Source: Burkholderiales bacterium | Lineage (GTDB): Bacteria > Pseudomonadota > Gammaproteobacteria > Burkholderiales > Casimicrobiaceae | Length of the DNA: 64,000 bases | Direction: 5' to 3' | NCBI GenBank assembly: GCA_031277215.1 | Contig: JAITMR010000042.1 | Location: forward strand, 52,781 to 116,780 | Shown: positions 1 through 64,000 of the stretch, one piece after another | How positions within the stretch are numbered: the stretch's first letter is position 1 | Layout: every line of letters starts with the position of its first letter | Notes under the pieces: model-generated | Seen by the model: only the letters and a program-made list of their open reading frames with translations | The model's database searches: none | Told to the model about the DNA's origin: nothing | Translations under genes and position numbers: made by a program

Positions 1-2
1 TG

Positions 3-566
3 GGTACCATCCCGGGTATTGTGGGAGGATTCGGCCTTGCCCTATTGTTGTTCATGTACGTGGCGGCATGGCAAGAACCATTGCTCGAGGTGGAGAGGGG
101 AGCCGAACTTTGGGTCATTCAGCAGCTCGAGCGCAGGCAAGGCATTGAAACGGTAACGGCGCCGCGCAAAACGGTAACGCCGTCAACAACAGGCGATGAG
201 AGGGTTGCAGGCGGTCAGGAAAATATAGATTTAATACAGGTGCCGGTCGATCCGGAGGCGGCAGAAGGGCGGCGTAAACTGGAAGAATTCCGCGAAGCCA
301 TTGTCAATGTTCGCGAGGAGAGTTTGCTTCTCCTCGACAGGAAAGATTGGAAACGCGCGTACGAGAGTTGTCAGGCTTGGGCCAAGCTGGAGGTGACCAA
401 TCCGACGCCGAGACGTTGCCAAGGTACGGCGTTGCAAGCGATGGGGCGACATCAGGAAGCGATCAACGCGTTGCGTAGCGCCAAGATGTATGCGCCGGAA
501 GACCGTTCGCTTGATGACGCCATTACGCATTCGCAGGAAGAGATTTTCAAAGAGCTCAATCGTTAA
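3..566 (+). CDS. TPR-like membrane-anchored protein, N-terminus outside window
   Basis: The frame is open to the left edge of the window, so the true start is probably upstream; the first internal start is a GTG at 21 without a clear ribosome site. The visible part begins with one hydrophobic helix (GFGLALLLFMYVAAW), followed by a polar linker rich in Thr and Glu. The last roughly 90 residues are helical and look like tetratricopeptide repeats (DWKRAYESCQAWAKLEVTNP, then HQEAINALRSAKMYAPED). This suggests a single-pass protein with a soluble TPR scaffold domain. I do not recognise a specific family. It ends 22 bases before slyD, so the two may be co-transcribed. Confidence 0.6.
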   Translation, partial: GTIPGIVGGFGLALLLFMYVAAWQEPLLEVERGAELWVIQQLERRQGIETVTAPRKTVTPSTTGDERVAGGQENIDLIQVPVDPEAAEGRRKLEEFREAIVNVREESLLLLDRKDWKRAYESCQAWAKLEVTNPTPRRCQGTALQAMGRHQEAINALRSAKMYAPEDRSLDDAITHSQEEIFKELNR

Positions 567-588
567 AGAAGTTTTTGTGAAGGACAGT

Positions 589-1059
589 ATGAAGATTTTT
601 GCCAACGCCGTGGTGACGTTGAATTTTAAACTGCTTGATAGCGATGGCGAGTTGATTGAGAAAAACGACGCGCCGGTGACGTATCTGCATGGCGGTTACT
701 CCGGTATTTTCCCGAAGGCCGAAGAGGCGTTGAATTTCAAGACGATCGGCGATGTGGTCAAACTGTCGCTTGAACCGGAGGATGCATTCGGTGATTACGA
801 TCCAGCGCTGGTGCGGCTCGAATCGCTTACCGATTTGCCGCCCGATACCGAAGTCGGTGGTTATTTGTCTTCGGGCGATGATGATGCGCAGGTGTGGCGC
901 GTGACCGAAATTTCAGACGGAAAAGCGGTGCTCGACGGCAATCACGAATTGGCCGGACAGCGGGTGTTGTTTGAATGCACCGTGCTTGACGTGCGGGCGG
1001 CGAGTGAAGAAGAAATCGAACACGGACACGCACACGGAACGCATGGCCGTTGCCATTGA
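589..1059 (+). CDS. slyD: FKBP-type peptidyl-prolyl cis-trans isomerase SlyD
   Basis: The 156-residue product catalyses proline isomerisation and acts as a cytoplasmic chaperone. It has the SlyD arrangement: a split FKBP domain (start MKIFANAVVTLNFKL, then YLHGGYSGIFPKAEEAL near residues 26-42) with the insert-in-flap domain in the middle (PEDAFGDYDP, DDAQVWRVTEI). The C-terminal tail is short and His-rich (EHGHAHGTHGRCH), like a weak version of the metal-binding tail of enterobacterial SlyD used in nickel handling. The ATG at 589 is preceded by GAAGGA and fits family starts; the frame is open further upstream, but that part overlaps the previous gene. The family call is firm; the metal role is inference. 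Confidence 0.9.
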   Translation: MKIFANAVVTLNFKLLDSDGELIEKNDAPVTYLHGGYSGIFPKAEEALNFKTIGDVVKLSLEPEDAFGDYDPALVRLESLTDLPPDTEVGGYLSSGDDDAQVWRVTEISDGKAVLDGNHELAGQRVLFECTVLDVRAASEEEIEHGHAHGTHGRCH

Positions 1060-1193
1060 TCAGAGGTCAGAAAAGCGTATTTCACGCGAAGCCGCGAAGA
1101 AAACTTCTCACGCGCAGATGCGGAGAAAGCAAGAGCGGAAGAGCACGCAGATCAAAGCCCCTCCCCTTCAAGGGCTTGTCCCCGAAGAGATTG
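1058..1193 (+). repeat. Composite intergenic repeat block (ladder, TCACGCGAAG, CTCCCCTTCAAG)
   Basis: The block begins in the slyD stop codon. It holds three phrases that recur elsewhere in the window in the same order: a GATCAG/GGTCAG ladder (1058-1070), TTCACGCGAAGCCGCGAAG with a degenerate second copy (1080-1135), and CTCCCCTTCAAGGGCTTGTC (about 1160-1193). The phrases reappear near 1278-1337 (inverted), 25988-26080, 29229-29262 (inverted) and 63836-63882. I see no coding potential. Confidence 0.7.
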
Positions 1194-1272
1194 GCACATT
1201 GATGCCGTTTAGAATGGGGCAACCAGATCGACTCGTTGGGGTTCGCTGCATTCACCACCAACCTGCGCTCAC

Positions 1273-1473
1273 CTACGGTTTTTGTGCCTTCGCGTGAGAT
1301 GGGTTTCTGATGCCTGATTCCTGATCTTTGATACCTGCCCCCCGATCCCACCATAGCTGCAAGCTCTCTTTTTGCTGGGCTATGGTTTCGGGATGGACGC
1401 GCAGGTAATCGCGCAGGAAAGCATCCGCCTCGGAAACAAAAAGGTGGGAAGGCAAAAACAGATTCAGCGACAT
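1273..1473 (-). CDS. DUF3460-like small protein with a repeat-derived tail
   Basis: The 66-residue product starts at an ATG preceded by GGGAG. Its first 45 residues (SEADAFLRDYLRVHPE, then EQ-like spacing to LQLWWDR) match my memory of the short DUF3460 family, common in betaproteobacteria and of unknown function. The last 20 or so residues (AGIKDQESGIRNPSHAKAQK) are a direct translation of the intergenic GATCAG ladder and the TCACGCGAAGG phrase, so the ancestral stop was probably lost when a repeat landed at the 3' end. It lies 42 bases downstream of rlmL on the same strand and is probably co-transcribed with it. Confidence 0.65.
   Translation of the reverse strand: MSLNLFLPSHLFVSEADAFLRDYLRVHPETIAQQKESLQLWWDRGAGIKDQESGIRNPSHAKAQKP
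1281..1337 (-). repeat. Inverted composite repeat (ladder plus TCACGCGAAGG)
   Basis: On the minus strand it reads as four GATCAG-like steps (about 1307-1337) followed by ATCTCACGCGAAGGC (about 1283-1302). This is the same order as at 25988-26070 and 1058-1098. It overlaps the 3' end of the DUF3460-like gene. Confidence 0.7.
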
Positions 1474-1515
1474 ATCAACTCCCTGGCGTAAGATGCGAGA
1501 ATACTGGGAAAAACC

Positions 1516-2679
1516 TCAAGATGGAACACGTTTGATCCGCCGCATCGAGCCTTCCACCATCTTGAACCCGTAAAGACGACAATCGAGCGCACCGTTGAAC
1601 AGCGGAATACGGCGCTCTGGCTTTAAGCCGATAAATTTGGGCAGTTGCGGGTCGCCACTGAAAAACCAGGCATGCCAGTTGGAAAAATGTTTCTTGAGCG
1701 TGGCGCCGAAAGCAGGATATAACGCGGCCAGTGTCTCGCTGTCTTCGAGACGGATACCATAAGGCGGGTTGGTCAACCAAATGCCGGTTAATGCAGGGGC
1801 TTCCAATTGGCGGACGTCAGTTGTGGAAAAGGTAATCCGATCGGCGACACCGGCGCGGGTTGCATATGTTTTGGCGCGTTCGATGGCGCTTTCCGAAATA
1901 TCGCTGGCGAAAATCGTGGGTGCGCTTGAGGCGGAGCGCACTGCGTCACGCGCCTTTTGTTTTAACCGCTGCCAGGTCGGGCCATCGAACCAGTTGAGTT
2001 TTTGAAAGCCAAAACTGCGGTGTAACCCCGGCGCTTGTCGGGCTGCGATCAGCGCGGCTTCGATAGCGATGGTGCCGCTGCCGCACATCGGGTCGAGCAA
2101 AGGGATGTCAGGCCCCCAACAAGAAAGCATAAGTAATCCTGCGGCCAGATTTTCACGCAGCGGCGCTTCTTCGCTGTGTTGGCGGTAGCCGCGTTTGAAC
2201 AGTGCTTCGCCAGACGTGTCGAGATAAAGCGCGACATCCTTGTCGGAAAGATAGGCGTAAACGCGCACATCGGGCGATTGCTTGTCGATGGAAGGCCGGG
2301 ATTTTCCTTCGGCGCGAAAGCGGTCGCAGATGGCGTCTTTGATGCGCAAGGTGGCGAACGACAGACTGGTCAGCGGCGAGCGTGTTGCGGTCAGATCGAC
2401 GCGCAAAGTGCGTTCCGCAGAGAAATAGCGTGTCCAGTTGATATCATGAGCGATCGTATAAAGATCATGCTCATTACGATAAGTCCGTTGGGCAACGCGC
2501 CACAAGACACGGCTGGCCAGACGGGATTCGAGATTGGTGCGATAGGCCAGAGACAGATTCCCTTGAAAACTGACGCCGCCGGGAAGAATTTGCGGCGCGA
2601 TGGCGCCCAACAGAGTCAGTTCGGACGCCAAAGCGTTTTCGAGACCGCGTGGACACGGGGCAAAAAAAGTTTCACTCAT
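1516..2679 (-). CDS. rlmL: THUMP-domain 23S rRNA (guanine-N2) methyltransferase, RlmL type
   Basis: The product of about 387 residues is an SAM-dependent methyltransferase of the RlmL/YcbY N-terminal half, which in E. coli methylates G2445 of 23S rRNA. An N-terminal ferredoxin-like/THUMP region (FFAPCPRGLENALASEL to about residue 150) precedes a Rossmann domain with the SAM loop LLDPMCGSGTIAIEA and the catalytic motif TNPPYG. The E. coli protein carries a second methyltransferase (RlmK) at the C-terminus; it is absent here, as in many betaproteobacteria. I chose ATG 2679 because family members start close to FFAPCPRG; an in-frame ATG at 2703 is also possible, and neither has a strong ribosome site. 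Confidence 0.88.
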   Translation of the reverse strand: MSETFFAPCPRGLENALASELTLLGAIAPQILPGGVSFQGNLSLAYRTNLESRLASRVLWRVAQRTYRNEHDLYTIAHDINWTRYFSAERTLRVDLTATRSPLTSLSFATLRIKDAICDRFRAEGKSRPSIDKQSPDVRVYAYLSDKDVALYLDTSGEALFKRGYRQHSEEAPLRENLAAGLLMLSCWGPDIPLLDPMCGSGTIAIEAALIAARQAPGLHRSFGFQKLNWFDGPTWQRLKQKARDAVRSASSAPTIFASDISESAIERAKTYATRAGVADRITFSTTDVRQLEAPALTGIWLTNPPYGIRLEDSETLAALYPAFGATLKKHFSNWHAWFFSGDPQLPKFIGLKPERRIPLFNGALDCRLYGFKMVEGSMRRIKRVPS

Positions 2680-2749
2680 AAAGAGGTACGCTAAAAGGGG
2701 CATTAAAAAACGCGGAATACGCTGCCGCTTTTAAAGATGCTCCGAGAAG

Positions 2750-3403
2750 TCAGGTATCTATAATACTATGGGTACTGTCAAGTATGCGGGTTGCTATGTA
2801 GTCTGACACAATTGTTTGCAGTTGCGTGAGACGGCCATGAAAAAAATGCCCGCAACCCGGAAGGACGGTGAGCGGGAGGTGTTGTGGACGCACCCAATCG
2901 AGCGCGTCGGCAAGAGGAATCACGTCGTCGTTTTCTCCGTGCACAACCAGCGTATTGGCGGGGGCATTGGGGAGCGCAAAGCGCTTTGCGGCTGGAGCGA
3001 TCAGCACGGTCATGGTGGGCGTGACGTGTTGGGCAACACGGGTTTGAACGTAAGTGCCGAACGAAAAACCGGCCAGCGCAAGAGGCATTTGGGCGGCTTG
3101 CGGCAGCCGGGCTTGCGCATATTCGAGCGCCCGAAGCGCGTCATCAGTTTCACCTTCACCGTGATCCCAAATACCTTCCGAGCGACCCACGCCACGGAAG
3201 TTGAAGCGCATGGCCGCAAAGCCGAGAGCAAAAAAACTTTTGGCAAGCGTGTAGACAACTTTATTGTCGAGTGTACCTCCCTCCTGCGGAAGGGGATGCG
3301 CGATTAAAGCAATGCCGCGCACCATCTTGGGAGCGTTGAGTGCAATTTCCAGCGCACCGACAGAACCGGCGATGGTGTGGCGCTCCAGCGTTTTGGAGTT
3401 CAA
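2750..3403 (-). CDS. Alpha/beta hydrolase (COG2945 type)
   Basis: The 217-residue serine hydrolase has the nucleophile elbow GFSFG, the acid-bearing strand VVHGENDDVIP and the catalytic histidine in LPGCGHFFHG. The N-terminal strand IALIAHPLPQEGG and RFNFRGVGRSEG (oxyanion region) match the small COG2945 hydrolases, whose substrates are mostly unknown. Its start overlaps the stop of the upstream ferredoxin-like gene by four bases (ATGA type), so the two are translationally coupled. The fold is firm; the substrate is unknown. Confidence 0.85.
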   Translation of the reverse strand: MNSKTLERHTIAGSVGALEIALNAPKMVRGIALIAHPLPQEGGTLDNKVVYTLAKSFFALGFAAMRFNFRGVGRSEGIWDHGEGETDDALRALEYAQARLPQAAQMPLALAGFSFGTYVQTRVAQHVTPTMTVLIAPAAKRFALPNAPANTLVVHGENDDVIPLADALDWVRPQHLPLTVLPGCGHFFHGRLTQLQTIVSDYIATRILDSTHSIIDT

Positions 3404-3708
3404 AATTGCAACCTTTCGACGATACGGCCATTTGACAAATGCTGGTCGATGATTTCGTCGAGGTCTGCCGTGTTGCGGTAGGTATACCAGACGGCTTCAG
3501 GGTAAATCACCAGACTCGGTCCCTCTTCACAGCGGCCAAAACAACCGGCGCGATTGATGCGGACACGGTTGTTGTTGGTCAGGCGCAGCGCTTTAACGCG
3601 GTCTTTGGCGTAAAGATACATTTTTTCGGCGTTGGCCTGCGCACAACAGCATTCATCCGGCGACCGCTGGTTGCAACAGAAAAAAACGTGGCGTTGGTAA
3701 TGGCTCAT
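3400..3708 (-). CDS. (2Fe-2S) ferredoxin-like protein, thioredoxin fold
   Basis: The product of about 102 residues has the cysteine pattern of small thioredoxin-like 2Fe-2S ferredoxins: C-C near HVFFCCNQR, then DECCCAQ, and the distal pair in RAGCFGRCEEGP. Such proteins pass electrons in the cytoplasm. The start MSHYQRHVFFC at 3708 fits homologues; the frame can be extended to a TTG at 3729, which I think is not used. It overlaps the hydrolase gene by four bases. The redox partner cannot be told from context. Confidence 0.82.
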   Translation of the reverse strand: MSHYQRHVFFCCNQRSPDECCCAQANAEKMYLYAKDRVKALRLTNNNRVRINRAGCFGRCEEGPSLVIYPEAVWYTYRNTADLDEIIDQHLSNGRIVERLQF

Positions 3709-3807
3709 GGTGTTCAACAGGGATTGCAAGAAAAAATCACGGGAGAACGCACTTTAGCAAAAACAGCAGCGAAGGAGTTGTTGCGTAAACGTATTTTTAC
3801 ACTGTTG

Positions 3808-4893
3808 TCAAAGCGTATCCGACGATTCTCCCCAGCGAGGACGTCCGGCAAGAAAGAACAACCAGATTCCGGCCGCTAGAGGCCACCCCAGAAGAATGGT
3901 GCGGGTCAGCCCGTCGAAATGCAGAAGATGCGCGTAACGGTCGTTGAACAGCGAAGGAGGCACGCGTGTGCTCAAAAGATCAGGCAACAGCAGCGGTGCC
4001 AGCAATGAAGACAACAAGATGACGGCGCAGACGGTAACGGCTTTCGGGCGCGACAGTCTAAAAAAAACATAAAGCAGAAAAAATCCCAGTGCCAGCGCCA
4101 CCCATGTCGCCGTGCGGCCAAGGTAGTGGGCGCGCGCAGTATCGCTGAGTGTGAGCCATATGGCGGCATTTTTCAGCAGGAACGCAGCCAGAATGAGCAG
4201 TGCCGCCATCAGCACAGCATGGCGGCGGCCACACATCAACAGCGCCGCGAACAAACCGATGCCGGAAATCTGAAAAGCACCGATAACAACTTCTGCCAGC
4301 ATCGACCAGCGGGCATCGGCAAATGGGATTGTATTGTCGGGCAAAACAGCGGCAAGGACAGTCGGGTCAAAAACAATCGAAAACAGGGGAATGCCGGGAT
4401 TGGCCTGTGCCGCCAGCCAGAAAACGAGCAGCGCCAGCCCGAAATCGCCCAGCCAGCCGGAAAGGAACAGGTGGCGCCAGTGGTAAAGCGTATCGCGTAG
4501 CGGCGGCAATGCTGCCAGGCACCAGGCAACAACGCCACCGGAGGCAGCACCGATGGCATTGGCAAGAAAATCATAAAGGCCTGCATGACGTGGTGGCATC
4601 AACCATTGGCACGACTCCATCGCCAACGCCAGCAATGCCCCACAGACAAGCGCCCACCACAAGCGGTATCGACGGCAGGCAAGGCCGACAAAAAGGCCGA
4701 ACGGCAGGTAGGCGAAAAAATTCACGATGAAATCGGCGCGATAAAAACGGGTTGGCGCAAGCAGCCAGTAAGGCGTTTCCGGCAGCGGTATTTCCCAGCG
4801 CATGAACGGATAAAGGCTGGCATAGATGATGCACAGCGTGTAGAGCAGCGCCAGCGCCAGCGGCAAATGGCTGCGATGGCTGTCAGCAGGCAT
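3808..4893 (-). CDS. VanZ-like integral membrane protein
   Basis: The 361-residue polytopic membrane protein has a VanZ-like N-terminal half: a first helix with YASLYPFMRWEIP, then RADFIVNFFAYLPFGLFVGL and ALAMESCQWLMPPRHAGLYDFLANAIGAASGG. The AESxQ...R...D.xxN pattern is the VanZ signature. The second half adds about six more hydrophobic helices with no feature I recognise. VanZ homologues include a teicoplanin-resistance factor, but most are uncharacterised, so resistance should not be inferred. It is transcribed away from carA. Confidence 0.8.
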   Translation of the reverse strand: MPADSHRSHLPLALALLYTLCIIYASLYPFMRWEIPLPETPYWLLAPTRFYRADFIVNFFAYLPFGLFVGLACRRYRLWWALVCGALLALAMESCQWLMPPRHAGLYDFLANAIGAASGGVVAWCLAALPPLRDTLYHWRHLFLSGWLGDFGLALLVFWLAAQANPGIPLFSIVFDPTVLAAVLPDNTIPFADARWSMLAEVVIGAFQISGIGLFAALLMCGRRHAVLMAALLILAAFLLKNAAIWLTLSDTARAHYLGRTATWVALALGFFLLYVFFRLSRPKAVTVCAVILLSSLLAPLLLPDLLSTRVPPSLFNDRYAHLLHFDGLTRTILLGWPLAAGIWLFFLAGRPRWGESSDTL

Positions 4894-5042
4894 CGCAGGT
4901 TCCCGAAGGACAGGAGGAAAAAGGCGCCGAGAATGGAGTCATGACGAGGGACAGTGAGGCAAAGGAAGCGCTTTGGATTTCGCGGACAGCATGATTATAG
5001 AGTGTTATAGAGTGTGAACGCGGTGGCGTCGAAAGGAAAAAC

Positions 5043-5072
5043 TTGAGCAACCCTTGGGGCAGCGGCTACAAT
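5043..5072 (+). promoter_or_regulatory. Predicted sigma-70 promoter of carAB
   Basis: TTGAGC (5043-5048) and TACAAT (5067-5072) are separated by 18 bases, a good housekeeping match. The transcript would start near 5079 and leave a leader of about 85 bases before carA. I see no uracil-sensing stem or attenuator in the leader. Confidence 0.55.
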
Positions 5073-5164
5073 ACGCATTTCCGAAACACGCTCATGCTCA
5101 TGGATTTTCGCCCTCGTCAATGAGCGGCGATGAGTGGGTGTGAGTGTTACGAAAGCGATGTGTC

Positions 5165-6334
5165 ATGTCTTTTTCTTCACAATCTTCTTTGTTGCCGCTT
5201 TCGACACCGGCTTGGCTGGCGTTGGCTGATGGCACTGTTTACGAAGGCGTCAGCGTTGGCGCCGATGGCGAAGCGGTCGGCGAGGTCGTGTTCAATACGG
5301 CCATGATCGGCTATCAGGAAATCCTGACCGATCCGAGTTACGCGCAGCAAATCGTGACACTGACGTATCCTCACATCGGCAATGTTGGCGTCAATCCCGA
5401 AGATGTCGAGTCCGACCGTCCCCACGCGGCGGGGTTGATCGTCAAGGACGTGCCAAATCGCGCATCAAGCCACCGAATGACGCAGACCCTCGGCGATTAT
5501 CTGCGGGAGTATGCGAAAGTTGCCATTGCCGGAATCGACACGCGAAGCCTGACGCAGCATTTGCGTGAGCATGGGGCGCAGCCGGGATGCGTGATGGCGG
5601 GCGCTCACGCGACACCGACGGCGGCGCTCGAAAAAGCGCGGGCGTTTCGTGGTTTGACCGGAGTGGATTTGGCGCAGGTCATTTCTACAAAGAAACCGTA
5701 CACATGGGATGAAACCGCCTGGGAGCCGGGGAAGGGCTACGGACGGATGTGTTCGCCGCGTTTTCATGTGGTGGCTTACGATTTCGGCGTCAAGCGCAAC
5801 ATTTTGCGTTTGCTGGCGGCACGCGGTTGCAAACTGACCGTAGTTCCGGCGCAAACCAGCGCCGAAGACGTGCTGGCGATGAAGCCCGACGGCGTGTTTT
5901 TTTCAAACGGGCCGGGCGACCCCGCGCCGTGCGGCTACGCCATTGAAGCGGCGCGAACCATCATGGCAAGCGATAAGCCGACATTCGGCATTTGCCTCGG
6001 CCATCAAATCATGGCGCTGGCGGCGGGAGCGTCAACGTACAAAATGAAATTCGGCCATCACGGCGGCAACCACCCGGTTCAGGAACTCAAAAGCAAGCAG
6101 GTGTTCATTACCTCGCAAAACCATGGCTTTGCCGTCGATGCCGAAACGTTGCCATCGAATGTGGAAGTGACGCATGTGTCGCTGTTTGATGGTTCGCTGC
6201 AAGGATTGCGCTACACCGACCGACCGGCTTTCTGTTTTCAGGGACATCCCGAAGCGTCACCGGGGCCGCGTGACATCACGCCGCTCTTCGACCATTTCAT
6301 TGATCATTTCATCGACCTGATGGCGCACGCCTGA
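5165..6334 (+). CDS. carA: Carbamoyl-phosphate synthase small subunit
   Basis: The 389-residue glutamine amidotransferase subunit hydrolyses glutamine and channels ammonia to CarB for pyrimidine and arginine synthesis. The N-terminal CarA domain ([39 protein letters not shown]) is followed by a class I amidotransferase domain. The catalytic Cys lies in FGICLGHQ (about residue 277) and the His/Glu pair in [11 protein letters not shown] (about 361-363). ATG 5165 was preferred to the non-ATG start 21 bases upstream because it gives the usual length. carB follows 12 bases later, so this is a two-gene operon. Confidence 0.96.
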
Positions 6335-6346
6335 TCCGAGGTCCTC

Positions 6347-9300
6347 ATGCCCAAAAGAACCGACATTCACAGCATTCTTATCATTGGCGCCGGGCCGATT
6401 GTTATCGGACAGGCGTGCGAATTTGATTACTCCGGCGTGCAGGCGTGCAAAGCATTGCGCGAAGAAGGGTATCGCGTCATTTTGCTCAACAGCAATCCGG
6501 CGACCATCATGACCGATCCGGAAATGGCCGATGTGACCTACATCGAGCCGATCACCGTCGAAGTGCTCGAGCGCATTCTTGCCGAGCAAAAACCCGATGC
6601 GATTTTGCCGACCATGGGCGGGCAGACGGCGTTGAATGCGGCGCTCGATCTGCACCGTCGCGGGCTTCTCGAAAAATACGGCTGCGAATTGATCGGCGCT
6701 TCGCCCGATGCGATTGACAAAGCCGAAGATCGGAAGCGCTTCAAAGAAGCGATGGAGAAAATCGGCCTGGAATCAGCGCGATCCGGTATTGCGCACTCTC
6801 TGGAAGAAGCGCTGGCGGTGCAGCGCGACATTGCACAGGCGACACGGAGCACGGGCTATCCGATGATTATTCGACCGTCGTTTACCCTTGGCGGTACCGG
6901 TGGCGGCGTGGCGTACAACCCGGAAGAGTTCAAAGAGATTTGTCAGCGTGGACTGGAGTTGTCGCCGACGCATGAATTGTTGATTGAAGAATCGTTGCTC
7001 GGCTGGAAAGAATTCGAGATGGAGGTCATTCGTGACCGTGCCGATAATTGCATCATCGTGTGCTCGATTGAAAACCTCGATCCGATGGGAATCCATACCG
7101 GAGACTCCATCACCGTAGCGCCAGCGCAGACGATGACCGACAAAGAATACCAGATCATGCGCAGCGCCTCGTTTGCGATACTGCGCGAGATCGGTGTGGA
7201 TACCGGCGGATCCAACGTGCAGTTTGCGGTGAGTCCGAGAGATGGCCGGATGATTGTGATCGAAATGAATCCGCGCGTGTCGCGTTCATCCGCGCTGGCG
7301 TCGAAGGCGACAGGCTTTCCGATTGCCAGAATTGCCGCCAAGCTGGCCGTTGGTTATACACTCGACGAACTGAAAAACGACATCACCGGCGGAACCATTC
7401 CGGCCTCGTTCGAGCCGACCATTGATTACGTCGTGACCAAAGTCGCACGTTTTGCGTTTGAAAAATTCCGCGAAGCCGATCCACGCTTGACCACACAAAT
7501 GAAGGCAGTCGGCGAAGTGATGGCGATGGGTCGGACGTTTCAAGAATCATTGCAAAAAGCGTTGCGCGGATTGGAGATCGGAGTCGACGGTCTCGACGAA
7601 CAATCGAAAGACCGCGACGACATCGTCGAACAAATGAGTGAAGCGGGGCCGATGCGGCTGTGGTACGTGGCCGACGCATTCCGACTGGGGATACCCTTCG
7701 ACGAAATTCACAGGGAAACGGACATCGATCCGTGGTTTTTGGCGCAAATCGAAGACATCGTGGCGATGGAGGCGCGATTGGCCGCGCACTCGCTTGAAGC
7801 GTTGTCCGAAAAAGAAATGCGGCTGTTGAAAGGCATGGGTTTTTCCGACCGGCGCTTGGCAAAACTGCTGAACACGACGCAAGCGGCTGTGCGTGAGAAA
7901 CGTTTATCGCTTGGCGTCAGGCCGGTTTACAAACGTGTCGATACCTGCGCGGCGGAATTTGCCAGCAGCACGGCGTATTTGTATTCGACCCATGAAATGC
8001 CGCTGCATGGACAAACACATGGCGTTTGCGAAGCGCGTCCAAGCGGACGACGCAAAATCATGGTTCTGGGCGGCGGGCCCAACCGGATCGGACAAGGGAT
8101 TGAGTTCGATTACTGTTGCGTGCATGCGGCGATGGCGTTGCGCGAAGATGGTTTTGAAACCATCATGATCAACTGCAACCCGGAAACCGTATCGACCGAC
8201 TACGATACGTCTGACCGACTGTATTTTGAACCGCTGACGCTCGAAGACCTGCTTGAAATCGTTGACCTTGAAAAACCGGAAGGCGTGATCGTCCAGTTTG
8301 GCGGTCAAACGCCGTTGAAGTTGGCACTGGCGCTCGAAGCGCACGGCGTTCCGGTGATCGGCACCTCGCCGCAAAGCATTGATGCCGCAGAAGACCGCGA
8401 GCGCTTCCAACAACTGCTCAACAAACTGGGTTTGAAGCAACCGCCGAACGCAACGGCGCGGACAGAAGAAGAGGCGTTGCGTTGCGCCGAGTCAATCGGT
8501 TATCCGCTGGTGGTGCGCCCGTCGTATGTGCTCGGCGGGCGTGCGATGGAAATCGTTCACGAAGCGCGTGATCTCGAACGCTACATGCGCGAAGCCGTGA
8601 CCGTGTCGCCCGATTCACCAGTGCTTCTTGATCGTTTTCTCGATGATGCGATTGAATGCGACGTTGACTGCGTTTCCGATGGCGAGACCGTATTCATCGG
8701 CGGCGTGATGGAACACATCGAACAAGCGGGCGTTCACTCCGGCGATTCGGCGTGTGCGCTGCCGCCGTATTCGCTGTCGGCGACGACGATAGAAGCGATG
8801 AAAGCACAAACGCGGGCGATGGCGAAGGCACTCGACGTGGTCGGCTTGATGAACGTGCAATTCGCCATTCAGCAAACGGCGCACGGCGATGTGATTTATG
8901 TCCTCGAAGTCAACCCGCGTGCATCGCGTACCGTGCCGTTTGTTTCCAAGGCAACGGGACTGCCGTTGGCAAAGATCGCGGCACGCTGCATGGCGGGTAA
9001 AACGCTCAAAGCACAAGGCATTCTCGAAGAAGTGGCACTCAAGCGATGCAACGTTAAAGAAGCCGTGTTTCCGTTCAGCAAGTTTCTTGGCGTCGATCCG
9101 GTGTTGGGGCCGGAAATGCGCTCAACTGGCGAAGTCATGGGAATCGGCGAAACGTTTGGCGAAGCGCTGTTCAAAGCGCAGTTGGCGGCAGGCGTGCGTT
9201 TGCCCGATAGCGGTACGGTGTTGTTGACGGTCAAAGACGCCGACAAGGTGCGTGCCGTAAAAGTTGCGAAGACACTGGCGACGATGGGCGGCTATACACT

Positions 9301-9604
9301 GGTCGCAACACAAGGCACCGCTGACGCGATTCGCGCAGCCGGGATTGAAGTGCGCACCGTCAACAAAATCAAAGAAAGCCGTCCGAACATCGTTGACCTG
9401 ATGAAAAGCGGCGAAATTGCGATGGTGTTTACCACCGTCGAAGAAACACGGACAGCGATTGCCAATTCGCGGCTGATCCGGATCACGGCACTGGCGAACC
9501 GCATCCCCTACTGCACGACCATCTCCGGCGCATTGGCGGCAGTCGAAGGCTTGAGATCACTGAAAGGCGGAAACTGGAAACTGTATCCGTTGCAGGCGGG
9601 GTGA
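6347..9604 (+). CDS. carB: Carbamoyl-phosphate synthase large subunit
   Basis: The 1085-residue subunit makes carbamoyl phosphate from bicarbonate, ammonia and two ATP. It shows the expected internal duplication: a first half opening [22 protein letters not shown] with an ATP-grasp domain, and a second half opening [20 protein letters not shown] near residue 570 with a second ATP-grasp domain. A C-terminal MGS-like allosteric domain covers about residues 940-1085. Full length, with no disruption. It lies in an operon with carA and is followed by a strong terminator. Confidence 0.97.
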
Positions 9605-9631
9605 CGTTTCAGAAAACGGGGGACATGTAAG

Positions 9632-9663
9632 GGGCGGGTTTGAAACCCGCCCTTGTTGTTTTC
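9632..9663 (+). terminator. Rho-independent terminator after carB
   Basis: A perfect 10-bp stem, GGGCGGGTTT (9632-9641) with AAACCCGCCC (9643-9652), is followed by TTGTTGTTTT. It sits 28 bases after the carB stop. Confidence 0.85.
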
Positions 9664-9697
9664 TGCGTCCCTAAAAGAAATGCGTATAACATTAATT

Positions 9698-9711
9698 TTG
9701 ATCTAACTCAA
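9698..9711 (+). promoter_or_regulatory. Possible Anr/Fnr box upstream of gdhA
   Basis: TTGAT-CTAA-CTCAA matches the FNR-family consensus TTGAT-N4-ATCAA at nine of ten defined bases. A plausible -10 (TATAAA, 9754-9759) would put the start near 9766 and the box centre near -61.5, a classical activating position. A 5-bp palindrome GCATG-ATT-CATGC lies between them. This is inference from pattern and spacing only. Confidence 0.4.
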
Positions 9712-9852
9712 AGCCATTCGTAAAAAGCATGATTCATGCGAAAAACGCATTATTATAAATAAGGCTTCGACAAACAATGCCAAAGAGGTATTTGGTTTGA
9801 CGCCAAATGTTTGCCTGCGTTGTGGTTTTGTCTTTTTACAGGAGTGTTCAAG

Positions 9853-11193
9853 ATGCCTCAGAAGTTGAATGATTTTTTGTCGTATGTGCAGGGGAGGGAC
9901 CCCAGTCAGGTGATGTTTCATCAGGCCGTCACCGAGGTGATGCAGAGTTTATGGCCATTCATTCAGAAGAATCCGCAGTACCGCGACAATGCGCTGTTGG
10001 AACGCATTGTCGAGCCGGAACGTACGATCGCTTTTCGGGTGCCGTGGGTTGACGATAAGGGAAAGGTTCACGTTAACCGTGGCTTCCGGGTGCAGATGAA
10101 CAGCACTTTGGGACCTTATAAAGGCGGCTTGCGTTTTCACCCGACGGTTACGATGGGGATGTTGAAGTTTCTCGCATTTGAGCAGGTGTTCAAGAATGCG
10201 TTGACGACGCTGCCGATGGGCGGCGGTAAAGGCGGCTCCGATTTCGATCCGAAGGGCAAGAGCGACAACGAAGTCATGCGTTTTTGCCAGTCGTTTATGA
10301 GTGAACTCTTTCGCCACATCGGCGCTGATCTCGACGTCCCGGCGGGAGATATTGGTGTTGGTGCTCGTGAGGTCGGCTATTTGTTCGGACAGTACAAAAA
10401 ACTGGCGAACACGTTTTCCGGTGTGCTGACCGGCAAGGGCACTTCTTTCGGTGGCAGTTTGATCCGGCCGGAAGCGACGGGTTATGGTCTGGTTTACTTT
10501 GTCAACGAAATGTTGGCGGTGCGCTCACAACTTTTGGAAGGTAAGCGTGTGACGATTTCCGGTTCCGGCAATGTCGCGCAGTATGCGGCGGAAAAATGTC
10601 TGGAAAGCGGCGCCAGGGTGTTATCAATGTCCGACTCAGGCGGGACGATAGAATTTCCGGACGGCTTGTCGTCCGACCAACTTGAGACGCTGATGCATTG
10701 GAAGAATGTCGAGCGCGGACGTTTGCAAACATTCGCCGAGCAACACAGACTCAAATTTCACGAAGGCAAAACACCGTGGCACATTGCTTGCGATGTTGCG
10801 CTACCGAGCGCGGTTCAGAATGAACTGAACGGCGACGATGCCAGGACATTGGTTAAAAACGGTTGTCTGTGTGTGGCCGAAGGCGCCAATATGCCTGCAA
10901 CGTTGGAAGCGATGCAGGTTTTTCACGATGCCAAGGTTTTGTTCGCTCCAGGAAAAGCCGCCAACGCCGGTGGTGTGGCCGTGTCGGGATTGGAGATGAG
11001 CCAGAACAGCATCCGGCTGTCGTGGATGCGCGAGGATGTCGATGCGCGTCTGCGCAATATCATGCAGGCGATTCACGCAGCGTGCGTGCGTTATGGCAAG
11101 GGCGCCGACGGACATGTGGATTATGTTGATGGCGCTAACGTGGCAGGCTTTGTGAAAGTGGCCGACGCGATGATAGCGCAGGGCATCGTCTGA
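9853..11193 (+). CDS. gdhA: Glutamate dehydrogenase (NADP-type)
   Basis: The 446-residue product interconverts 2-oxoglutarate plus ammonia and glutamate. The length and the block PMGGGKGGSDFDPKGKSD (about 119-136, with the catalytic lysine region) are those of the hexameric NADP-dependent enzyme. The Rossmann loop is GSGNVAQYAAEK near residue 236. ATG 9853 follows AGGAG with good spacing; the open frame extends 42 bases upstream but without homology. It is convergent with the histidine kinase gene, with only 15 bases between stops. Confidence 0.95.
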   Translation: MPQKLNDFLSYVQGRDPSQVMFHQAVTEVMQSLWPFIQKNPQYRDNALLERIVEPERTIAFRVPWVDDKGKVHVNRGFRVQMNSTLGPYKGGLRFHPTVTMGMLKFLAFEQVFKNALTTLPMGGGKGGSDFDPKGKSDNEVMRFCQSFMSELFRHIGADLDVPAGDIGVGAREVGYLFGQYKKLANTFSGVLTGKGTSFGGSLIRPEATGYGLVYFVNEMLAVRSQLLEGKRVTISGSGNVAQYAAEKCLESGARVLSMSDSGGTIEFPDGLSSDQLETLMHWKNVERGRLQTFAEQHRLKFHEGKTPWHIACDVALPSAVQNELNGDDARTLVKNGCLCVAEGANMPATLEAMQVFHDAKVLFAPGKAANAGGVAVSGLEMSQNSIRLSWMREDVDARLRNIMQAIHAACVRYGKGADGHVDYVDGANVAGFVKVADAMIAQGIV

Positions 11194-11208
11194 GAAATGA
11201 GTGTGCGC

Positions 11209-12705
11209 TCAGAAAGGAAAAGCGTCGGGCGAAAAAGAGCGCCGGGCAGAGGAGGCGGGGTGACGCGGCAGGAGCACCTTGATCAACGCGCCGCCATGTG
11301 GTGCGCTCAATAATTCGACGCTACCGCTGTGCAATCGCGCAATACGCTCGACGATGGCGAGGCCAAGACCGGCGCCAAGTTTGCCCTCCGGCGTCGAGCG
11401 CGCTTTGGAAGCGCGGCGGAACGGTTCTTTGAGGCGTTCGCGTTCCGCTTCGGGAAAACCGCTGCCGTGGTCGCTAACCTCAACCCATACCTGATGGGCG
11501 TCGAAACCTGTGGTGATTTCGATGGGTGGTTTACCGTGGGTGATGGCGTTATTGATCAGATTGTTGATCAGCCGTTCAAACGCTGTGGTTCGCACCGGAA
11601 TATCGGGAAGTTTCGAACCGGGTGTGAAACGAACATCGTAATGCGAACGCTGATAACGTTCGACACTGGAAGCGATTAAAGCGTTGATATTTTGCAGATG
11701 TGCAGGTTTACCATCATCGTTGCGTGCGAAATCAAGGAACTGATCAATGATACGGTCGATGGCTTCAATATCATCAATCATTAAATCACGTTCTTGAGGG
11801 TCATCGTGACTCATTTCGACACTCAAGCGAAGGCGAGCCAGTGGCGTGCGCAAATCGTGTGAAACACCGGCAAGCAATAACGCACGGTCATGCTCGACTT
11901 GTTGCAGACGGGTAATCATGGCGTTGAAGCCGCGATTGAGCGCCGCCATTTCGGAAGGCCCGGCATCTGGCAACGGCGGCGGCACTTCGCCGCGACCGAC
12001 CAGATTGACGGCTTCGGCGAGTTTGGTGAGCGGTTGCGACAGATAACGGGCGAAGGCGAGGGCGGCGAGAACCAGCATTGCAACGATGACCAGCGCCAGG
12101 AAGAATGCACGCGAAGGCACATCCTTTGCCAGTGGACGATCGGGCAGAATGAAACCAGCCCAGTAATAATTATTACGTGCGGAAAAACGCACCCACAGTA
12201 ATTGTCGCTCAGGTTGCAGCCGGATCATGGTATCCGAGCCGAGAGTCTTTTGTAAATATTTTTCGAGATCGAGGAACGCACCTGACGGCGGCTGCCCGGT
12301 TTGTCGCGGCTGTATCGGCGTCTGGTTCGAGCGAAACGGAAATGGATTGGACGAAGCGTCCTGGTCGAGCGACGGAATTTCCGGCTCGTTGCGAAACGGC
12401 ATGTCGAACTGAACTCCAGCCGAGGGCTGACTGGTGGTGCGACGGCGGCGCTCTTCAAACAGGCGGGCGTTGTATTGATGACCGAAGCGGCGCAGGATAT
12501 CGGCGCGTTCGGTCGGAATGCTCGAATCAAGCGCAGCACGCAACGCCTGCAACTGAACTGCTTTGGTGTGACCGAACTGGTAGATCAGCAGGTTTTCGCG
12601 GTCGTACTGAAACAGCAAGCCCATCACGATCAGCACCAATGCGATCAGTGCGACCAGAAAGCACAGAAGCCGCCCGAACAGCGAAGCCGGCCAAAAGTTG
12701 AACAA
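11209..12705 (-). CDS. EnvZ-type sensor histidine kinase
   Basis: The 498-residue inner-membrane kinase has a first helix at about residues 9-33, an extracytoplasmic region to about 190, a second helix (FFLALVIVAMLVLAALAFARYL), HAMP, and the dimerisation/phosphoacceptor motif GVSHDLRTPLARLRL (His about 281). The N box is NNLINNAITHG (about 378) and the G box GAGLGLAIVERIARLH (about 445). The sensor region contains a long Pro/Gln/Ser-rich stretch (about residues 85-150) that is not typical of E. coli EnvZ. The response-regulator gene ends 5 bases upstream, so the pair is one operon. Whether it senses osmolarity is unknown. Confidence 0.9.
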   Translation of the reverse strand: MFNFWPASLFGRLLCFLVALIALVLIVMGLLFQYDRENLLIYQFGHTKAVQLQALRAALDSSIPTERADILRRFGHQYNARLFEERRRRTTSQPSAGVQFDMPFRNEPEIPSLDQDASSNPFPFRSNQTPIQPRQTGQPPSGAFLDLEKYLQKTLGSDTMIRLQPERQLLWVRFSARNNYYWAGFILPDRPLAKDVPSRAFFLALVIVAMLVLAALAFARYLSQPLTKLAEAVNLVGRGEVPPPLPDAGPSEMAALNRGFNAMITRLQQVEHDRALLLAGVSHDLRTPLARLRLSVEMSHDDPQERDLMIDDIEAIDRIIDQFLDFARNDDGKPAHLQNINALIASSVERYQRSHYDVRFTPGSKLPDIPVRTTAFERLINNLINNAITHGKPPIEITTGFDAHQVWVEVSDHGSGFPEAERERLKEPFRRASKARSTPEGKLGAGLGLAIVERIARLHSGSVELLSAPHGGALIKVLLPRHPASSARRSFSPDAFPF

Positions 12706-12710
12706 GGTAC

Positions 12711-13487
12711 TCAGGCGTCGCAGCTTTCTTTACGTGCGTTGGCCGCGCCGTCACCGGATTTACTGTCTTCAGGGACATAAATGTATCCGAAGCCGCGCAC
12801 GGTTTGAATATAGCGCGGGTTAATCGGATCGGTTTCGACAAGCTTGCGCAATCGCGAGATTTGCATATCAATGGCGCGATCAAAAGTTTCATGGTCTTTA
12901 CCGCGAGCCAGCAGCGACAGCCGTTCGCGGGTGAACGGTTGACGCGGGTTTTGTCCCATGATTTTGAGCAATGAAAATTCGGCAGTGCTCAGGTGAACGA
13001 CTTCGCCATTTCTGTTCAGAGTGCGTGCTGCCAGATCCAGCATGAACGGGCCAAACGGAATCAAGCCTTCCTCGGTCGGCGCTCCAGCTAACTCGTGTTT
13101 CGGCGCACGGCGCAACACGGCATGAATCCGCGCCAGCAGTTCGCGCGGATTGAACGGCTTGCCGAGGTAGTCGTCGGCGCCCATTTCGAGACCGATGATG
13201 CGATCGACTTCTTCGCGGCGCGCCGTCAGCATGATGATCGGAATTGATTCGGCGTTGTGCGCACTGCGTAACTTACGACAAATCGACAAGCCGTCTTCAC
13301 CCGGCAACATCAGATCGAGTACGATCAAGTGCGGCGGAAAACGTTGCAACGTTTTTTCAAGTTGCGAACCGTCGGGCAGAGTGATCGCTTCCAAGCCGTT
13401 TTCTGTAAGGTAACGTTGCAGAAGATCGCGCAGACGCGGATCGTCATCAATCACTAAAATTCGGTAATGGCGGTCTGGAGTATTCAT
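12711..13487 (-). CDS. ompR: OmpR-family response regulator
   Basis: The 258-residue product has a receiver domain (acid pocket DDD at 14-16, phospho-acceptor Asp58 in VLDLMLPGEDG, Lys in YLGKPFNPRELLARI) and a C-terminal winged-helix DNA-binding domain (LSTAEFSLLKIMGQNPRQPF, RAIDMQISRLRKLVE, IQTVRGFGYIYVP). RGFGYIYVP with SRLRKLVE is characteristic of the OmpR subgroup. It is co-transcribed with the downstream kinase. The OmpR symbol rests on sequence resemblance and the EnvZ-like partner; the regulon is unknown. Confidence 0.88.
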   Translation of the reverse strand: MNTPDRHYRILVIDDDPRLRDLLQRYLTENGLEAITLPDGSQLEKTLQRFPPHLIVLDLMLPGEDGLSICRKLRSAHNAESIPIIMLTARREEVDRIIGLEMGADDYLGKPFNPRELLARIHAVLRRAPKHELAGAPTEEGLIPFGPFMLDLAARTLNRNGEVVHLSTAEFSLLKIMGQNPRQPFTRERLSLLARGKDHETFDRAIDMQISRLRKLVETDPINPRYIQTVRGFGYIYVPEDSKSGDGAANARKESCDA

Positions 13488-13866
13488 GACAAAATCAAAC
13501 CTGGTCGGAACGTTTCTAGTGTAACAAGTAATGAGACGTTAAGCATAAAATGAAGTGAGGAAGTGACAATAGGTATTAATTTCGGTGCGGACGGTCAGGG
13601 GATGGCGGGATTGGCATGGTTTTTTCGAAAGGCAGGGGGCCGCGGAGAGTGATTAAATCGGCGAGTCCGACTTTTTGAGTATAAAAAAGCCAAAAGGTTT
13701 TTGGGCGCATAATCCAGTATTTTCCAATCCTAAAATGAGCCTGAACCATGCGTAGCTTTTTGGTTTAGAGGCCGACCTGTTTTCATTGGAAAGAAGGTAT
13801 TGCCGACGCCTTGAATGGTGGTAGGCTCCACCTCTGCCCATCGACATTATGCAACAGAACTGAGTT
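13488..13866. other. Gene-free stretch upstream of ompR
   Basis: No convincing gene. The ompR promoter should lie in the first 80 bases, but I see no good -35/-10 pair. The rest is of mixed composition and may be debris of the decayed integrase insertion to its right. Confidence 0.4.
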
Positions 13867-13869
13867 GGT

Positions 13870-14188
13870 TCAAGCCCCTTTTTTTCGGAACGAACCAAAC
13901 AGCTTGCGCCGCATGTCTTGAAGCTTTTGCACAGCCTGTGAGTCGGTCATCGACATGACGGTTTCGTGCAGTTGTTGAGCCGTCATTCCCGGTTTGAGAT
14001 GCTGCTCGAAGCCCGGGATCGAGCGCAGCTTTTCCCAAGGTGTTTGAATCAGCTCTGTCGGGTAAGGATTTGCGAATCCGTCCGCGTCCATCAACTGTAT
14101 CTACCGAGAAGTAGCATGGTCGGTGGAAGTTCAAGTACGGATTGAGCGCCTGTTCATGGAGGCGGTTTCTGCGACTGCGCGTGAGCAC
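13870..14188 (-). pseudogene. Decayed integrase/transposase, C-terminal remnant with frameshift
   Basis: Two overlapping minus-strand frames together look like the C-terminus of a DDE (rve-type) integrase common in betaproteobacteria. One frame reads EQALNPYLNFHRPC then VDTVDGRGRIRK (to about 14060). The next frame continues TPWEKLRSIPGFEQHLKPGM and ends KLQDMRRKLFGSFRKKGA. The break is near 14060. The catalytic core is absent, so this is a fragment. It abuts the repeat cluster at 14203-14537. The family match is from memory of the LNPYLNFHRPC ... TPYEKLKSLP pattern. Confidence 0.55.
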
Positions 14189-14202
14189 ACGAATGCACCG
14201 TC

Positions 14203-14227
14203 ATTCTCGCCAGAGGCACGCGGGAAT
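14203..14227. repeat. dRS3-like palindrome, copy 1
   Basis: ATTCTCGC, 9-base loop CAGAGGCAC, GCGGGAAT. It is one mismatch from copies 2 and 3. It is followed by GACGGAG and an ATCACCACAAC phrase that also follows copy 3. Confidence 0.7.
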
Positions 14228-14281
14228 GACGGAGTATGCATATCACCACAACCTTTGCACACGAAGCTGCGGGGAAGGCCA

Positions 14282-14334
14282 TAGGGGCGGCCCCCCCGTG
14301 GCCGCCCAAGGGCAGGCACAGAGGCCTGCCCCTA
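14282..14334. repeat. Compound GC-rich double hairpin
   Basis: The outer arms are TAGGGGC (14282-14288) and GCCCCTA (14328-14334). Inside are two perfect stems, GGGCGGCC/GGCCGCCC and GGGCAGGC (14310-14317)/GCCTGCCC (14324-14331). It has no coding sense and probably forms a cruciform or bidirectional terminator-like structure. Confidence 0.65.
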
Positions 14335-14340
14335 CAAAAT

Positions 14341-14411
14341 GTTTTTGTGCCTCCGCATGAAAAACAAAAAGACACTGGATTCCCGCCAGAGGCACGCGGG
14401 AATGACGGAGT
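14341..14411. repeat. Repeat unit with TGCCTCCGCATGAAAA and dRS3-like palindrome, copy 2
   Basis: GTTTTTGTGCCTCCGCATG, then AAAAACAAAAAGAC, TGGATTCCCGCC...GCGGGAATGACGGAG (palindrome 14379-14403). The unit is repeated with few changes at 14462-14537. Confidence 0.7.
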
Positions 14412-14442
14412 GATCTTCCCTCGGAGTATTCGTGCCTTTTTC

Positions 14443-14537
14443 TGTGCCTCCGCGTGAAAATGGTTTTTCTCCGCGCCTCCGCGTGAAAAACAAAAAGACG
14501 CTGGATTCCCGCCAGAGGCACGCGGGAATGACGGAGC
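14443..14537. repeat. Repeat unit with CCTCCGCGTGAAAA and dRS3-like palindrome, copy 3
   Basis: Two tandem versions of GCCTCCGCGTGAAAA (about 14445-14460 and 14474-14490) precede AAACAAAAAGAC and the palindrome ATTCCCGC-N9-GCGGGAAT (14505-14529). Together with 14341-14411 it forms a direct repeat about 120 bases apart. Confidence 0.7.
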
Positions 14538-14556
14538 TTCTTTCCGTCGGAATACA

Positions 14557-15207
14557 TCACCACAACAATCGCAGACCCAGGCCGATAAAAATCACACCGG
14601 CGAGGCGGTCGAGCCAAAGGCCTATTCGTGGGTCACGCGCCAGTTGTTGGCCGAGGCTGCCGGCGAGAAATCCGAGGGTTGAAAAAATCAGCGCTGCTTG
14701 CGTTGTAAACAACAGCCCCAGCAACGCCAATTGCAAACCGACCATGCCGTGCGCTGGTTTGACGAATTGCGGCAGAAAGGCCAGAAAGAAAACGATAACT
14801 TTGGGATTGATGGCATTGGCAATCAGCCCGCGGGTGAACAGCGTCGGCATACCGGCTTGCTGAAACGTTGATGTCAACAGGGGCGAAGGGGAATTCGTAA
14901 TCGGTTCGACAGGGCGCTGCCAAGTACTTTTCAATGCGATGACGCCAAGCCAGATCAGGTAAACGCCGCCAGCAATCCGTAACACCATGAAAGCATGGGG
15001 TGAAGCGGCGATGGCGGCAGAAACGCCAAGCACGGCCAGCAAGGTATGGCTTAGGCAGCCGAGGGCGCAGCCCAACCCGAAGGCGACACCGGCGCGACGG
15101 CCACGCGCTACGCCGAGGCTGATGACCATCAGGTTGTCCGGGCCGGGCGCGAGCGTTACCAATACGGCGGCGGTGAGAAACAGCAGCGATTGTTCGAGGC
15201 CGAGCAT
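14557..15207 (-). CDS. LysE/RhtB-family amino-acid exporter
   Basis: The 216-residue membrane protein has about six hydrophobic helices. It carries the LysE/RhtB signature at the N-terminus ([32 protein letters not shown], where APGPD is diagnostic) and the conserved [18 protein letters not shown] motif in the middle. Members export amino acids or homoserine lactones; the substrate cannot be told here. It is divergent from miaB, with 108 bases between starts. Confidence 0.88.
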
Positions 15208-15315
15208 GTGCGGTTGGGCGGAGAGCAGATCGTCATTATAGCGGGAGGGGATTGGAGAGGGGGAGGGCGGAACGCTTGCTATACTTCGCCTTTGTTTTTT
15301 GCATTTTTGGCAGTC

Positions 15316-16644
15316 ATGAAAAAATTGTATCTGCGCACGTTCGGGTGTCAGATGAACGAGTACGATTCAGCGCGTATCGCCGATCTTCTTGCCGATACCG
15401 AGGGCGTGGCGTTGACCGAACGGCCTGAAGAAGCCGACATTATTTTGTTTAATACGTGTTCCGTGCGCGAAAAGGCTCAGGAAAAAGTGTTTCACGACCT
15501 TGGGCGTGTGCGTTTGTTGAAGAAAGACAAACCGGAATTGATTATCGGCGTCGGCGGTTGCGTAGCCTCGCAGGAGGGCGAGGCGATTGTGAAGCGAGCG
15601 CCCTACGTTGACGTGGTGTTTGGGCCGCAAACTTTGCATCGGTTGCCGGAGTTGATCGCCACCAAACGCGCAAGCGGCCGGGCGCAAGTGGACATTCGCT
15701 TTCCTGAGATCGAAAAGTTCGATCATTTGCCGCCGCCGCGAGTCGAAGGCGTGTCGGCATTTGTGTCGATTATGGAGGGTTGCGGAAAATACTGCACGTA
15801 TTGCGTGGTGCCGTACACGCGCGGCGAAGAAATCTCACGGCCTTTCGAGGATGTGTTGGTGGAAGTTGCCGACCTTGCTGATCAGGGTGTGCAGGAGATC
15901 ACGCTGTTGGGGCAGAATGTCAACGCTTATCGAGGTAAAAAGGGAGGTACTGCGGAAACGGTCGATCTGGCGGAGTTGCTTGAGTATCTGGCGGACGTGC
16001 CTGGCATTGAGCGGCTGCGTTATACGACGTCGCACCCGTGCGAAATGTCGGCGCGTTTGATCGAGGCTTACGGCAAGGTGCCGAAACTGGTGTCGCAGTT
16101 GCATTTGCCGGTGCAATCGGGTTCCGACCGCATTCTTGCAGCAATGAAACGCGGCTATACGGCGATTGAATATAAATCCATCGTGCGTCGTTTGCGGGCG
16201 GTGCGGCCACAGTTGTCTTTGACATCCGATTTTATCGTCGGATTCCCCGGCGAAACCGAAGCCGATTTTGAGGCGACGCTGAAATTGGTGCGTGATGTGA
16301 AGTTCGATGGCGCTTTCAATTTTATTTACAGCCAACGCCCCGGGACTCCGGCGGCAGAGCTTGGCGAGCAGGTGCCTCGTGTCGTTCAACAGCAGCGTTT
16401 TGAAGCGCTACAAGCGCTGCTCGACGCGCAATATCGGGAATACAGCGAGACAATGGTGGGATCAACGCAACGTGTGCTGGTGACCGGCGCGTCAGTGAAA
16501 GATCCGAAGGAGTTGCAAGCGCGTACCGACAACAATCGTGTGGTGAATTTTGCTGGCGAGGAAGCGCTGATTGGACGTTATATCGACGTAATCGTTACAG
16601 CGGCGTTGCCGCATTCGCTGCGTGGCGAACAGGTGGCGGCGTGA
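15316..16644 (+). CDS. miaB: tRNA-2-methylthio-N6-dimethylallyladenosine synthase MiaB
   Basis: The 442-residue radical-SAM methylthiotransferase modifies A37 of tRNAs reading UNN codons. The N-terminal UPF0004 domain carries the three auxiliary-cluster cysteines ([10 protein letters not shown] Cys11, NTCSVRE about 48, GVGGCVASQ about 82). The radical-SAM CxxxCxxC is in [18 protein letters not shown] (about 156-163). A TRAM domain closes the protein. [11 protein letters not shown] is specific to MiaB rather than RimO. ATG 15316 begins [12 protein letters not shown], the usual start. The stop overlaps a GTG of the next reading frame. Confidence 0.95.
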
Positions 16645-16685
16645 AGATGAGCATGGAAAAGCTGAGCGAAAGTGGAAGGAAACGA

Positions 16686-19490
16686 ATGAAAATGCAATGG
16701 GGTGTGGCGATCTGTGCCTTGTGGTTGACGTCGTGCGCAAGCTCCGGCCAGTTGTTGAAAGAAGAAATGCAGGAGGGCGAGGCAACTCGCGGGGGCGCTG
16801 AAACGTCAACGGTTGTTCAAAATCAGGGAGAGGGTTCCGGCGGCGACAATAACGCGGCGAAGAAGCCCGAGGCCAAGCCTTCCGGCAAAGAGCCGCCGTT
16901 TGACAAGGTGATTGAAGGCGCAACAACGCTCGACGGTTTTCTGAAGCTTTATCAGAAAGAGGACAAGGTGTGGGTCGAGTTGATGCCGGAAGATTTTGAT
17001 CGTTTGTTTTATCTCAAAACAAACCTTGATCGCGGTATCGGAGAAAAACGTTTCTTCGGCGGCATGATGACGTATCCGGCAGGTGTGCAAGGCGTTGTGC
17101 AATTTCGCAAAGTCGGGCGCATGGTGCAAATGATCGAAAAGAACACGGTGTACACCGCAACGCCGGGAACGCCTGAGGCACGGGCAGTCGCACGTTCGTT
17201 CTCTGACAGCTTGCTGGCCAGCGCACCGTTCGCGTCGCAGGCGCATCCTGAGCGTGGTTCGATACTGGTTGAGGCGAACGCATTGTTCGTCAACGATATG
17301 CCCGCTGCGGCGCATGCGCTCGAACAAAGCTATCGACAAAGCTACGCATTTGATGCGCGTCACTCACATCTTGCTGATGTGAAAGCGTCTGATGAATTGT
17401 TGACCTTTGATGTCAACGCGCATTACAGGCTGTCTCGAATCGCAATGCCGCCGATGGGGCATCCTGCTCCGGAACGGGCGCTGCCGTTGCCGGGAAGCGC
17501 CCCAACGTTGCCTTCGGTGCTACCGGATGTTCGCAGTCTTTTTCTCGGATTCCATTATTCATTGGCGCCACTACCGGAAGAGCCGATGAGGTCGCGGCTG
17601 GCGGATGAACGGGTAGGTTTTTTTCTGACGGAGAAGTTGGATTTTACGGATAACGATGAACGATTACCGATTGTTCGTGTGATTCACCGCTGGCGGTTTG
17701 AGAAGAAAAATCCCGATGCGGCGCTTTCCGAGCCGGTCACGCCTGTCACATATTGGCTGGATCGAACGATTCCGCAGCGTTACCGTGAACCGATTCGTGA
17801 AGGTGTGCTGGAATGGAATAAGGCATTTGAGCGTATCGGTTTCAAAGACGCTATCCGCGTTGAAATTGAACCGGATGACGTGGCGTTTTCGACAAGTGAT
17901 TTGCGAAAGCCGTCGATCCGTTGGTTGACAACAGCGAAAACGGCATTTGGCGGTATTGGCCCTTCCGTCGTCGATCCGCGCACCGGTGAAATTCTTGATG
18001 CCGATATTGGAATCGACGCCAGTCAGGTACGTGCCGTGGCATCCATCTTCAGCGAGGCGATTGATGGTGCTCAGGAAAATGAGGGGGTCGCTGGAACGAT
18101 TCTTGGGAAAGCAGGCGAGAAGCCATCGGAACATGCATGCATGGCTGGCGCGGCAGCGATGCAAGAAGCGCAGTTCGGGATGTCGTTGTTGGCATTGCGC
18201 GGTGATGTTGTGCCAGAAGATGAGGCAACGCAGCGTTTTGTTTTCGATTATCTGAAGAATATAACGATGCACGAAGTGGGGCACACACTTGGGTTGCGCC
18301 ACAATTTTCTTGCGTCAACGGCCTACAGTGAAAGCCAATTGGCCGACAAGGTGTTTACGGAAAAACATGGACTTGGCGGTTCGGTGATGGAGTATCTGCC
18401 GTGGAATCTGGCGCTGTCTGGCCAGCCGCAAGGGTCTTATCAAATGACGACGCTCGGACCTTACGACTATTGGGCAATCGAGTACGGCTACAGCGTATGG
18501 ACGGAAAGCGAAGAAGATGCGGCGCTGGCGCGGATAGCGCAACGCGGGATCGACGATCCAAAGTTGGCTTACGCTACCGACGAAGACGCTGCGCTGTCTG
18601 CGCTCGATCCCGAGGCGAACACCAACGATCTGGGAAGCGATCCGCTGGCGTATGCACAAAAACGGATAATGCTTTCTAAAGAATTGTGGACACGCAGCGA
18701 GGAGATGACGTTGCCCGAAGGGACGCGCTACGCTTTGTTGCGACGCAACTTCACTCGCGGGATGAGAGGAGCAGAACAAGCGGTAACGTTTGCGTCGCGC
18801 TATGTTGGTGGCGCTCATCTGCGGGTGGCGCGTGCCGGTGATGCTGTCGATCCGTTGATGCCGGTGACTGCGGCGCGGCAGCGCCAAGCGTTACAGTTCT
18901 TGGCGCAAGAGGTGTTGTCGGCGGGAAGTATCGCTTTCTCGCCGGTTTTTCTGCGTCATTTGGCGGCAAGCGCTTTCGACAGACAGAACGCGAAAACGTT
19001 GGGTGCGCCTGCGGTGACGACGGATGTGGCCGTCGATCAAATGGTTTTGTCGTTACACAAGAAAGCGCTTGTCCCGCTGATGAGCGAACGAACCGCCCAA
19101 CGAATGCTGAACAATGTGGCAAAGAGCGCGGCAGGCGATGATGTGCTGACGCTCGGAGAACTGCACACGACGCTACGAAAAGCCATTTGGAGCGAGTTGA
19201 AAAACGGTGGCGACATTTCGTTGGTGCGTCGCAATTTGCAACGTGAGCACGCCCGCCAAATGGCTGCGTCTTTGTTAATGGTGTCGCCCACATACCCGGC
19301 AGATGCCCGTGCGTTGCTGCGTATGGAAGCGGAGCAACTCAAAACGGACATCGGAAAGCGGCAGGCTCAAGAGCGAACGCAAACGCGGAAAAAAGGGAAA
19401 GCGACGCCGGAGGCCATCGCGCATTTGGAAGAAATGCGGGTGCTGTTAACGCAAGCGCTACAAGCGCCGATGGTGCGAACAACACCTTGA
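16686..19490 (+). CDS. Zinc metalloprotease lipoprotein (DUF5118/DUF5117/met-zincin type)
   Basis: The product of about 934 residues is probably anchored in the envelope: a short signal ends in the lipobox LTSC (ALWLTSCASS), after which the chain is Gln/Glu/Gly-rich. The middle holds the DUF5117-type region (RLFYLKTNLDRGIGEKRFFGG, later GFHYSLAPLPEEP). The zinc site HEVGHTLGLRHNF lies near residue 529, followed by a met-turn candidate VMEYLP. This is the layout of bacterial met-zincins with DUF4953. ATG 16686 follows GGAAGGA; a GTG at 16641 overlapping the miaB stop is open but would place a charged stretch before the signal. The substrate is unknown. Confidence 0.85.
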   Translation: MKMQWGVAICALWLTSCASSGQLLKEEMQEGEATRGGAETSTVVQNQGEGSGGDNNAAKKPEAKPSGKEPPFDKVIEGATTLDGFLKLYQKEDKVWVELMPEDFDRLFYLKTNLDRGIGEKRFFGGMMTYPAGVQGVVQFRKVGRMVQMIEKNTVYTATPGTPEARAVARSFSDSLLASAPFASQAHPERGSILVEANALFVNDMPAAAHALEQSYRQSYAFDARHSHLADVKASDELLTFDVNAHYRLSRIAMPPMGHPAPERALPLPGSAPTLPSVLPDVRSLFLGFHYSLAPLPEEPMRSRLADERVGFFLTEKLDFTDNDERLPIVRVIHRWRFEKKNPDAALSEPVTPVTYWLDRTIPQRYREPIREGVLEWNKAFERIGFKDAIRVEIEPDDVAFSTSDLRKPSIRWLTTAKTAFGGIGPSVVDPRTGEILDADIGIDASQVRAVASIFSEAIDGAQENEGVAGTILGKAGEKPSEHACMAGAAAMQEAQFGMSLLALRGDVVPEDEATQRFVFDYLKNITMHEVGHTLGLRHNFLASTAYSESQLADKVFTEKHGLGGSVMEYLPWNLALSGQPQGSYQMTTLGPYDYWAIEYGYSVWTESEEDAALARIAQRGIDDPKLAYATDEDAALSALDPEANTNDLGSDPLAYAQKRIMLSKELWTRSEEMTLPEGTRYALLRRNFTRGMRGAEQAVTFASRYVGGAHLRVARAGDAVDPLMPVTAARQRQALQFLAQEVLSAGSIAFSPVFLRHLAASAFDRQNAKTLGAPAVTTDVAVDQMVLSLHKKALVPLMSERTAQRMLNNVAKSAAGDDVLTLGELHTTLRKAIWSELKNGGDISLVRRNLQREHARQMAASLLMVSPTYPADARALLRMEAEQLKTDIGKRQAQERTQTRKKGKATPEAIAHLEEMRVLLTQALQAPMVRTTP

Positions 19491-19516
19491 ACAACCGCAT
19501 CGTGATAAGGAAAATC

Positions 19517-20530
19517 ATGAGCAAGAAAAGAGAAACATCTGCTGTAGAACTTTGCCTCGAATTGCCGGCGACAGAAAAAAGGCTGCAATACTTGTGCGGG
19601 CCGATGGAGTCGCATCTTCGTGAAATCGAGACGGCACTTCGGGTTACGCTTCAACACCGTCACGGGGCGTTTCGTATTCGCGGCGCGGAGGGCGATGTTG
19701 AACAAGCGGCGGCGGTTTTGCAGGCGTTATATGCACAAGCTAAAAACTCGTTGAGTCTGGAAGAGGTACAGTTAGCGTTGGTGGAAATAGCGACGGAAGC
19801 AGAAGCAAGCAACGCGAAAGCATTGCCGGCAGGGGCAGTAACGCATTTGCACACGCGCAAGACGACGTTGAAAGCACGCACACAAAACCAGCAGGCGTAT
19901 CTTGATGCCATTGCGACGCATGATGTTACTTTTGGCATTGGCCCTGCGGGTACCGGGAAAACGTATTTGGCGGTAGCGATGGCGGTGGATGCGCTCGAAC
20001 GCGACGCGGTACAGCGTATCGTGCTGGTGCGACCGGCGGTAGAGGCGGGCGAGCGACTGGGATTCTTGCCTGGCGATTTGGCGCAAAAAGTCGATCCGTA
20101 TTTGAGGCCGTTGTACGATGCGCTTTACGATTTGCTCGGCTTTGATAAAACGCTACGTTTGCTTGAACGGCAAACGATAGAGATTGCGCCGTTGGCGTAC
20201 ATGCGTGGACGCACCTTGAACGGCGCGTTCATCATTCTCGATGAAGCGCAGAATACGACGCCGGAGCAGATGAAAATGTTTCTGACGCGCGTCGGGTTTG
20301 GCGCAAAAGTAGTGGTGACGGGCGATATTACGCAAATTGATTTACCGGGGAGTCAACGTTCGGGGTTGATTGAAGCCGAAATGATTTTGCGCAAGGTTTC
20401 CGGTATCACGTTTTCTTATTTTACCAGTGTTGATGTGGTGCGCCATCCCGTCGTGCAACGAATCGTCAACGCCTATGCAAAGCATGAGCAGGGCGACACA
20501 GAAAAGCGCCGCCGAACGCGCCGCGTATAA
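19517..20530 (+). CDS. phoH: PhoH-family ATPase
   Basis: The 337-residue PhoH-like protein has Walker A GPAGTGKTYLAVAMA (about 142-150) and Walker B region FIILDEAQNTTPEQMKMFLTR. The N-terminal about 100 residues form the KH-like region seen in YbeZ proteins. YbeZ partners YbeY in rRNA processing and ribosome quality control, and ybeY follows 17 bases later here, which supports that role. ATG 19517 follows AAGGA; the frame is open to 19487, overlapping the protease stop. Confidence 0.93.
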   Translation: MSKKRETSAVELCLELPATEKRLQYLCGPMESHLREIETALRVTLQHRHGAFRIRGAEGDVEQAAAVLQALYAQAKNSLSLEEVQLALVEIATEAEASNAKALPAGAVTHLHTRKTTLKARTQNQQAYLDAIATHDVTFGIGPAGTGKTYLAVAMAVDALERDAVQRIVLVRPAVEAGERLGFLPGDLAQKVDPYLRPLYDALYDLLGFDKTLRLLERQTIEIAPLAYMRGRTLNGAFIILDEAQNTTPEQMKMFLTRVGFGAKVVVTGDITQIDLPGSQRSGLIEAEMILRKVSGITFSYFTSVDVVRHPVVQRIVNAYAKHEQGDTEKRRRTRRV

Positions 20531-20547
20531 ACGAAAACACTGCGCCA

Positions 20548-21018
20548 ATGAAATCGTCTGCGAAAAACAAGATGCCGCTATTGAGGTTGTTTGTTCAACA
20601 GGCGTCCAAACACGCCATTCCGATACGCGCAACGTTGCGGCGATGGACGCGGGCAGCGCTGGAGGGCAATGTAGAGGTGACATTGCGTTTTGTCGATATG
20701 CGGGAAGGACGTTTGTTGAATCGCGATTTTCGTGGCAAAGATGCTGCGACCAACGTCTTGACGTTTTCTTATGGACGAAACGACTGGGGATATACTGGCG
20801 ATATCGTGCTGTGCATGCCTGTTTTGTTGCGCGAAGCCAAGGAGCAGCGTAAGCCTTGGCGTGCCCACTGTGCGCATTTGGTGGTGCATGGTTTGTTGCA
20901 TTTACAGGGATATGACCACGAAAATGACTGCGAAGCACGAAAAATGGAAGCCCGTGAGACTGCAATTCTCGCTCATTTAGGGTATCCTGATCCTTATTCC
21001 GACACTTTCCGGGATTGA
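20548..21018 (+). CDS. ybeY: Endoribonuclease YbeY
   Basis: The 156-residue metal-dependent RNase is needed for 16S rRNA 3'-end maturation. The metal-binding signature HGLLHLQGYDH is at about 113-123, and the conserved NRDFRGKDAATNVLTF precedes it. Length and order (phoH-ybeY-corC-lnt) are standard. Its stop is four bases from a possible TTG start of corC. Confidence 0.95.
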   Translation: MKSSAKNKMPLLRLFVQQASKHAIPIRATLRRWTRAALEGNVEVTLRFVDMREGRLLNRDFRGKDAATNVLTFSYGRNDWGYTGDIVLCMPVLLREAKEQRKPWRAHCAHLVVHGLLHLQGYDHENDCEARKMEARETAILAHLGYPDPYSDTFRD

Positions 21019-21032
21019 CCCCGGCTTTTTCC

Positions 21033-21932
21033 ATGGACCCAGAGCCCAAACGCAGTTCGCCTCCTACCCGCAAGCCAACTCTGAAGGAACGCATTTCAGC
21101 GTTTCTCTTCCATGAACCCGAAAACCGCCAGGAATTGCAAGAGGATTTGCAAGAGCTGTTGCGCGGCGCGTTTGATCGTAAACTGCTCGATGCCGACGCA
21201 TTGTCGATGATCGAGGGTGTTCTTGATGTTTCTGAGCGTTCCGTGCGCGACATCATGATTCCACGCGCACAAATGGATTGTCTCGATATTGCGGATGCCC
21301 CTCAATCATTCATCCCGTTTGTAATTGAAACGCGGCATTCGCGCTTTCCGGTCATCGGTGAGAGCAAAGACGACGTAATAGGTATTTTGCTTGCAAAAGA
21401 ATTGCTCAATTATTACGCCAATCCCGAAACATTCGATTTGCGCGATACGCTGCGCCCCGTGGTGTTTGTTCCGGAAAGCAAGCCGCTCAACGTATTGCTA
21501 CGCGAATTCCGCGCCAATCGCAATCATATCGCCATCGTTGTCGATGAATATGGCGGGGTATCGGGGCTGGTGACGATTGAAGACGTGCTCGAACAAATTG
21601 TCGGAGACATTGAAGACGAGTATGATTTTGATGATGCCGAAACCAACATCATTGCACAAGAAGACGGCAGCTACCGCGTTAAGGCGCATACCGAAATCGC
21701 CGACTTCAATGAACAGTTTGGAACGACATTTTCCGACGAAGAAGTCGATACCGTTGGCGGCCTTGTACTGCATGCGTTGGGGCGCTTTCCGAAACGCGGC
21801 GAGGCTATAACACTTGACGGTCTGCGTTTTCGAGTAACGCGCGTTGACAGCCGCAGGCTGCATACGTTGCAAGTGAGCAAAGTCGGCGTTGAAAAACAAA
21901 TGAACCGCAAAGAACGCATAGAAAAAGCATAG
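21033..21932 (+). CDS. corC: CorC/HlyC-family transporter-associated CBS protein
   Basis: The 299-residue cytoplasmic protein has two CBS domains (SVRDIMIPRAQMDCLDI, and NHIAIVVDEYGGVSGLVTIEDVLEQIVGDIEDEYD) and a C-terminal CorC/HlyC transporter-associated domain (EVDTVGGLVLHALGRFPKRGE). E. coli CorC is linked to magnesium and cobalt efflux; in this gene order it is often called YbeX and is thought to act with the PhoH-YbeY ribosome group. ATG 21033 gives the family length; a TTG at 21015 is open too. Confidence 0.92.
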   Translation: MDPEPKRSSPPTRKPTLKERISAFLFHEPENRQELQEDLQELLRGAFDRKLLDADALSMIEGVLDVSERSVRDIMIPRAQMDCLDIADAPQSFIPFVIETRHSRFPVIGESKDDVIGILLAKELLNYYANPETFDLRDTLRPVVFVPESKPLNVLLREFRANRNHIAIVVDEYGGVSGLVTIEDVLEQIVGDIEDEYDFDDAETNIIAQEDGSYRVKAHTEIADFNEQFGTTFSDEEVDTVGGLVLHALGRFPKRGEAITLDGLRFRVTRVDSRRLHTLQVSKVGVEKQMNRKERIEKA

Positions 21933-21965
21933 GCAGGGATGAGGCGCAGCACAATCCCAGCGTTT

Positions 21966-22110
21966 TGGTTTCATGCGAAGGTGCGAAACCACGAAGATGT
22001 AAAAACCCCCTTTCCAAAGGAGGGCGCCGCCGAAGAGCCTGCCCCCGAAATGTTTTTTATCGGGGGCGGACGGGGGTTTGAGGAGCGCGGACGTCCCGTC
22101 CGCAAAAAAC
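21966..22110. repeat. Mosaic of repeat phrases and hairpins after corC
   Basis: Contains TTTCATGCGAAGGTGCGAAACC (about 21969-21990, a variant of TTCACGCGAAGGCGC), a GAAGAGCCTGCCCCCGAA phrase, the hairpin CCCCCGA/TCGGGGG (about 22043-22068, with a T-run in its loop), and GCGGACGTCCCGTCCGC (about 22087-22103), itself a perfect palindrome-like stem. No gene. Confidence 0.6.
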
Positions 22111-22217
22111 AGCCCCTTTCCCGCTTGCAGAGAGGCGGAAAGGCTGCTGAAAATTCTCTTTCACATCTGATGCCCGTTTTTGCAGTTCGCTTTGCTCACC
22201 AGCAACCTATGGTACTT

Positions 22218-22244
22218 TCCTTTCGTTCTTTGCGGTTAAAATAG
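22218..22244 (+). repeat. CTTTCGTTCTTTGCGGTTAAAA repeat
   Basis: One of four copies of the CTTTGCGTTCTTTGCGGTTAA phrase in the window (others at 24981-25012, 27529-27557 inverted, and 40675-40702). It lies 26 bases upstream of lnt. Confidence 0.7.
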
Positions 22245-22269
22245 GCAATCACAATTCAGACACTTTCCG

Positions 22270-23832
22270 GTGAGAGTTCTCTTGTCTCAACTGCTTCGTT
22301 ATCGCCACAACTTCTTTGCGTTGCTGCTTGGCGCGTTGATGGTTCCTGCTTTTCTTCCTGCCGAAGTATTGCCCGGCGGATTCGCTTGGTTGTTGCCGCT
22401 TTTACCAATCACTTCGCTGGCCGGACTGATTGCGTTGTGGCAACGTCTTGACGCTCCCCGCGCCGCGTTCTCATTGGGGCTTGCTTACGGCCTCGGATTG
22501 TTCGGCGGCGGCATTCACTGGATTTACATCGCGCTGACCTCGTTCGGCGGTATGACGACATGGGTCGCCGTGTTGCTCATGACGCTGCTGATCGCTTACA
22601 TGGCATTTTATCCGGCATTGGTTGGCTATTTCGCCGTGCGGTTTTTCACTGGCGGCGCACGATTGCTGGCGATTCCGGCGTTATGGGGATTGTCCGAATT
22701 GTTGCGTGCGCATCTTTTTTCGGGACTGCCGTGGTTGTCGATGGGCTATACCCAAGCGTTGCCCAGCCCGTTGGCGGGCTATATTCCGGTCGGCGGCGTG
22801 TATTTTACGAGCGTCGTCTGTGTGGCGTTGGGCGCGGCGCTTGTGCAAATGGTGTGGGCGTGGTGTGCGCGTTCGCAAAAAAAATACCTCGGCGCGATGG
22901 CAGTGTTGTTGCTAATGATGATCGGCCAAATCTTGAACAACGTCGAATGGAGCGAACCGACGGGCGAACCGCTGCCGGTATCGCTGATTCAAGGCAACAT
23001 TCCACAAGACATCAAATTCAATCCTGAAGTTGTCGAAAAAACCTATGCACACTACCGCCACCTTGCAGAAATGAGTCGGGGGCGCTTGGTGATTTTGCCG
23101 GAGAGTGCGTTTCCCGATTTTGTCGATCAGGTGCCTGAGGAAGAAATCATCGCGTTCACCCAGTTGGGGATCGAACGGCAGGCTGATTTTCTTGTCGGTA
23201 TGTTTACGCGCCGCGTCAATATCAGTGGCCGCGATGAATATTTCAACAGCGTTCTCAGTCTGGGGCAATCGCCGCTAAACCTGTATCGCAAACGCCACCT
23301 TGTCCCGTTCGGCGAAAAAATTCCTTTTGAAAATATCGTCGCGCCGTTGATGAACGCGCTAATCGCCATTCCGCTGGCAGGACAGAGCGAAGGGAACGCC
23401 GATCAGTTGCCGTTTTCAGTAGCAGGCGGAAAAGTGGCCATCACGATTTGCTTCGAAGACGTCTTCGGCGCCGAACAAATCCGGAGTGCGCGGCAGGCGA
23501 CACTGCTGGCAAACTTCACCAACGATGCCTGGTACAACCGCTCCATGGCGGCCTGGCAACACCACCGAATCGCTACAATGCGTGCGCTTGAAACGGCTCG
23601 CCCGATGCTACGCGCCACCAACACCGGCATCACTGCTGTGATTGATCACCGTGGCCGCACGGTTGAACGCTTGCCCTGGTTTACGACCGGGGTTCTTGAA
23701 GCGGACATCGCTGGACGAAAAGGCGATACGCCGTACCTGCGCTGGGGCGACTGGTTCGGGTTTGGCGTGATGGTTTTGCTGATGGGTGTGGCGGTGTGGC
23801 GAAGGTCTGCGAAGGTCTGTAGTATTGCTTGA
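22270..23832 (+). CDS. lnt: Apolipoprotein N-acyltransferase
   Basis: The 520-residue inner-membrane enzyme adds the third acyl chain to lipoproteins. About six N-terminal helices precede a periplasmic nitrilase-like domain with the triad Glu in VILPESAFPDF (about 278), Lys in RKRHLVPFGEKIPFE (about 349) and Cys in ITICFEDVFG (about 394). The best start is GTG 22270, as no nearby ATG keeps the first helix. It is last in the phoH-ybeY-corC-lnt series, though a 337-base repeat-filled gap separates it from corC. Confidence 0.94.
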   Translation: MRVLLSQLLRYRHNFFALLLGALMVPAFLPAEVLPGGFAWLLPLLPITSLAGLIALWQRLDAPRAAFSLGLAYGLGLFGGGIHWIYIALTSFGGMTTWVAVLLMTLLIAYMAFYPALVGYFAVRFFTGGARLLAIPALWGLSELLRAHLFSGLPWLSMGYTQALPSPLAGYIPVGGVYFTSVVCVALGAALVQMVWAWCARSQKKYLGAMAVLLLMMIGQILNNVEWSEPTGEPLPVSLIQGNIPQDIKFNPEVVEKTYAHYRHLAEMSRGRLVILPESAFPDFVDQVPEEEIIAFTQLGIERQADFLVGMFTRRVNISGRDEYFNSVLSLGQSPLNLYRKRHLVPFGEKIPFENIVAPLMNALIAIPLAGQSEGNADQLPFSVAGGKVAITICFEDVFGAEQIRSARQATLLANFTNDAWYNRSMAAWQHHRIATMRALETARPMLRATNTGITAVIDHRGRTVERLPWFTTGVLEADIAGRKGDTPYLRWGDWFGFGVMVLLMGVAVWRRSAKVCSIA

Positions 23833-23941
23833 CAATACTAACCCGGATATTTCACCAAAAAGCAGTCGGCTCAGTATAAGCCTTGTGTAAAGTAAGTGTG
23901 TTAAATACGATTTTGCGAGGGCTGAGTTTTCTTTGCCGGAA

Positions 23942-24892
23942 TCATTGATCTGATTCAGGGGCGCCTTCTCGCCACGACTCCCAATGAGCGACGATATGAT
24001 TGACGACGCGCCCGCCGACTTTCTCCAGGTTGTCGATGCTGTCGGCCAGACCGTCGGTCGTGTGTTCCAGCGCCACGGCCAAATGTTGCACCGTCGTTTC
24101 GCCGGGAGGCGGCTGATCGAAGTTGGCGGCGACTCTAAGGCTCATCACCCGTTCCAGCCCGTGCAATTGCTGGATGACCTGGGCGATGGCAATGCCTTCC
24201 ATTTCGGAGATCACATAATCATCGGCGCCGTAGAGTTGGGCGATGGATTGCGCTTGCGCCGACAGTCCGGGGCCGTGAAAAAAGCAGTCGCTGGTAACGT
24301 GGGTTCCGGTGCTGACAGACGGTGCGCTACGCGCTTCCGCGTGGGGGTAACGCGAACAATAGGCTTCGACCGCGCCGGAGCGCTTGAGTGTCGTGTCGGC
24401 GGACAGTTTCATCGCTTGGGCGACGAGTACCGGATTGAGTTGAAGTGCAGAGGTTGTTTCAAAATTACGGCAAGGGAGAAACGGCATTTTTCCCGGCGCT
24501 CCTTCGTCCGGCGACCAACGATGCCCAAGATCGGCATCGACGAGCCAAGTTCCCCAGATCACCGAGCCGATGCTGGCTTTCGACGGCGGCGCACCGGCAG
24601 CGCCGGAAATCACGAAGTATGCTTCGGAAAAATCGAAACGGGGATCGAGCAGAATCGCCTGCATCGCTGCTGAGGAGCGCACTTTGCCGATGCCGAGCAC
24701 AGCGCCGCAAACGCCATCTTGGTTGCAATAAACCGGATGAGAAGCGCCGCGCACTGCAACAGGCGTGATGCCTTGCCAGTAACGCATTTGCCAATGGCGA
24801 AATTCGCTGGCACCCTGACCGTTTCCGTCGTCGAACTCAAACATCGTGGCGATAAATACTTTGATTTTGATCGGCGTTATCACCATCGACAT
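23942..24892 (-). CDS. NUP-family purine nucleoside permease/phosphorylase-like protein
   Basis: The 316-residue product resembles the NUP family (COG5042): KVFIATMFEFDD near the N-terminus, GIGKVRSSAAMQAILLDPRFD, YFVISGAAGAPP, and EMEGIAIAQVIQQL. The last parallels the catalytic/substrate loop of nucleoside phosphorylases. The family was named for a yeast nucleoside permease, but the fold is phosphorylase-like, so enzymatic action is as likely as transport. ATG 24892 follows AAAGGA. I see no obvious signal peptide. It is convergent with lnt. Confidence 0.8.
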   Translation of the reverse strand: MSMVITPIKIKVFIATMFEFDDGNGQGASEFRHWQMRYWQGITPVAVRGASHPVYCNQDGVCGAVLGIGKVRSSAAMQAILLDPRFDFSEAYFVISGAAGAPPSKASIGSVIWGTWLVDADLGHRWSPDEGAPGKMPFLPCRNFETTSALQLNPVLVAQAMKLSADTTLKRSGAVEAYCSRYPHAEARSAPSVSTGTHVTSDCFFHGPGLSAQAQSIAQLYGADDYVISEMEGIAIAQVIQQLHGLERVMSLRVAANFDQPPPGETTVQHLAVALEHTTDGLADSIDNLEKVGGRVVNHIVAHWESWREGAPESDQ

Positions 24893-24980
24893 TTGTGTTT
24901 CCTTTAGGTAAGCCTCCCTTAAGGGGAAGGGTGGGGATGGCTGAATGGCTTCGTTTCGCTCGCGGTGACGCCGTTTTTTT

Positions 24981-25012
24981 CTTTGCGCTTTATGCGTTCT
25001 TTGCGGTTAAAA
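24981..25012 (+). repeat. CTTTGCGCTTTATGCGTTCTTTGCGG repeat
   Basis: The longest copy of the phrase, with an additional CTTTATGCG step, followed by TTAAAAAG. It lies 33 bases beyond the rpoH stop, so its minus-strand RNA (rich in AAAGAACGCA) ends the rpoH transcript region. Confidence 0.7.
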
Positions 25013-25044
25013 AGCCGTTGAGACTTGCTGCGCTCACACGCAAT

Positions 25045-25902
25045 CTACGCCATCACTGCGCGCATTTTTTGCAAAGCGCGCGCTTCGATTTGGCGGATAC
25101 GTTCGGCGGAAACGCCGTATTCATCGGCCAGTTCTTGCAGCGTCATCGATGCTTCGTCTTCGTCCCGCAGCCAGCGAGCACGAACGATGGCGGCGCTGCG
25201 CTCGTCCAGTGACGCCAGTGCTTTTTGCAAGGTTTCACGGCGGTGACGTTCAGTTTGTTCAGCCTCGACGATGTGCGCCGGTTCGTCTTCCTTGTTCGTC
25301 AGGTAATACGCGGGCGAGGCATGATATTCTTCATCGCTTTCCGGCATCGGATCGAGCGATACTTCACCGCCCGCCAAGCGTGTTTCCATTTCAAACACTT
25401 CTTCCGGTTTGACGTTCAGCGTTCGCGCAATTTCATTCGTTTCTTTTTGCGTCAGCGCCGCAGCCCCTTTTTTCATACTGCGAAGATTGAAGAACAGTTT
25501 GCGTTGCGCTTTGGTGGTGACCATTTTCACGATTCGCCAATTGCGCAAAACATATTCGTGAATTTCGGCGCGAATCCAGTGTAGCGCAAACGACACCAGA
25601 CGCACGCCGCGTTCTGGGTCGAAACGGCGCACCGCTTTCATCAGCCCAATGTTGCCTTCCTGAATGAGATCGGCCTGTGGCAGCCCGTAGCCCAGGTATT
25701 GACGCGATACCGCCACCACCAGCCGCAGATGCGAAAGCACCATTTCGTGCGCCGCGTTGAGATCCTGTGCGTCGCGCCAGCGCTGCGCCAGCGATATTTC
25801 CTGCTCGGCGGTGAGCAGCGGAAAACGGTTAACCGCTTGGATGTAGTGATCCAGACTGCCCAATGATACCGGGGTCGGCAATACCAGCGATTGACTTGTC
25901 AT
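25045..25902 (-). CDS. rpoH: RNA polymerase sigma factor RpoH (sigma-32)
   Basis: The 285-residue heat-shock sigma factor has region 2 (DLIQEGNIGLMKAVRRFDPE, SFALHWIRAEIHEYVLRNW), the RpoH box KAQRKLFFNLR that separates it from RpoD and RpoS, and region 4 with the helix-turn-helix TLQELADEYGVSAERIRQIE. ATG 25902 has a textbook AGGAGG site; the open frame continues 51 bases upstream, but that is leader. A CIRCE operator lies 61 bases upstream. The expected targets grpE, dnaK and dnaJ are in this window and carry matching promoters. Confidence 0.97.
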   Translation of the reverse strand: MTSQSLVLPTPVSLGSLDHYIQAVNRFPLLTAEQEISLAQRWRDAQDLNAAHEMVLSHLRLVVAVSRQYLGYGLPQADLIQEGNIGLMKAVRRFDPERGVRLVSFALHWIRAEIHEYVLRNWRIVKMVTTKAQRKLFFNLRSMKKGAAALTQKETNEIARTLNVKPEEVFEMETRLAGGEVSLDPMPESDEEYHASPAYYLTNKEDEPAHIVEAEQTERHRRETLQKALASLDERSAAIVRARWLRDEDEASMTLQELADEYGVSAERIRQIEARALQKMRAVMA

Positions 25903-25959
25903 TTCTTCCTCCTTTGCTACCCTCTGTTGGTTCTTTTCGTTTGAACCTTTCAACTTACT

Positions 25960-25989
25960 ATTTTAGCACTCCCAAGGGGGGAGTGCTAA
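25960..25989 (-). promoter_or_regulatory. CIRCE operator (HrcA site) over the rpoH promoter
   Basis: TTAGCACTC (25963-25971), nine bases, GAGTGCTAA (25981-25989): a perfect 9-9-9 CIRCE element, the binding site of the heat-shock repressor HrcA. On the minus strand a -10 TAAAAT (25965-25960) and a -35 TTAGCA (25989-25984) with 18-base spacing overlap it, so HrcA bound here would block rpoH transcription. Confidence 0.92.
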
Positions 25990-26080
25990 TCAGATGTCAG
26001 AGATCGGAGGCCAGAGATCAGAAAGGCGTCATGGTGAGTGGGAAGTATTCATCTCACGCGAAGGCGCAGAACGCAGCCCC
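25988..26080 (+). repeat. Composite repeat block (ladder plus TCACGCGAAGG)
   Basis: Five GATCAG-like steps (25988-26023) start at the very end of the CIRCE element. They are followed by ATCTCACGCGAAGGCGCAG (about 26050-26068) and a CCCCCTTCC stretch. The order is the same as at 1058-1193 and, inverted, at 1281-1337. Confidence 0.7.
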
Positions 26081-26125
26081 CTTCCTGCGGTCTCCTTCCC
26101 GCTCAGAGATATGATTCCTGAGTGT

Positions 26126-26497
26126 TTACAGTCGGCGCGGCATCAACGCGGCCAGCACCAGAAACGCCCAACCGAGAATCATGACGCTGCCGCCGACCGG
26201 CGCCGCCATCGGGAACAGGCGCAGGTCGAGAAACGTCCGACGGGCGAGGTCGCCGCAAAAGAAAGCAATTCCCAGCACCAACAGAAAGCCGGCCAGAAGC
26301 AACAGCCGCCGCGGCGTGTTGGCAACCCGTATCAGCGCCGTGATACCGAGCAAGACCGGAGCATGCACCAGCAGGATATCGGCGCAGGTTTTCAGCATGT
26401 CCGGGTAATTGCCGTGCGCTGCCATTGCGGAAAAAGCGATACCGGTTGCGCCTGCGATACCGGAAAAAATCAAAAGAAAACGTTCTGCGATGCTCAT
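26126..26497 (-). CDS. DUF423 small membrane protein
   Basis: The product of about 123 residues has four hydrophobic helices. The C-terminal segment LFPMAAPVGGSVMILGWAFLVLAA and the N-terminal GIAGATGIAFSAMAAHG match the DUF423 (YgdD-like) family of inner-membrane proteins of unknown function. ATG 26497 follows AGGAGGTG. A GTG at 26506 lies inside the ribosome site and is excluded. Confidence 0.85.
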   Translation of the reverse strand: MSIAERFLLIFSGIAGATGIAFSAMAAHGNYPDMLKTCADILLVHAPVLLGITALIRVANTPRRLLLLAGFLLVLGIAFFCGDLARRTFLDLRLFPMAAPVGGSVMILGWAFLVLAALMPRRL

Positions 26498-26595
26498 GAC
26501 CCCCACCTCCTAATTATTTTATTGTCATCAGCCGTTATTCTATGTGCGGTACGGCTTATGACATAATATAGTTCTTTCCCCCGCCGATTGCCGCT

Positions 26596-27498
26596 ATGCT
26601 CAGAATCCTTTTTATCGGTTGTAGCGATATCGCGTTACGCACGGCTTGTCTGTTACCGGCGCGTACCCGTTTGTACGGATTGATTCGCCGTCCTGAAGCA
26701 GCGCCCGCCTTGCGAGCGACGGGCATTACGCCGATTCATGGTGATCTTGATTATAAAACACTAATTACCCATTTGCGAACGGCGCCTTTTGCTGTTGTCC
26801 ATTTGGTTCCTCCCGGGATGGAGGGAGACGAAGACCGCCGTACCCGTCGCTTGCTGGCGGCGTTAAGCCGCGCGGCGGTATTGCCGCAGCGTTATGTGTA
26901 TGTGTCAACGACGGGGGTTTACGGCGATTGCCACGGCCAGCGTGTGAGCGAAACACATTCGCGCACGGCGCAGACGGCGCGCGGGAAGCGTCGCGTTGAT
27001 GCTGAAAATGTGTTGCGACGCTGGGCGGCCCGTCATCGGGTGCGGTTGTCGTTGCTGCGCGTCGCTGCTATTTACGACGCGGCGCGGCTGCCGCTTGACA
27101 GGATTCGTCGCGGTGCGCCGGTGCTTTTCCCCGAACACGATATTTACGTTAACCGTATTCACACCGACGATCTGGCGCGGATTATTTGGGCGGCTTTGTT
27201 CCGTGGCCGTCCCAACCGTGCGTACAACGTTGCCGATAACGCCGAACTCAAAATGGGCGCGTATTTTGAAATGCTGGCGGAGGCTTTTGTTTTGCCGCTG
27301 CCGCCGCGGATTTCGTGGGAGGAAGCCGAGCGGACGATGGCGCCGATATTGCTGTCGCTCATGTCCGAGTCGCGTCGGCTCGATACCCGGCGGCTGCACG
27401 AAGAACTCAGAGTGACGTTGCGTTATCCCGATCCCCAGACTTTTCTCGCCGAATGGCGCGAAAGACCCACCTCAAGCCAATTGCCGTTGCCACTGTGA
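26596..27498 (+). CDS. NAD-dependent epimerase/dehydratase-like protein (atypical SDR)
   Basis: The 300-residue Rossmann-fold protein belongs to the extended/atypical SDR group near YeeZ. The N-terminal LFIGCSDIALRTACLL replaces the usual GxxGxxG. The active-site strand is YVYVSTTGVYGDCHG, the RRVDAENVLRRW helix stands where YxxxK is expected, and the substrate side includes NRIHTDDLARIIWAAL. Lack of the canonical Tyr-x-x-x-Lys suggests it may bind rather than reduce. The family is likely; the function is unknown. Confidence 0.78.
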   Translation: MLRILFIGCSDIALRTACLLPARTRLYGLIRRPEAAPALRATGITPIHGDLDYKTLITHLRTAPFAVVHLVPPGMEGDEDRRTRRLLAALSRAAVLPQRYVYVSTTGVYGDCHGQRVSETHSRTAQTARGKRRVDAENVLRRWAARHRVRLSLLRVAAIYDAARLPLDRIRRGAPVLFPEHDIYVNRIHTDDLARIIWAALFRGRPNRAYNVADNAELKMGAYFEMLAEAFVLPLPPRISWEEAERTMAPILLSLMSESRRLDTRRLHEELRVTLRYPDPQTFLAEWRERPTSSQLPLPL

Positions 27499-27528
27499 AC
27501 GGCAGGGATCAGGCATTGGGAATACATA

Positions 27529-27557
27529 TTAACCACGAAAGATACGAAAAGCAAAAG
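27529..27557 (-). repeat. Inverted copy of the CTTTGCG...GGTTAA repeat
   Basis: TTAACCACGAAAGATACG then AAAAGCAAAAG; the reverse complement aligns step by step with the copy at 24981-25012. A GAGCGCAGCGAAGCAATCC phrase follows at about 27570-27590. Confidence 0.6.
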
Positions 27558-27652
27558 AACGGAGTCATTGCGAGCGCAGCGAAGCAATCCAGAAAACCTG
27601 CTCCCGTCCCAGCTTCCCCCGTAAAGGGAAGATTGCTCACGTATATTCTTTT

Positions 27653-27689
27653 TGATCCCTAATCCCTGGCCTCTGATTCTTGATTCCCG
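27653..27689 (-). repeat. GATCAG ladder at the 3' end of rimO
   Basis: On the minus strand, about five degenerate GAATCAAG/AATCAGAG/GCCAGGGA steps. The rimO stop codon lies within it, so the last residues of RimO (NQESEARD) are repeat-encoded. Confidence 0.7.
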
Positions 27690-29077
27690 ACATGGCCGAT
27701 CAAGTCATGCTCCGTTGCCGCTTCAATGTGGACTTTAACGAACATTCCCGGAAGCAAGCGACGGCCATCTGCAATTTGCACAAGGCCGTCGATTTCCGGA
27801 GCGTCGGCGGCGGATCGCGCCAGAGCGATGACTGTTTTTTTGCGACCTTGTTTGATTTGTTTGGCTTCAGCCAGGTGATCGACGAGCACGGTTATGGTCT
27901 GACCTATTTTGTTTTGCAGACGTCGGGCGCTGATCGCGGCTTGCGTTTCCATAAAACGCGCCAAGCGTTCCTGTTTGATTTCTTCGGGAAGGGCATCGGG
28001 CAAAGCGTTGGCAGCGGCGCCGTTCACCGGCGAATACGGGAAAGCGCCGACGCGATCAAGCTGCGCCTCTTCAAGAAATTGCAACAACGTTAAAAAATCA
28101 TCCTCGGTTTCTCCCGGGAAGCCGACGATGAAAGTGCTGCGCAGGGTCAATTGCGGAAGTGCATGGCGCCAAGCGCGAATGCGGTCGATAACCTTCTCCG
28201 GCGCTGCCGGGCGCTGCATCGCTTTCAGGATGCGCGGGCTGGCGTGTTGCAGCGGCATGTCGAGATAGGGAAGAAGCCCGCCTTCGCTTTCCGCTGCGCC
28301 GCGCATCAACGCTACCAAATCATCAACGTGCGGATAAGGATAAACATAATGCAGCCGCACCCACGCCTGATGGGCGCGACCCAACGCATCGAGTTCTTGC
28401 GTCAGAGTAGTGATATGTGTTTTCAATGGCCGACCATGATGGAAGCCGGTACGGTAACGGATATCGGCGCCGTAAGCGCCGGTATCTTGCGAGACGACGA
28501 GCAACTCGCGCACACCGGCGTTCAATAACTTTTCTGCCTCATTGACGACATTACCCATTGGGTAAGAAACGAGAGAACCGCGCAGACTGGGAATGATGCA
28601 GAACGTGCAGCGGTGGTTGCAGCCTTCGGAAATTTTCAGATAAGCGTAATGGCGCGGCGTCAACTTGACGCCTTGTGGCGGGATAAGTTCGACGAACGGC
28701 TCATGCGGGCGTGGCAGATGGGCGTGGATCGCTTGCAGCACTTCGTCAGTAGCGTGTGGGCCGGTGACGGCAAGAACGCGCGGATGAATTTCGCGCACAA
28801 AGGAACCGTCGTTGCGTGCGCCCAGACAACCGGTGACAATGACTTTACCGTTTTCGGCAAGGGCTTCGCCGATGGCTGCCAAAGATTCAGCGACTGCCGC
28901 GTCAATGAAGCCGCAGGTATTGACGACGACCAGATCGGCGCCTTGATAACTCTCGGCGATGTCGTAACCCTCTGCTTTCAGGCGACTCAAAATGTGCTCG
29001 GAATCGACCAGCGCCTTGGGGCAGCCGAGCGAAACAAAGCCGATGCGTGGAGAGGAAGATGTATGGGTAAGCGTCAT
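27659..29077 (-). CDS. rimO: Ribosomal protein uS12 methylthiotransferase RimO
   Basis: The 472-residue radical-SAM enzyme adds a methylthio group to an aspartate of ribosomal protein S12. The N-terminal UPF0004 cysteines are in [21 protein letters not shown] and TGCLGAR; the radical-SAM motif is [16 protein letters not shown]; a TRAM-like domain ends the protein. [12 protein letters not shown] marks RimO rather than MiaB. ATG 29077 is the family start; the reading frame extends 84 bases upstream without homology. The protein is slightly long because its last 8-10 residues read into an intergenic repeat. Confidence 0.95.
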
Positions 29078-29228
29078 GATGACTTTTTCTCGAAAGAAAA
29101 ACGCGCCCATTATAGCGAACACATCTCCGTGCGAAAGGTTTTCCAGGCGTTGTTTGCCCATTAGGGAGCCTTTGAATAATTCGACGATTCAACCCCACCT
29201 CCTCTCTAACCCTCTCCCCCGACCAAAA

Positions 29229-29262
29229 TTTCTTCGGGGACAGGCTCTTGAAGGGGAGGGAA
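29229..29262 (-). repeat. CTCCCCTTCAAGAGCCTGTCCCCGAA repeat
   Basis: Minus-strand copy of the phrase also seen at about 1160-1193 and 63859-63882. It is not coding. Confidence 0.65.
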
Positions 29263-29722
29263 GCAAGGGGCGAGTTGTGGTTGCCCGTTTTTCTTTTGCG
29301 ATGAAAATGGATGCAAACGAAGTATTCAGAGGTTTCTTAACCCACCGTTCCCGCGAGGTCGCGTTTCATGAAATAAAGTGAAACGCTGCTCATTTCGTTT
29401 TGTTGTTTGCCAACAAAATTAATTTATACCAAATGTTAAATTGCTCGCCTCTCTACAGAGACAACCTCTAAAAAAACACTTTCTCATGCTTTTTTTGAGA
29501 GATAAATTTGAGAATGACGCACTCTGTTGCTGTTTTACAAATCGAAATGAAAACTAATGTTACATGGGATTGACAGTGCAAGTCATTAAAAGCATGATTT
29601 TCTAAAAAAAGCGGATAGAAAGTATTTGTTGAAATAAAAGTCGTTAGTCAAGCGGTGAGATTGCGCGTCAAATTGATTGGTGCGAGCTATATAAAACAAG
29701 TTTTCCGGATAGGGAGTGTCAA
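29263..29722. other. AT-rich region upstream of the pilus operon
   Basis: About 460 gene-free bases, more AT-rich than anything around them. They hold at least one plausible sigma-70 promoter (29570-29598). I looked for a sigma-54 pattern (GG-N10-GC), often found before pilin genes, and found none that convinces. Confidence 0.5.
29570..29598 (+). promoter_or_regulatory. Candidate sigma-70 promoter for the minor-pilin operon
   Basis: TTGACA (29570-29575) is a perfect -35; CATGAT (29593-29598) is a 4/6 -10 at 17-base spacing. The leader would be about 117 bases. A second AT-rich TATATAAAA lies at about 29689. Confidence 0.4.
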
Positions 29723-30157
29723 ATGAAGCATCGGCGAGAGTCAGGCTTTACGTTGGTTGAGGTGATGGTTACGGTAGCCATCATCGGAATCCTCGCGACA
29801 ATCGCTTATCCCAGCTACAGGGACTACCTTATTCGCGGGCGGATACCTGAGGGGCTGACGCTTTTGTCGAACGAGCGGATCGTGATGGAAAAATTTCTCG
29901 CGGACAACCGGTCATATCAAGTCGGAGGAGTGCATGCCTGTGCGCGTTATCCGGTGAGGACAAAATATTTCGACGTGGCGTGTGACGGCACAGAAACGGC
30001 GCAAACGTATACCCTGCAAGCGACAGGTACCGGCAGTATGGTGAATTTTGATTACACGATAGATCAAACAGGAGACAAAGCGACGGTGAGCCTTGGGGTG
30101 GGATGGACGACGTTTCCTGCCTCATGTTGGGTACTCAAAAGAGACGGGTCTTGCTAG
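29723..30157 (+). CDS. pilE: Type IV pilin, PilE-like
   Basis: The 144-residue prepilin has a short basic leader ending in Gly and the type III cleavage site SGFTLVEVMVTVAIIGILAT: cleavage after Gly, N-methylated Phe, Glu at +5, then the long hydrophobic helix. Four cysteines follow, the last pair (SCWVLKRDGSC) forming the usual C-terminal disulfide loop. It is first of seven genes of a minor-pilin operon; in Pseudomonas the corresponding pilE is last. Whether it is the major pilin or a minor one cannot be decided here, but the context suggests minor. Confidence 0.85.
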   Translation: MKHRRESGFTLVEVMVTVAIIGILATIAYPSYRDYLIRGRIPEGLTLLSNERIVMEKFLADNRSYQVGGVHACARYPVRTKYFDVACDGTETAQTYTLQATGTGSMVNFDYTIDQTGDKATVSLGVGWTTFPASCWVLKRDGSC

Positions 30158-30192
30158 AGCTTGTTGGATGATCTGACTAAAGAAGTGAAGAC

Positions 30193-30741
30193 ATGAAAGC
30201 AAAACGGTACCCCAAAGGGTTGACGTTGATTGAGTTAATGGTGGCGCTGGCTGTTCTGGCGACGCTGTTGTTTTTGGCGGCACCGTCCATCAGTCAGTAT
30301 CTGGAGGATCGCAAAGTCAGAAATGTCGCCGAGTCTTTCTTTTATGGAATGCAAAAAGCGCGATTGCACGCGGTACGCACAAATATTCAAACTCAGTTTG
30401 CGTGGAGCGGAACGGGATGGATGGTATCGCGGTGTGATAACGGGACTACTCTGGAAACGTTCGACTGGGCACGCTGGTCAACGATTTCTGCCGTTGCTGT
30501 GCCATCAGCGAATACAGAGGTAACGTTTGACGGCGCAGGTAGGGTGGTGTTTCCGGAGCCACCCGCGATCCAGCCACCGGATCGGTTTGATGTTGTCAGC
30601 AACCGGAAGAGCAGCAGATGGACGAGCAGTAGGAGCGACAGTACTCCTCTTCGGGTTGTTGTCGATGGCGGAAGCGGTGTGCGGGTATGCGATCCACAGC
30701 TTCCTTCATCAGACCCGAAGGGATGTAAGGTATTTCCGTAA
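30193..30741 (+). CDS. fimT: Minor pilin, GspH/FimT/FimU type
   Basis: The 182-residue prepilin has cleavage site KGLTLIELMVALAVLATLLF and the GspH/FimT signature in the region after the helix (PSISQYLEDRKVRNVAESFFYGMQKARLHAVRTN). The C-terminal half carries one Cys pair (VCDPQLPSSDPKGC). FimT/FimU proteins prime pilus assembly in a complex with PilVWX. It lies 35 bases after the PilE-like gene. Confidence 0.85.
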   Translation: MKAKRYPKGLTLIELMVALAVLATLLFLAAPSISQYLEDRKVRNVAESFFYGMQKARLHAVRTNIQTQFAWSGTGWMVSRCDNGTTLETFDWARWSTISAVAVPSANTEVTFDGAGRVVFPEPPAIQPPDRFDVVSNRKSSRWTSSRSDSTPLRVVVDGGSGVRVCDPQLPSSDPKGCKVFP

Positions 30742-30808
30742 GTAAAGATGGCAGGTTGTTTGTTAAAGCGTCGCGGGTGATAGAAAAAACTATAAAGAGG
30801 TGAAAAAA

Positions 30809-31303
30809 ATGAATATTTTGAAGCAAAAACAGGGAAAACCGCTCGTGAAAATGCAAGGCGCTACGCTGGTAGAAGTGCTGGTTTCCGTGTTGATTTTCTC
30901 CTGTGGAATGCTGGCGATTGCCGGATTACAGGCGGAATCTTTCAAAAGCACGGGGGGTGTCCAGTATCGGGCGGAAGCCATTCATCTGGTGAGCGCGTAC
31001 GTAGGAAAGATAAAGGCAGTGGCTCCTCCCGCTGCCGATGGGGGCATGGCGACTGCGGCGGCTCAAGCGCCCTTTGTGCCGGGGGGAACTGAATTCGTTT
31101 TTTTCGAAAACGAGCTGACGGGGAAGTTGCCGGGAGCGAGTACGCCTACGGTTGATTTCACTCCCGACTCTTGCGCGGTGACGCTTCCGGTGGGGTCGAG
31201 TTGTGTTGACATTACAGTAACGTGGAATCCGGCAGGGGAAAAATATGCAGGGGGAGACACAGCCCACAGGTACACGCAGACCAGCGTTATTGGAAGCAAC
31301 TGA
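30809..31303 (+). CDS. pilV: Minor pilin PilV
   Basis: The product of about 164 residues has a prepilin site QGATLVEVLVSVLIFSCGMLAIAGLQ. Cleavage after Gly leaves Ala at +1, with Glu at +5. The GATLVEVLVSxxIFxxGxLxIAGLQ string followed by QYRAEAIHLVSAYVGKIKA is typical of PilV. ATG 30809 sits behind AGAGGTG; the GTG inside that site is excluded. It belongs to the pilus-tip priming complex. Confidence 0.87.
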   Translation: MNILKQKQGKPLVKMQGATLVEVLVSVLIFSCGMLAIAGLQAESFKSTGGVQYRAEAIHLVSAYVGKIKAVAPPAADGGMATAAAQAPFVPGGTEFVFFENELTGKLPGASTPTVDFTPDSCAVTLPVGSSCVDITVTWNPAGEKYAGGDTAHRYTQTSVIGSN

Positions 31304-31368
31304 GCAGGAGTAACGGAAAACAAAGCGACCGGATGTTTTGCGATGGATGTTAGGTGAGGGTGAGAAAA

Positions 31369-32433
31369 ATGCGACAAGACAAGCGACAAAAAGGGTTTTC
31401 TCTTGTTGAGCTGATGGTCGGTGTGGTTGTTGGCATGCTGGCGATTTATGCGAGCTACCGTATCTTTGAAAATGTTGAAACGAATTACCGCGCAACGGAA
31501 ACGACCAATGAAGTGCAGATGGCAGGGCTTTATGCGACCTTCGCCGTCAGTCAGGAATTGAGCAATGCTGGCGCTGGGGTGATGAGCAATTTTGAGAGCC
31601 TTCGGGCGTGTCCAGCGATGCCTTTCCCGACTGCTGGGGCAACCAGTTCCAATCTTTCTTTGTATCCGCTTCCTGCGGCGATCATTCCTACTGATGATGA
31701 ATTTTTGGACGATCTTTTCGCCTTTTACGGTACAGGACGTTTCACCGATTTGCCGATGTCGGTAATCGCTGTTGATCCGTCCGGAGTAAAGCTTTCCTTG
31801 CAAGCGCCTTTGGGGCTGATGGCGGGAAGCGTTTTGGTTGCGGCAACAGGGGGTTGCGCAGCCTTTTCAGCTGATGGTGTAACGGTGCCCGATAGCAATG
31901 GGGTGATAACCGTGACGGTTGGCGCAGGGCAGTCATTGGCAGGTGTAGTGAGCGCTGGAAATTCTCTGATCGATCTGGGGAACGCGGTCAGGCGTCGTTT
32001 TTTCGTCGATGGAAACGAAACGCTGCAAATGCAGGTATGGCAAGTTAATTCTTCTGTAGGCAACAACAACTGGCATGTGACAAGAACCATTCCGATAGCT
32101 TCGAACGTCGTCGCTTTCAAGGCGCAGTACGGTGTCGCATCGGTTCCGGGCAAAGCCGTTGATACGTGGATGGCTCCCGACGCGACGACGCTGGATCAGA
32201 TCGTGGGGGGCACGCCATCGGTGCGAGACATCAAGGCGGTACGTTTCGGGATGATCGTGCGTGCGGCCGAGCCGGATCCCACGCTGGCAGGCGCTCCGAA
32301 CTATACGGAAACTCTTTTGGGGGGGAGTGTCAGTGTCCCACTAACGGTATCGGAAGGCAGTCCGCCGTTGTTTGGATGGCGCTACCGTAAATACGAAACA
32401 ACAGTCGCGTTACAAAACACGATTTGGAATTAG
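31369..32433 (+). CDS. pilW: Minor pilin PilW
   Basis: The 354-residue prepilin has cleavage site KGFSLVELMVGVVVGMLAIYASY, then VETNYRATETTNEVQMAGLYATFAVSQELSNAG, which matches PilW. The length (about 350) is also PilW-like. An in-frame GTG at 31354 lies in the ribosome-binding region, so ATG 31369 was preferred. It overlaps the upstream part of the pilX frame slightly; pilX starts 15 bases after its stop. Confidence 0.87.
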   Translation: MRQDKRQKGFSLVELMVGVVVGMLAIYASYRIFENVETNYRATETTNEVQMAGLYATFAVSQELSNAGAGVMSNFESLRACPAMPFPTAGATSSNLSLYPLPAAIIPTDDEFLDDLFAFYGTGRFTDLPMSVIAVDPSGVKLSLQAPLGLMAGSVLVAATGGCAAFSADGVTVPDSNGVITVTVGAGQSLAGVVSAGNSLIDLGNAVRRRFFVDGNETLQMQVWQVNSSVGNNNWHVTRTIPIASNVVAFKAQYGVASVPGKAVDTWMAPDATTLDQIVGGTPSVRDIKAVRFGMIVRAAEPDPTLAGAPNYTETLLGGSVSVPLTVSEGSPPLFGWRYRKYETTVALQNTIWN

Positions 32434-32447
32434 GAAGAGGTTTCCTG

Positions 32448-33035
32448 ATGAACCGGTTTTTTTATACTCATAAAACGCAAAGAGTGCGCCATTCAGAGCG
32501 GGGGATGGTGTTGATCGTCACGCTGCTCATACTGGTAGCGATGCTGCTTGTATCGACGGCATTGCTGCGTTCGAGCGACACCTCTGTTCAGGTTGTCAGC
32601 AACCTGTCTTTTCGTCAGGCGGCGGAAGCGCCGACAAATATAGCCGTGGAGCGGGTTATTCGGGACTTCTCGGATTTTAACGTTGGAGCATTAACAAGTC
32701 TTCCCGATCATTTTTATGGTCGGCGGCAAACCGACGAAAGCCCCGAGGGTATTCCGCAGCTATTGCTTACCAGACGCACGGCGCCGGGAAGTGGCTATGG
32801 CTTTATCCCAGTTTCCGACATGAATGTGAGCTATGTTGTTGAGCGGATGTGCGCTGACGACAGTCCGCCGACGGCGACCAACTGCATGTTGAGCAGTGGC
32901 GGGAGCGCGGCGGTAGAGAACCACAATGATGCTGAAATAGGGGCAGCGGGCGGCGCAGGAGTGGTGCACCGCGTTTCCATTCGCGTTGATGGCGTCAGGG
33001 AAACGACGGTTTTCGCGCAGGCATTCATCAATTAG
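32448..33035 (+). CDS. pilX: Minor pilin PilX
   Basis: The 195-residue product has a basic leader and RGMVLIVTLLILVAMLLVSTALL, the PilX/GspK-type N-terminus in which the +5 glutamate is replaced by a hydrophobic residue. The conserved SVQVVSNLSFRQAAEA follows the helix. GspK-like subunits without Glu5 cap the pilus tip. ATG 32448 follows GGAAGAGG. Sequence beyond residue 60 is variable, as usual. Confidence 0.85.
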   Translation: MNRFFYTHKTQRVRHSERGMVLIVTLLILVAMLLVSTALLRSSDTSVQVVSNLSFRQAAEAPTNIAVERVIRDFSDFNVGALTSLPDHFYGRRQTDESPEGIPQLLLTRRTAPGSGYGFIPVSDMNVSYVVERMCADDSPPTATNCMLSSGGSAAVENHNDAEIGAAGGAGVVHRVSIRVDGVRETTVFAQAFIN

Positions 33036-33098
33036 TTAAATATCCATCAGTTAATTTTTTCAGAACATTCATGGCAGAGAAGTTAAAGGGAGTTTGAG

Positions 33099-36000
33099 AT
33101 GAAACGATTAAAACGGTTTGAGATTTCCGGAAATCCGTTTCTGGTAGCGTTGCTGGGAGCGGCGCTTGCGTTTGCGACTCCCTCTTTTGCGACGAATTCG
33201 CCGGTCGATATCGCGGACGAGCCGGTGTTCGTGGATATCAAGAGCCTTGTTCCGACGAACATCGTGTTTCTTGCGGATGATTCAGGAAGTATGACCTGGA
33301 CACATGCGCCGGAAGGGCTTGGCGATGTCGAGAGGGCGTGTTGGCGGGGCGCAGATGGCGTGATCGGCGGCGTTTTTCTTTGCTCTCCCTCTGATCCGCA
33401 ATGCCGGATCATGGACGTTTGCGGCTACCCGTACCCCAACCCGTATCCCGGCATTGCTGGAGGATACCCGTCTCTCTCGGAACTCCGCGTCTCGTCCGAA
33501 GAGGAAGTTGCGGTAAAACTGGTTCCACCACCGTTGATGGCCGCCGGATTTAACAGGATGGCGTACCACCCGGAAGTGACCTATGAGCCGCCGGTTTACG
33601 GTAGGGTTTACGGCGTAGATGTAGAGGGCAAAATTAAAGTTGTTGAACTGCTGCATCTTCCGTCAATGGGCAGCAGTCGTTGGAACCAAGTCGGCTGGCC
33701 GGAGGAATTTTCCACAAGTGAAGGCGTGATAAGCCGCCCCGTGGGCGCTCCCGTCGTAGTCAACATGAGAGGCGTGACAACGCGGTTTCCGCAAGCGCGC
33801 ACCTATTTGCCGGATCAGCGTTTTTCGTTGCAGCTAAGGTACATGAGCGGGTCAAGCAATCTGGCAGAGCTGACGGATGTCATGCCCATGCATTACTTTA
33901 AAACCAAAGTGAAGTGGTGCCGGTATTATCAGTCCCGCACACCAACGCCGGACGGAAATCCGGTAACGCCGGACGCGTTTTATGAGGGGACTTTGTATCT
34001 GGGGTCTGCCTCTCCTCAGTATTGTCAGGATGATCGTACAGAGGTGTACAAATATCCGTACTATTACAATCCCCGGCTGGATGGCAATGCGGCATACCCT
34101 GCCTGGAGCCATATGCACACCCCGTCCTTTGAGCTGGTCGTTTTGGACTATGCAAACGAGACAGTGAAAGGCGCGGTGGGCAATACGGCAGGCCGTGTAG
34201 AGCATACTTGGCGCGATGAAAACGGCGTGTTGCAGACGGTAAGCCGGACGCATCGGGAAGAGCTTGAAAACTACGCCAACTGGTACGCCTATTACAGCAA
34301 CCGAACGGCGGCAACGCGAACGGTGGCAAGCTTCGCGCTGGCGGGGATTGAACCGGATCGCTGGTTGAGGTTGGGCTTTGCGACGGTCAATAAAGCTGCC
34401 GTGGGCAACATAGGCACATTAACAGAGGTAAAAGAAAATGACCCGGCGTTGGCGGGAGCCAAATTCGATACTTACAAGGCGCTTCTTGAACATGGCGTGA
34501 CTCCTGAAAACAAGGGAACACCGCTCAAAACAGCCTTGCATGAGATTCGCAGGGAGTTTGATGCGAATAGGGGCAAGGAAAGGAGCTTTATCATTCATTC
34601 CTGCCAACGGAACTATGTGGTCGCGCTGACCGATGGCGGGTGGAATGACGCCGCTGGCAATAGTTATAACTATTCAGGAGTAACAACAGCAGTCAATAAT
34701 CAGGATCGGACGGTTCAGTCAGCTCCGCCTCGTGCAGTGAACGTGTTTGGCGTTGATCTTGTAGCGGGCATGCTCTGGCCGAAGCCGATACTGGAAGGCG
34801 AATTGGCCTCCAATACACTCTCCGATGTCTCGCTCTACGCCTGGTTGAATGAATTGCGTAAAGACGATCAAAGATTTGATGTCGATCTGACGGCGAACGA
34901 TCCGGCCAGTTGGAAACACATCAATACCCTTGCATTGGCTTATGCGGTTGAAGGAACCCTGTCGGCCAGGAACCCCAAAAAGACGCTCGCAGAAATCGCC
35001 AGTGGCGCGGCTGAATGGCCGGTGCCCTATCCGGTCAGAAACACGAACCCCTCCACTTCACACTTGTGGCGGAGGGCGGTTGATGACTTGTGGCATGCGG
35101 CGATTTCTGGCTTTGGCGTTTTCACGGCGGGCATTGCGCCGCGCGATTTCACAAAAGCCATAGACACCGGGCACGGAGGCATGGTTGGGCTGGACGTTAT
35201 CAGCCGTGGCGGAACGTTCGCGGAACTGGGGTTGCCTTTGTCGAGAGACCTGGATATGAACGGGATGTATGGCTACAGCGCCAGCTTTACGCCGAATTAT
35301 GGCGGCACGGTTCAGAAGAGAAGAATCGTGTATCAGAAAGATAGCTTTGAGCCGGGCACATTGGTCTGGGATGCGGCGGTAAGGTTGGCGGAAGATGTGC
35401 AAGGAAGTTCGGCTCCTCTTCTGGGGCGAAATATCTTTACCGGAGAGGGAATAAGCGGGATGCCGTTTCTTTACGATAGCTTGCCGCCAGGATACCGTGC
35501 TCACCTCGGAGCGAATTCGACGGCTCAGCAGGAAGTCATCAATTACCTCCGAGGAGACAGGAGCCAGGAAGAAAACCTTATCGGAGGAAAGTATCGCCAA
35601 AGGCCGGCACTTTTGGGCGACTTCGTTCACGCTTCTCCGGCGGTCGTGGATAGGCCGTGGTTTCAGTACACCGACCCAGGCTATGAGAGCTTCAAAAAGA
35701 ATAATCTCCGAAAAAAGATGATTTACGCGGCAGGGAACGACGGCATGTTGCACGCCTTTGACGACGAAAACGGGAAAGAGTTGTGGGCGTTTATTCCTCC
35801 CGATCTTTTCCGGAGCGAGGCAGACAGAGGGATTATCAACCTGACACACTCCAGAGAAGGCGACCCTCGCTGGCAGCATTATTTCTATGTTGACGCAACC
35901 CCGCGCGTCGTTGATGTTGATATCAACCCCAATCCTGACGTCTATGACTGGAGAACCATGCTAATCGGCGGCATGGGCAAAGGCGGCACCTCGTACTACG

Positions 36001-37181
36001 CGCTTGATATTACGAGAGGGGATCTGCCAACAGGGGCGCAAGGCTCAGGCCTGTTCAAATGGACATTCACCGATGACAACATGGGATTTACCTATGGCCG
36101 CGCATTGATGCTGAAAACAAGAGCGACCGATCCGAAATTTAAAGGGAAATGGGTAGCCATTTTTCCATCCGGCCTTAACAACGGGACGGGCGGCATCGCT
36201 CAGGCCAAACCCGCCAGCGCAAGAGGAGGGGATGGCAAAGGCCGCATCTTCTTCGTCGATCTTGTGACGGGAGAAAAACTTCATGAAATCATAACGGACG
36301 CAGGAACGGATACCGCGCCCAGCGGTCTGGTGTACATCCGGGCTTTTGTAGAGAGTTCCAGAAACCAGCTTGCGGATGCGGTTTATGGTGGCGACCAGTT
36401 GGGGAATTTCTGGCGTTTCGATCTGACCTCGCAAGACTACACAGAATGGAAAGCGGTCAAGCTGGCGGTGCTTGAAAATGACCGAGGAACCCTCTTGCCT
36501 GTCAATACGGAACCTCGGATGGAGATCACATACGGCAACGGAAGCGCGGAACGCTGGGTCATGATAGGAACCGGTCGTTCTTATCATGAATCAGACCTTT
36601 ACGATTGGGCGGTGAGAAAGTACCCCTCAACAGCCCAGGGCATGTTTGCCTTCAAGGATGGAACGCTGACAGCGCCGGAGCCGGATCTTTCAAAGTTTCC
36701 ATACCGTCGTACCGATCTGGAAGACGTCAGCCTCCTGAGTTCGGGAGGAAGTTTGACAGGAATTGATTCCGGTAAAAAAGGATGGGTTCATTTCTTTGAC
36801 CAGGGATACCAGATCATCACCAATCCGGATTCGTTGGCTGAGCGTATCGCGTATGTGGCCAACCGCTATGTTCCCAGCGCAGAGGACAGGTTGGACGGAC
36901 AGGAAGTGCTGGATGTTTGCGAGACATCACCGTTTGAAGCGACTATTTACGAGCGGCATGTGTCAGGCGTTCTTTTGTTCAGCCTCGATATCATGAACGA
37001 TGGGCTTGCTTCGGTGAATTATGTCGGGTTTACGCACGACGGGAAGAGAGCGTTCAGGCTTATGGGGTCAAACAGGCGACAAAACCAGGGGACACGCTTT
37101 TTTGATAATAAGGACATTAACGCCGGAGGTGGTGTGCTTGGTGATCCGAGGCGAAGCAGCATCCGGTTTATCAATCGGTGA
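33099..37181 (+). CDS. pilY1: PilY1-like type IV pilus tip adhesin
   Basis: The 1360-residue secreted protein has a signal peptide (residues about 12-31, ending FATPSFA). An N-terminal von Willebrand A-like region carries a MIDAS-type DDSGSM at 60-65. The C-terminal PilY1 beta-propeller starts near residue 835 (LLGDFVHASPAVVD, then YAAGNDGMLHAFDDENGKEL and LIGGMGKGGTSYYALDI). PilY1 sits at the pilus tip, binds calcium and controls retraction, adhesion and surface sensing. The ribosome site AAGGGAG is strong. It overlaps by four bases an upstream start of the next reading frame, so the RCC1 gene is probably coupled. Confidence 0.92.
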   Translation: MKRLKRFEISGNPFLVALLGAALAFATPSFATNSPVDIADEPVFVDIKSLVPTNIVFLADDSGSMTWTHAPEGLGDVERACWRGADGVIGGVFLCSPSDPQCRIMDVCGYPYPNPYPGIAGGYPSLSELRVSSEEEVAVKLVPPPLMAAGFNRMAYHPEVTYEPPVYGRVYGVDVEGKIKVVELLHLPSMGSSRWNQVGWPEEFSTSEGVISRPVGAPVVVNMRGVTTRFPQARTYLPDQRFSLQLRYMSGSSNLAELTDVMPMHYFKTKVKWCRYYQSRTPTPDGNPVTPDAFYEGTLYLGSASPQYCQDDRTEVYKYPYYYNPRLDGNAAYPAWSHMHTPSFELVVLDYANETVKGAVGNTAGRVEHTWRDENGVLQTVSRTHREELENYANWYAYYSNRTAATRTVASFALAGIEPDRWLRLGFATVNKAAVGNIGTLTEVKENDPALAGAKFDTYKALLEHGVTPENKGTPLKTALHEIRREFDANRGKERSFIIHSCQRNYVVALTDGGWNDAAGNSYNYSGVTTAVNNQDRTVQSAPPRAVNVFGVDLVAGMLWPKPILEGELASNTLSDVSLYAWLNELRKDDQRFDVDLTANDPASWKHINTLALAYAVEGTLSARNPKKTLAEIASGAAEWPVPYPVRNTNPSTSHLWRRAVDDLWHAAISGFGVFTAGIAPRDFTKAIDTGHGGMVGLDVISRGGTFAELGLPLSRDLDMNGMYGYSASFTPNYGGTVQKRRIVYQKDSFEPGTLVWDAAVRLAEDVQGSSAPLLGRNIFTGEGISGMPFLYDSLPPGYRAHLGANSTAQQEVINYLRGDRSQEENLIGGKYRQRPALLGDFVHASPAVVDRPWFQYTDPGYESFKKNNLRKKMIYAAGNDGMLHAFDDENGKELWAFIPPDLFRSEADRGIINLTHSREGDPRWQHYFYVDATPRVVDVDINPNPDVYDWRTMLIGGMGKGGTSYYALDITRGDLPTGAQGSGLFKWTFTDDNMGFTYGRALMLKTRATDPKFKGKWVAIFPSGLNNGTGGIAQAKPASARGGDGKGRIFFVDLVTGEKLHEIITDAGTDTAPSGLVYIRAFVESSRNQLADAVYGGDQLGNFWRFDLTSQDYTEWKAVKLAVLENDRGTLLPVNTEPRMEITYGNGSAERWVMIGTGRSYHESDLYDWAVRKYPSTAQGMFAFKDGTLTAPEPDLSKFPYRRTDLEDVSLLSSGGSLTGIDSGKKGWVHFFDQGYQIITNPDSLAERIAYVANRYVPSAEDRLDGQEVLDVCETSPFEATIYERHVSGVLLFSLDIMNDGLASVNYVGFTHDGKRAFRLMGSNRRQNQGTRFFDNKDINAGGGVLGDPRRSSIRFINR

Positions 37182-37252
37182 TTCTCATGCGCGGAAATTG
37201 GAAAGAACGTGATGATGAAAAGCGGCAAGAGTCAGAATTTTGGAGGTGTAAG

Positions 37253-38968
37253 ATGAAACGGTGGACTTCATGGATAGTGTTCTCGTCGCTGGCGATCCTT
37301 CTGAACGGCGTTGCTTGGGCGGATTCCCGCGACTCTGTTTTGCCTGGCCCCAAGCTAAGAGGCCAAGCGGAAGGGCTGGGCGTGGGAAGTTTGATTTCGT
37401 CGGCGGTAATGGCGACGCCTAAAAAAAGCGATGGCACGGGCGGCGATATTGTCGTGTGGGGTTATCGCATGAATGGTCATAGCGGGAATTCTGACTACTA
37501 TCCTTATCCCGGCTACGGAACCACTCAAGTGCGAGGATACGAACACAACTCTGAGGGCGCTCGGAAAGGGCTCCCACGATTTGAAACCGTTAAAGCGTTT
37601 AAAGACACGTCTCACCTGCTTTCTAGCCAGAAAGTCATTCGGTTATTTACAACAGCCCATACGTTGTTCGCGTTAACTGAAGAAGGCGAGTTGTGGGCGT
37701 GGGGCGACAGTCTTCATGGAACGGCGGGTTGTATCAATACCGGCTATGAAGCAAGGGAATACGGTTCTATAGCCGGCACACCTGCTAGCGGACCTCATTA
37801 TCAGTCGCGGCCTTGCCCGGTGTTTGGCACGACAACGCCAACGGCGCAGATCAAGAAAAGAATTGCGTACGTTGACGGCGGGGAATACAACGTGATCGCC
37901 ATTACAAGCGATGGAGACGTTTACACTTGGGGAAGTAACGTTTTTGGGCAAACAACAGGGACAGGCGGAAATAAAACAGCGCCACTAAATATCTCTCATT
38001 ACTTTGTCGATAAAAACGGCGACAAAGAGCGGGTAGTTTTGGTGGGCGGCGCTTACGAGGGGCAATATGCCGTGTCTGTCGATAAAGGGGGTAAATATAC
38101 ATTATGGGGATGGGGAAGAAGCTTTGCTCACGCGCTGGTTAACAAAGGATTCGACGTTTACGTTCGAATGCCGGAGAGGCTGACCCAGTACGACGGCTAC
38201 GCCAAGGATATTGTTTATGTCAACGGGGGCTATGGCTGGACAGGGGCGTTGTTGGCGGATGGGCGTATTGTCGTTTCCGGTTTGTCGCGGCACGTAGGTG
38301 TCGGTGCTAGTGTTGGCGCTGGTGATGGTAATTACTTTTATCAACCGCGGGTGATTATGGGACCGGGTTCGGCATCGAATTGTTGGGATCCCGATGCAGG
38401 GACATCGCGTGAGTGCCCGAGAGCTACGAAATTGATCGCTCGCTACGCGGGAGGCGTTGCTGTTCCTGAGAATGATGATAAAGCGCTTTATACATGGGGG
38501 GGAACCCCCGGTGGTGGTGCGTATTTTCAAGTGTACGGTACTGTGCCAGTGAAGCGAAAACTGGCGGGAAGCCTTAAAAGTGTCGGAGCGACGAAAGAAG
38601 CGGTTTTCTATTTGACAGAAAATAATGAGCTTTATGGTGCTGGCTATGGAGATCAGCGGGTCATCAATGTCTGTAGCAACCGAACAATATCTTGGGATCG
38701 GGAGCGGGTGCGTAATGTCGATAAAAACAGCATGAACTGGGTACGCAGAAAGGCAGACGGTACGGTTTTACATGGAGGGTATCGGATTCCTTATGAAGAT
38801 TGGGTAGACGTTACAGGCAAGGACTACTGTGACGGTACCGCGACAGGGTTTTATGCAGGAATCTCCAGGGATACTGTCAGAAGATGGACAGCTTATGACG
38901 ATGGGCGGGATGGTGCTATCCCAACTAACATTCTTGGGGATGGGGTTTGTCAAAATAATAATTGTTGA
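37253..38968 (+). CDS. Secreted RCC1-repeat beta-propeller protein
   Basis: The 571-residue product has a clear signal peptide (MKRWTSWIVFSSLAILLNG, cleavage near AWA). At least six RCC1-like blades follow, recognised by the ALTEEGELWAWG pattern: GDIVVWGYRMNGHSG, EEGELWAWGDSLHGTAG, SDGDVYTWGSNVFGQT, KGGKYTLWGWGRSF, ADGRIVVSG, KALYTWGGTPGGG and ENNELYGAGYGDQ. The C-terminus ends GDGVCQNNNC with a possible disulfide. ATG 37253 follows TGGAGGTG. It lies directly behind pilY1 on the same strand and closes the operon before a terminator. I do not know of an established pilus role for RCC1 proteins; a tip or adhesin function is inference from position and export. Confidence 0.85.
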   Translation: MKRWTSWIVFSSLAILLNGVAWADSRDSVLPGPKLRGQAEGLGVGSLISSAVMATPKKSDGTGGDIVVWGYRMNGHSGNSDYYPYPGYGTTQVRGYEHNSEGARKGLPRFETVKAFKDTSHLLSSQKVIRLFTTAHTLFALTEEGELWAWGDSLHGTAGCINTGYEAREYGSIAGTPASGPHYQSRPCPVFGTTTPTAQIKKRIAYVDGGEYNVIAITSDGDVYTWGSNVFGQTTGTGGNKTAPLNISHYFVDKNGDKERVVLVGGAYEGQYAVSVDKGGKYTLWGWGRSFAHALVNKGFDVYVRMPERLTQYDGYAKDIVYVNGGYGWTGALLADGRIVVSGLSRHVGVGASVGAGDGNYFYQPRVIMGPGSASNCWDPDAGTSRECPRATKLIARYAGGVAVPENDDKALYTWGGTPGGGAYFQVYGTVPVKRKLAGSLKSVGATKEAVFYLTENNELYGAGYGDQRVINVCSNRTISWDRERVRNVDKNSMNWVRRKADGTVLHGGYRIPYEDWVDVTGKDYCDGTATGFYAGISRDTVRRWTAYDDGRDGAIPTNILGDGVCQNNNC

Positions 38969-38997
38969 GCGTAAACACAATAACTTGCTTGCTGAAG

Positions 38998-39040
38998 TAG
39001 AGGGAGGGTGGCGTTCTCCCTCTATTGATTGTTGCCGTTT
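38998..39040 (+). terminator. Terminator after the pilus operon
   Basis: Perfect 9-bp stem TAGAGGGAG (38998-39006) / CTCCCTCTA (39016-39024) with a 9-base loop, then a moderately T-rich tail. It lies 30 bases after the RCC1 gene. Confidence 0.7.
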
Positions 39041-39077
39041 CCCATGAGATTGCGCTTTGTCTGTGAAAGCGTGGTTT

Positions 39078-39189
39078 TATAGTGAATCGCATACTTTTAT
39101 ACCTTGTTGGCCTTGTCGTACTACCTGCACTGTCTGCCTTCACGGCTTTATCTGGCCGCCTCGTCTAAAAATTGACGCGATTCACTATA
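39078..39189. mobile_element. Correia-like miniature element (MITE)
   Basis: 112 bases with perfect 13-bp terminal inverted repeats TATAGTGAATCGC (39078-39090) and GCGATTCACTATA (39177-39189), ending in TA as for target-TA insertions. The interior contains CTTGTCGTACTACCTGCAC then TGTCTGCCTTCACGGC, closely similar to the CCGTACTATCTGTACTGTCT-GCGGCTTCG core of neisserial Correia elements as I remember them. No coding capacity. Confidence 0.8.
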
Positions 39190-39256
39190 AGGCTATATTG
39201 GCCGCGCTCTTTTTATGCGAACGGTCTTTTCAAGACCGAACGAAACACGTCGTATA

Positions 39257-39495
39257 ATCCTGAAAACCTCAGTTGGACGTACTTGCCAGTGCTGCGCACG
39301 GCGTGCCAGGCAAGGCGCGACGACGACGCAGGCCGCCACCCCGCGAGGAGGAGCAACACAGCATGGCGCGTCGTGCGCTGTGCTGGCGGGTACGTAGCGC
39401 TCTCACCCAATGGGTGAGCGTTAAAAAAGACTCCACCGCAAGCTGCCATGCGGTTTTCCATAGATTTACAAGCGGTCAACTGAGGTTTTCAGGAT
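39257..39495. mobile_element. 239-bp inverted-repeat element with internal long hairpin
   Basis: Perfect 19-bp terminal inverted repeats ATCCTGAAAACCTCAGTTG (39257-39275) and its complement (39477-39495). Inside, an imperfect inverted repeat of about 32 bases (39277-39308 with 39364-39396) would fold into a long hairpin, and a second perfect stem CTCACCC-AAT-GGGTGAG lies at about 39402-39418. No gene. The structure is that of a MITE; I do not recognise the family. Confidence 0.75.
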
Positions 39496-39790
39496 AATGC
39501 TAAATCTATCTATCTTTGCATCCTTGAAGACTACCAGAGGCGGGAATCTTGTCATATCGTAAGCGTTGACCTGAATCAGAGGTTGCCCGCCGCCAAAGAA
39601 AGCGCAGAAACCTTTTGTCTATGCGTTTGTTGTATTTCTGGAGTGAGTTCATGTATACTGATGGGTTATATTGACTCGTGGGTGCGTTTTTGAAAACGAC
39701 AGAATTATCCGACAGCGGACAGGCGTTGTTGCATAACGACGAAGTGCGACGAGCGTGCTTCGGCGCTTAAAGAAGCGACAAAGACCTTTC
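39496..39790. other. Gene-free region upstream of the phosphatase
   Basis: Contains a plausible promoter, TTGTAT with 18 bases to TATACT (about 39628-39657), upstream of the phosphatase. No other feature recognised. Confidence 0.4.
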
Positions 39791-40558
39791 ATGGGAACGA
39801 ATCTGAAAATTCATTTAAAAGGTGGCGTTAATTTTCGTGACCTTGGCGGTTGTCGAATGGCCGACGGGCGAACGGTCAAGCCTGGGTTGTTGTTTCGTTC
39901 CGGCGTTCTGGATGAGTTGACCATAGAGGATATGGAAACGTTGGCAGCGTTGCCGGTGACGCATGTGCTCGATTACCGCGATGAAGCGGAAATGCGGCGG
40001 CGACCGGATCCGTTGTGGCGTGATGTGCAGTACGAGTGCGTTCCGGCAAATCCGGGTTTTTGGGAAAACGGCGCGAGTCCGATGCAGTTGCTTTCTTATA
40101 CGGACGACGAATGGCAAGCGTCTGCTTTCATGAAAGAGTTATATCAGCGGCTTCCGTTCGGCAATCCGGCGTATCGGCGCTTGTTGAGTTGGTTGCGTGC
40201 GCCGGAGATGCCGCGTCTCGTGCAACATTGCGCGATTGGCAAGGATCGCACCGGCGTGGGCAGCGCCATTGTGTTGCTGGTGCTGGGCGCGTCGCGGCAG
40301 ACGGTGATTGAAGATTATATGGTGACGGAAACATCGCTGGCGCCGTATCGTGAGCGCTGGTTGGCGACCATGGATCGGCAACGGATGAAAGAAAAATTCG
40401 ACGCGCTGGTTTGTTTGTTTTCTGCGCGCGAAGCGTTTATCGAAGCGGCGCTTGATGCGATCGAATCACGCTATGGCGGTATAGTTGGATATTTAAAGGA
40501 AGAGTTCGGGCTAGACAGCGCTGGTCGCGTGGCGTTGCAGGCGCGTTATCTGGAATGA
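39791..40558 (+). CDS. Tyrosine-protein phosphatase (DSP/LipA-PtpB type)
   Basis: The 255-residue product has NFRDLGGCRMADGRTVKPGLLFRSG near the N-terminus and the phosphate loop HCAIGKDRTG (CX5R, Cys about 156). Together they define the atypical tyrosine/dual-specificity phosphatases with lipid or protein substrates (Listeria LipA, Mycobacterium PtpB). The general-acid region includes YRDEAEMRRRPDP. ATG 39791 gives the usual start just before the RDLGG motif; a longer frame of 36 bases has no homology. No signal peptide, so cytoplasmic or non-classically secreted. Confidence 0.85.
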   Translation: MGTNLKIHLKGGVNFRDLGGCRMADGRTVKPGLLFRSGVLDELTIEDMETLAALPVTHVLDYRDEAEMRRRPDPLWRDVQYECVPANPGFWENGASPMQLLSYTDDEWQASAFMKELYQRLPFGNPAYRRLLSWLRAPEMPRLVQHCAIGKDRTGVGSAIVLLVLGASRQTVIEDYMVTETSLAPYRERWLATMDRQRMKEKFDALVCLFSAREAFIEAALDAIESRYGGIVGYLKEEFGLDSAGRVALQARYLE

Positions 40559-40674
40559 GCAAATGGACAGCGAAGGGCGCATAGAGCACAAAGAAAGTCG
40601 GGTGAGGGATATTGTACGCGATATACATATCATGGATCGACAAACCTCCGTTTTGATTCCAGATGTCCCGCCGC

Positions 40675-40702
40675 TTTTTCTTTGCGTTCTTTGCAGTTTA
40701 AA
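40675..40702 (+). repeat. CTTTTTCTTTGCGTTCTTTGCAG repeat
   Basis: Fourth copy of the CTTTGCGTTCTTTGCGGTTAA phrase, 36 bases upstream of dctA. Confidence 0.7.
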
Positions 40703-40738
40703 TGCTTTTAACGAGCCTGTCGTATAGAGGAAATGTAA

Positions 40739-42154
40739 GTGAGCCAGGAAGAAATAATAAAACCACGCAAAAAGCCGTTGTACAAAGTTCTGTATTTTCA
40801 GGTTGTCGTCGCCATTATTCTGGGTGTTCTGCTAGGGCATTTCATGCCGGAATTCGGTGTGAAGATGAAGCCGTTTGGCGACGGGTTCATCAAGCTGATC
40901 AAGATGATCATTGCGCCGATCATCTTTTGTACGGTGGTTTCCGGAATCGCCGGGATGGAAAGCCTGAAAAAAGTCGGGCGGGTTGGCGGTAAGGCGCTGA
41001 TTTATTTCCAGGTGTTTACAACATTGGCGCTCATCATCGGCCTGATGGTCGTCAACACGGTGCAACCCGGAACGGGAATGCACATTGATCCGGCAACGCT
41101 CGATGCGGAAGCGGTTTCCCGATACGCGCAGACAGGAAAAAATCGGACGTTCGTTGATTTCCTTCTGGGGATTATTCCGAACAGTGTGGTCGGCGCTTTT
41201 GTCGAAGGCAGCATTTTGCAGGTGCTCATGTTCTCGCTGCTGTTTGCGTTTGCGTTGACGACGGCAGGCGAACGGGCGCAAGGGATTGTCAAGGGCATCA
41301 AAAGTCTGGCGCAAGTGATGTTTACCATCATCGGTTTCATTATGCGGCTTGCTCCGGTTGGGGCTTTTGGAGCGATGGCGTTCATGGTGGGGTCGCAGGG
41401 GGTTTCCAGCCTGCTGTCGCTGGGCGAACTCATATTGTGCTTTTACATCACATGTTTTCTTTTTGTTTTCGTGGTGCTGGGTAGCCTTTGCCGCTTTATC
41501 GGGGTCAGTCTCTGGAAACTGATCAAATACATCAAGGAAGAATTGTTGATTGTGCTCGGTACGTCGTCGTCCGAATCGGTGCTGCCGCAGTTGATGAAGA
41601 AGCTCGAAAGGCTCGGCTGCAATCAATCGGTGGTGGGGCTGGTGGTGCCGACCGGTTATTCGTTCAATCTCGACGGAACGGCCATTTATCTGACAATGGC
41701 GGCGATTTTTATCGCTCAGGCGTGCGACATTCCGCTGACGCTGGGGCAAGAGTTGATGGTTTTGGCGGTCTTGTTGCTGACCTCAAAAGGGGCGGCCGGG
41801 GTGACCGGCTCCGGTTTTGTGACGCTGGCGGCAACGCTGTCGTCGGTGCCGGGAGCGGAAATTCCGGTGGCCGGGCTGGCGCTGATTCTTGGGATTGACC
41901 GCATCATGTCGGAAGCACGGGCGTTGACCAATCTGGTTGGCAATACGGTGGCGACAGTCGCGATATCGAAGTGGGAAAATGGGCTGGATGTCGAGAAAAT
42001 GAAGCGCGTTCTTGACAACCCGAACGGCTCTAACGGCGTGAACGGCGAGCACGAAGAAACGATCAATGGAGAGGAGATTGTGCCAATGACGGCGTCCGAG
42101 GCGGCGACAGTGGCTGAAACGAAGCCGGTTTCCGAAAAAACGCCTTCTCGGTAA
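40739..42154 (+). CDS. dctA: Dicarboxylate/amino acid:cation symporter, DctA-like
   Basis: The 471-residue inner-membrane transporter is of the DAACS family. It has the signature hairpin and ion-site motifs: [21 protein letters not shown] (HP1), [25 protein letters not shown] (TM7 region), [20 protein letters not shown] (HP2) and [17 protein letters not shown] (TM8). This combination is closest to C4-dicarboxylate carriers (DctA), which import succinate, fumarate and malate with protons or sodium. The GTG start 40739 follows AGAGGA. The last 60 residues are a non-conserved Asn/Glu/Thr-rich tail. Confidence 0.9.
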
Positions 42155-42171
42155 ATTTTGCGCTTCAAGGT

Positions 42172-42199
42172 CTTGAAAATCTTTTGACTGCCTCCATCT
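42172..42199 (+). promoter_or_regulatory. Sigma-32 promoter of grpE
   Basis: CTTGAAA (42172-42178), 13 bases, CTCCATCT (42192-42199), matching the heat-shock consensus CTTGAAA-N11-15-CCCCATNT except for one base. It is 30 bases upstream of the grpE start. Confidence 0.75.
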
Positions 42200-42229
42200 A
42201 TAAATGATATTTGATGATGGAAGAAAGCG

Positions 42230-42796
42230 ATGCCACATACACCCGAACACACAGAACCGGTGCCGACGGATCATGAAATGACGGCTCCGGCCAACGCGAT
42301 GCCGGAGGCTGAGTCTCCGCCAGCGGATGCTGCGGTCGACTTGGCCGCCTTGTTACAGAAGACCGAAGCGGAAGCTCAGGAGTTGCGAGATGCGTTTCTA
42401 CGGGCGCGTGCCGAAACGGAAAACGCACGCCGACAGGCGCGTGAGGAAATCGCCAAGGCGGGGAAATTCGGCATTGAACGTTTTGCCGCCGACCTTTTGG
42501 CGGTCAAGGATGCGCTGGAACTGGCGTTGATAACAGAGAGCGCCACACCCCAACAAATGCGGGACGGCGTGATGCTGACGCTGAAGCAGTTGAACGCCGC
42601 TTTCGAGAAAGCGCACATTCAGGCAATTGACCCACGGGGGCAACCCTTCGATCCGCACCGGCATGAGGCCATGCAGATGATCGAGTCCGACGCGCCCGCC
42701 CATACCGTGGTGGAAGTATTCCAGAGAGGGTACCTGATTCATGACCGGGTTCTAAGACCGGCGATGGTGATTGTCGCCAAAGAAAAAACCTCGTAA
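42230..42796 (+). CDS. grpE: Nucleotide exchange factor GrpE
   Basis: The 188-residue co-chaperone dimerises and releases ADP from DnaK. An acidic, disordered N-terminus (about 45 residues) leads into a long coiled coil (LAALLQKTEAEAQELRDAFLRARAETENARRQ) and the C-terminal beta-wing (FDPHRHEAMQMIES, VVEVFQRGYLIHDRVLRPAMVIVAK). It is first of the grpE-dnaK-dnaJ cluster and has its own sigma-32 promoter. No CIRCE is present upstream. Confidence 0.95.
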   Translation: MPHTPEHTEPVPTDHEMTAPANAMPEAESPPADAAVDLAALLQKTEAEAQELRDAFLRARAETENARRQAREEIAKAGKFGIERFAADLLAVKDALELALITESATPQQMRDGVMLTLKQLNAAFEKAHIQAIDPRGQPFDPHRHEAMQMIESDAPAHTVVEVFQRGYLIHDRVLRPAMVIVAKEKTS

Positions 42797-42823
42797 AGAA
42801 AGCGTCATGGCATCAAAGAGGGG

Positions 42824-42851
42824 CTTGAGTTGGAACAAACCGCCCCCATTT
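42824..42851 (+). promoter_or_regulatory. Sigma-32 promoter of dnaK
   Basis: CTTGAGT (42824-42830), 13 bases, CCCCATTT (42844-42851): a perfect -10 and a near-perfect -35 for sigma-32. It is 51 bases upstream of dnaK, in the grpE-dnaK gap. Confidence 0.8.
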
Positions 42852-42901
42852 AACAGCCATCGAAATTTTCAGCAAACTCAATAAATCACGGAGAACACAA
42901 A

Positions 42902-44866
42902 ATGGGCAAGATCATTGGCATTGACTTGGGTACGACCAACAGTTGCGTAGCGATCATCGAAGGCGGCCAACCCAAGGTTATCGAAAATTCGGAAGGTACG
43001 CGGACGACGCCATCGGTGGTGGCGTATATGGAGGACGGCGAAATCCTCTGCGGCGCACCGGCCAAGCGGCAGGCAGTGACCAATCCGCGCAACACGCTGT
43101 TTGCGGTGAAGCGGTTGATCGGTCGCCGTTTTGAAGAAAAGGAAGTGCAGAAAGACATCGACCTGATGCCATTCTCGATTGTCAAGAACGACAACGGCGA
43201 CGCTTGGGTTGAAGTGCGCGGCAACAAGATGGCGCCGCCGCAAATTTCGGCGGAAGTTCTGCGCAAGATGAAAAAAACGGCGGAAGATTATCTCGGCGAA
43301 GAAGTGACCGAAGCGGTGATTACAGTTCCGGCGTACTTCAACGACAGCCAGCGGCAGGCGACCAAAGATTCCGGCAGAATCGCCGGTCTTGAAGTCAAGC
43401 GGATCATCAACGAACCGACGGCGGCGGCGCTGGCGTTCGGCCTCGACAAAAAAGAGGGCGACCGCAAAATTGCGGTGTACGACCTTGGTGGCGGAACGTT
43501 CGACGTTTCGATTATCGAAATTGCCGAGCTTGACGGCGAGCATCAGTTTGAAGTGTTGTCCACCAACGGCGATACCTTCCTCGGCGGTGAAGATTTCGAC
43601 CAGCGGTTGATCGACTACATCGTCACCGAATTCAAAAAAGATCAGGGCGTCGATCTCAAGAACGACGTGCTGGCGTTGCAGCGGCTGAAAGAGACAGCGG
43701 AAAAAGCGAAGATCGAATTGTCGAGTTCGCAACAAACCGAAATCAACCTGCCGTACATCACGGCGGATGCGTCGGGGCCGAAACACCTGTCGATGAAAAT
43801 CACCCGCGCCAAATTCGAGGCGCTGGTTGAAGATTTGATCGAGCGCACGATTGTGCCGTGCCGGACGGCGATTAAGGACGCGGGCGTCAAAATCTCCGAT
43901 ATCGGCGACGTGATTCTGGTCGGCGGCATGACGCGGATGCCGAAGGTGCAAGAGAAAGTCAAAGAATTTTTCGGCAAAGAGCCGCGCAAAGACGTGAACC
44001 CCGACGAAGCGGTGGCGGTGGGCGCGGCGATTCAGGGATCGGTGTTGGCCGGTGAGCGGCGCGACGTGTTGCTGCTTGACGTGACACCATTGTCGCTTGG
44101 AATCGAAACACTGGGCGGCGTGATGACCAAACTGATCCAGAAAAACACGACGATTCCAACCAAGGCATCGCAAGTCTTTTCAACCGCAGACGACAATCAG
44201 AGCGCGGTGACTGTGCATGTATTGCAGGGCGAGCGTGATATGGCGAGCGGCAACAAGAGCCTTGGCCAGTTCAATCTGGAAGGCATCCCGTCAGCGCCGC
44301 GCGGCATGCCGCAGATTGAAGTGACGTTCGACATCGACGCTAACGGTATCCTGCATGTGTCGGCCAAGGATAAGGCAACAGGTAAGGAAAACAAGATTAC
44401 GATCAAGGCCAACTCAGGTTTGTCTGACGAAGAAGTTGATCGGATGGTGAAAGATGCCGAAGCGCACGCCGATGAAGACAAGAAGTTGATGGAAGCGGTG
44501 CAGGCGCGTAATGAGTTGGATGGTCTGGTTCACAGCGTCAAGAAATCGTTGGCTGAGTACGGCGACAAGATCGGTAGCGATGACAAGACCAAGATCGAAG
44601 AAGCGCTGAAAGACGCCGAAGAAACGTTGAAAGAAAAAGATGCGGCCAAGGAAACGATGGCGGCAAAGAGCGAGGCGCTGGCAACGGCGTCGCAGAAACT
44701 TGGCGAAGCGATCTATGCTGCCGCACAAGCGGAAGCTGCAGCGGCGCAGGCAGAGGGAGCTGCACAGTGCGGCGCTCAGGGGGCAACCAATGGCAGCGGC
44801 AAACCCGGTGACGACGCCAAAGTGGTTGACGCCGAATATACCGAAGTGAAAGACAAAAAAGAGTAA
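42902..44866 (+). CDS. dnaK: Molecular chaperone DnaK (Hsp70)
   Basis: The 654-residue ATP-dependent chaperone shows the phosphate-1 motif [12 protein letters not shown] at the start, [15 protein letters not shown], the phosphate-2 motif [13 protein letters not shown], and the interdomain linker [19 protein letters not shown]. The substrate-binding domain and helical lid end in the conserved VVDAEYTEV. The lid tail before it is Ala/Gln/Gly-rich. Full length and intact. It has its own heat-shock promoter and is followed by a hairpin and dnaJ. Confidence 0.98.
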
Positions 44867-44887
44867 TTCCGATGTAAGAAAGGAACA

Positions 44888-44920
44888 ACACAGGACAGGG
44901 AAAAATGCCTTGTCCGGTGT
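44888..44920 (+). other. Hairpin between dnaK and dnaJ
   Basis: ACAC-A-GGACAGG (44888-44899), loop GAAAAATG, CC-T-TGTCC-G-GTGT (44908-44920): about 11 pairs with one mismatch and one bulge, followed by ATTTTCT. It could act as a partial terminator or RNA-stability element that lowers dnaJ relative to dnaK. Confidence 0.45.
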
Positions 44921-45003
44921 ATTTTCTGGAAAACACGTTGGGAAAGAAGTTAGATAAAGCATTGAAAGCGGTGAAGACGAAGCAAGGAAGGTGATTCACA
45001 ATC

Positions 45004-46152
45004 ATGGCCACATCGAACAAGCGCGATTACTACACAGTATTGGGATTAGGCCGCGATGCCTCCGAGGAGGACATCAAAAAAGCGTACCGCAAGCTGGCGA
45101 TGAAACACCACCCGGACCGAAACACCGGCGACAAAGACGCGGAAGAAAAATTCAAAGAAGCAAAAGAGGCGTATGAAATATTGAGCGACGCCAACAAACG
45201 TGCGACTTACGATCAGTTCGGTCATGCGGGTGTTGACCCGAACATGGGCGGCTTCGGCGGTGCGGGCGCGGCGGGCTTCGGCGGCTTTGGTAACTTCGCC
45301 GACGCTTTTGGCGACATCTTTAGCGAAGCCTTCGGACAGGGGCGCGGCGGGCGGGCGAATGCCGTATATCGCGGCGCCGATTTGCGCTACAACCTGGAAC
45401 TGTCGCTCGAAGACGCAGCACGTGGCACCGAATTGAAGATTCGGGTGCCGACGCAAGAAACCTGTGAAACCTGTCACGGTAGCGGCGCCAAGCCGGGAAC
45501 CGAACCGAAAACATGTCCCACTTGCCACGGTCGCGGAGAAGTCCGTATCTCGCAGGGATTCTTTTCGGTGCAGCAAACTTGTCCGAAATGCCACGGTCGC
45601 GGCAACGTCGTGACGACGCCGTGCGGCGATTGCCACGGAGCAGGGCGCATCAAAAAGCAGAAAACGCTGTCGGTCAAAATTCCGGCAGGCGTCGATCAGG
45701 ACGACAGGATTCGTTTGGCCGGTGAAGGCGAAGCGGGCATCAACGGCGGTCCGCCGGGCGATTTGTATGTGGTGATTCATCTGAAACAGCATCCGGTGTT
45801 TCAGCGTCAGGGCGCCGACCTGCATTGCGAAATGCCGATCAGTTTTGCGGCGGCGGCGCTTGGTGGTGAAATTGAAATTCCGACACTTGATGGCCACGCC
45901 AAAATCAAAGTTCCGGCGGAAACGCAGACGGGACAAGTTTTCCGGTTGAAAGAAAAAGGCATCCGACCGGTGCGCGGACAACGCACCGGCGATCTCTTTT
46001 GCCATGTGATCGTTGAGACGCCGCAGAAATTAACGGCGCGACAAAAAGAACTGCTGCGCGAATTTGAAACCATCTCTCAGGAAGACCCCGGCAGACACAG
46101 CCCGCGCGCCAAAAGTTGGATGGAAAAGATGAAAGCCTTTTTCTCGGCGTGA
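45004..46152 (+). CDS. dnaJ: Chaperone protein DnaJ (Hsp40)
   Basis: The 382-residue co-chaperone has a J domain with HPD ([10 protein letters not shown]), a Gly/Phe-rich segment ([18 protein letters not shown]), four CxxCxGxG zinc repeats ([32 protein letters not shown]) and the C-terminal substrate domain. This is a complete class A DnaJ. The ATG follows GGAAGGTGA. No CIRCE or convincing sigma-32 promoter lies directly upstream, so it is probably read through from dnaK. Confidence 0.97.
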
Positions 46153-46160
46153 GGGTAGGT

Positions 46161-46186
46161 GTCAGAGATTAGGAATCGGGGATCAG
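46161..46186. repeat. GATCAG ladder between dnaJ and moaA
   Basis: GTCAGAGATTAGGAATCGGG then GATCAG: four steps of the ladder. It abuts the mobA-like fragment at 46187. Confidence 0.7.
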
Positions 46187-46312
46187 AAAAGCAGGCGTTG
46201 TTGGAGGAGTTTCAATTCGTTCTGCGTGTCAAGATTTAAGATCGCAAATTGCGGCTTCAAGAACCCCTGTTCCTTATCAGCAAGTTGGCGCATGATGTCG
46301 TCGCAAAACGTC
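46183..46312 (-). pseudogene. mobA 3'-end fragment directly downstream of moaA
   Basis: On the minus strand 46232-46187 matches mobA 58513-58558 at 44 of 46 bases. It encodes TQNEL-K-LLQQRLL followed by a TGA, against TQNEL-E-LLQQRLL in MobA. The frame remains open upstream through 46312 (FCDDIMRQLADKEQGFLKPQF) and into the moaA end in a different frame, but that part does not resemble MobA in this window. With no start or N-terminal domain it cannot be functional MobA. The fragment ends exactly where a GATCAG ladder begins. Confidence 0.65.
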
Positions 46313-47419
46313 TCAACCGCCAATGTACGACATTTCAATCTTTTTGGTGCGCGGGGTGTTGGCGGTTCGTTGCTCGGAGTAGTTGTCGTCGCGGTTTTGC
46401 CACAGCGTGGCGATGGCGCGGATCAAGGTGTTGTCGTCGGCGCCGTCGCGCAGCAATGCGCGAAAGTCGTAACCACGGTCGGCGAAAAGGCAGGTGAATA
46501 ACTGGCCATTAGTGGACAGGCGCATCCGTGTGCAGTCGCGACAAAACGCTTGTGTAACAGAGGCGATCACGCCGATTTCGCCGTTGCCATCTTTGAAGCG
46601 CCAGCGTCCGGCTACTTCGCCTTGGTAGTTGGGATCGATGGGTTCGAGCGGGAATTCGGCGTTGATGGTGTCAACGATTTCGACAGCGGAAACAACGTCA
46701 TCCATTCGCCAGCCATTGGTGGCGCCGACATCCATGAATTCGATGAAGCGCACGATGTGACCGCTACCTTTAAAGTGGCGAATCAAAGGCAGAATCGCGT
46801 TTTCGTTAACGCCGCGTTTGACGACGGTGTTGATTTTGATCGGCATAAAGCCGGCGCGGTTAGCAGCGTCAATGCCTTCGAGCACACGAGTGAGCGGGAA
46901 ATTTACATCGTTTATTTGCCGGAATGTGGTGTCGTCAATGGCGTCAAGGCTGACGGTGATTCGTTGCAGACCGGCGTTACGCAGGCTTTGCGCTTTTTTG
47001 GCGAGAATTGAGGCGTTGGTGGTCAGCGTCAGGTCGATGCCGTCAATCGCTGACAGCATTTCGATCAGCCGTTCGATGTTTTTACGCAGCAACGGCTCGC
47101 CGCCGGTCAGCCGGATTTTGCGCACACCCAAATGGGTGAAGAGTTGCGCCAGGCGGGCGATTTCTTCAAAACGCAGTACTTCGTCGTGCTCCAGGAAAAT
47201 ATGGTCGCGGCCAAACGCATTTTTCGGCATGCAGTACGTGCAGCGAAAATTGCAGCGATCCGTCACTGAAATACGCAGGTCGTGCAACGGGCGTTGCCGA
47301 GGGTCGAGAAGGGGAGACGGCAACGCTTCGGGCTGGGCAAGACGCATGTTGCGCACGGTTTGCTGAAATTGCTGCTGCGCGAATTCGGCGGCGTCGAGCA
47401 AAGGAATCGTTTTTGTCAT
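46313..47419 (-). CDS. moaA: GTP 3',8-cyclase MoaA (molybdenum cofactor)
   Basis: The 368-residue radical-SAM enzyme catalyses the first step of molybdopterin synthesis. The first cluster is CNFRCTYC (Cys56, 60, 63), followed by [20 protein letters not shown]. The C-terminal cluster is C-x2-C-x13-C in [21 protein letters not shown], and the C-terminal MSYIGG is the conserved GTP-binding tail. It is about 35 residues longer at the N-terminus than E. coli MoaA, as in many betaproteobacteria. The partner genes mobA and moeA are 11 kb away. Confidence 0.95.
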
Positions 47420-47477
47420 GACGGTTTTTATCCCCAGGAACGCCGGATTCTAGCAGAACGGCACCTCTTGCTCCGTC

Positions 47478-47497
47478 ATTCCCGCGGAGGCGGGAAT
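47478..47497. repeat. dRS3-like palindrome, 20 bp
   Basis: ATTCCC-GCGGAGGC-GGGAAT, exactly the 6-8-6 form of the neisserial dRS3 repeat. It lies between moaA and the yhbY stop. Confidence 0.75.
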
Positions 47498-47550
47498 CCA
47501 GTGCCAAGCAAAGAGGCGGGCGAGAGGGTATCTTTCGTCGGCTGGTAGAA

Positions 47551-48312
47551 TCATGCTTTCCCGCGACCGCCGAGTCGCCGACGGGTAGTCGGTTGCTGAC
47601 CGGTCAACTGCTTGCTGGCCGAATACGGTGTGCTGGAAGCGCCGCGAGGCTGCTGCGCAGTTCGTTTTAAGGGTTGTTTTGCAAACGGTTTCGCTGCCGA
47701 TTTTGTCTGTGTTTTTGTTTGTTGAAACGGCGGTTTGCCGCCTGCTGCGCGGGAACCGGGGGAACTGCTGGGGCCATGACCCACAGATCGTGGCGAGCGG
47801 CGGTGCTTGGAGGTGGGTTCGTCGGTGAATCGGTCGGAAAAGGGCGTTCTGCCGGTATCGTGGGGTTGCCGAGTCAGTTGTCGCGGCGATTGCCATTCCG
47901 GTTGCTGCGTTTGCTGCCGCGCTTGTCGTGCCGACAGCGGCTTAATCGCCTGCCCATGACGGTTGATTGCGCCGGGAAGCGCTTTTTTCGCGGCTTTCTT
48001 GGCGGGGCGCTTGGGCGGCTTCGGCGTCGTCTCTGCCTTGGGCGAGGCCGGACGCCAGAGGACGATCAATTTGCCCAAATGTTGTACCGGTGCGCAGGTC
48101 AGTTGATGACAAACGGCGAGTTGCAACGCTTCGCGTTCGGTGCGCTCATCGTTGAAAATGCGCACTTTGATGAGTTCGTGGGCGTTTAAGGCGTGGTCGA
48201 TCTCGCGCAGCACGGCAGGAGTCAACCCGTGCTGGCCGATGATGACGACAGGGGAAAGTGTGTGCGCTTGGGCACGCAGGGCGCGGCGTTCGGTGGGGGT
48301 CAATGTCAACAT
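47551..48312 (-). CDS. yhbY: YhbY-like CRM-domain RNA-binding protein with long basic tail
   Basis: The first about 95 residues are a CRS1-YhbY domain (LTPTERRALRAQAHTLSPVVIIGQHGLT, LNAHELIKVRIFND) as in E. coli YhbY, which associates with pre-50S particles. The remaining about 155 residues are low-complexity and very basic (PKRPAKKAAKKALPG, then many Gln, Arg, Ser, Pro). E. coli YhbY ends at about 97 residues, so the tail is a large lineage-specific extension. Divergent from rlmE, 35 bases apart, as in E. coli. Confidence 0.88.
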   Translation of the reverse strand: MLTLTPTERRALRAQAHTLSPVVIIGQHGLTPAVLREIDHALNAHELIKVRIFNDERTEREALQLAVCHQLTCAPVQHLGKLIVLWRPASPKAETTPKPPKRPAKKAAKKALPGAINRHGQAIKPLSARQARQQTQQPEWQSPRQLTRQPHDTGRTPFSDRFTDEPTSKHRRSPRSVGHGPSSSPGSRAAGGKPPFQQTKTQTKSAAKPFAKQPLKRTAQQPRGASSTPYSASKQLTGQQPTTRRRLGGRGKA

Positions 48313-48347
48313 CCGGCAAGTTTACCTGAACCGGCAAGGATTTCGGA

Positions 48348-49001
48348 ATGAAAATGACAGGTCTTAATAAAAGCGGCAAGAAGCATCGTTTCGGCAAGGC
48401 GTGGATGCATGAGCATGTGAACGATCCGTATGTGAAGGAGGCGCAGCGTCGAGGTTTCCGTTCGCGGGCAGCGTTCAAACTGCTCGAACTGGTGGAGCGG
48501 GATCACTTGCTGCGTCCCGGAATGACGGTGGTCGATCTGGGGTCGGCGCCTGGAAGCTGGTGTCAGGTGGTGCGTGAGCGGCTGGGCGGGCAGGTGAAAA
48601 TCATCGCCATCGACCTCTTGCCGATGGACGGAATCAGCGGGGTCGATTTCATTCAGGGCGATTTTGCGGCGGAGGAAGGTTTGCGGGCGGTGCGGGAGGC
48701 ATTGAAGGGTGCGCCGGTCGATCTTGTGTTGTCGGACATGGCGCCCAATCTATCGGGAGTAGAGGCGGCCGATCAGGCACGCAGCATCGGGCTGGCCGAG
48801 TTGGCGCTGGAATTTGCCGCGCTTCATTTGCGCGACGGCGGCGATTTTGCGGTTAAGCTGTTTCAAGGCGCTGGTAGCGACGAATTTCGGAAGCAGGCGG
48901 CGGCGTATTTCGACAAGGTGTATGTGCGTAAACCGAAGTCGTCACGCGGGCGCAGTCGGGAAATTTATGTTGTCGGGAAGGGGTTTCATGGCGCCGTGTA
49001 A
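48348..49001 (+). CDS. rlmE: 23S rRNA (uridine2552-2'-O)-methyltransferase RlmE
   Basis: The 217-residue FtsJ-type methyltransferase has Lys-Asp-Lys-Glu catalytic residues around RSRAAFKLLELVERD, DLVLSDMAPNLSG, GDFAVKLFQG and the terminal SRGRSREIYVV. The SAM loop is VVDLGSAPGSWCQVV. RlmE methylates U2552 late in 50S assembly and is a heat-shock protein in E. coli. It precedes ftsH, the standard proteobacterial order. Confidence 0.96.
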   Translation: MKMTGLNKSGKKHRFGKAWMHEHVNDPYVKEAQRRGFRSRAAFKLLELVERDHLLRPGMTVVDLGSAPGSWCQVVRERLGGQVKIIAIDLLPMDGISGVDFIQGDFAAEEGLRAVREALKGAPVDLVLSDMAPNLSGVEAADQARSIGLAELALEFAALHLRDGGDFAVKLFQGAGSDEFRKQAAAYFDKVYVRKPKSSRGRSREIYVVGKGFHGAV

Positions 49002-49174
49002 ATGGGCGCACATAACCAGGGTTTACTGGAAGTGACAATATCAAAGGCTGGTCTTGGGGCTTCAGCGCCGTTACAATAATAAGTTAAATCGAAATTTTCG
49101 CTCGCTGGTTTTTGGAAGAAACGAGCGGGAAGAAGCGGGCGGTGGAAGACGCCTCATCAGGCAAGGAGCAAGCA

Positions 49175-51073
49175 TTGAATAATTGGGCAAAGAATTTTGG
49201 TGTCTGGATGGTGATTCTGGCGGTCGTGCTGATGGCGGTCAGGCAGTTTGAAAACCAGCAAAGGGGCAACGAGCCGATCGCTTATTCCGACTTCAAGGAA
49301 CAGGCGAGGAGCGGGGACGTCGAATCGGCAGTGATCGACGGGCAAAAAATACTCTGGAAAGACAAAAGCGGTCAGAAACACATTACTTACAGCGCCAACG
49401 ATATATGGATGGTCGATGACCTGATCAAGAGCGGCGTCAAGGTCGAAGCGGAGAAAGCGAACCGCAACTGGTTCGTCGAAGTTTTGCTCACGTCGTTGAT
49501 TCCGTTGTTGCTGATTGTCGGCCTCTGGTTTTTCATCATGCGACAGATGCAGGGCGGCGGCAAAGGCGGCGCTTTCTCGTTCGGCAAGAGCCGCGCCCGG
49601 ATGCTCGACGACTCGAACAACGCAGTGACGTTCGCCGATGTTGCCGGTTGCGATGAGGCCAAGGACGAAGTGCAGGAGTTAGTCGATTTTCTGAAAGACC
49701 CTTCGAAATTCCAAAAGCTCGGTGGCCGCATTCCGCGTGGCGTGTTGATGGTCGGTGCGCCCGGAACCGGCAAGACCTTGCTGGCGCGGGCGATTGCCGG
49801 TGAAGCGAAAGTGCCGTTCTTTTTGATCTCCGGTTCCGATTTCGTCGAGATGTTCGTCGGTGTCGGCGCAGCGCGTGTGCGCGACATGTTCGAGCAGGCG
49901 AAGAAGAACGCGCCTTGTATTATTTTCATTGACGAAATTGACGCGGTGGGTCGTCAACGCGGCGCCGGTCTTGGCGGCGGCAACGACGAACGCGAGCAGA
50001 CCTTGAATCAAATGCTCGTTGAGATGGACGGCTTTGAAGCCAACGCAGGTGTGATCGTTATCGCGGCGACCAACCGTCCCGATGTTCTCGATCCGGCGTT
50101 GCTGCGACCGGGGCGTTTCGACCGTCAGGTGGTGGTGCCATTGCCGGACATTCGTGGTCGCGAGCAGATTTTGAAAGTTCATATGCGCAAAGTGCCGCTG
50201 GCCAACGATGTTAAAGCGGACGTGATCGCGCGTGGAACCCCCGGTTTTTCCGGCGCCGATCTTGCGAATTTGGTGAATGAGGCGGCGTTGTTTGCGGCGC
50301 GTGCTAACAAACGGCTGGTTGACATGGAAGATTTCGAACACGCCAAGGACAAGATATTCATGGGACCGGAACGTCGCTCGATGATTCTCACCGAGGACGA
50401 GAAACGCGCCACGGCGTATCACGAATCGGGGCATGCGGTTGTGGCGTGTTTGCTGCCGGGAACCGATCCGGTGCACAAGGTAACGATTGTGCCGCGTGGT
50501 CGGGCATTGGGCGTCACCTGGCAGTTGCCGGAGCGCGACCGCATTAGTATGTATCAAGATCAGATGTTAAATAAAATCGCCATTTTGTTTGGCGGTCGTG
50601 TTGCGGAAGAATTGTTCGTCCATCGGGTTTCCACCGGCGCGTCGAACGATTTCGAACACGCGACCAGCATAGCGCGCGATATGGTAACGCGGTATGGGAT
50701 GTCTGAAAAAATGGGGACAATGGTCTATGGCGAGAACGATGGCGAAATATTCCTGGGACGCTCCGTGACGACACACAAAAATGTTTCTGAAGCGACAATG
50801 CAACAAGTTGACGCGGAAATTCGCCGGATCATTGATGAGCAATACGACTTGGCGCGCCGTTTGCTGGAAGAAAGTCGCGACAAGGTTGAAGCGATGACGG
50901 CGGCGTTGATGGAATTTGAAACGCTTGACGCGGAACAAATCGGCGACATCATGGAAGGTCGGCCACCAAGAGCGCCGAAAGCAAGCAACAGCAGCGATGC
51001 TTCCAGTTCATCATCCGGCGGCGACACGGTTGTCGAGAATCCCGACGCGGCGCCATCGGCAAATCCGGCGTGA
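49175..51073 (+). CDS. ftsH: ATP-dependent zinc metalloprotease FtsH
   Basis: The 632-residue inner-membrane protease has two N-terminal membrane helices ([15 protein letters not shown] and [19 protein letters not shown]) flanking a small periplasmic domain, an AAA module (Walker [10 protein letters not shown] about 195-202, Walker [33 protein letters not shown]) and the zinc protease motif HESGH (about 416). The start is most likely the TTG at 49175: it follows AAGGAG by six bases and begins with NNWAKNFG, as in most FtsH. It degrades RpoH and LpxC in E. coli. Confidence 0.96.
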
Positions 51074-51105
51074 CGGTGGTGCGGCGCGAGTTGTAAATGT
51101 TTCGG

Positions 51106-51137
51106 GAGGGCGCGTGATTGGCGCCCTCTTTTGCTTT
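51106..51137 (+). terminator. Terminator after ftsH
   Basis: Perfect 8-bp stem GAGGGCGC (51106-51113) / GCGCCCTC (51121-51128) followed by TTTTGCTTT. It separates ftsH from folP, which are often one operon elsewhere. Confidence 0.8.
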
Positions 51138-51149
51138 GACTCATAGGTT

Positions 51150-51998
51150 ATGAACCACGAAAAAATGAGCGACAAGAAACTCACGTTGGCGCCAGGCGCT
51201 CATCGCTGGTTGCTTGACCGCCCTTGCGTGATGGGCATTGTTAATGTGACGCCGGATTCGTTTTCCGGTTGCGGCAGGTTGCCGAGTTTCGAGCAGTCTT
51301 TGAAAGAAGCGTTAACGATGATCGACGACGGCGCGGACATTATTGATGTTGGCGGCGAATCGTCGAGGCCAGGCGCGTTGCCGGTTTCCGACGACGAAGA
51401 ACGGCGGCGGGTGCTGCCACTGGTGGAGGCGCTGGCAACGCGCGGTGTGGCGGTGTCGGTCGATACCGTCAAACCGGCGGTGATGAAAGCGGCCATCGAC
51501 GCAGGCGCAGTGATGATTAACGACATTCAGGCGTTGCAGTCGCCGGAGGCGTTGTCCGTCGTTGCGCGTAGCGAGGCGGCGGTGTGTTTGATGCACATGC
51601 AGGGTGCGCCGCGCACGATGCAAGAGGCGCCGGTTTATAGTGATGTGGTGGCTGAGGTGAAGGCGTTTTTGTTAGCGCGTGCGCACGCACTGGAAGCGGC
51701 GGGTGTTGCGCGTGAGCGAATTGTGCTTGATCCGGGGTTTGGATTTGGCAAGACGGTGGCGCATAATCTCGCTTTGATGCGGGGCTTGCCGGAACTGGCG
51801 GCACTGGGTTATCCGTTGTTGGCAGGCTGGTCGCGCAAATCGACGCTGGGACATCTGACAGGCCGTGCTGTTGATGAAAGGTTGGCGGCGAGTATTGCGG
51901 CGAACTTGGCGGCGGTAGCGCGGGGCGCGAGCATTGTTCGGGTACACGATGTTCGTGAAACGGTCGATGCGCTACGTGTCTGGTGCGCGATGGTGTAG
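51150..51998 (+). CDS. folP: Dihydropteroate synthase
   Basis: The 282-residue TIM-barrel enzyme joins pterin pyrophosphate and p-aminobenzoate in folate synthesis; it is the sulfonamide target. The hallmark blocks are present: MGIVNVTPDSFSG, IIDVGGESSRPGA, MINDIQAL, LMHMQGAPRTMQ, VLDPGFGFGKT and LAGWSRKSTLG. Another ATG at 51165 is also plausible; I kept the longer form. It lies 12 bases after the ftsH terminator stem-tail and 39 bases before glmM. Confidence 0.96.
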   Translation: MNHEKMSDKKLTLAPGAHRWLLDRPCVMGIVNVTPDSFSGCGRLPSFEQSLKEALTMIDDGADIIDVGGESSRPGALPVSDDEERRRVLPLVEALATRGVAVSVDTVKPAVMKAAIDAGAVMINDIQALQSPEALSVVARSEAAVCLMHMQGAPRTMQEAPVYSDVVAEVKAFLLARAHALEAAGVARERIVLDPGFGFGKTVAHNLALMRGLPELAALGYPLLAGWSRKSTLGHLTGRAVDERLAASIAANLAAVARGASIVRVHDVRETVDALRVWCAMV

Positions 51999-52037
51999 GA
52001 TTTTCCAGAAGTGGAAGAAAGGCCGGAAAGGAAAGCG

Positions 52038-53411
52038 ATGACGAAACGACGGTATTTTGGAACGGATGGTATTCGCGGTCGTGTCGGTACGACGCCGACC
52101 ACGCCGGAGTTTGCGCTGAAATTCGGCTGGGCGGCGGGGCGTGTGCTGGCACGCTCTGTTGACGCTCGCAGAGTCGATCACGCCGGTGTGCTGATCGGCA
52201 AGGATACGCGCTCCTCCGGTTACATGTTGGAAGCGGCGCTGGAAGCGGGATTGTCGGCGGCGGGCGTTGATGTCTATTTAACCGGGCCGTTGCCGACGCC
52301 GGCGGTCGCGTACCTGACGCGGGCGTTGCGGCGCTCGGCGGGCATCGTCATCAGCGCGTCGCACAATCCGTATTTCGACAACGGGATCAAATTTTTTTCC
52401 GCCGCCGGAACCAAATTACCCGATGCCATTGAAGAGGCCATTGAGGAAGAAATGGAACAGCCTTTGCGCTGCGTCGATGCCGACGCGCTCGGCAAAGCCT
52501 GGCGTGTGAATGATGCTGCGGGACGCTATATTGAGTTTTGCAAAAGCACATTTCCAAACGAACTGGATTTGAAAGGCTGGCGCATTGTCGTTGATTGCGC
52601 ACACGGCGCGGCCTACCATGTTGCGCCGCCGGTGTTGCACGAGTTGGGCGCTGAAGTGATTGCCGTTGCTGCCGAACCGAACGGACTGAACATCAACGAT
52701 GGCGTTGGCGCGGTGCACACGGCTTTTCTATCTGAACAGGTGCGGGCGCATCAGGCGGACTTAGGTCTGGCGCTTGACGGTGACAGTGACCGGCTGATGA
52801 TGGCCGATGCCAAAGGCCGTATCTACGATGGCGATGTGCTGCTTTACATCATCGCCCGCGATTACCAGCGACGCGGCGTTGCGATGCAAGGCGTGGTCGG
52901 AACGTTGATGAGCAACTTCGGTTTTGAGCAGGCGTTATCGCGTCACGGGTTGGCGTTGGAACGCGCGGCTGTCGGCGACCGTTATGTGATGGAACAGTTG
53001 CTGCAAAAAGGTTGGCTGCTCGGCGGAGAAAATTCGGGGCATCTGATTTGTCTGGACAAACACAGCACCGGTGACGGCATTGTGGCGGCGCTGGCGGTGT
53101 TGCGGGCGTTGATTGAGCAACAGGTGTCGCTGGAAGACGCGGCGCGTGAAGTCGTGCTGTACCCGCAAAGCCTGATTAACGTGCCGTTGAAAGCGGGTTG
53201 GCGCTGGCAGGACAGCGCACGTTTGTGCGCCGAAAAAGCGGCGATGACGGAAACGCTGGGACAGCGTGGCCGTTTGTTGTTGCGGGCTTCCGGCACCGAG
53301 CCGCTCTTGAGAGTGATGGTCGAAGCGGAAGACGAAACGCTGGCGCACACCTCGGCGGCGCATCTTGCTGAGGTGGTCAGAAAAGCGATGCAGGAAGAAG
53401 CGGCTTCCTGA
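52038..53411 (+). CDS. glmM: Phosphoglucosamine mutase GlmM
   Basis: The 457-residue enzyme converts glucosamine-6-phosphate to glucosamine-1-phosphate for cell-wall precursors. Motifs: [13 protein letters not shown] at the start, the phosphoserine loop [16 protein letters not shown] (Ser about 107), the magnesium loop [11 protein letters not shown], substrate loop GGENSGHLI, and phosphate-binding [18 protein letters not shown] 52038 follows AAGGAA; the frame is open 27 bases further up. Canonical position after folP. Confidence 0.96.
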
Positions 53412-53436
53412 AGCGGTCGGAAAAAGTTGGGCGACG

Positions 53437-55695
53437 ATGAAGAATGCAACGCTGTTTGAAGAAGCCTCGGCTTTGGAGTCGGAAGATAAAGGATTTCCGG
53501 CCTGGCTTGAGCGCGTTCGCAGCGCCTACAGCGAAACGGAAATCGCCTTGTTGGCGCAGGCTTACGACGAGATGCGGCAAGGCGTTGACGGAGGCGTTAC
53601 CGAAGCGGGAGAATTGTGGACGGCGCACGCGCTGGGAATGGTGAAAATTCTTGCCGATCTCCACCTCGACGCGGTGACGTTGTTGGCGGCGTTGCTGTTG
53701 CCGTTGGCGCACCAACCGACGTGGAGCGAAGAAAAAACACAGGAAGGTATTGCTCAGCGTTACGGCAACGATGCGGTGACACTGATTCGCGGTACGCTTC
53801 GCATGCAGGAGATTCACATGACGCCGCAAGGCGTCGATGTCGCTGAGCGCAACCGGCAGGCGGAAAATCTGCGCAAGATGTTGCTGTCGATGGTCGAAGA
53901 CATCCGTATCGTGTTGATCAAACTCGCCGAACGGTTGCAGACGATTCGGCGCTTGGCTTTTCATGGCGATGAAGCGTTGCGACAAAAGACGGCGCGGGAA
54001 GTGGCGGATTTGTTTGCGCCGCTCGCCAACCGTCTCGGGGTTTGGCAAGTCAAATGGGAACTTGAAGATTTGTCGTTGCGCATTCTGGAGCCTGATGAAT
54101 ACCGACGGATTGCGATATTGCTCGATGAGCGGCAGGTGGATCGCCAGCGCTACATCGAGAACGTGATCGCTGCGCTGAAGAATGAGTTGGCGTCGGCGAA
54201 CATCAAGGCCGATATCACCGGGCGCCCCAAACATATTTACAGCATCTGGAACAAGATGCGACGCAAGCAGGCGGAGATTGACGCGCTGTACGACATTCGC
54301 GCCGTGCGTATTCTGGTTGATGACGTGAAGGATTGTTATACGGTATTGGGTCTTGTTCACCATTTGTGGACGCCGTTGCCGCGTGAATTCGATGATTACA
54401 TCGCCAAGCCGAAAGCCAATAACTACCGTTCGTTGCACACCGCCGTGATCGGCCCTGAGGACAAATCTGTCGAAGTACAAATTCGTACATGGGAAATGCA
54501 TCAACACTCCGAATACGGAGTCGCGGCGCACTGGCGCTACAAGGAGAAAAGTTACGGGCAGACGGCCAAGGCCGAAGCCGGTTTTGAAGAGAAGATTGCC
54601 TGGTTGCGGCAGATTCTTGAATGGAAGGATTTGGTATCCGACGAGGGCGAACTCTTGTCGGCCTTCAAGAGCAGCTTGTTTACCGACATCATCTATGTGT
54701 TGACGCCGCAGGGCAAGGTCGTTGATTTACCGAGCGGTTCAACGCCAATCGATTTCGCTTATTCGTTGCACACCAACCTGGGACATCGTTGCCGTGGCGC
54801 CAAAGTGAACGGGCAGATGGTGCCGCTCAATCATGTGTTGAAAAACGGGCAACGTGTCGAGATCGTCGCAGTCAAACAGGGGGCGCCGTCGCGCGATTGG
54901 CTGAACACGGAACTGCGTTTTGTTGCCAGTCATCGCGCCCGTTCAAAAATTCGGCAGTGGTTCAACCATCAACAGATCGAGGAAACGATTTCGCAGGGAC
55001 GTGCGATTGTCGAGAAAGAATTGGCGCGTGCCGGTGCTTCGTTGATTAAACTCGAAGGACTGGCAAGTCAGGGCGGTTTTTCCAATGCCAATGAATTGTT
55101 TGTCAGCGTAGGGCGTGACGAAATCAACCAACGCCAATTGCAGCAAATGATACAAGCGATGGTCAAGCCCGGCGCAGCGTCACCGGAAACGCCGGATGTG
55201 ATCGAAACAAAAGCGTCGCTGTCGGAGCGGCAACACAAAAAGGCGATGGGGAGCGGCGGCGTGTTGGTGGTCGGCGTTGATCGGTTGATGACCAGTCTGG
55301 CGCGTTGCTGCAAACCAGCGCCGCCGGACGCGATTGTCGGATTCGTGACGCGAGAGAAGGGCGTGACCGTTCATCGCTGCAACTGCGAGAACATCAAACG
55401 CATCGAAGTGACCCGACCGGAGCGCCTGGTCGAAGCGAACTGGGGCGATACGGCGGAGAGCGTGTTTGCCGTCGATATCATGGTCGATGCCAATGATCGC
55501 CCTGGCTTGTTGCGCGATCTTTCAGAAGTTTTTTCACGCGAGAAGGTGAGACTGGTGTCGGTCAACATGCAGAGCCGCCAGCACCAAACGCGCTTTCATT
55601 TTACTGCTGAAGTCAAAGGGTTGTCGCATTTGCAAACGACGTTGAAGGCGGTGCGCGAGATCACCGGTGTTGTCGGTGTGGAGCGGCGGCGTTGA
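53437..55695 (+). CDS. relA: GTP pyrophosphokinase RelA, (p)ppGpp synthetase
   Basis: The 752-residue stringent-response enzyme has a degenerate N-terminal HD region: the catalytic HDxxED of SpoT/Rel is missing where TLLAALLLPLAHQ stands. The synthetase domain has the acidic RelA-type loop EFDDYIAKPKANNYRSLHT (about 317), not the RxKD of bifunctional enzymes. TGS (IYVLTPQGKVVDLPSGSTPIDFAY), zinc-finger (CCKPAPPDAIVGFVT) and ACT domains follow. It is therefore expected to synthesise, not hydrolyse, the alarmone. It lies 25 bases after glmM. Confidence 0.95.
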   Translation: MKNATLFEEASALESEDKGFPAWLERVRSAYSETEIALLAQAYDEMRQGVDGGVTEAGELWTAHALGMVKILADLHLDAVTLLAALLLPLAHQPTWSEEKTQEGIAQRYGNDAVTLIRGTLRMQEIHMTPQGVDVAERNRQAENLRKMLLSMVEDIRIVLIKLAERLQTIRRLAFHGDEALRQKTAREVADLFAPLANRLGVWQVKWELEDLSLRILEPDEYRRIAILLDERQVDRQRYIENVIAALKNELASANIKADITGRPKHIYSIWNKMRRKQAEIDALYDIRAVRILVDDVKDCYTVLGLVHHLWTPLPREFDDYIAKPKANNYRSLHTAVIGPEDKSVEVQIRTWEMHQHSEYGVAAHWRYKEKSYGQTAKAEAGFEEKIAWLRQILEWKDLVSDEGELLSAFKSSLFTDIIYVLTPQGKVVDLPSGSTPIDFAYSLHTNLGHRCRGAKVNGQMVPLNHVLKNGQRVEIVAVKQGAPSRDWLNTELRFVASHRARSKIRQWFNHQQIEETISQGRAIVEKELARAGASLIKLEGLASQGGFSNANELFVSVGRDEINQRQLQQMIQAMVKPGAASPETPDVIETKASLSERQHKKAMGSGGVLVVGVDRLMTSLARCCKPAPPDAIVGFVTREKGVTVHRCNCENIKRIEVTRPERLVEANWGDTAESVFAVDIMVDANDRPGLLRDLSEVFSREKVRLVSVNMQSRQHQTRFHFTAEVKGLSHLQTTLKAVREITGVVGVERRR

Positions 55696-55710
55696 CAAAG
55701 TGAAGACGCG

Positions 55711-57762
55711 ATGAAAGCGACGTTTCCCGGAAGTCCTTACGAGTTACAGCAAAGTTTTCTGTTGGCGGGCGACCAGCCCGAAGCGGTGGACAAGCTGGTT
55801 GAGGGTTTGAACGACGGCCTCTCATTCCAGACCTTGTTAGGCGTCACCGGTTCTGGGAAAACCTACACGATGGCCAACGTGATCGCCCGCACCGGTCGCC
55901 CGGCGATGGTGATGGCGCCGAACAAAACGCTGGCGGCGCAGTTGTATTCGGAATTCCGCGAGTTTTTTCCGAGCAATGCCGTTGAGTATTTCGTTTCATA
56001 CTACGATTATTACCAGCCGGAGGCGTATGTTCCGGCACGCGATTTGTTCATCGAAAAAGATTCATCGATCAACGAGCATATTGAACAAATGCGGTTGTCG
56101 GCGACCAAGGCGATTTTAGAGCGCCCCGATTGCATCATCGTGGCGACGGTATCGGGCATTTATGGCATCGGCGACCCCGCCGAATACCATACGATGATTT
56201 TGCATGTGCGCCAAGGTGACAAAGTAAACCAGCGTGAAATCATCCGGCGGCTGACCGAAATGCAATACCAACGCGCCGAAATGGATTTCAAGCGCGGCAC
56301 CTTTCGCGTGCGCGGCGACGTGATTGACATTTTTCCCGCCGAACACGCCGAGAGCGCCTTGCGTATCAGTTTGTTCGATGACGAAATAGAAACCCTGCAA
56401 CTGTTTGATCCGTTATCGGGGCGCGTCCGTCAGAAAATCACGCGGTTTACGATTTTTCCGTCGTCGCATTACGTTACTGGCCGCGAGAAAACACTGGCGG
56501 CGGTGGAAGCCATCAAAGAAGAATTGACGCAACGCCGCGAACAATTCTTGACGGAAGGCAAGTTGGTGGAAGCGCAGCGCATCGAGCAACGCACTCGTTT
56601 CGATCTGGAAATGATGGTCGAGATCGGTTTTTGCAAAGGTATTGAAAATTATTCGCGCCATTTGACGGGTCGTGCGTCCGGCGAACCACCACCGACGTTG
56701 ATGGATTACCTACCGAAGAATGCGCTGATGTTTATCGACGAGAGCCATGTAACGGTGCCGCAAACGGGCGGCATGTACAAAGGTGATCGTTCGCGCAAGG
56801 AAAATCTGGTGAATTACGGTTTTCGTTTGCCGTCGGCGCTTGACAACCGGCCATTGCGTTTCGATGAATTTGAGCGCTTGTTGCCGCAGACCATTTTTGT
56901 TTCAGCAACACCGGCTGACTACGAAGCAAAACACGCGGGGCAGGTGGTTGAGCAAGTGGTGCGCCCCACCGGACTGATTGATCCCGAAGTGGACGTGCGT
57001 CCGGCGCAGACGCAGGTTGATGATCTCCTGAGCGAAATTGCAGCGCGTGTTGCTCAAAAAGAACGTGTGCTGGTTACGACGTTGACCAAGCGGATGGCCG
57101 AAGACTTGACCGAGTATCTGGCCGAACATGGAGTTCGTGTTCGCTACCTGCATTCGGATGTCGATACGGTCGAGCGTGTCGAAATCATCCGCGATTTGCG
57201 TTTGGGCGAGTTCGATGTGCTGGTCGGCATCAACCTGTTGCGGGAAGGGCTCGACATTCCCGAAGTTTCGCTCGTGGCGATTCTCGATGCCGACAAGGAA
57301 GGGTTTTTGCGTTCAACGCGCTCACTGATTCAAACCATCGGACGCGCTGCACGCCATATTCACGGAACGGCGATTCTTTACGCCGACAAGATGACCGATT
57401 CGATGAGAGCGGCGCTCGACGAAACCGAACGGCGACGACGCAAACAGATTCGTTATAACGAAGCGCACGGGATTACACCGCGTGGCGTGACCAAGCGTGT
57501 GACCGACATAATCGACGGCGTTTATGAGTCTGAAAAAGAAAAGAAGGGATACAAAGCCGCCGAGAAGCGAGGCCGTTATCAAGGGAAGGGCGGGAGAAAA
57601 GACGGCGCCGGAATGTCGGAGGAAGCGTTGGAGAAAGAATGGCGGACGCTCGAAAAAGCCATGTTTGAAGCAGCGCGTAACCTGGAATTCGAGCGGGCAG
57701 CGGAACTGCGCGACCAGTTGCATGAGATTCAGCGGATGCTGGTGGGTGTGGCGCCGATGTAA
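55711..57762 (+). CDS. uvrB: UvrABC excision nuclease subunit UvrB
   Basis: The 683-residue DNA-repair helicase has Walker [14 protein letters not shown] (about 45), the damage-probing beta-hairpin [12 protein letters not shown], helicase motifs including [18 protein letters not shown] and QTIGRAARH, and a C-terminal UvrB/UvrC coiled coil ([25 protein letters not shown]) that contacts UvrC. Complete and intact. A GATCAG ladder begins directly after the stop codon. Confidence 0.97.
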
Positions 57763-57789
57763 TCAAAGATCAGAGATCAGGGATTAGAG
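57763..57789. repeat. GATCAG ladder after uvrB
   Basis: TCAAAGATCAGAGATCAG then GGATTAGAGA: four steps, the most regular 8-base ladder of the window. Confidence 0.75.
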
Positions 57790-57968
57790 ACGACTGCACT
57801 CGGCGCTTGACGGAAAACTTCGGGTATGGCTTACTTTAACCTACCGCTGCAAAACATCACAGTTTAATAGCAGAAAAACCACTTGTCGAGCGCAAAAAAT
57901 TGTCTAAATAAACGGAGCCACTTCTGTGTTAGCCTTTTATAACTTTATAGGAAGGCGCTCATTTTGTC

Positions 57969-58580
57969 ATGGAAAGCAACCTCATCACCGGCCTCATTCT
58001 CGCTGGCGGCCTTGGCCGTCGGATGAGTGGCGCTGACAAAGGATTACTTCTGCTCGGTCATCGCACGTTGACCGCGCATGTGATCGAGCGATTGCGTCCG
58101 CAAGTCGGTACGCTTCTGATTAACGCCAACCGACATCTGTCGCGTTACGCCGCCTTCGGTTATTCAGTGATCTCCGACGCTTTTGATAATTTCCCCGGCC
58201 CGCTCGCCGGTTTGCATGCGGGGCTTTCCGAGGCGCGTACTCCGTGGGTTGTCACTGCGCCCTGCGATTCGCCGATGCTGCCGCGTGATCTGGTCGCACG
58301 TTTGTACGCCGCCGCGCAGCAACACAACGCGCCGCTGGCCATTGCCAAAACCGGCGACCGTCTGCATTCTGTCTTTGCGCTGGCGAATCGTCATGTGCTG
58401 CCCGATCTCACCGCTTATTTGCAGGACGGCGAGCGCAAGGTCGCGCTGTGGTTTTCCCGCGTCGGCGGTGTTGAGGTACCCTTCGACGACCAAGCTGAAG
58501 CCTTTCACAACATTAACACGCAGAACGAATTGGAACTCCTCCAACAACGCCTGCTTTTATCTCAGGAAACTTTTTCATGA
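57969..58580 (+). CDS. mobA: Molybdenum cofactor guanylyltransferase MobA
   Basis: The 203-residue enzyme attaches GMP to molybdopterin. The nucleotide-binding signature GLILAGGLGRRMSGADKGLL is at 9-28, with PGPLAGLHAGLSEA and VTAPCDSPMLPRDL after it, and the metal site is in the latter. The C-terminal FHNINTQNELELLQQRL is reproduced as a fragment after moaA. The stop overlaps the moeA start by four bases. Confidence 0.94.
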   Translation: MESNLITGLILAGGLGRRMSGADKGLLLLGHRTLTAHVIERLRPQVGTLLINANRHLSRYAAFGYSVISDAFDNFPGPLAGLHAGLSEARTPWVVTAPCDSPMLPRDLVARLYAAAQQHNAPLAIAKTGDRLHSVFALANRHVLPDLTAYLQDGERKVALWFSRVGGVEVPFDDQAEAFHNINTQNELELLQQRLLLSQETFS

Positions 58581-59866
58581 ACGCTTCACCACACACGCTC
58601 AATACATTGGACACGCTTTCTCACGCCACGGATTACGATCCCGATTCAATGTCGGTCGATAAAGCGCGTGCTTTCATCCGTGAATGTTTGGAGCCGGTGT
58701 GCGCCGTTGAGCGCGTTCATTTGCGCGACGCGCTTGGCCGTGTGCTTGCTGAAAATATCGTTTCCCCCATTGCCGTTCCCGGTCACGACAATGCCGCGAT
58801 GGACGGTTACGCCTTGCGTTTTTCCGATGTCGTATCAGGAAAAGAAACGCGCTTGCAGCGAATCGGCGTCTCGTTCGCCGGTCATCCGTTCGACGGCGAA
58901 ATCGGCTCGGGACAATGTCTTCGCATTTTCACCGGTGCGGTGATGCCACGCGGCGCCGACACCGTCGTGATGCAGGAGCACACACGCGAAGAAATGGGCG
59001 TCGCCATTCTCGCGCCCAACGCCGTCACATCGGAAGGACAAAACCGCCGCTTTGCCGGAGAAGACATTGCTTCCGGAGCAACCGTTTTTACTCGCGGCCA
59101 GCGCATCCACGCAGCGGAATTGGGAATGCTCGCCTCGTTGGGCATGGGTGAAATCTCGGTCTATCGCAAGTTGCGCGTCGCCTTCTTTTCCACCGGCGAC
59201 GAGTTGGTCAGTCTTGGCGCCCCCCTCGCAAGCGGACAGATCTACGACAGTAACCGTTACGCGCTCTATGGCATGTTGCGACAGCTCGGCGTCGAGCCGA
59301 TTGATCTTGGCGTCGTCGTCGATCAACCGGAAGCGCTTGAAGCCGCGCTGACTTCTGCCGCCGATACCGCCGATGTCGTCATCACCACCGGCGGCGTGTC
59401 GGTCGGCGAAGCCGATTTCATCAAAGCCATGCTCGAACGCTTGGGCAAAGTGTTGTTTTGGAAAATTGCGATGAAGCCGGGACGCCCACTCGCCTACGGA
59501 ATGCTCGGCAACGCCCATTTCTTTGGTCTGCCCGGCAATCCGGTCAGTGCGATGGCCGTGTTCTATCAATTTGTCCGCGAAGCGCTGCTGATCTTGCAAG
59601 GGCAAACACCCGCAGCGCTTCCAACGTTTCGCGCAACCTTGACAGCGCCGGTCAAAAAAACGCCAGGGCGCACCGAATTCCAGCGTGGGGTCTATACGAT
59701 GGAAGACGGCCAATGTGTTGTCACGCCGGTATCGGCACAAGGTTCCAACATTCTGTCATCCATGTCGCGTGCCAATTGCTTCATCGTACTTCCGATGGAT
59801 TCAGGCTCCCAGCCCCTCGGCGCGGCCGTTGACGTACAGCCTTTTCATGGGCTGATTACAAGTTGA
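58577..59866 (+). CDS. moeA: Molybdopterin molybdenumtransferase MoeA
   Basis: The 429-residue enzyme inserts molybdate into molybdopterin-AMP. Motifs: PGHDNAAMDGYAL, RIFTGAVMPRGADTVVMQE, RIHAAELGMLASLG, FFSTGDELV, VITTGGVSVGEADF and FGLPGNPVSAMAVF, in the expected order. The ATG overlaps the mobA stop. It is about 15-20 residues longer at the N-terminus than E. coli MoeA. Confidence 0.95.
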   Translation: MNASPHTLNTLDTLSHATDYDPDSMSVDKARAFIRECLEPVCAVERVHLRDALGRVLAENIVSPIAVPGHDNAAMDGYALRFSDVVSGKETRLQRIGVSFAGHPFDGEIGSGQCLRIFTGAVMPRGADTVVMQEHTREEMGVAILAPNAVTSEGQNRRFAGEDIASGATVFTRGQRIHAAELGMLASLGMGEISVYRKLRVAFFSTGDELVSLGAPLASGQIYDSNRYALYGMLRQLGVEPIDLGVVVDQPEALEAALTSAADTADVVITTGGVSVGEADFIKAMLERLGKVLFWKIAMKPGRPLAYGMLGNAHFFGLPGNPVSAMAVFYQFVREALLILQGQTPAALPTFRATLTAPVKKTPGRTEFQRGVYTMEDGQCVVTPVSAQGSNILSSMSRANCFIVLPMDSGSQPLGAAVDVQPFHGLITS

Positions 59867-59926
59867 TGCCTGATATCGGGTATCATTTCACCCTTGACCT
59901 GATCAACACGAACCGGCTGGGGATTT

Positions 59927-61234
59927 ATGATTTTTGACGTCGATAACGAAACACTTCCACGCGAAGAACTGCAAGCCTTGCAACTGCGGCGCTTGCAAAA
60001 AACCGTGGAACGTTGCTATGAAACCGTCCGCTTTTACCGAGAGGCGATGGATGAGCTGGAAATCAAGCCTCATCACATCCAATCCTTGAGCGACGTTAAA
60101 TTTCTGCCGTACACCAAGAAAGAGCAACTGCGCGACAATTATCCCTTCGGGATGTTCGCTGTTCCGCTCGACCAAGTCGTCCGCCTCCATGCCTCATCGG
60201 GCACCACCGGCAAGCCAACCGTCGTTGGCTATACCCGCCGTGATATTACTACGTGGTCGCATTTGGTCGCACGCTCGTTGAGCGCAGCGGGATTGCGCCC
60301 CGGTGATCGCCTGCACAATGCCTACGGCTACGGCCTGTTCACTGGAGGGCTGGGGTTGCATTACGGCGCAGAAACGCTGGGCTTGATGACCATTCCGATG
60401 TCGGGCGGACAAACACAAAAACAAATCATGCTGCTGAACGACTTTAATGCAACCGCTTTGTGCTGCACACCGTCTTACGCGCTGAACATTGCCGACGAAG
60501 CCAAAGTGCTTGGTTTTGATCTGCGCAAACTTTCGTTACGGGTCGGCATTTTTGGTGCTGAACCGTGGAGCGAGGAAATGCGTTACGAGCTGGAATCCCG
60601 TCTCCATATCGATGCGCTCGACATCTATGGCTTGACCGAGGTGATGGGGCCTGGCGTGGGCGTCGAATGTCTGGAAGGAAAACAAGGCTTGCATCTGTGG
60701 GAAGACCATTTCCTGATTGAATGCGTTGATGTCAACACCGGAGAGCCTCTGCCCTACGGTGAGCAAGGCGAGATCGTCATTACGTCGCTGACAAAAGAAG
60801 CCTTCCCCGTTTTGCGTTTCCGTACACGCGACATTTCGGTGCTGGAGCCGGCATCGTGCAAATGTGGCCGCACCCATATACGCATGCGCCGGATTTCGGG
60901 TCGTTCCGACGACATGCTGATCATCCGCGGTGTCAACGTCTTTCCGACTCAAGTCGAAGCTATTTTGATGCGTACCGAAACACTTTCGCCGTTCTATCAA
61001 ATCGAAGTGTTCAGAGAAGGTTTCCTGGATTCGATGGTCGTCAATGTTGAAGCCAGCCCGCCGCTGTATGCCAAAGGTCAGGAAGCGATGGATCGGGTTT
61101 CCATCAAAGTGCAGAAAGACCTGAAAGACTTTATCGGCATCTCTTGCCGCGTACAGGTTCATCCAACGGGAACCATCGAGCGTTCCATGGGTAAAGCCAT
61201 ACGTGTCATCGACCACCGTCAAAAAACGGCATAG
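59927..61234 (+). CDS. paaK: Phenylacetate-CoA ligase
   Basis: The 435-residue adenylate-forming ligase activates phenylacetate to its CoA thioester. Motifs: RLHASSGTTGKPTVVGYTRRD (P-loop), YGYGLFTGGLGLHYGAE, VGIFGAEPWSEEMR, YGLTEVMGPGVGVEC and RISGRSDDMLIIRGVNVFPTQVE in the C-terminal subdomain. It is followed by iorAB, a pairing in which indole- and phenylpyruvate-derived aryl-acetyl units are handled together. The ribosome site (GGGGA) is weak. Confidence 0.94.
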   Translation: MIFDVDNETLPREELQALQLRRLQKTVERCYETVRFYREAMDELEIKPHHIQSLSDVKFLPYTKKEQLRDNYPFGMFAVPLDQVVRLHASSGTTGKPTVVGYTRRDITTWSHLVARSLSAAGLRPGDRLHNAYGYGLFTGGLGLHYGAETLGLMTIPMSGGQTQKQIMLLNDFNATALCCTPSYALNIADEAKVLGFDLRKLSLRVGIFGAEPWSEEMRYELESRLHIDALDIYGLTEVMGPGVGVECLEGKQGLHLWEDHFLIECVDVNTGEPLPYGEQGEIVITSLTKEAFPVLRFRTRDISVLEPASCKCGRTHIRMRRISGRSDDMLIIRGVNVFPTQVEAILMRTETLSPFYQIEVFREGFLDSMVVNVEASPPLYAKGQEAMDRVSIKVQKDLKDFIGISCRVQVHPTGTIERSMGKAIRVIDHRQKTA

Positions 61235-61280
61235 ACGCCCGCTTGGTGAGCCTCGTTCAAAACCGCTCAAAGGAAAAACA

Positions 61281-63185
61281 TTGAATCAAAAATTATTGAC
61301 CCCTCCTGTTGCTGGTTCGCGCCTGCTGATGTCCGGCAACGAAGCCGTCGCCCGTGCCGTCTGGGAAGCCGGTGTTCGTGTCGCCGCCGCTTATCCCGGC
61401 ACGCCATCGACAGAAATGCTCGAAAACCTGGCGCTTTATCCTGACCTTTACGCCGAATGGTCAGTGAATGAAAAAGTATCGCTGGAAGTAGCGATTGGTG
61501 CTTCGCTCACCGGCGCACGCGGATTTTGCGCGATGAAACACGTTGGCTTGAACGTCGCGTCCGATGCGCTGATGACGCTAACGCTGACCGGTGTTGTTGG
61601 CGGCCTGGTCATCGCGGTTGCTGACGATGTTGGCTTTTCCTCTTCGCAAAACGAACAGGATTCACGTTTCTGGGGGCGCTTCGGCCACTTGCCCATTCTT
61701 GAGCCTTCCGATTCTCAAGAAGCCTATGCGATGACACTCGAAGCGTTCGCGCTTTCAGAAACCCATCACGTCCCGGTGATCCTTCGCATGACCACGCGGA
61801 TTTGCCACGTCAAATGCCTCATGACCGTGGGCGAACGGCAACCGCACCGTGTTGCCGACGGCTTTACCAAAGACCCGCGCCGCTGGGTAATGGTTCCCGG
61901 CAACGCACAACACCACGTCCCAAAAATGCTGGCGCGAGACAAAGCGCTGGCCGCCGCAACCGCAAGCAGCCCGTTCAATCGTCTTGAACCCGGCAGCGAC
62001 ACCCACTTGGGCTTCATCACCTCCGGCGCCGCCTACATGCACGTCCGCGAAACATTCCCGAACGCGCCCATCCTCAAGCTGGGTTTTTCCCATCCGCTTC
62101 CGACCAATCTGGTGCGCGAGTTGGCCAACAAAGTTGAAAAACTGGTAGTAGTTGAAGAGACAGAACCCTTGTTGGAAACCGAAATCAAAGCGCAAGGCAT
62201 CGCCGTCCACGGCAAAGACCTGCTTCCCGCTCACGGCGAACTTTCGCCAGCGGTTTTACGCAAAAGTTTGGCCTCCTTGCTCGGTCAAGCAGACACAGCA
62301 GCGACTCCGGGCGTTCATCAGCGCCCCACTCTGGACGTCTTCCCTCGCCCGCCCACCATGTGTCCCGCCTGTCCGCATATGGGCGTGTTCTACACCTTGT
62401 CGCAATTGCGTAACGTCAACATCTCTGGTGATATCGGCTGCTATACCCTGGGCGCAGGGCAACCGTGGAACTCGCTGGACACCTGCATTTCAATGGGCGC
62501 TTCAATGGGCGTTGCGCTGGGCATGGACAAAGCGCGTGGCCCGGGAGACGAAGATAAAAAAATCGTCGCCGTCATCGGCGATTCCACCTTCCTCCATATG
62601 GGCATGCAAGGTTTGCTCGACATCGCTTACAACCGTGGCAACGTCACCATCCTGCTTCTCGACAACCGCACCGTCGGCATGACCGGCGGCCAGGAGAATC
62701 CGGGAACCGGACACGACCTTTACGGCAAACCCGCGCCGCGCGTCGATTTTCCAAAACTGGTAGAAGCGTTGGGCATCGCTTCAGATCGCATTCATGTTGT
62801 CGATCCCTATCAGCTACCGGTGCTGTTCAAAACACTGCGGCAAGAAACAAAAACGCCGGGGCCGTCGGTCATCATCACCAATCAGCCTTGCGTGCTAACC
62901 GACTACTACAAAGTTTTGAAACCCTATGAAGTCGATGAACCGCTGTGCACCGGTTGCGGCAACTGCGTTGAAGTCGGTTGCCCGGCGATTTACGTCACGC
63001 GCCGCGAAAAAGCCATCAAACCTTCCGGCAAAGAAGTGGAACTTGCTTTTGCCCGCATTGACACCGTAGCGTGTACCGGTTGCAACCTCTGCGAGAAAAC
63101 GTGTGCGCCCAAAGCCATCCGCCATGTGCAAACATCCCAGCCTCCCGCAAAAACCATCAATCTCGTTGCCGCTTCCGGAGAATAA
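61281..63185 (+). CDS. iorA: Indolepyruvate ferredoxin oxidoreductase, alpha subunit
   Basis: The 634-residue thiamine-diphosphate enzyme decarboxylates aryl pyruvates from aromatic amino acids and passes electrons to ferredoxin. The N-terminal pyrimidine-binding domain (LLMSGNEAVARAVWEAGV, AAYPGTPSTEMLE) and the TPP domain (MCPACPHMGVFY, GDIGCYTLGAGQPWN near 383) precede two 4Fe-4S motifs, CTGCGNCVEVGCP (about 555) and CTGCNLCEKTCAP (about 598). The TTG at 61281 follows AAAGGA by six bases and is preferred to the ATG 61203, which lies inside paaK. Confidence 0.94.
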   Translation: MNQKLLTPPVAGSRLLMSGNEAVARAVWEAGVRVAAAYPGTPSTEMLENLALYPDLYAEWSVNEKVSLEVAIGASLTGARGFCAMKHVGLNVASDALMTLTLTGVVGGLVIAVADDVGFSSSQNEQDSRFWGRFGHLPILEPSDSQEAYAMTLEAFALSETHHVPVILRMTTRICHVKCLMTVGERQPHRVADGFTKDPRRWVMVPGNAQHHVPKMLARDKALAAATASSPFNRLEPGSDTHLGFITSGAAYMHVRETFPNAPILKLGFSHPLPTNLVRELANKVEKLVVVEETEPLLETEIKAQGIAVHGKDLLPAHGELSPAVLRKSLASLLGQADTAATPGVHQRPTLDVFPRPPTMCPACPHMGVFYTLSQLRNVNISGDIGCYTLGAGQPWNSLDTCISMGASMGVALGMDKARGPGDEDKKIVAVIGDSTFLHMGMQGLLDIAYNRGNVTILLLDNRTVGMTGGQENPGTGHDLYGKPAPRVDFPKLVEALGIASDRIHVVDPYQLPVLFKTLRQETKTPGPSVIITNQPCVLTDYYKVLKPYEVDEPLCTGCGNCVEVGCPAIYVTRREKAIKPSGKEVELAFARIDTVACTGCNLCEKTCAPKAIRHVQTSQPPAKTINLVAASGE

Positions 63186-63187
63186 CC

Positions 63188-63787
63188 GTGCCCAATAACC
63201 ATCAAGTCATCAACATTCTCATTGTCGGCGTTGGCGGTCAGGGCGTGATGACCGCCTCCGAAGTTTTGTGTGAAACGGCGATTCTGCAAGGTTTCGACGC
63301 CAAAAAAACAGAAATGGCAGGGATGTCACAGCGCGGCGGCGTCGTATCGTCCCATGTTCGCTTTGGCCCTAAAGTTTTCTCTCCGGAAATTGCTCGTGGC
63401 GAAGCCGATATTCTTGTCGCCTTTGAATCCGCTGAAGGCATGCGCTGGTGCCATTACTTACGCCCGAACGGTGTGGCCATGATCAACCGCCTTCATCTAG
63501 AGCCGCCCGTGGTTTCGCTTGGACTCTATCCTTATCCGCACCATCCTGTAGAAGAAATCCGCAAACAAGATGTGCGCGTTTACGACTTTGACGGTACCGC
63601 CATCGCCCTTGAATTGGGCGACAAACGACTGGTCAATACCGTGATGATGGGCGCTATCTCCGAAAACCTGCCATTTGCACCGGAAATACTCAAAGACCGT
63701 ATCGTTGAACGGTTTCGCGCCAAAAAACCGGCACTCGCCGAACTGAACGCTCTTGCGTTTGATCGCGGACGAGCGGCGGCGTGTTGA
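63188..63787 (+). CDS. iorB: Indolepyruvate ferredoxin oxidoreductase, beta subunit
   Basis: The 199-residue gamma-type domain subunit of the 2-oxoacid oxidoreductase family has NILIVGVGGQGVMTASEVL (CoA/nucleotide loop), KKTEMAGMSQRGGVVSSHVRFG and NTVMMGAISENLPF. It starts at GTG 63188, two bases after the iorA stop, with GGAG inside the iorA 3' end; it forms the active enzyme with IorA. Longer ATG frames to 63071 run inside iorA and are not used. Confidence 0.93.
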   Translation: MPNNHQVINILIVGVGGQGVMTASEVLCETAILQGFDAKKTEMAGMSQRGGVVSSHVRFGPKVFSPEIARGEADILVAFESAEGMRWCHYLRPNGVAMINRLHLEPPVVSLGLYPYPHHPVEEIRKQDVRVYDFDGTAIALELGDKRLVNTVMMGAISENLPFAPEILKDRIVERFRAKKPALAELNALAFDRGRAAAC

Positions 63788-63835
63788 TAAATAAAGGCGA
63801 AAAATCTTAGACCCTCGTGGAATTCCAGGGAAAGA

Positions 63836-63882
63836 TTCACGCGAAGGTACGGTGGAAGCTCCCTCCCCTTCAAGAGCCTGCC
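63836..63882. repeat. TTCACGCGAAGG plus CTCCCCTTCAAGAGCCTG block
   Basis: ATTCACGCGAAGGTACGG (about 63836-63853) followed by CCTCCCCTTCAAGAGCCTG (about 63862-63880): two of the three phrases of the composite block, next to a transposase end. Confidence 0.65.
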
Positions 63883-63922
63883 TGACCTTCCCTCGGTTTT
63901 TCGTTTCCCGTGCCCGTTTGAA

Positions 63923-64000
63923 TCATGCAGCCTTCTCCTGCGCGAGTTGCTTGTTGATCCAATCTTCCATGAACTTCATAGGGGAAGTGTATCCAAGCGC
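63923..64000 (-). CDS. IS3-type transposase, C-terminal end (cut by window edge)
   Basis: The minus-strand frame runs off the right edge and ends ALGYTSPMKFMEDW then INKQLAQEKAA and TGA. ALGYxSPxxFE/MEDW is the C-terminal signature of IS3-family OrfB (rve) transposases. Only 25 residues are visible, so completeness is unknown. Confidence 0.65.
   Translation of the reverse strand, partial: ALGYTSPMKFMEDWINKQLAQEKAA

Follow-up and report, generated by a model that had tools for sequence, protein, structure and literature searches.

The HrcA operator and the rpoH promoter

Why would an operator of the repressor HrcA lie before rpoH, the gene of sigma-32, and what would it do there? The question is raised by a CIRCE element in the window (the whole stretch of DNA that was analysed, 64 kb long). 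This element is a perfect palindrome, TTAGCACTC-N9-GAGTGCTAA, with 0 mismatches, and a gap of 60 bp separates it from the rpoH ATG (25902, minus strand). It is the sole match at up to three mismatches in the 64 kb window, and 100 dinucleotide shuffles of the window gave 0 matches. On the minus strand, which is the coding strand of rpoH, the sequence across the CIRCE and the promoter reads TTAGCACTCCCCCCTTGGGAGTGCTAAAATAG. The features of the locus are as follows:

25045..25902, minus strand: rpoH, sigma-32, 285 aa (TIGR02392, NF005143; Pfam regions 1.2, 2 and 4)
25903..25953, minus strand: predicted rpoH leader of about 51 nt, with AGGAGG at 25913-25908
25960..25968, minus strand: predicted extended -10, TGC-TAAAAT, formed by the CIRCE right arm and three flanking bases (consensus scan, conservation)
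25963..25989, no strand assigned: CIRCE operator, predicted HrcA site (motif match, conservation before rpoH in relatives)
25984..25989, minus strand: predicted -35, TTAGCA, the CIRCE left arm read on the minus strand (TTAGCA or TTGGCA kept in 69/76 rpoH sites)
26126..26506, minus strand: DUF423 membrane protein gene (PF04241), upstream of rpoH and in the same orientation

The identity of rpoH is given by the NCBIfam equivalog TIGR02392 (392 bits vs. a cut-off of 323), and the RpoH box (QRKLFFNLR) is intact in its product. In Escherichia coli, this box matters for control by chaperones and proteases.

A consensus scan predicted a sigma-70 promoter of the extended -10 type at 25989-25960 on the minus strand: TTAGCA, 18 bp and TAAAAT, the last of these having a TG one base upstream. 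It was the only site on either strand of the window to pass a strict filter (spacer of 18, extended -10, at least four of six matches at -35 and at least five of six at -10). The first-pass annotation had proposed a mismatch-free CIRCE overlapping a -35/-10 pair before rpoH, and this is borne out. The overlap can be described more closely, in that the CIRCE itself supplies the -35 and the beginning of the -10. As for the interval 25960-25989 given at that time, the CIRCE proper occupies 25963-25989, while the start at 25960 takes in the remainder of the -10 hexamer (25965-25960). Judging from the -10 spacing, rpoH transcription would start near 25953.

Two additional roles for this region were considered and rejected. 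An RNA thermosensor in the rpoH leader finds no support in the fold of 25953-25800, which is ordinary (z -0.36), and the CIRCE serves no divergent gene, since the upstream DUF423 gene faces the same way as rpoH. Downstream of rpoH and on its strand, positions 23942-24892 of the window match the purine nucleoside permease NUP family (PF06516, E = 1.7e-70), known mainly from fungi. The gap upstream of rpoH contains CTCACGCGAAGGCGC (26053-26067), possibly an interspersed repeat: the window has five near copies (0.5 expected), and the sequence also occurs upstream of hrcA. A search for a repeat near rpoH and hrcA gave no confirmation.

HrcA, groESL and the sigma-32 sites

The genome (1.9 Mb in 73 contigs, 91% complete) encodes one hrcA (contig C43, E = 4e-69), whose 342 aa product has both Pfam domains, the DNA-binding and the C-terminal HrcA domain; its neighbours are NAD-kinase-like and ferrochelatase-like genes, named from recognisable sequence. 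A genome without hrcA, which according to the first-pass annotation would have refuted a dependence of sigma-32 synthesis on HrcA, is thus not what was found, and the genome-wide CIRCE search proposed there returned only two CIRCE sites in the whole genome. One precedes rpoH and the other precedes groES, so that groESL, expected as a constant co-target in an HrcA/CIRCE regulon, has its CIRCE here too. Autoregulation of hrcA through CIRCE was rejected because no site at up to three mismatches lies near hrcA.

The grpE-dnaK-dnaJ genes (42230-46152) are likewise without CIRCE at up to three mismatches, and this part of the window includes predicted sigma-32 promoters:

42172..42197, plus strand: predicted sigma-32 promoter before grpE, CTTGAA-N14-CTCCAT, 11/12 consensus bases
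42230..42796, plus strand: grpE, presumed sigma-32 target without CIRCE (PF01025, ORF)
42824..42849, plus strand: predicted sigma-32 promoter between grpE and dnaK, CTTGAG-N14-CCCCAT, 11/12 consensus bases
42902..44866, plus strand: dnaK (ORF and recognisable sequence)
45004..46152, plus strand: dnaJ (ORF and recognisable sequence)

Only three sites reach 11/12 consensus bases on both strands of the window, two of them being those that precede grpE and dnaK. The third, CTTGAA-N13-CGCCAT, lies at 7544 on the minus strand.

A comparison of 76 rpoH sites with 38 groES loci revealed two different architectures around the same operator. At the rpoH sites, the three bases after the CIRCE complete a -10 box, which is TAAAAT in 35 cases and TAATAT in 16. 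The AT at positions 5-6 of the -10 hexamer was present in 62/76 rpoH sites vs. 2/38 groES sites (p = 7e-16, a nominal value), which means that completion of the -10 by the CIRCE-flanking bases is specific to rpoH. At nearly all of the 38 groES loci, there is instead CTTGAA/T, followed after about 12-15 bp by CCCTATTA, which ends a few bases before the CIRCE. This box resembles a sigma-32 promoter, and the CIRCE would then coincide with the expected start of the predicted transcript.

Conservation and loss of the operator among relatives

The rpoH site was followed through 41 genomes, that of the window among them, drawn from its genus, family and order. An rpoH gene was found in 40 of these; the CIRCE precedes it at up to two mismatches in 39/40 relatives with intact rpoH, while the remaining one has it at four mismatches. 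The two closest named relatives, with RpoH identities of 89 and 88%, are the MAGs Lab288P4bin72 and Cu122P4bin11, which we suspect, from their isolate codes, to originate from termite guts. A strict pattern extending the CIRCE by NAT, namely TTRGCACTC-N9-GAGTGCTAR-NAT with no mismatch, matched in 160/300 genomes of the order, and 30/30 retrieved loci were rpoH; the reversed pattern found no match in the same 300 genomes. Across the whole order, the operator is nearly unchanged at rpoH, while its flanks diverge.

Named genomes carrying the rpoH site include Nitrosomonas, Herbaspirillum, Pandoraea, Rugamonas, Polynucleobacter, Uliginosibacterium and others, as well as some gammaproteobacteria (Dyella, Methylocaldum, Pseudoalteromonas), while the enterobacterial, Vibrio, Aeromonas, Shewanella and Haemophilus rpoH loci are without CIRCE. 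Such a distribution indicates that the rpoH CIRCE is an old trait common to most related bacteria and no peculiarity of one genome. The earlier suspicion of a lineage trait of betaproteobacteria holds with respect to the trait, although not to its limits, given the gammaproteobacterial sites and a published case in Geobacter (PMC545781).

Xanthomonadaceae and their neighbours (L031, L055, L063, L061) have a variant palindrome before rpoH, TTAGCAGTC-N9-GACTGCTAA or mixed arms, in which a C-to-G change is mirrored in both arms; it may mean an altered HrcA specificity. In Pseudoalteromonas luteoviolacea (L072, genome G071), a perfect CIRCE, the only one found in the genome, precedes rpoH in the usual ftsY-ftsE-ftsX context, and HrcA is matched only very weakly there (E = 1.2e-11), in contrast to every other hrcA genome of the same search.

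The fate of the operator where hrcA is missing was followed in 55 further genomes of the order with rpoH found, picked mostly for missing the strict pattern, with CIRCE accepted at up to four mismatches. The rpoH CIRCE was kept in 33/35 genomes with hrcA vs. 0/20 without intact hrcA (Fisher p = 5e-13, a nominal value given the relatedness and selection of the genomes). In these genomes of the order, the site is gone wherever hrcA is gone, which fits HrcA being its user. The two genomes with hrcA and no site near rpoH are G283 and G322; a good rpoH CIRCE is likewise missing at L057, L061 and L074, whose genomes have hrcA. In the named set, most genomes without hrcA are also without the site; the two exceptions, MAGs of L048 and L073, are perhaps incomplete assemblies. 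An apparently decaying hrcA was seen in G142 (C49, 23722-24117): the fragment is interrupted by an internal stop, and rpoH of this genome has no CIRCE.

Three genomes without hrcA (G237 as well as G094 and G295, which belong to a single genus) have lost the inner bases of the operator but still have a -35/-10 pair at unchanged spacing; G237 retains TTGGCA-18-TAGAAT with its TG. Such survival of the hexamers is what one would expect of a sequence that is operator and promoter at once.

A proposed circuit and its place among known systems

We consider it highly probable, reading from the sequence, that HrcA represses rpoH through the promoter-overlapping CIRCE. As the predicted sigma-70-dependent promoter is built into the operator, bound HrcA would stand directly in the way of RNA polymerase. 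HrcA, assisted by GroEL, would keep both rpoH and groESL down at normal temperature, in the latter case by covering the transcription start; GroE raises HrcA binding in other bacteria, and upkeep of HrcA activity by GroEL is described for Bacillus, Chlamydia and Helicobacter (review PMC6032397). Once unfolded proteins fill GroEL, HrcA activity would drop and rpoH would be transcribed. Sigma-32 would then act on grpE-dnaK-dnaJ and on the sigma-32 promoter of groESL, simultaneously released from HrcA. Such wiring would amount to a coherent feed-forward loop that GroEL closes and that is reset once GroEL is again in excess. Further rpoH promoters outside HrcA control could exist, including readthrough from the DUF423 gene.

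Several other readings of the operator have to be weighed. Chance or an assembly artefact has a negligible probability: the shuffles gave no match, the identical arrangement is found again in ten congeneric relatives and throughout the order, and this conservation already refutes it. That conservation of the palindrome reflects a promoter or an RNA structure instead of HrcA binding is very improbable. The CIRCE arms do supply the -35 and -10 elements, as this explanation has it; however, the CTC and GAG outside the hexamers are near-invariant where the site is kept and decay without hrcA, while the hexamers can persist. Moreover, groES has these 18 bases as well, and they form no -10 there.

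It is rather unlikely that HrcA binding is a minor layer which does no more than trim basal rpoH transcription, with sigma-32 controlled mainly post-transcriptionally (through translation and DnaK/FtsH-dependent stability) as in Escherichia coli. This is not mutually exclusive with HrcA repression of rpoH, and both the intact RpoH box and the retention of rpoH in relatives without hrcA fit it. An operator almost unchanged order-wide despite diverging flanks argues against it, as does the ordinary fold of the short leader, though translational control remains compatible with the latter. We give an even chance to a wider reading, which concerns a large part of the betaproteobacteria and some gammaproteobacteria. 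In these, the rpoH promoter would be the HrcA operator, the two being one sequence, so that GroEL load through HrcA, and not translation, would be the first sigma-32 switch, in a feed-forward with groESL; loss of hrcA in single lineages would free rpoH while the promoter half could survive.

An rpoH CIRCE is an already known kind of arrangement, because the case of Geobacter sulfurreducens was published in 2004: a perfect TTAGCACTC-N9-GAGTGCTAA lies before rpoH at -51 (Rodionov et al. 2004, PMC545781, Table 8). In Geobacter as here, groESL is another target, but Geobacter has a further CIRCE before hrcA-grpE-dnaKJ, whereas grpE-dnaK-dnaJ and hrcA of the present genome have none; the part of PMC545781 consulted holds no discussion of promoter overlap at the Geobacter rpoH CIRCE. 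A partial literature search aimed at betaproteobacteria found the Geobacter report alone for rpoH, and HrcA is not mentioned in Leyn et al. (2016). Nor did a partial search yield a description of the promoter fusion, of its contrast to groES or of the co-loss with hrcA. Permina and Gelfand (2003; doi 10.1159/000077248), which by its title deals with HrcA/CIRCE regulons in beta-, gamma- and epsilon-proteobacteria, is the work to which CIRCE profiles are credited.

With Bacillus subtilis, where HrcA/CIRCE governs the dnaK and groE operons, our locus shares the operator, the repressor family and the GroE-titration logic (PMC6032397). Unlike in Bacillus, the repressor is placed here above a sigma factor. 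Bacillus is not known to have a sigma-32. Escherichia coli has the orthologous sigma-32 driving grpE/dnaK and groE, and a search of its genome as a control gave no match to HrcA (PF01628). Textbook knowledge of sigma-32 comes mostly from this species. Should rpoH be gated by HrcA in most relatives of the present bacterium, the heat-shock response of these relatives would begin with a transcriptional switch sensing GroEL load; the scheme known from enterobacteria would then be that of lineages without the switch. The related lineages with and without hrcA allow such a scenario to be tested by comparison.
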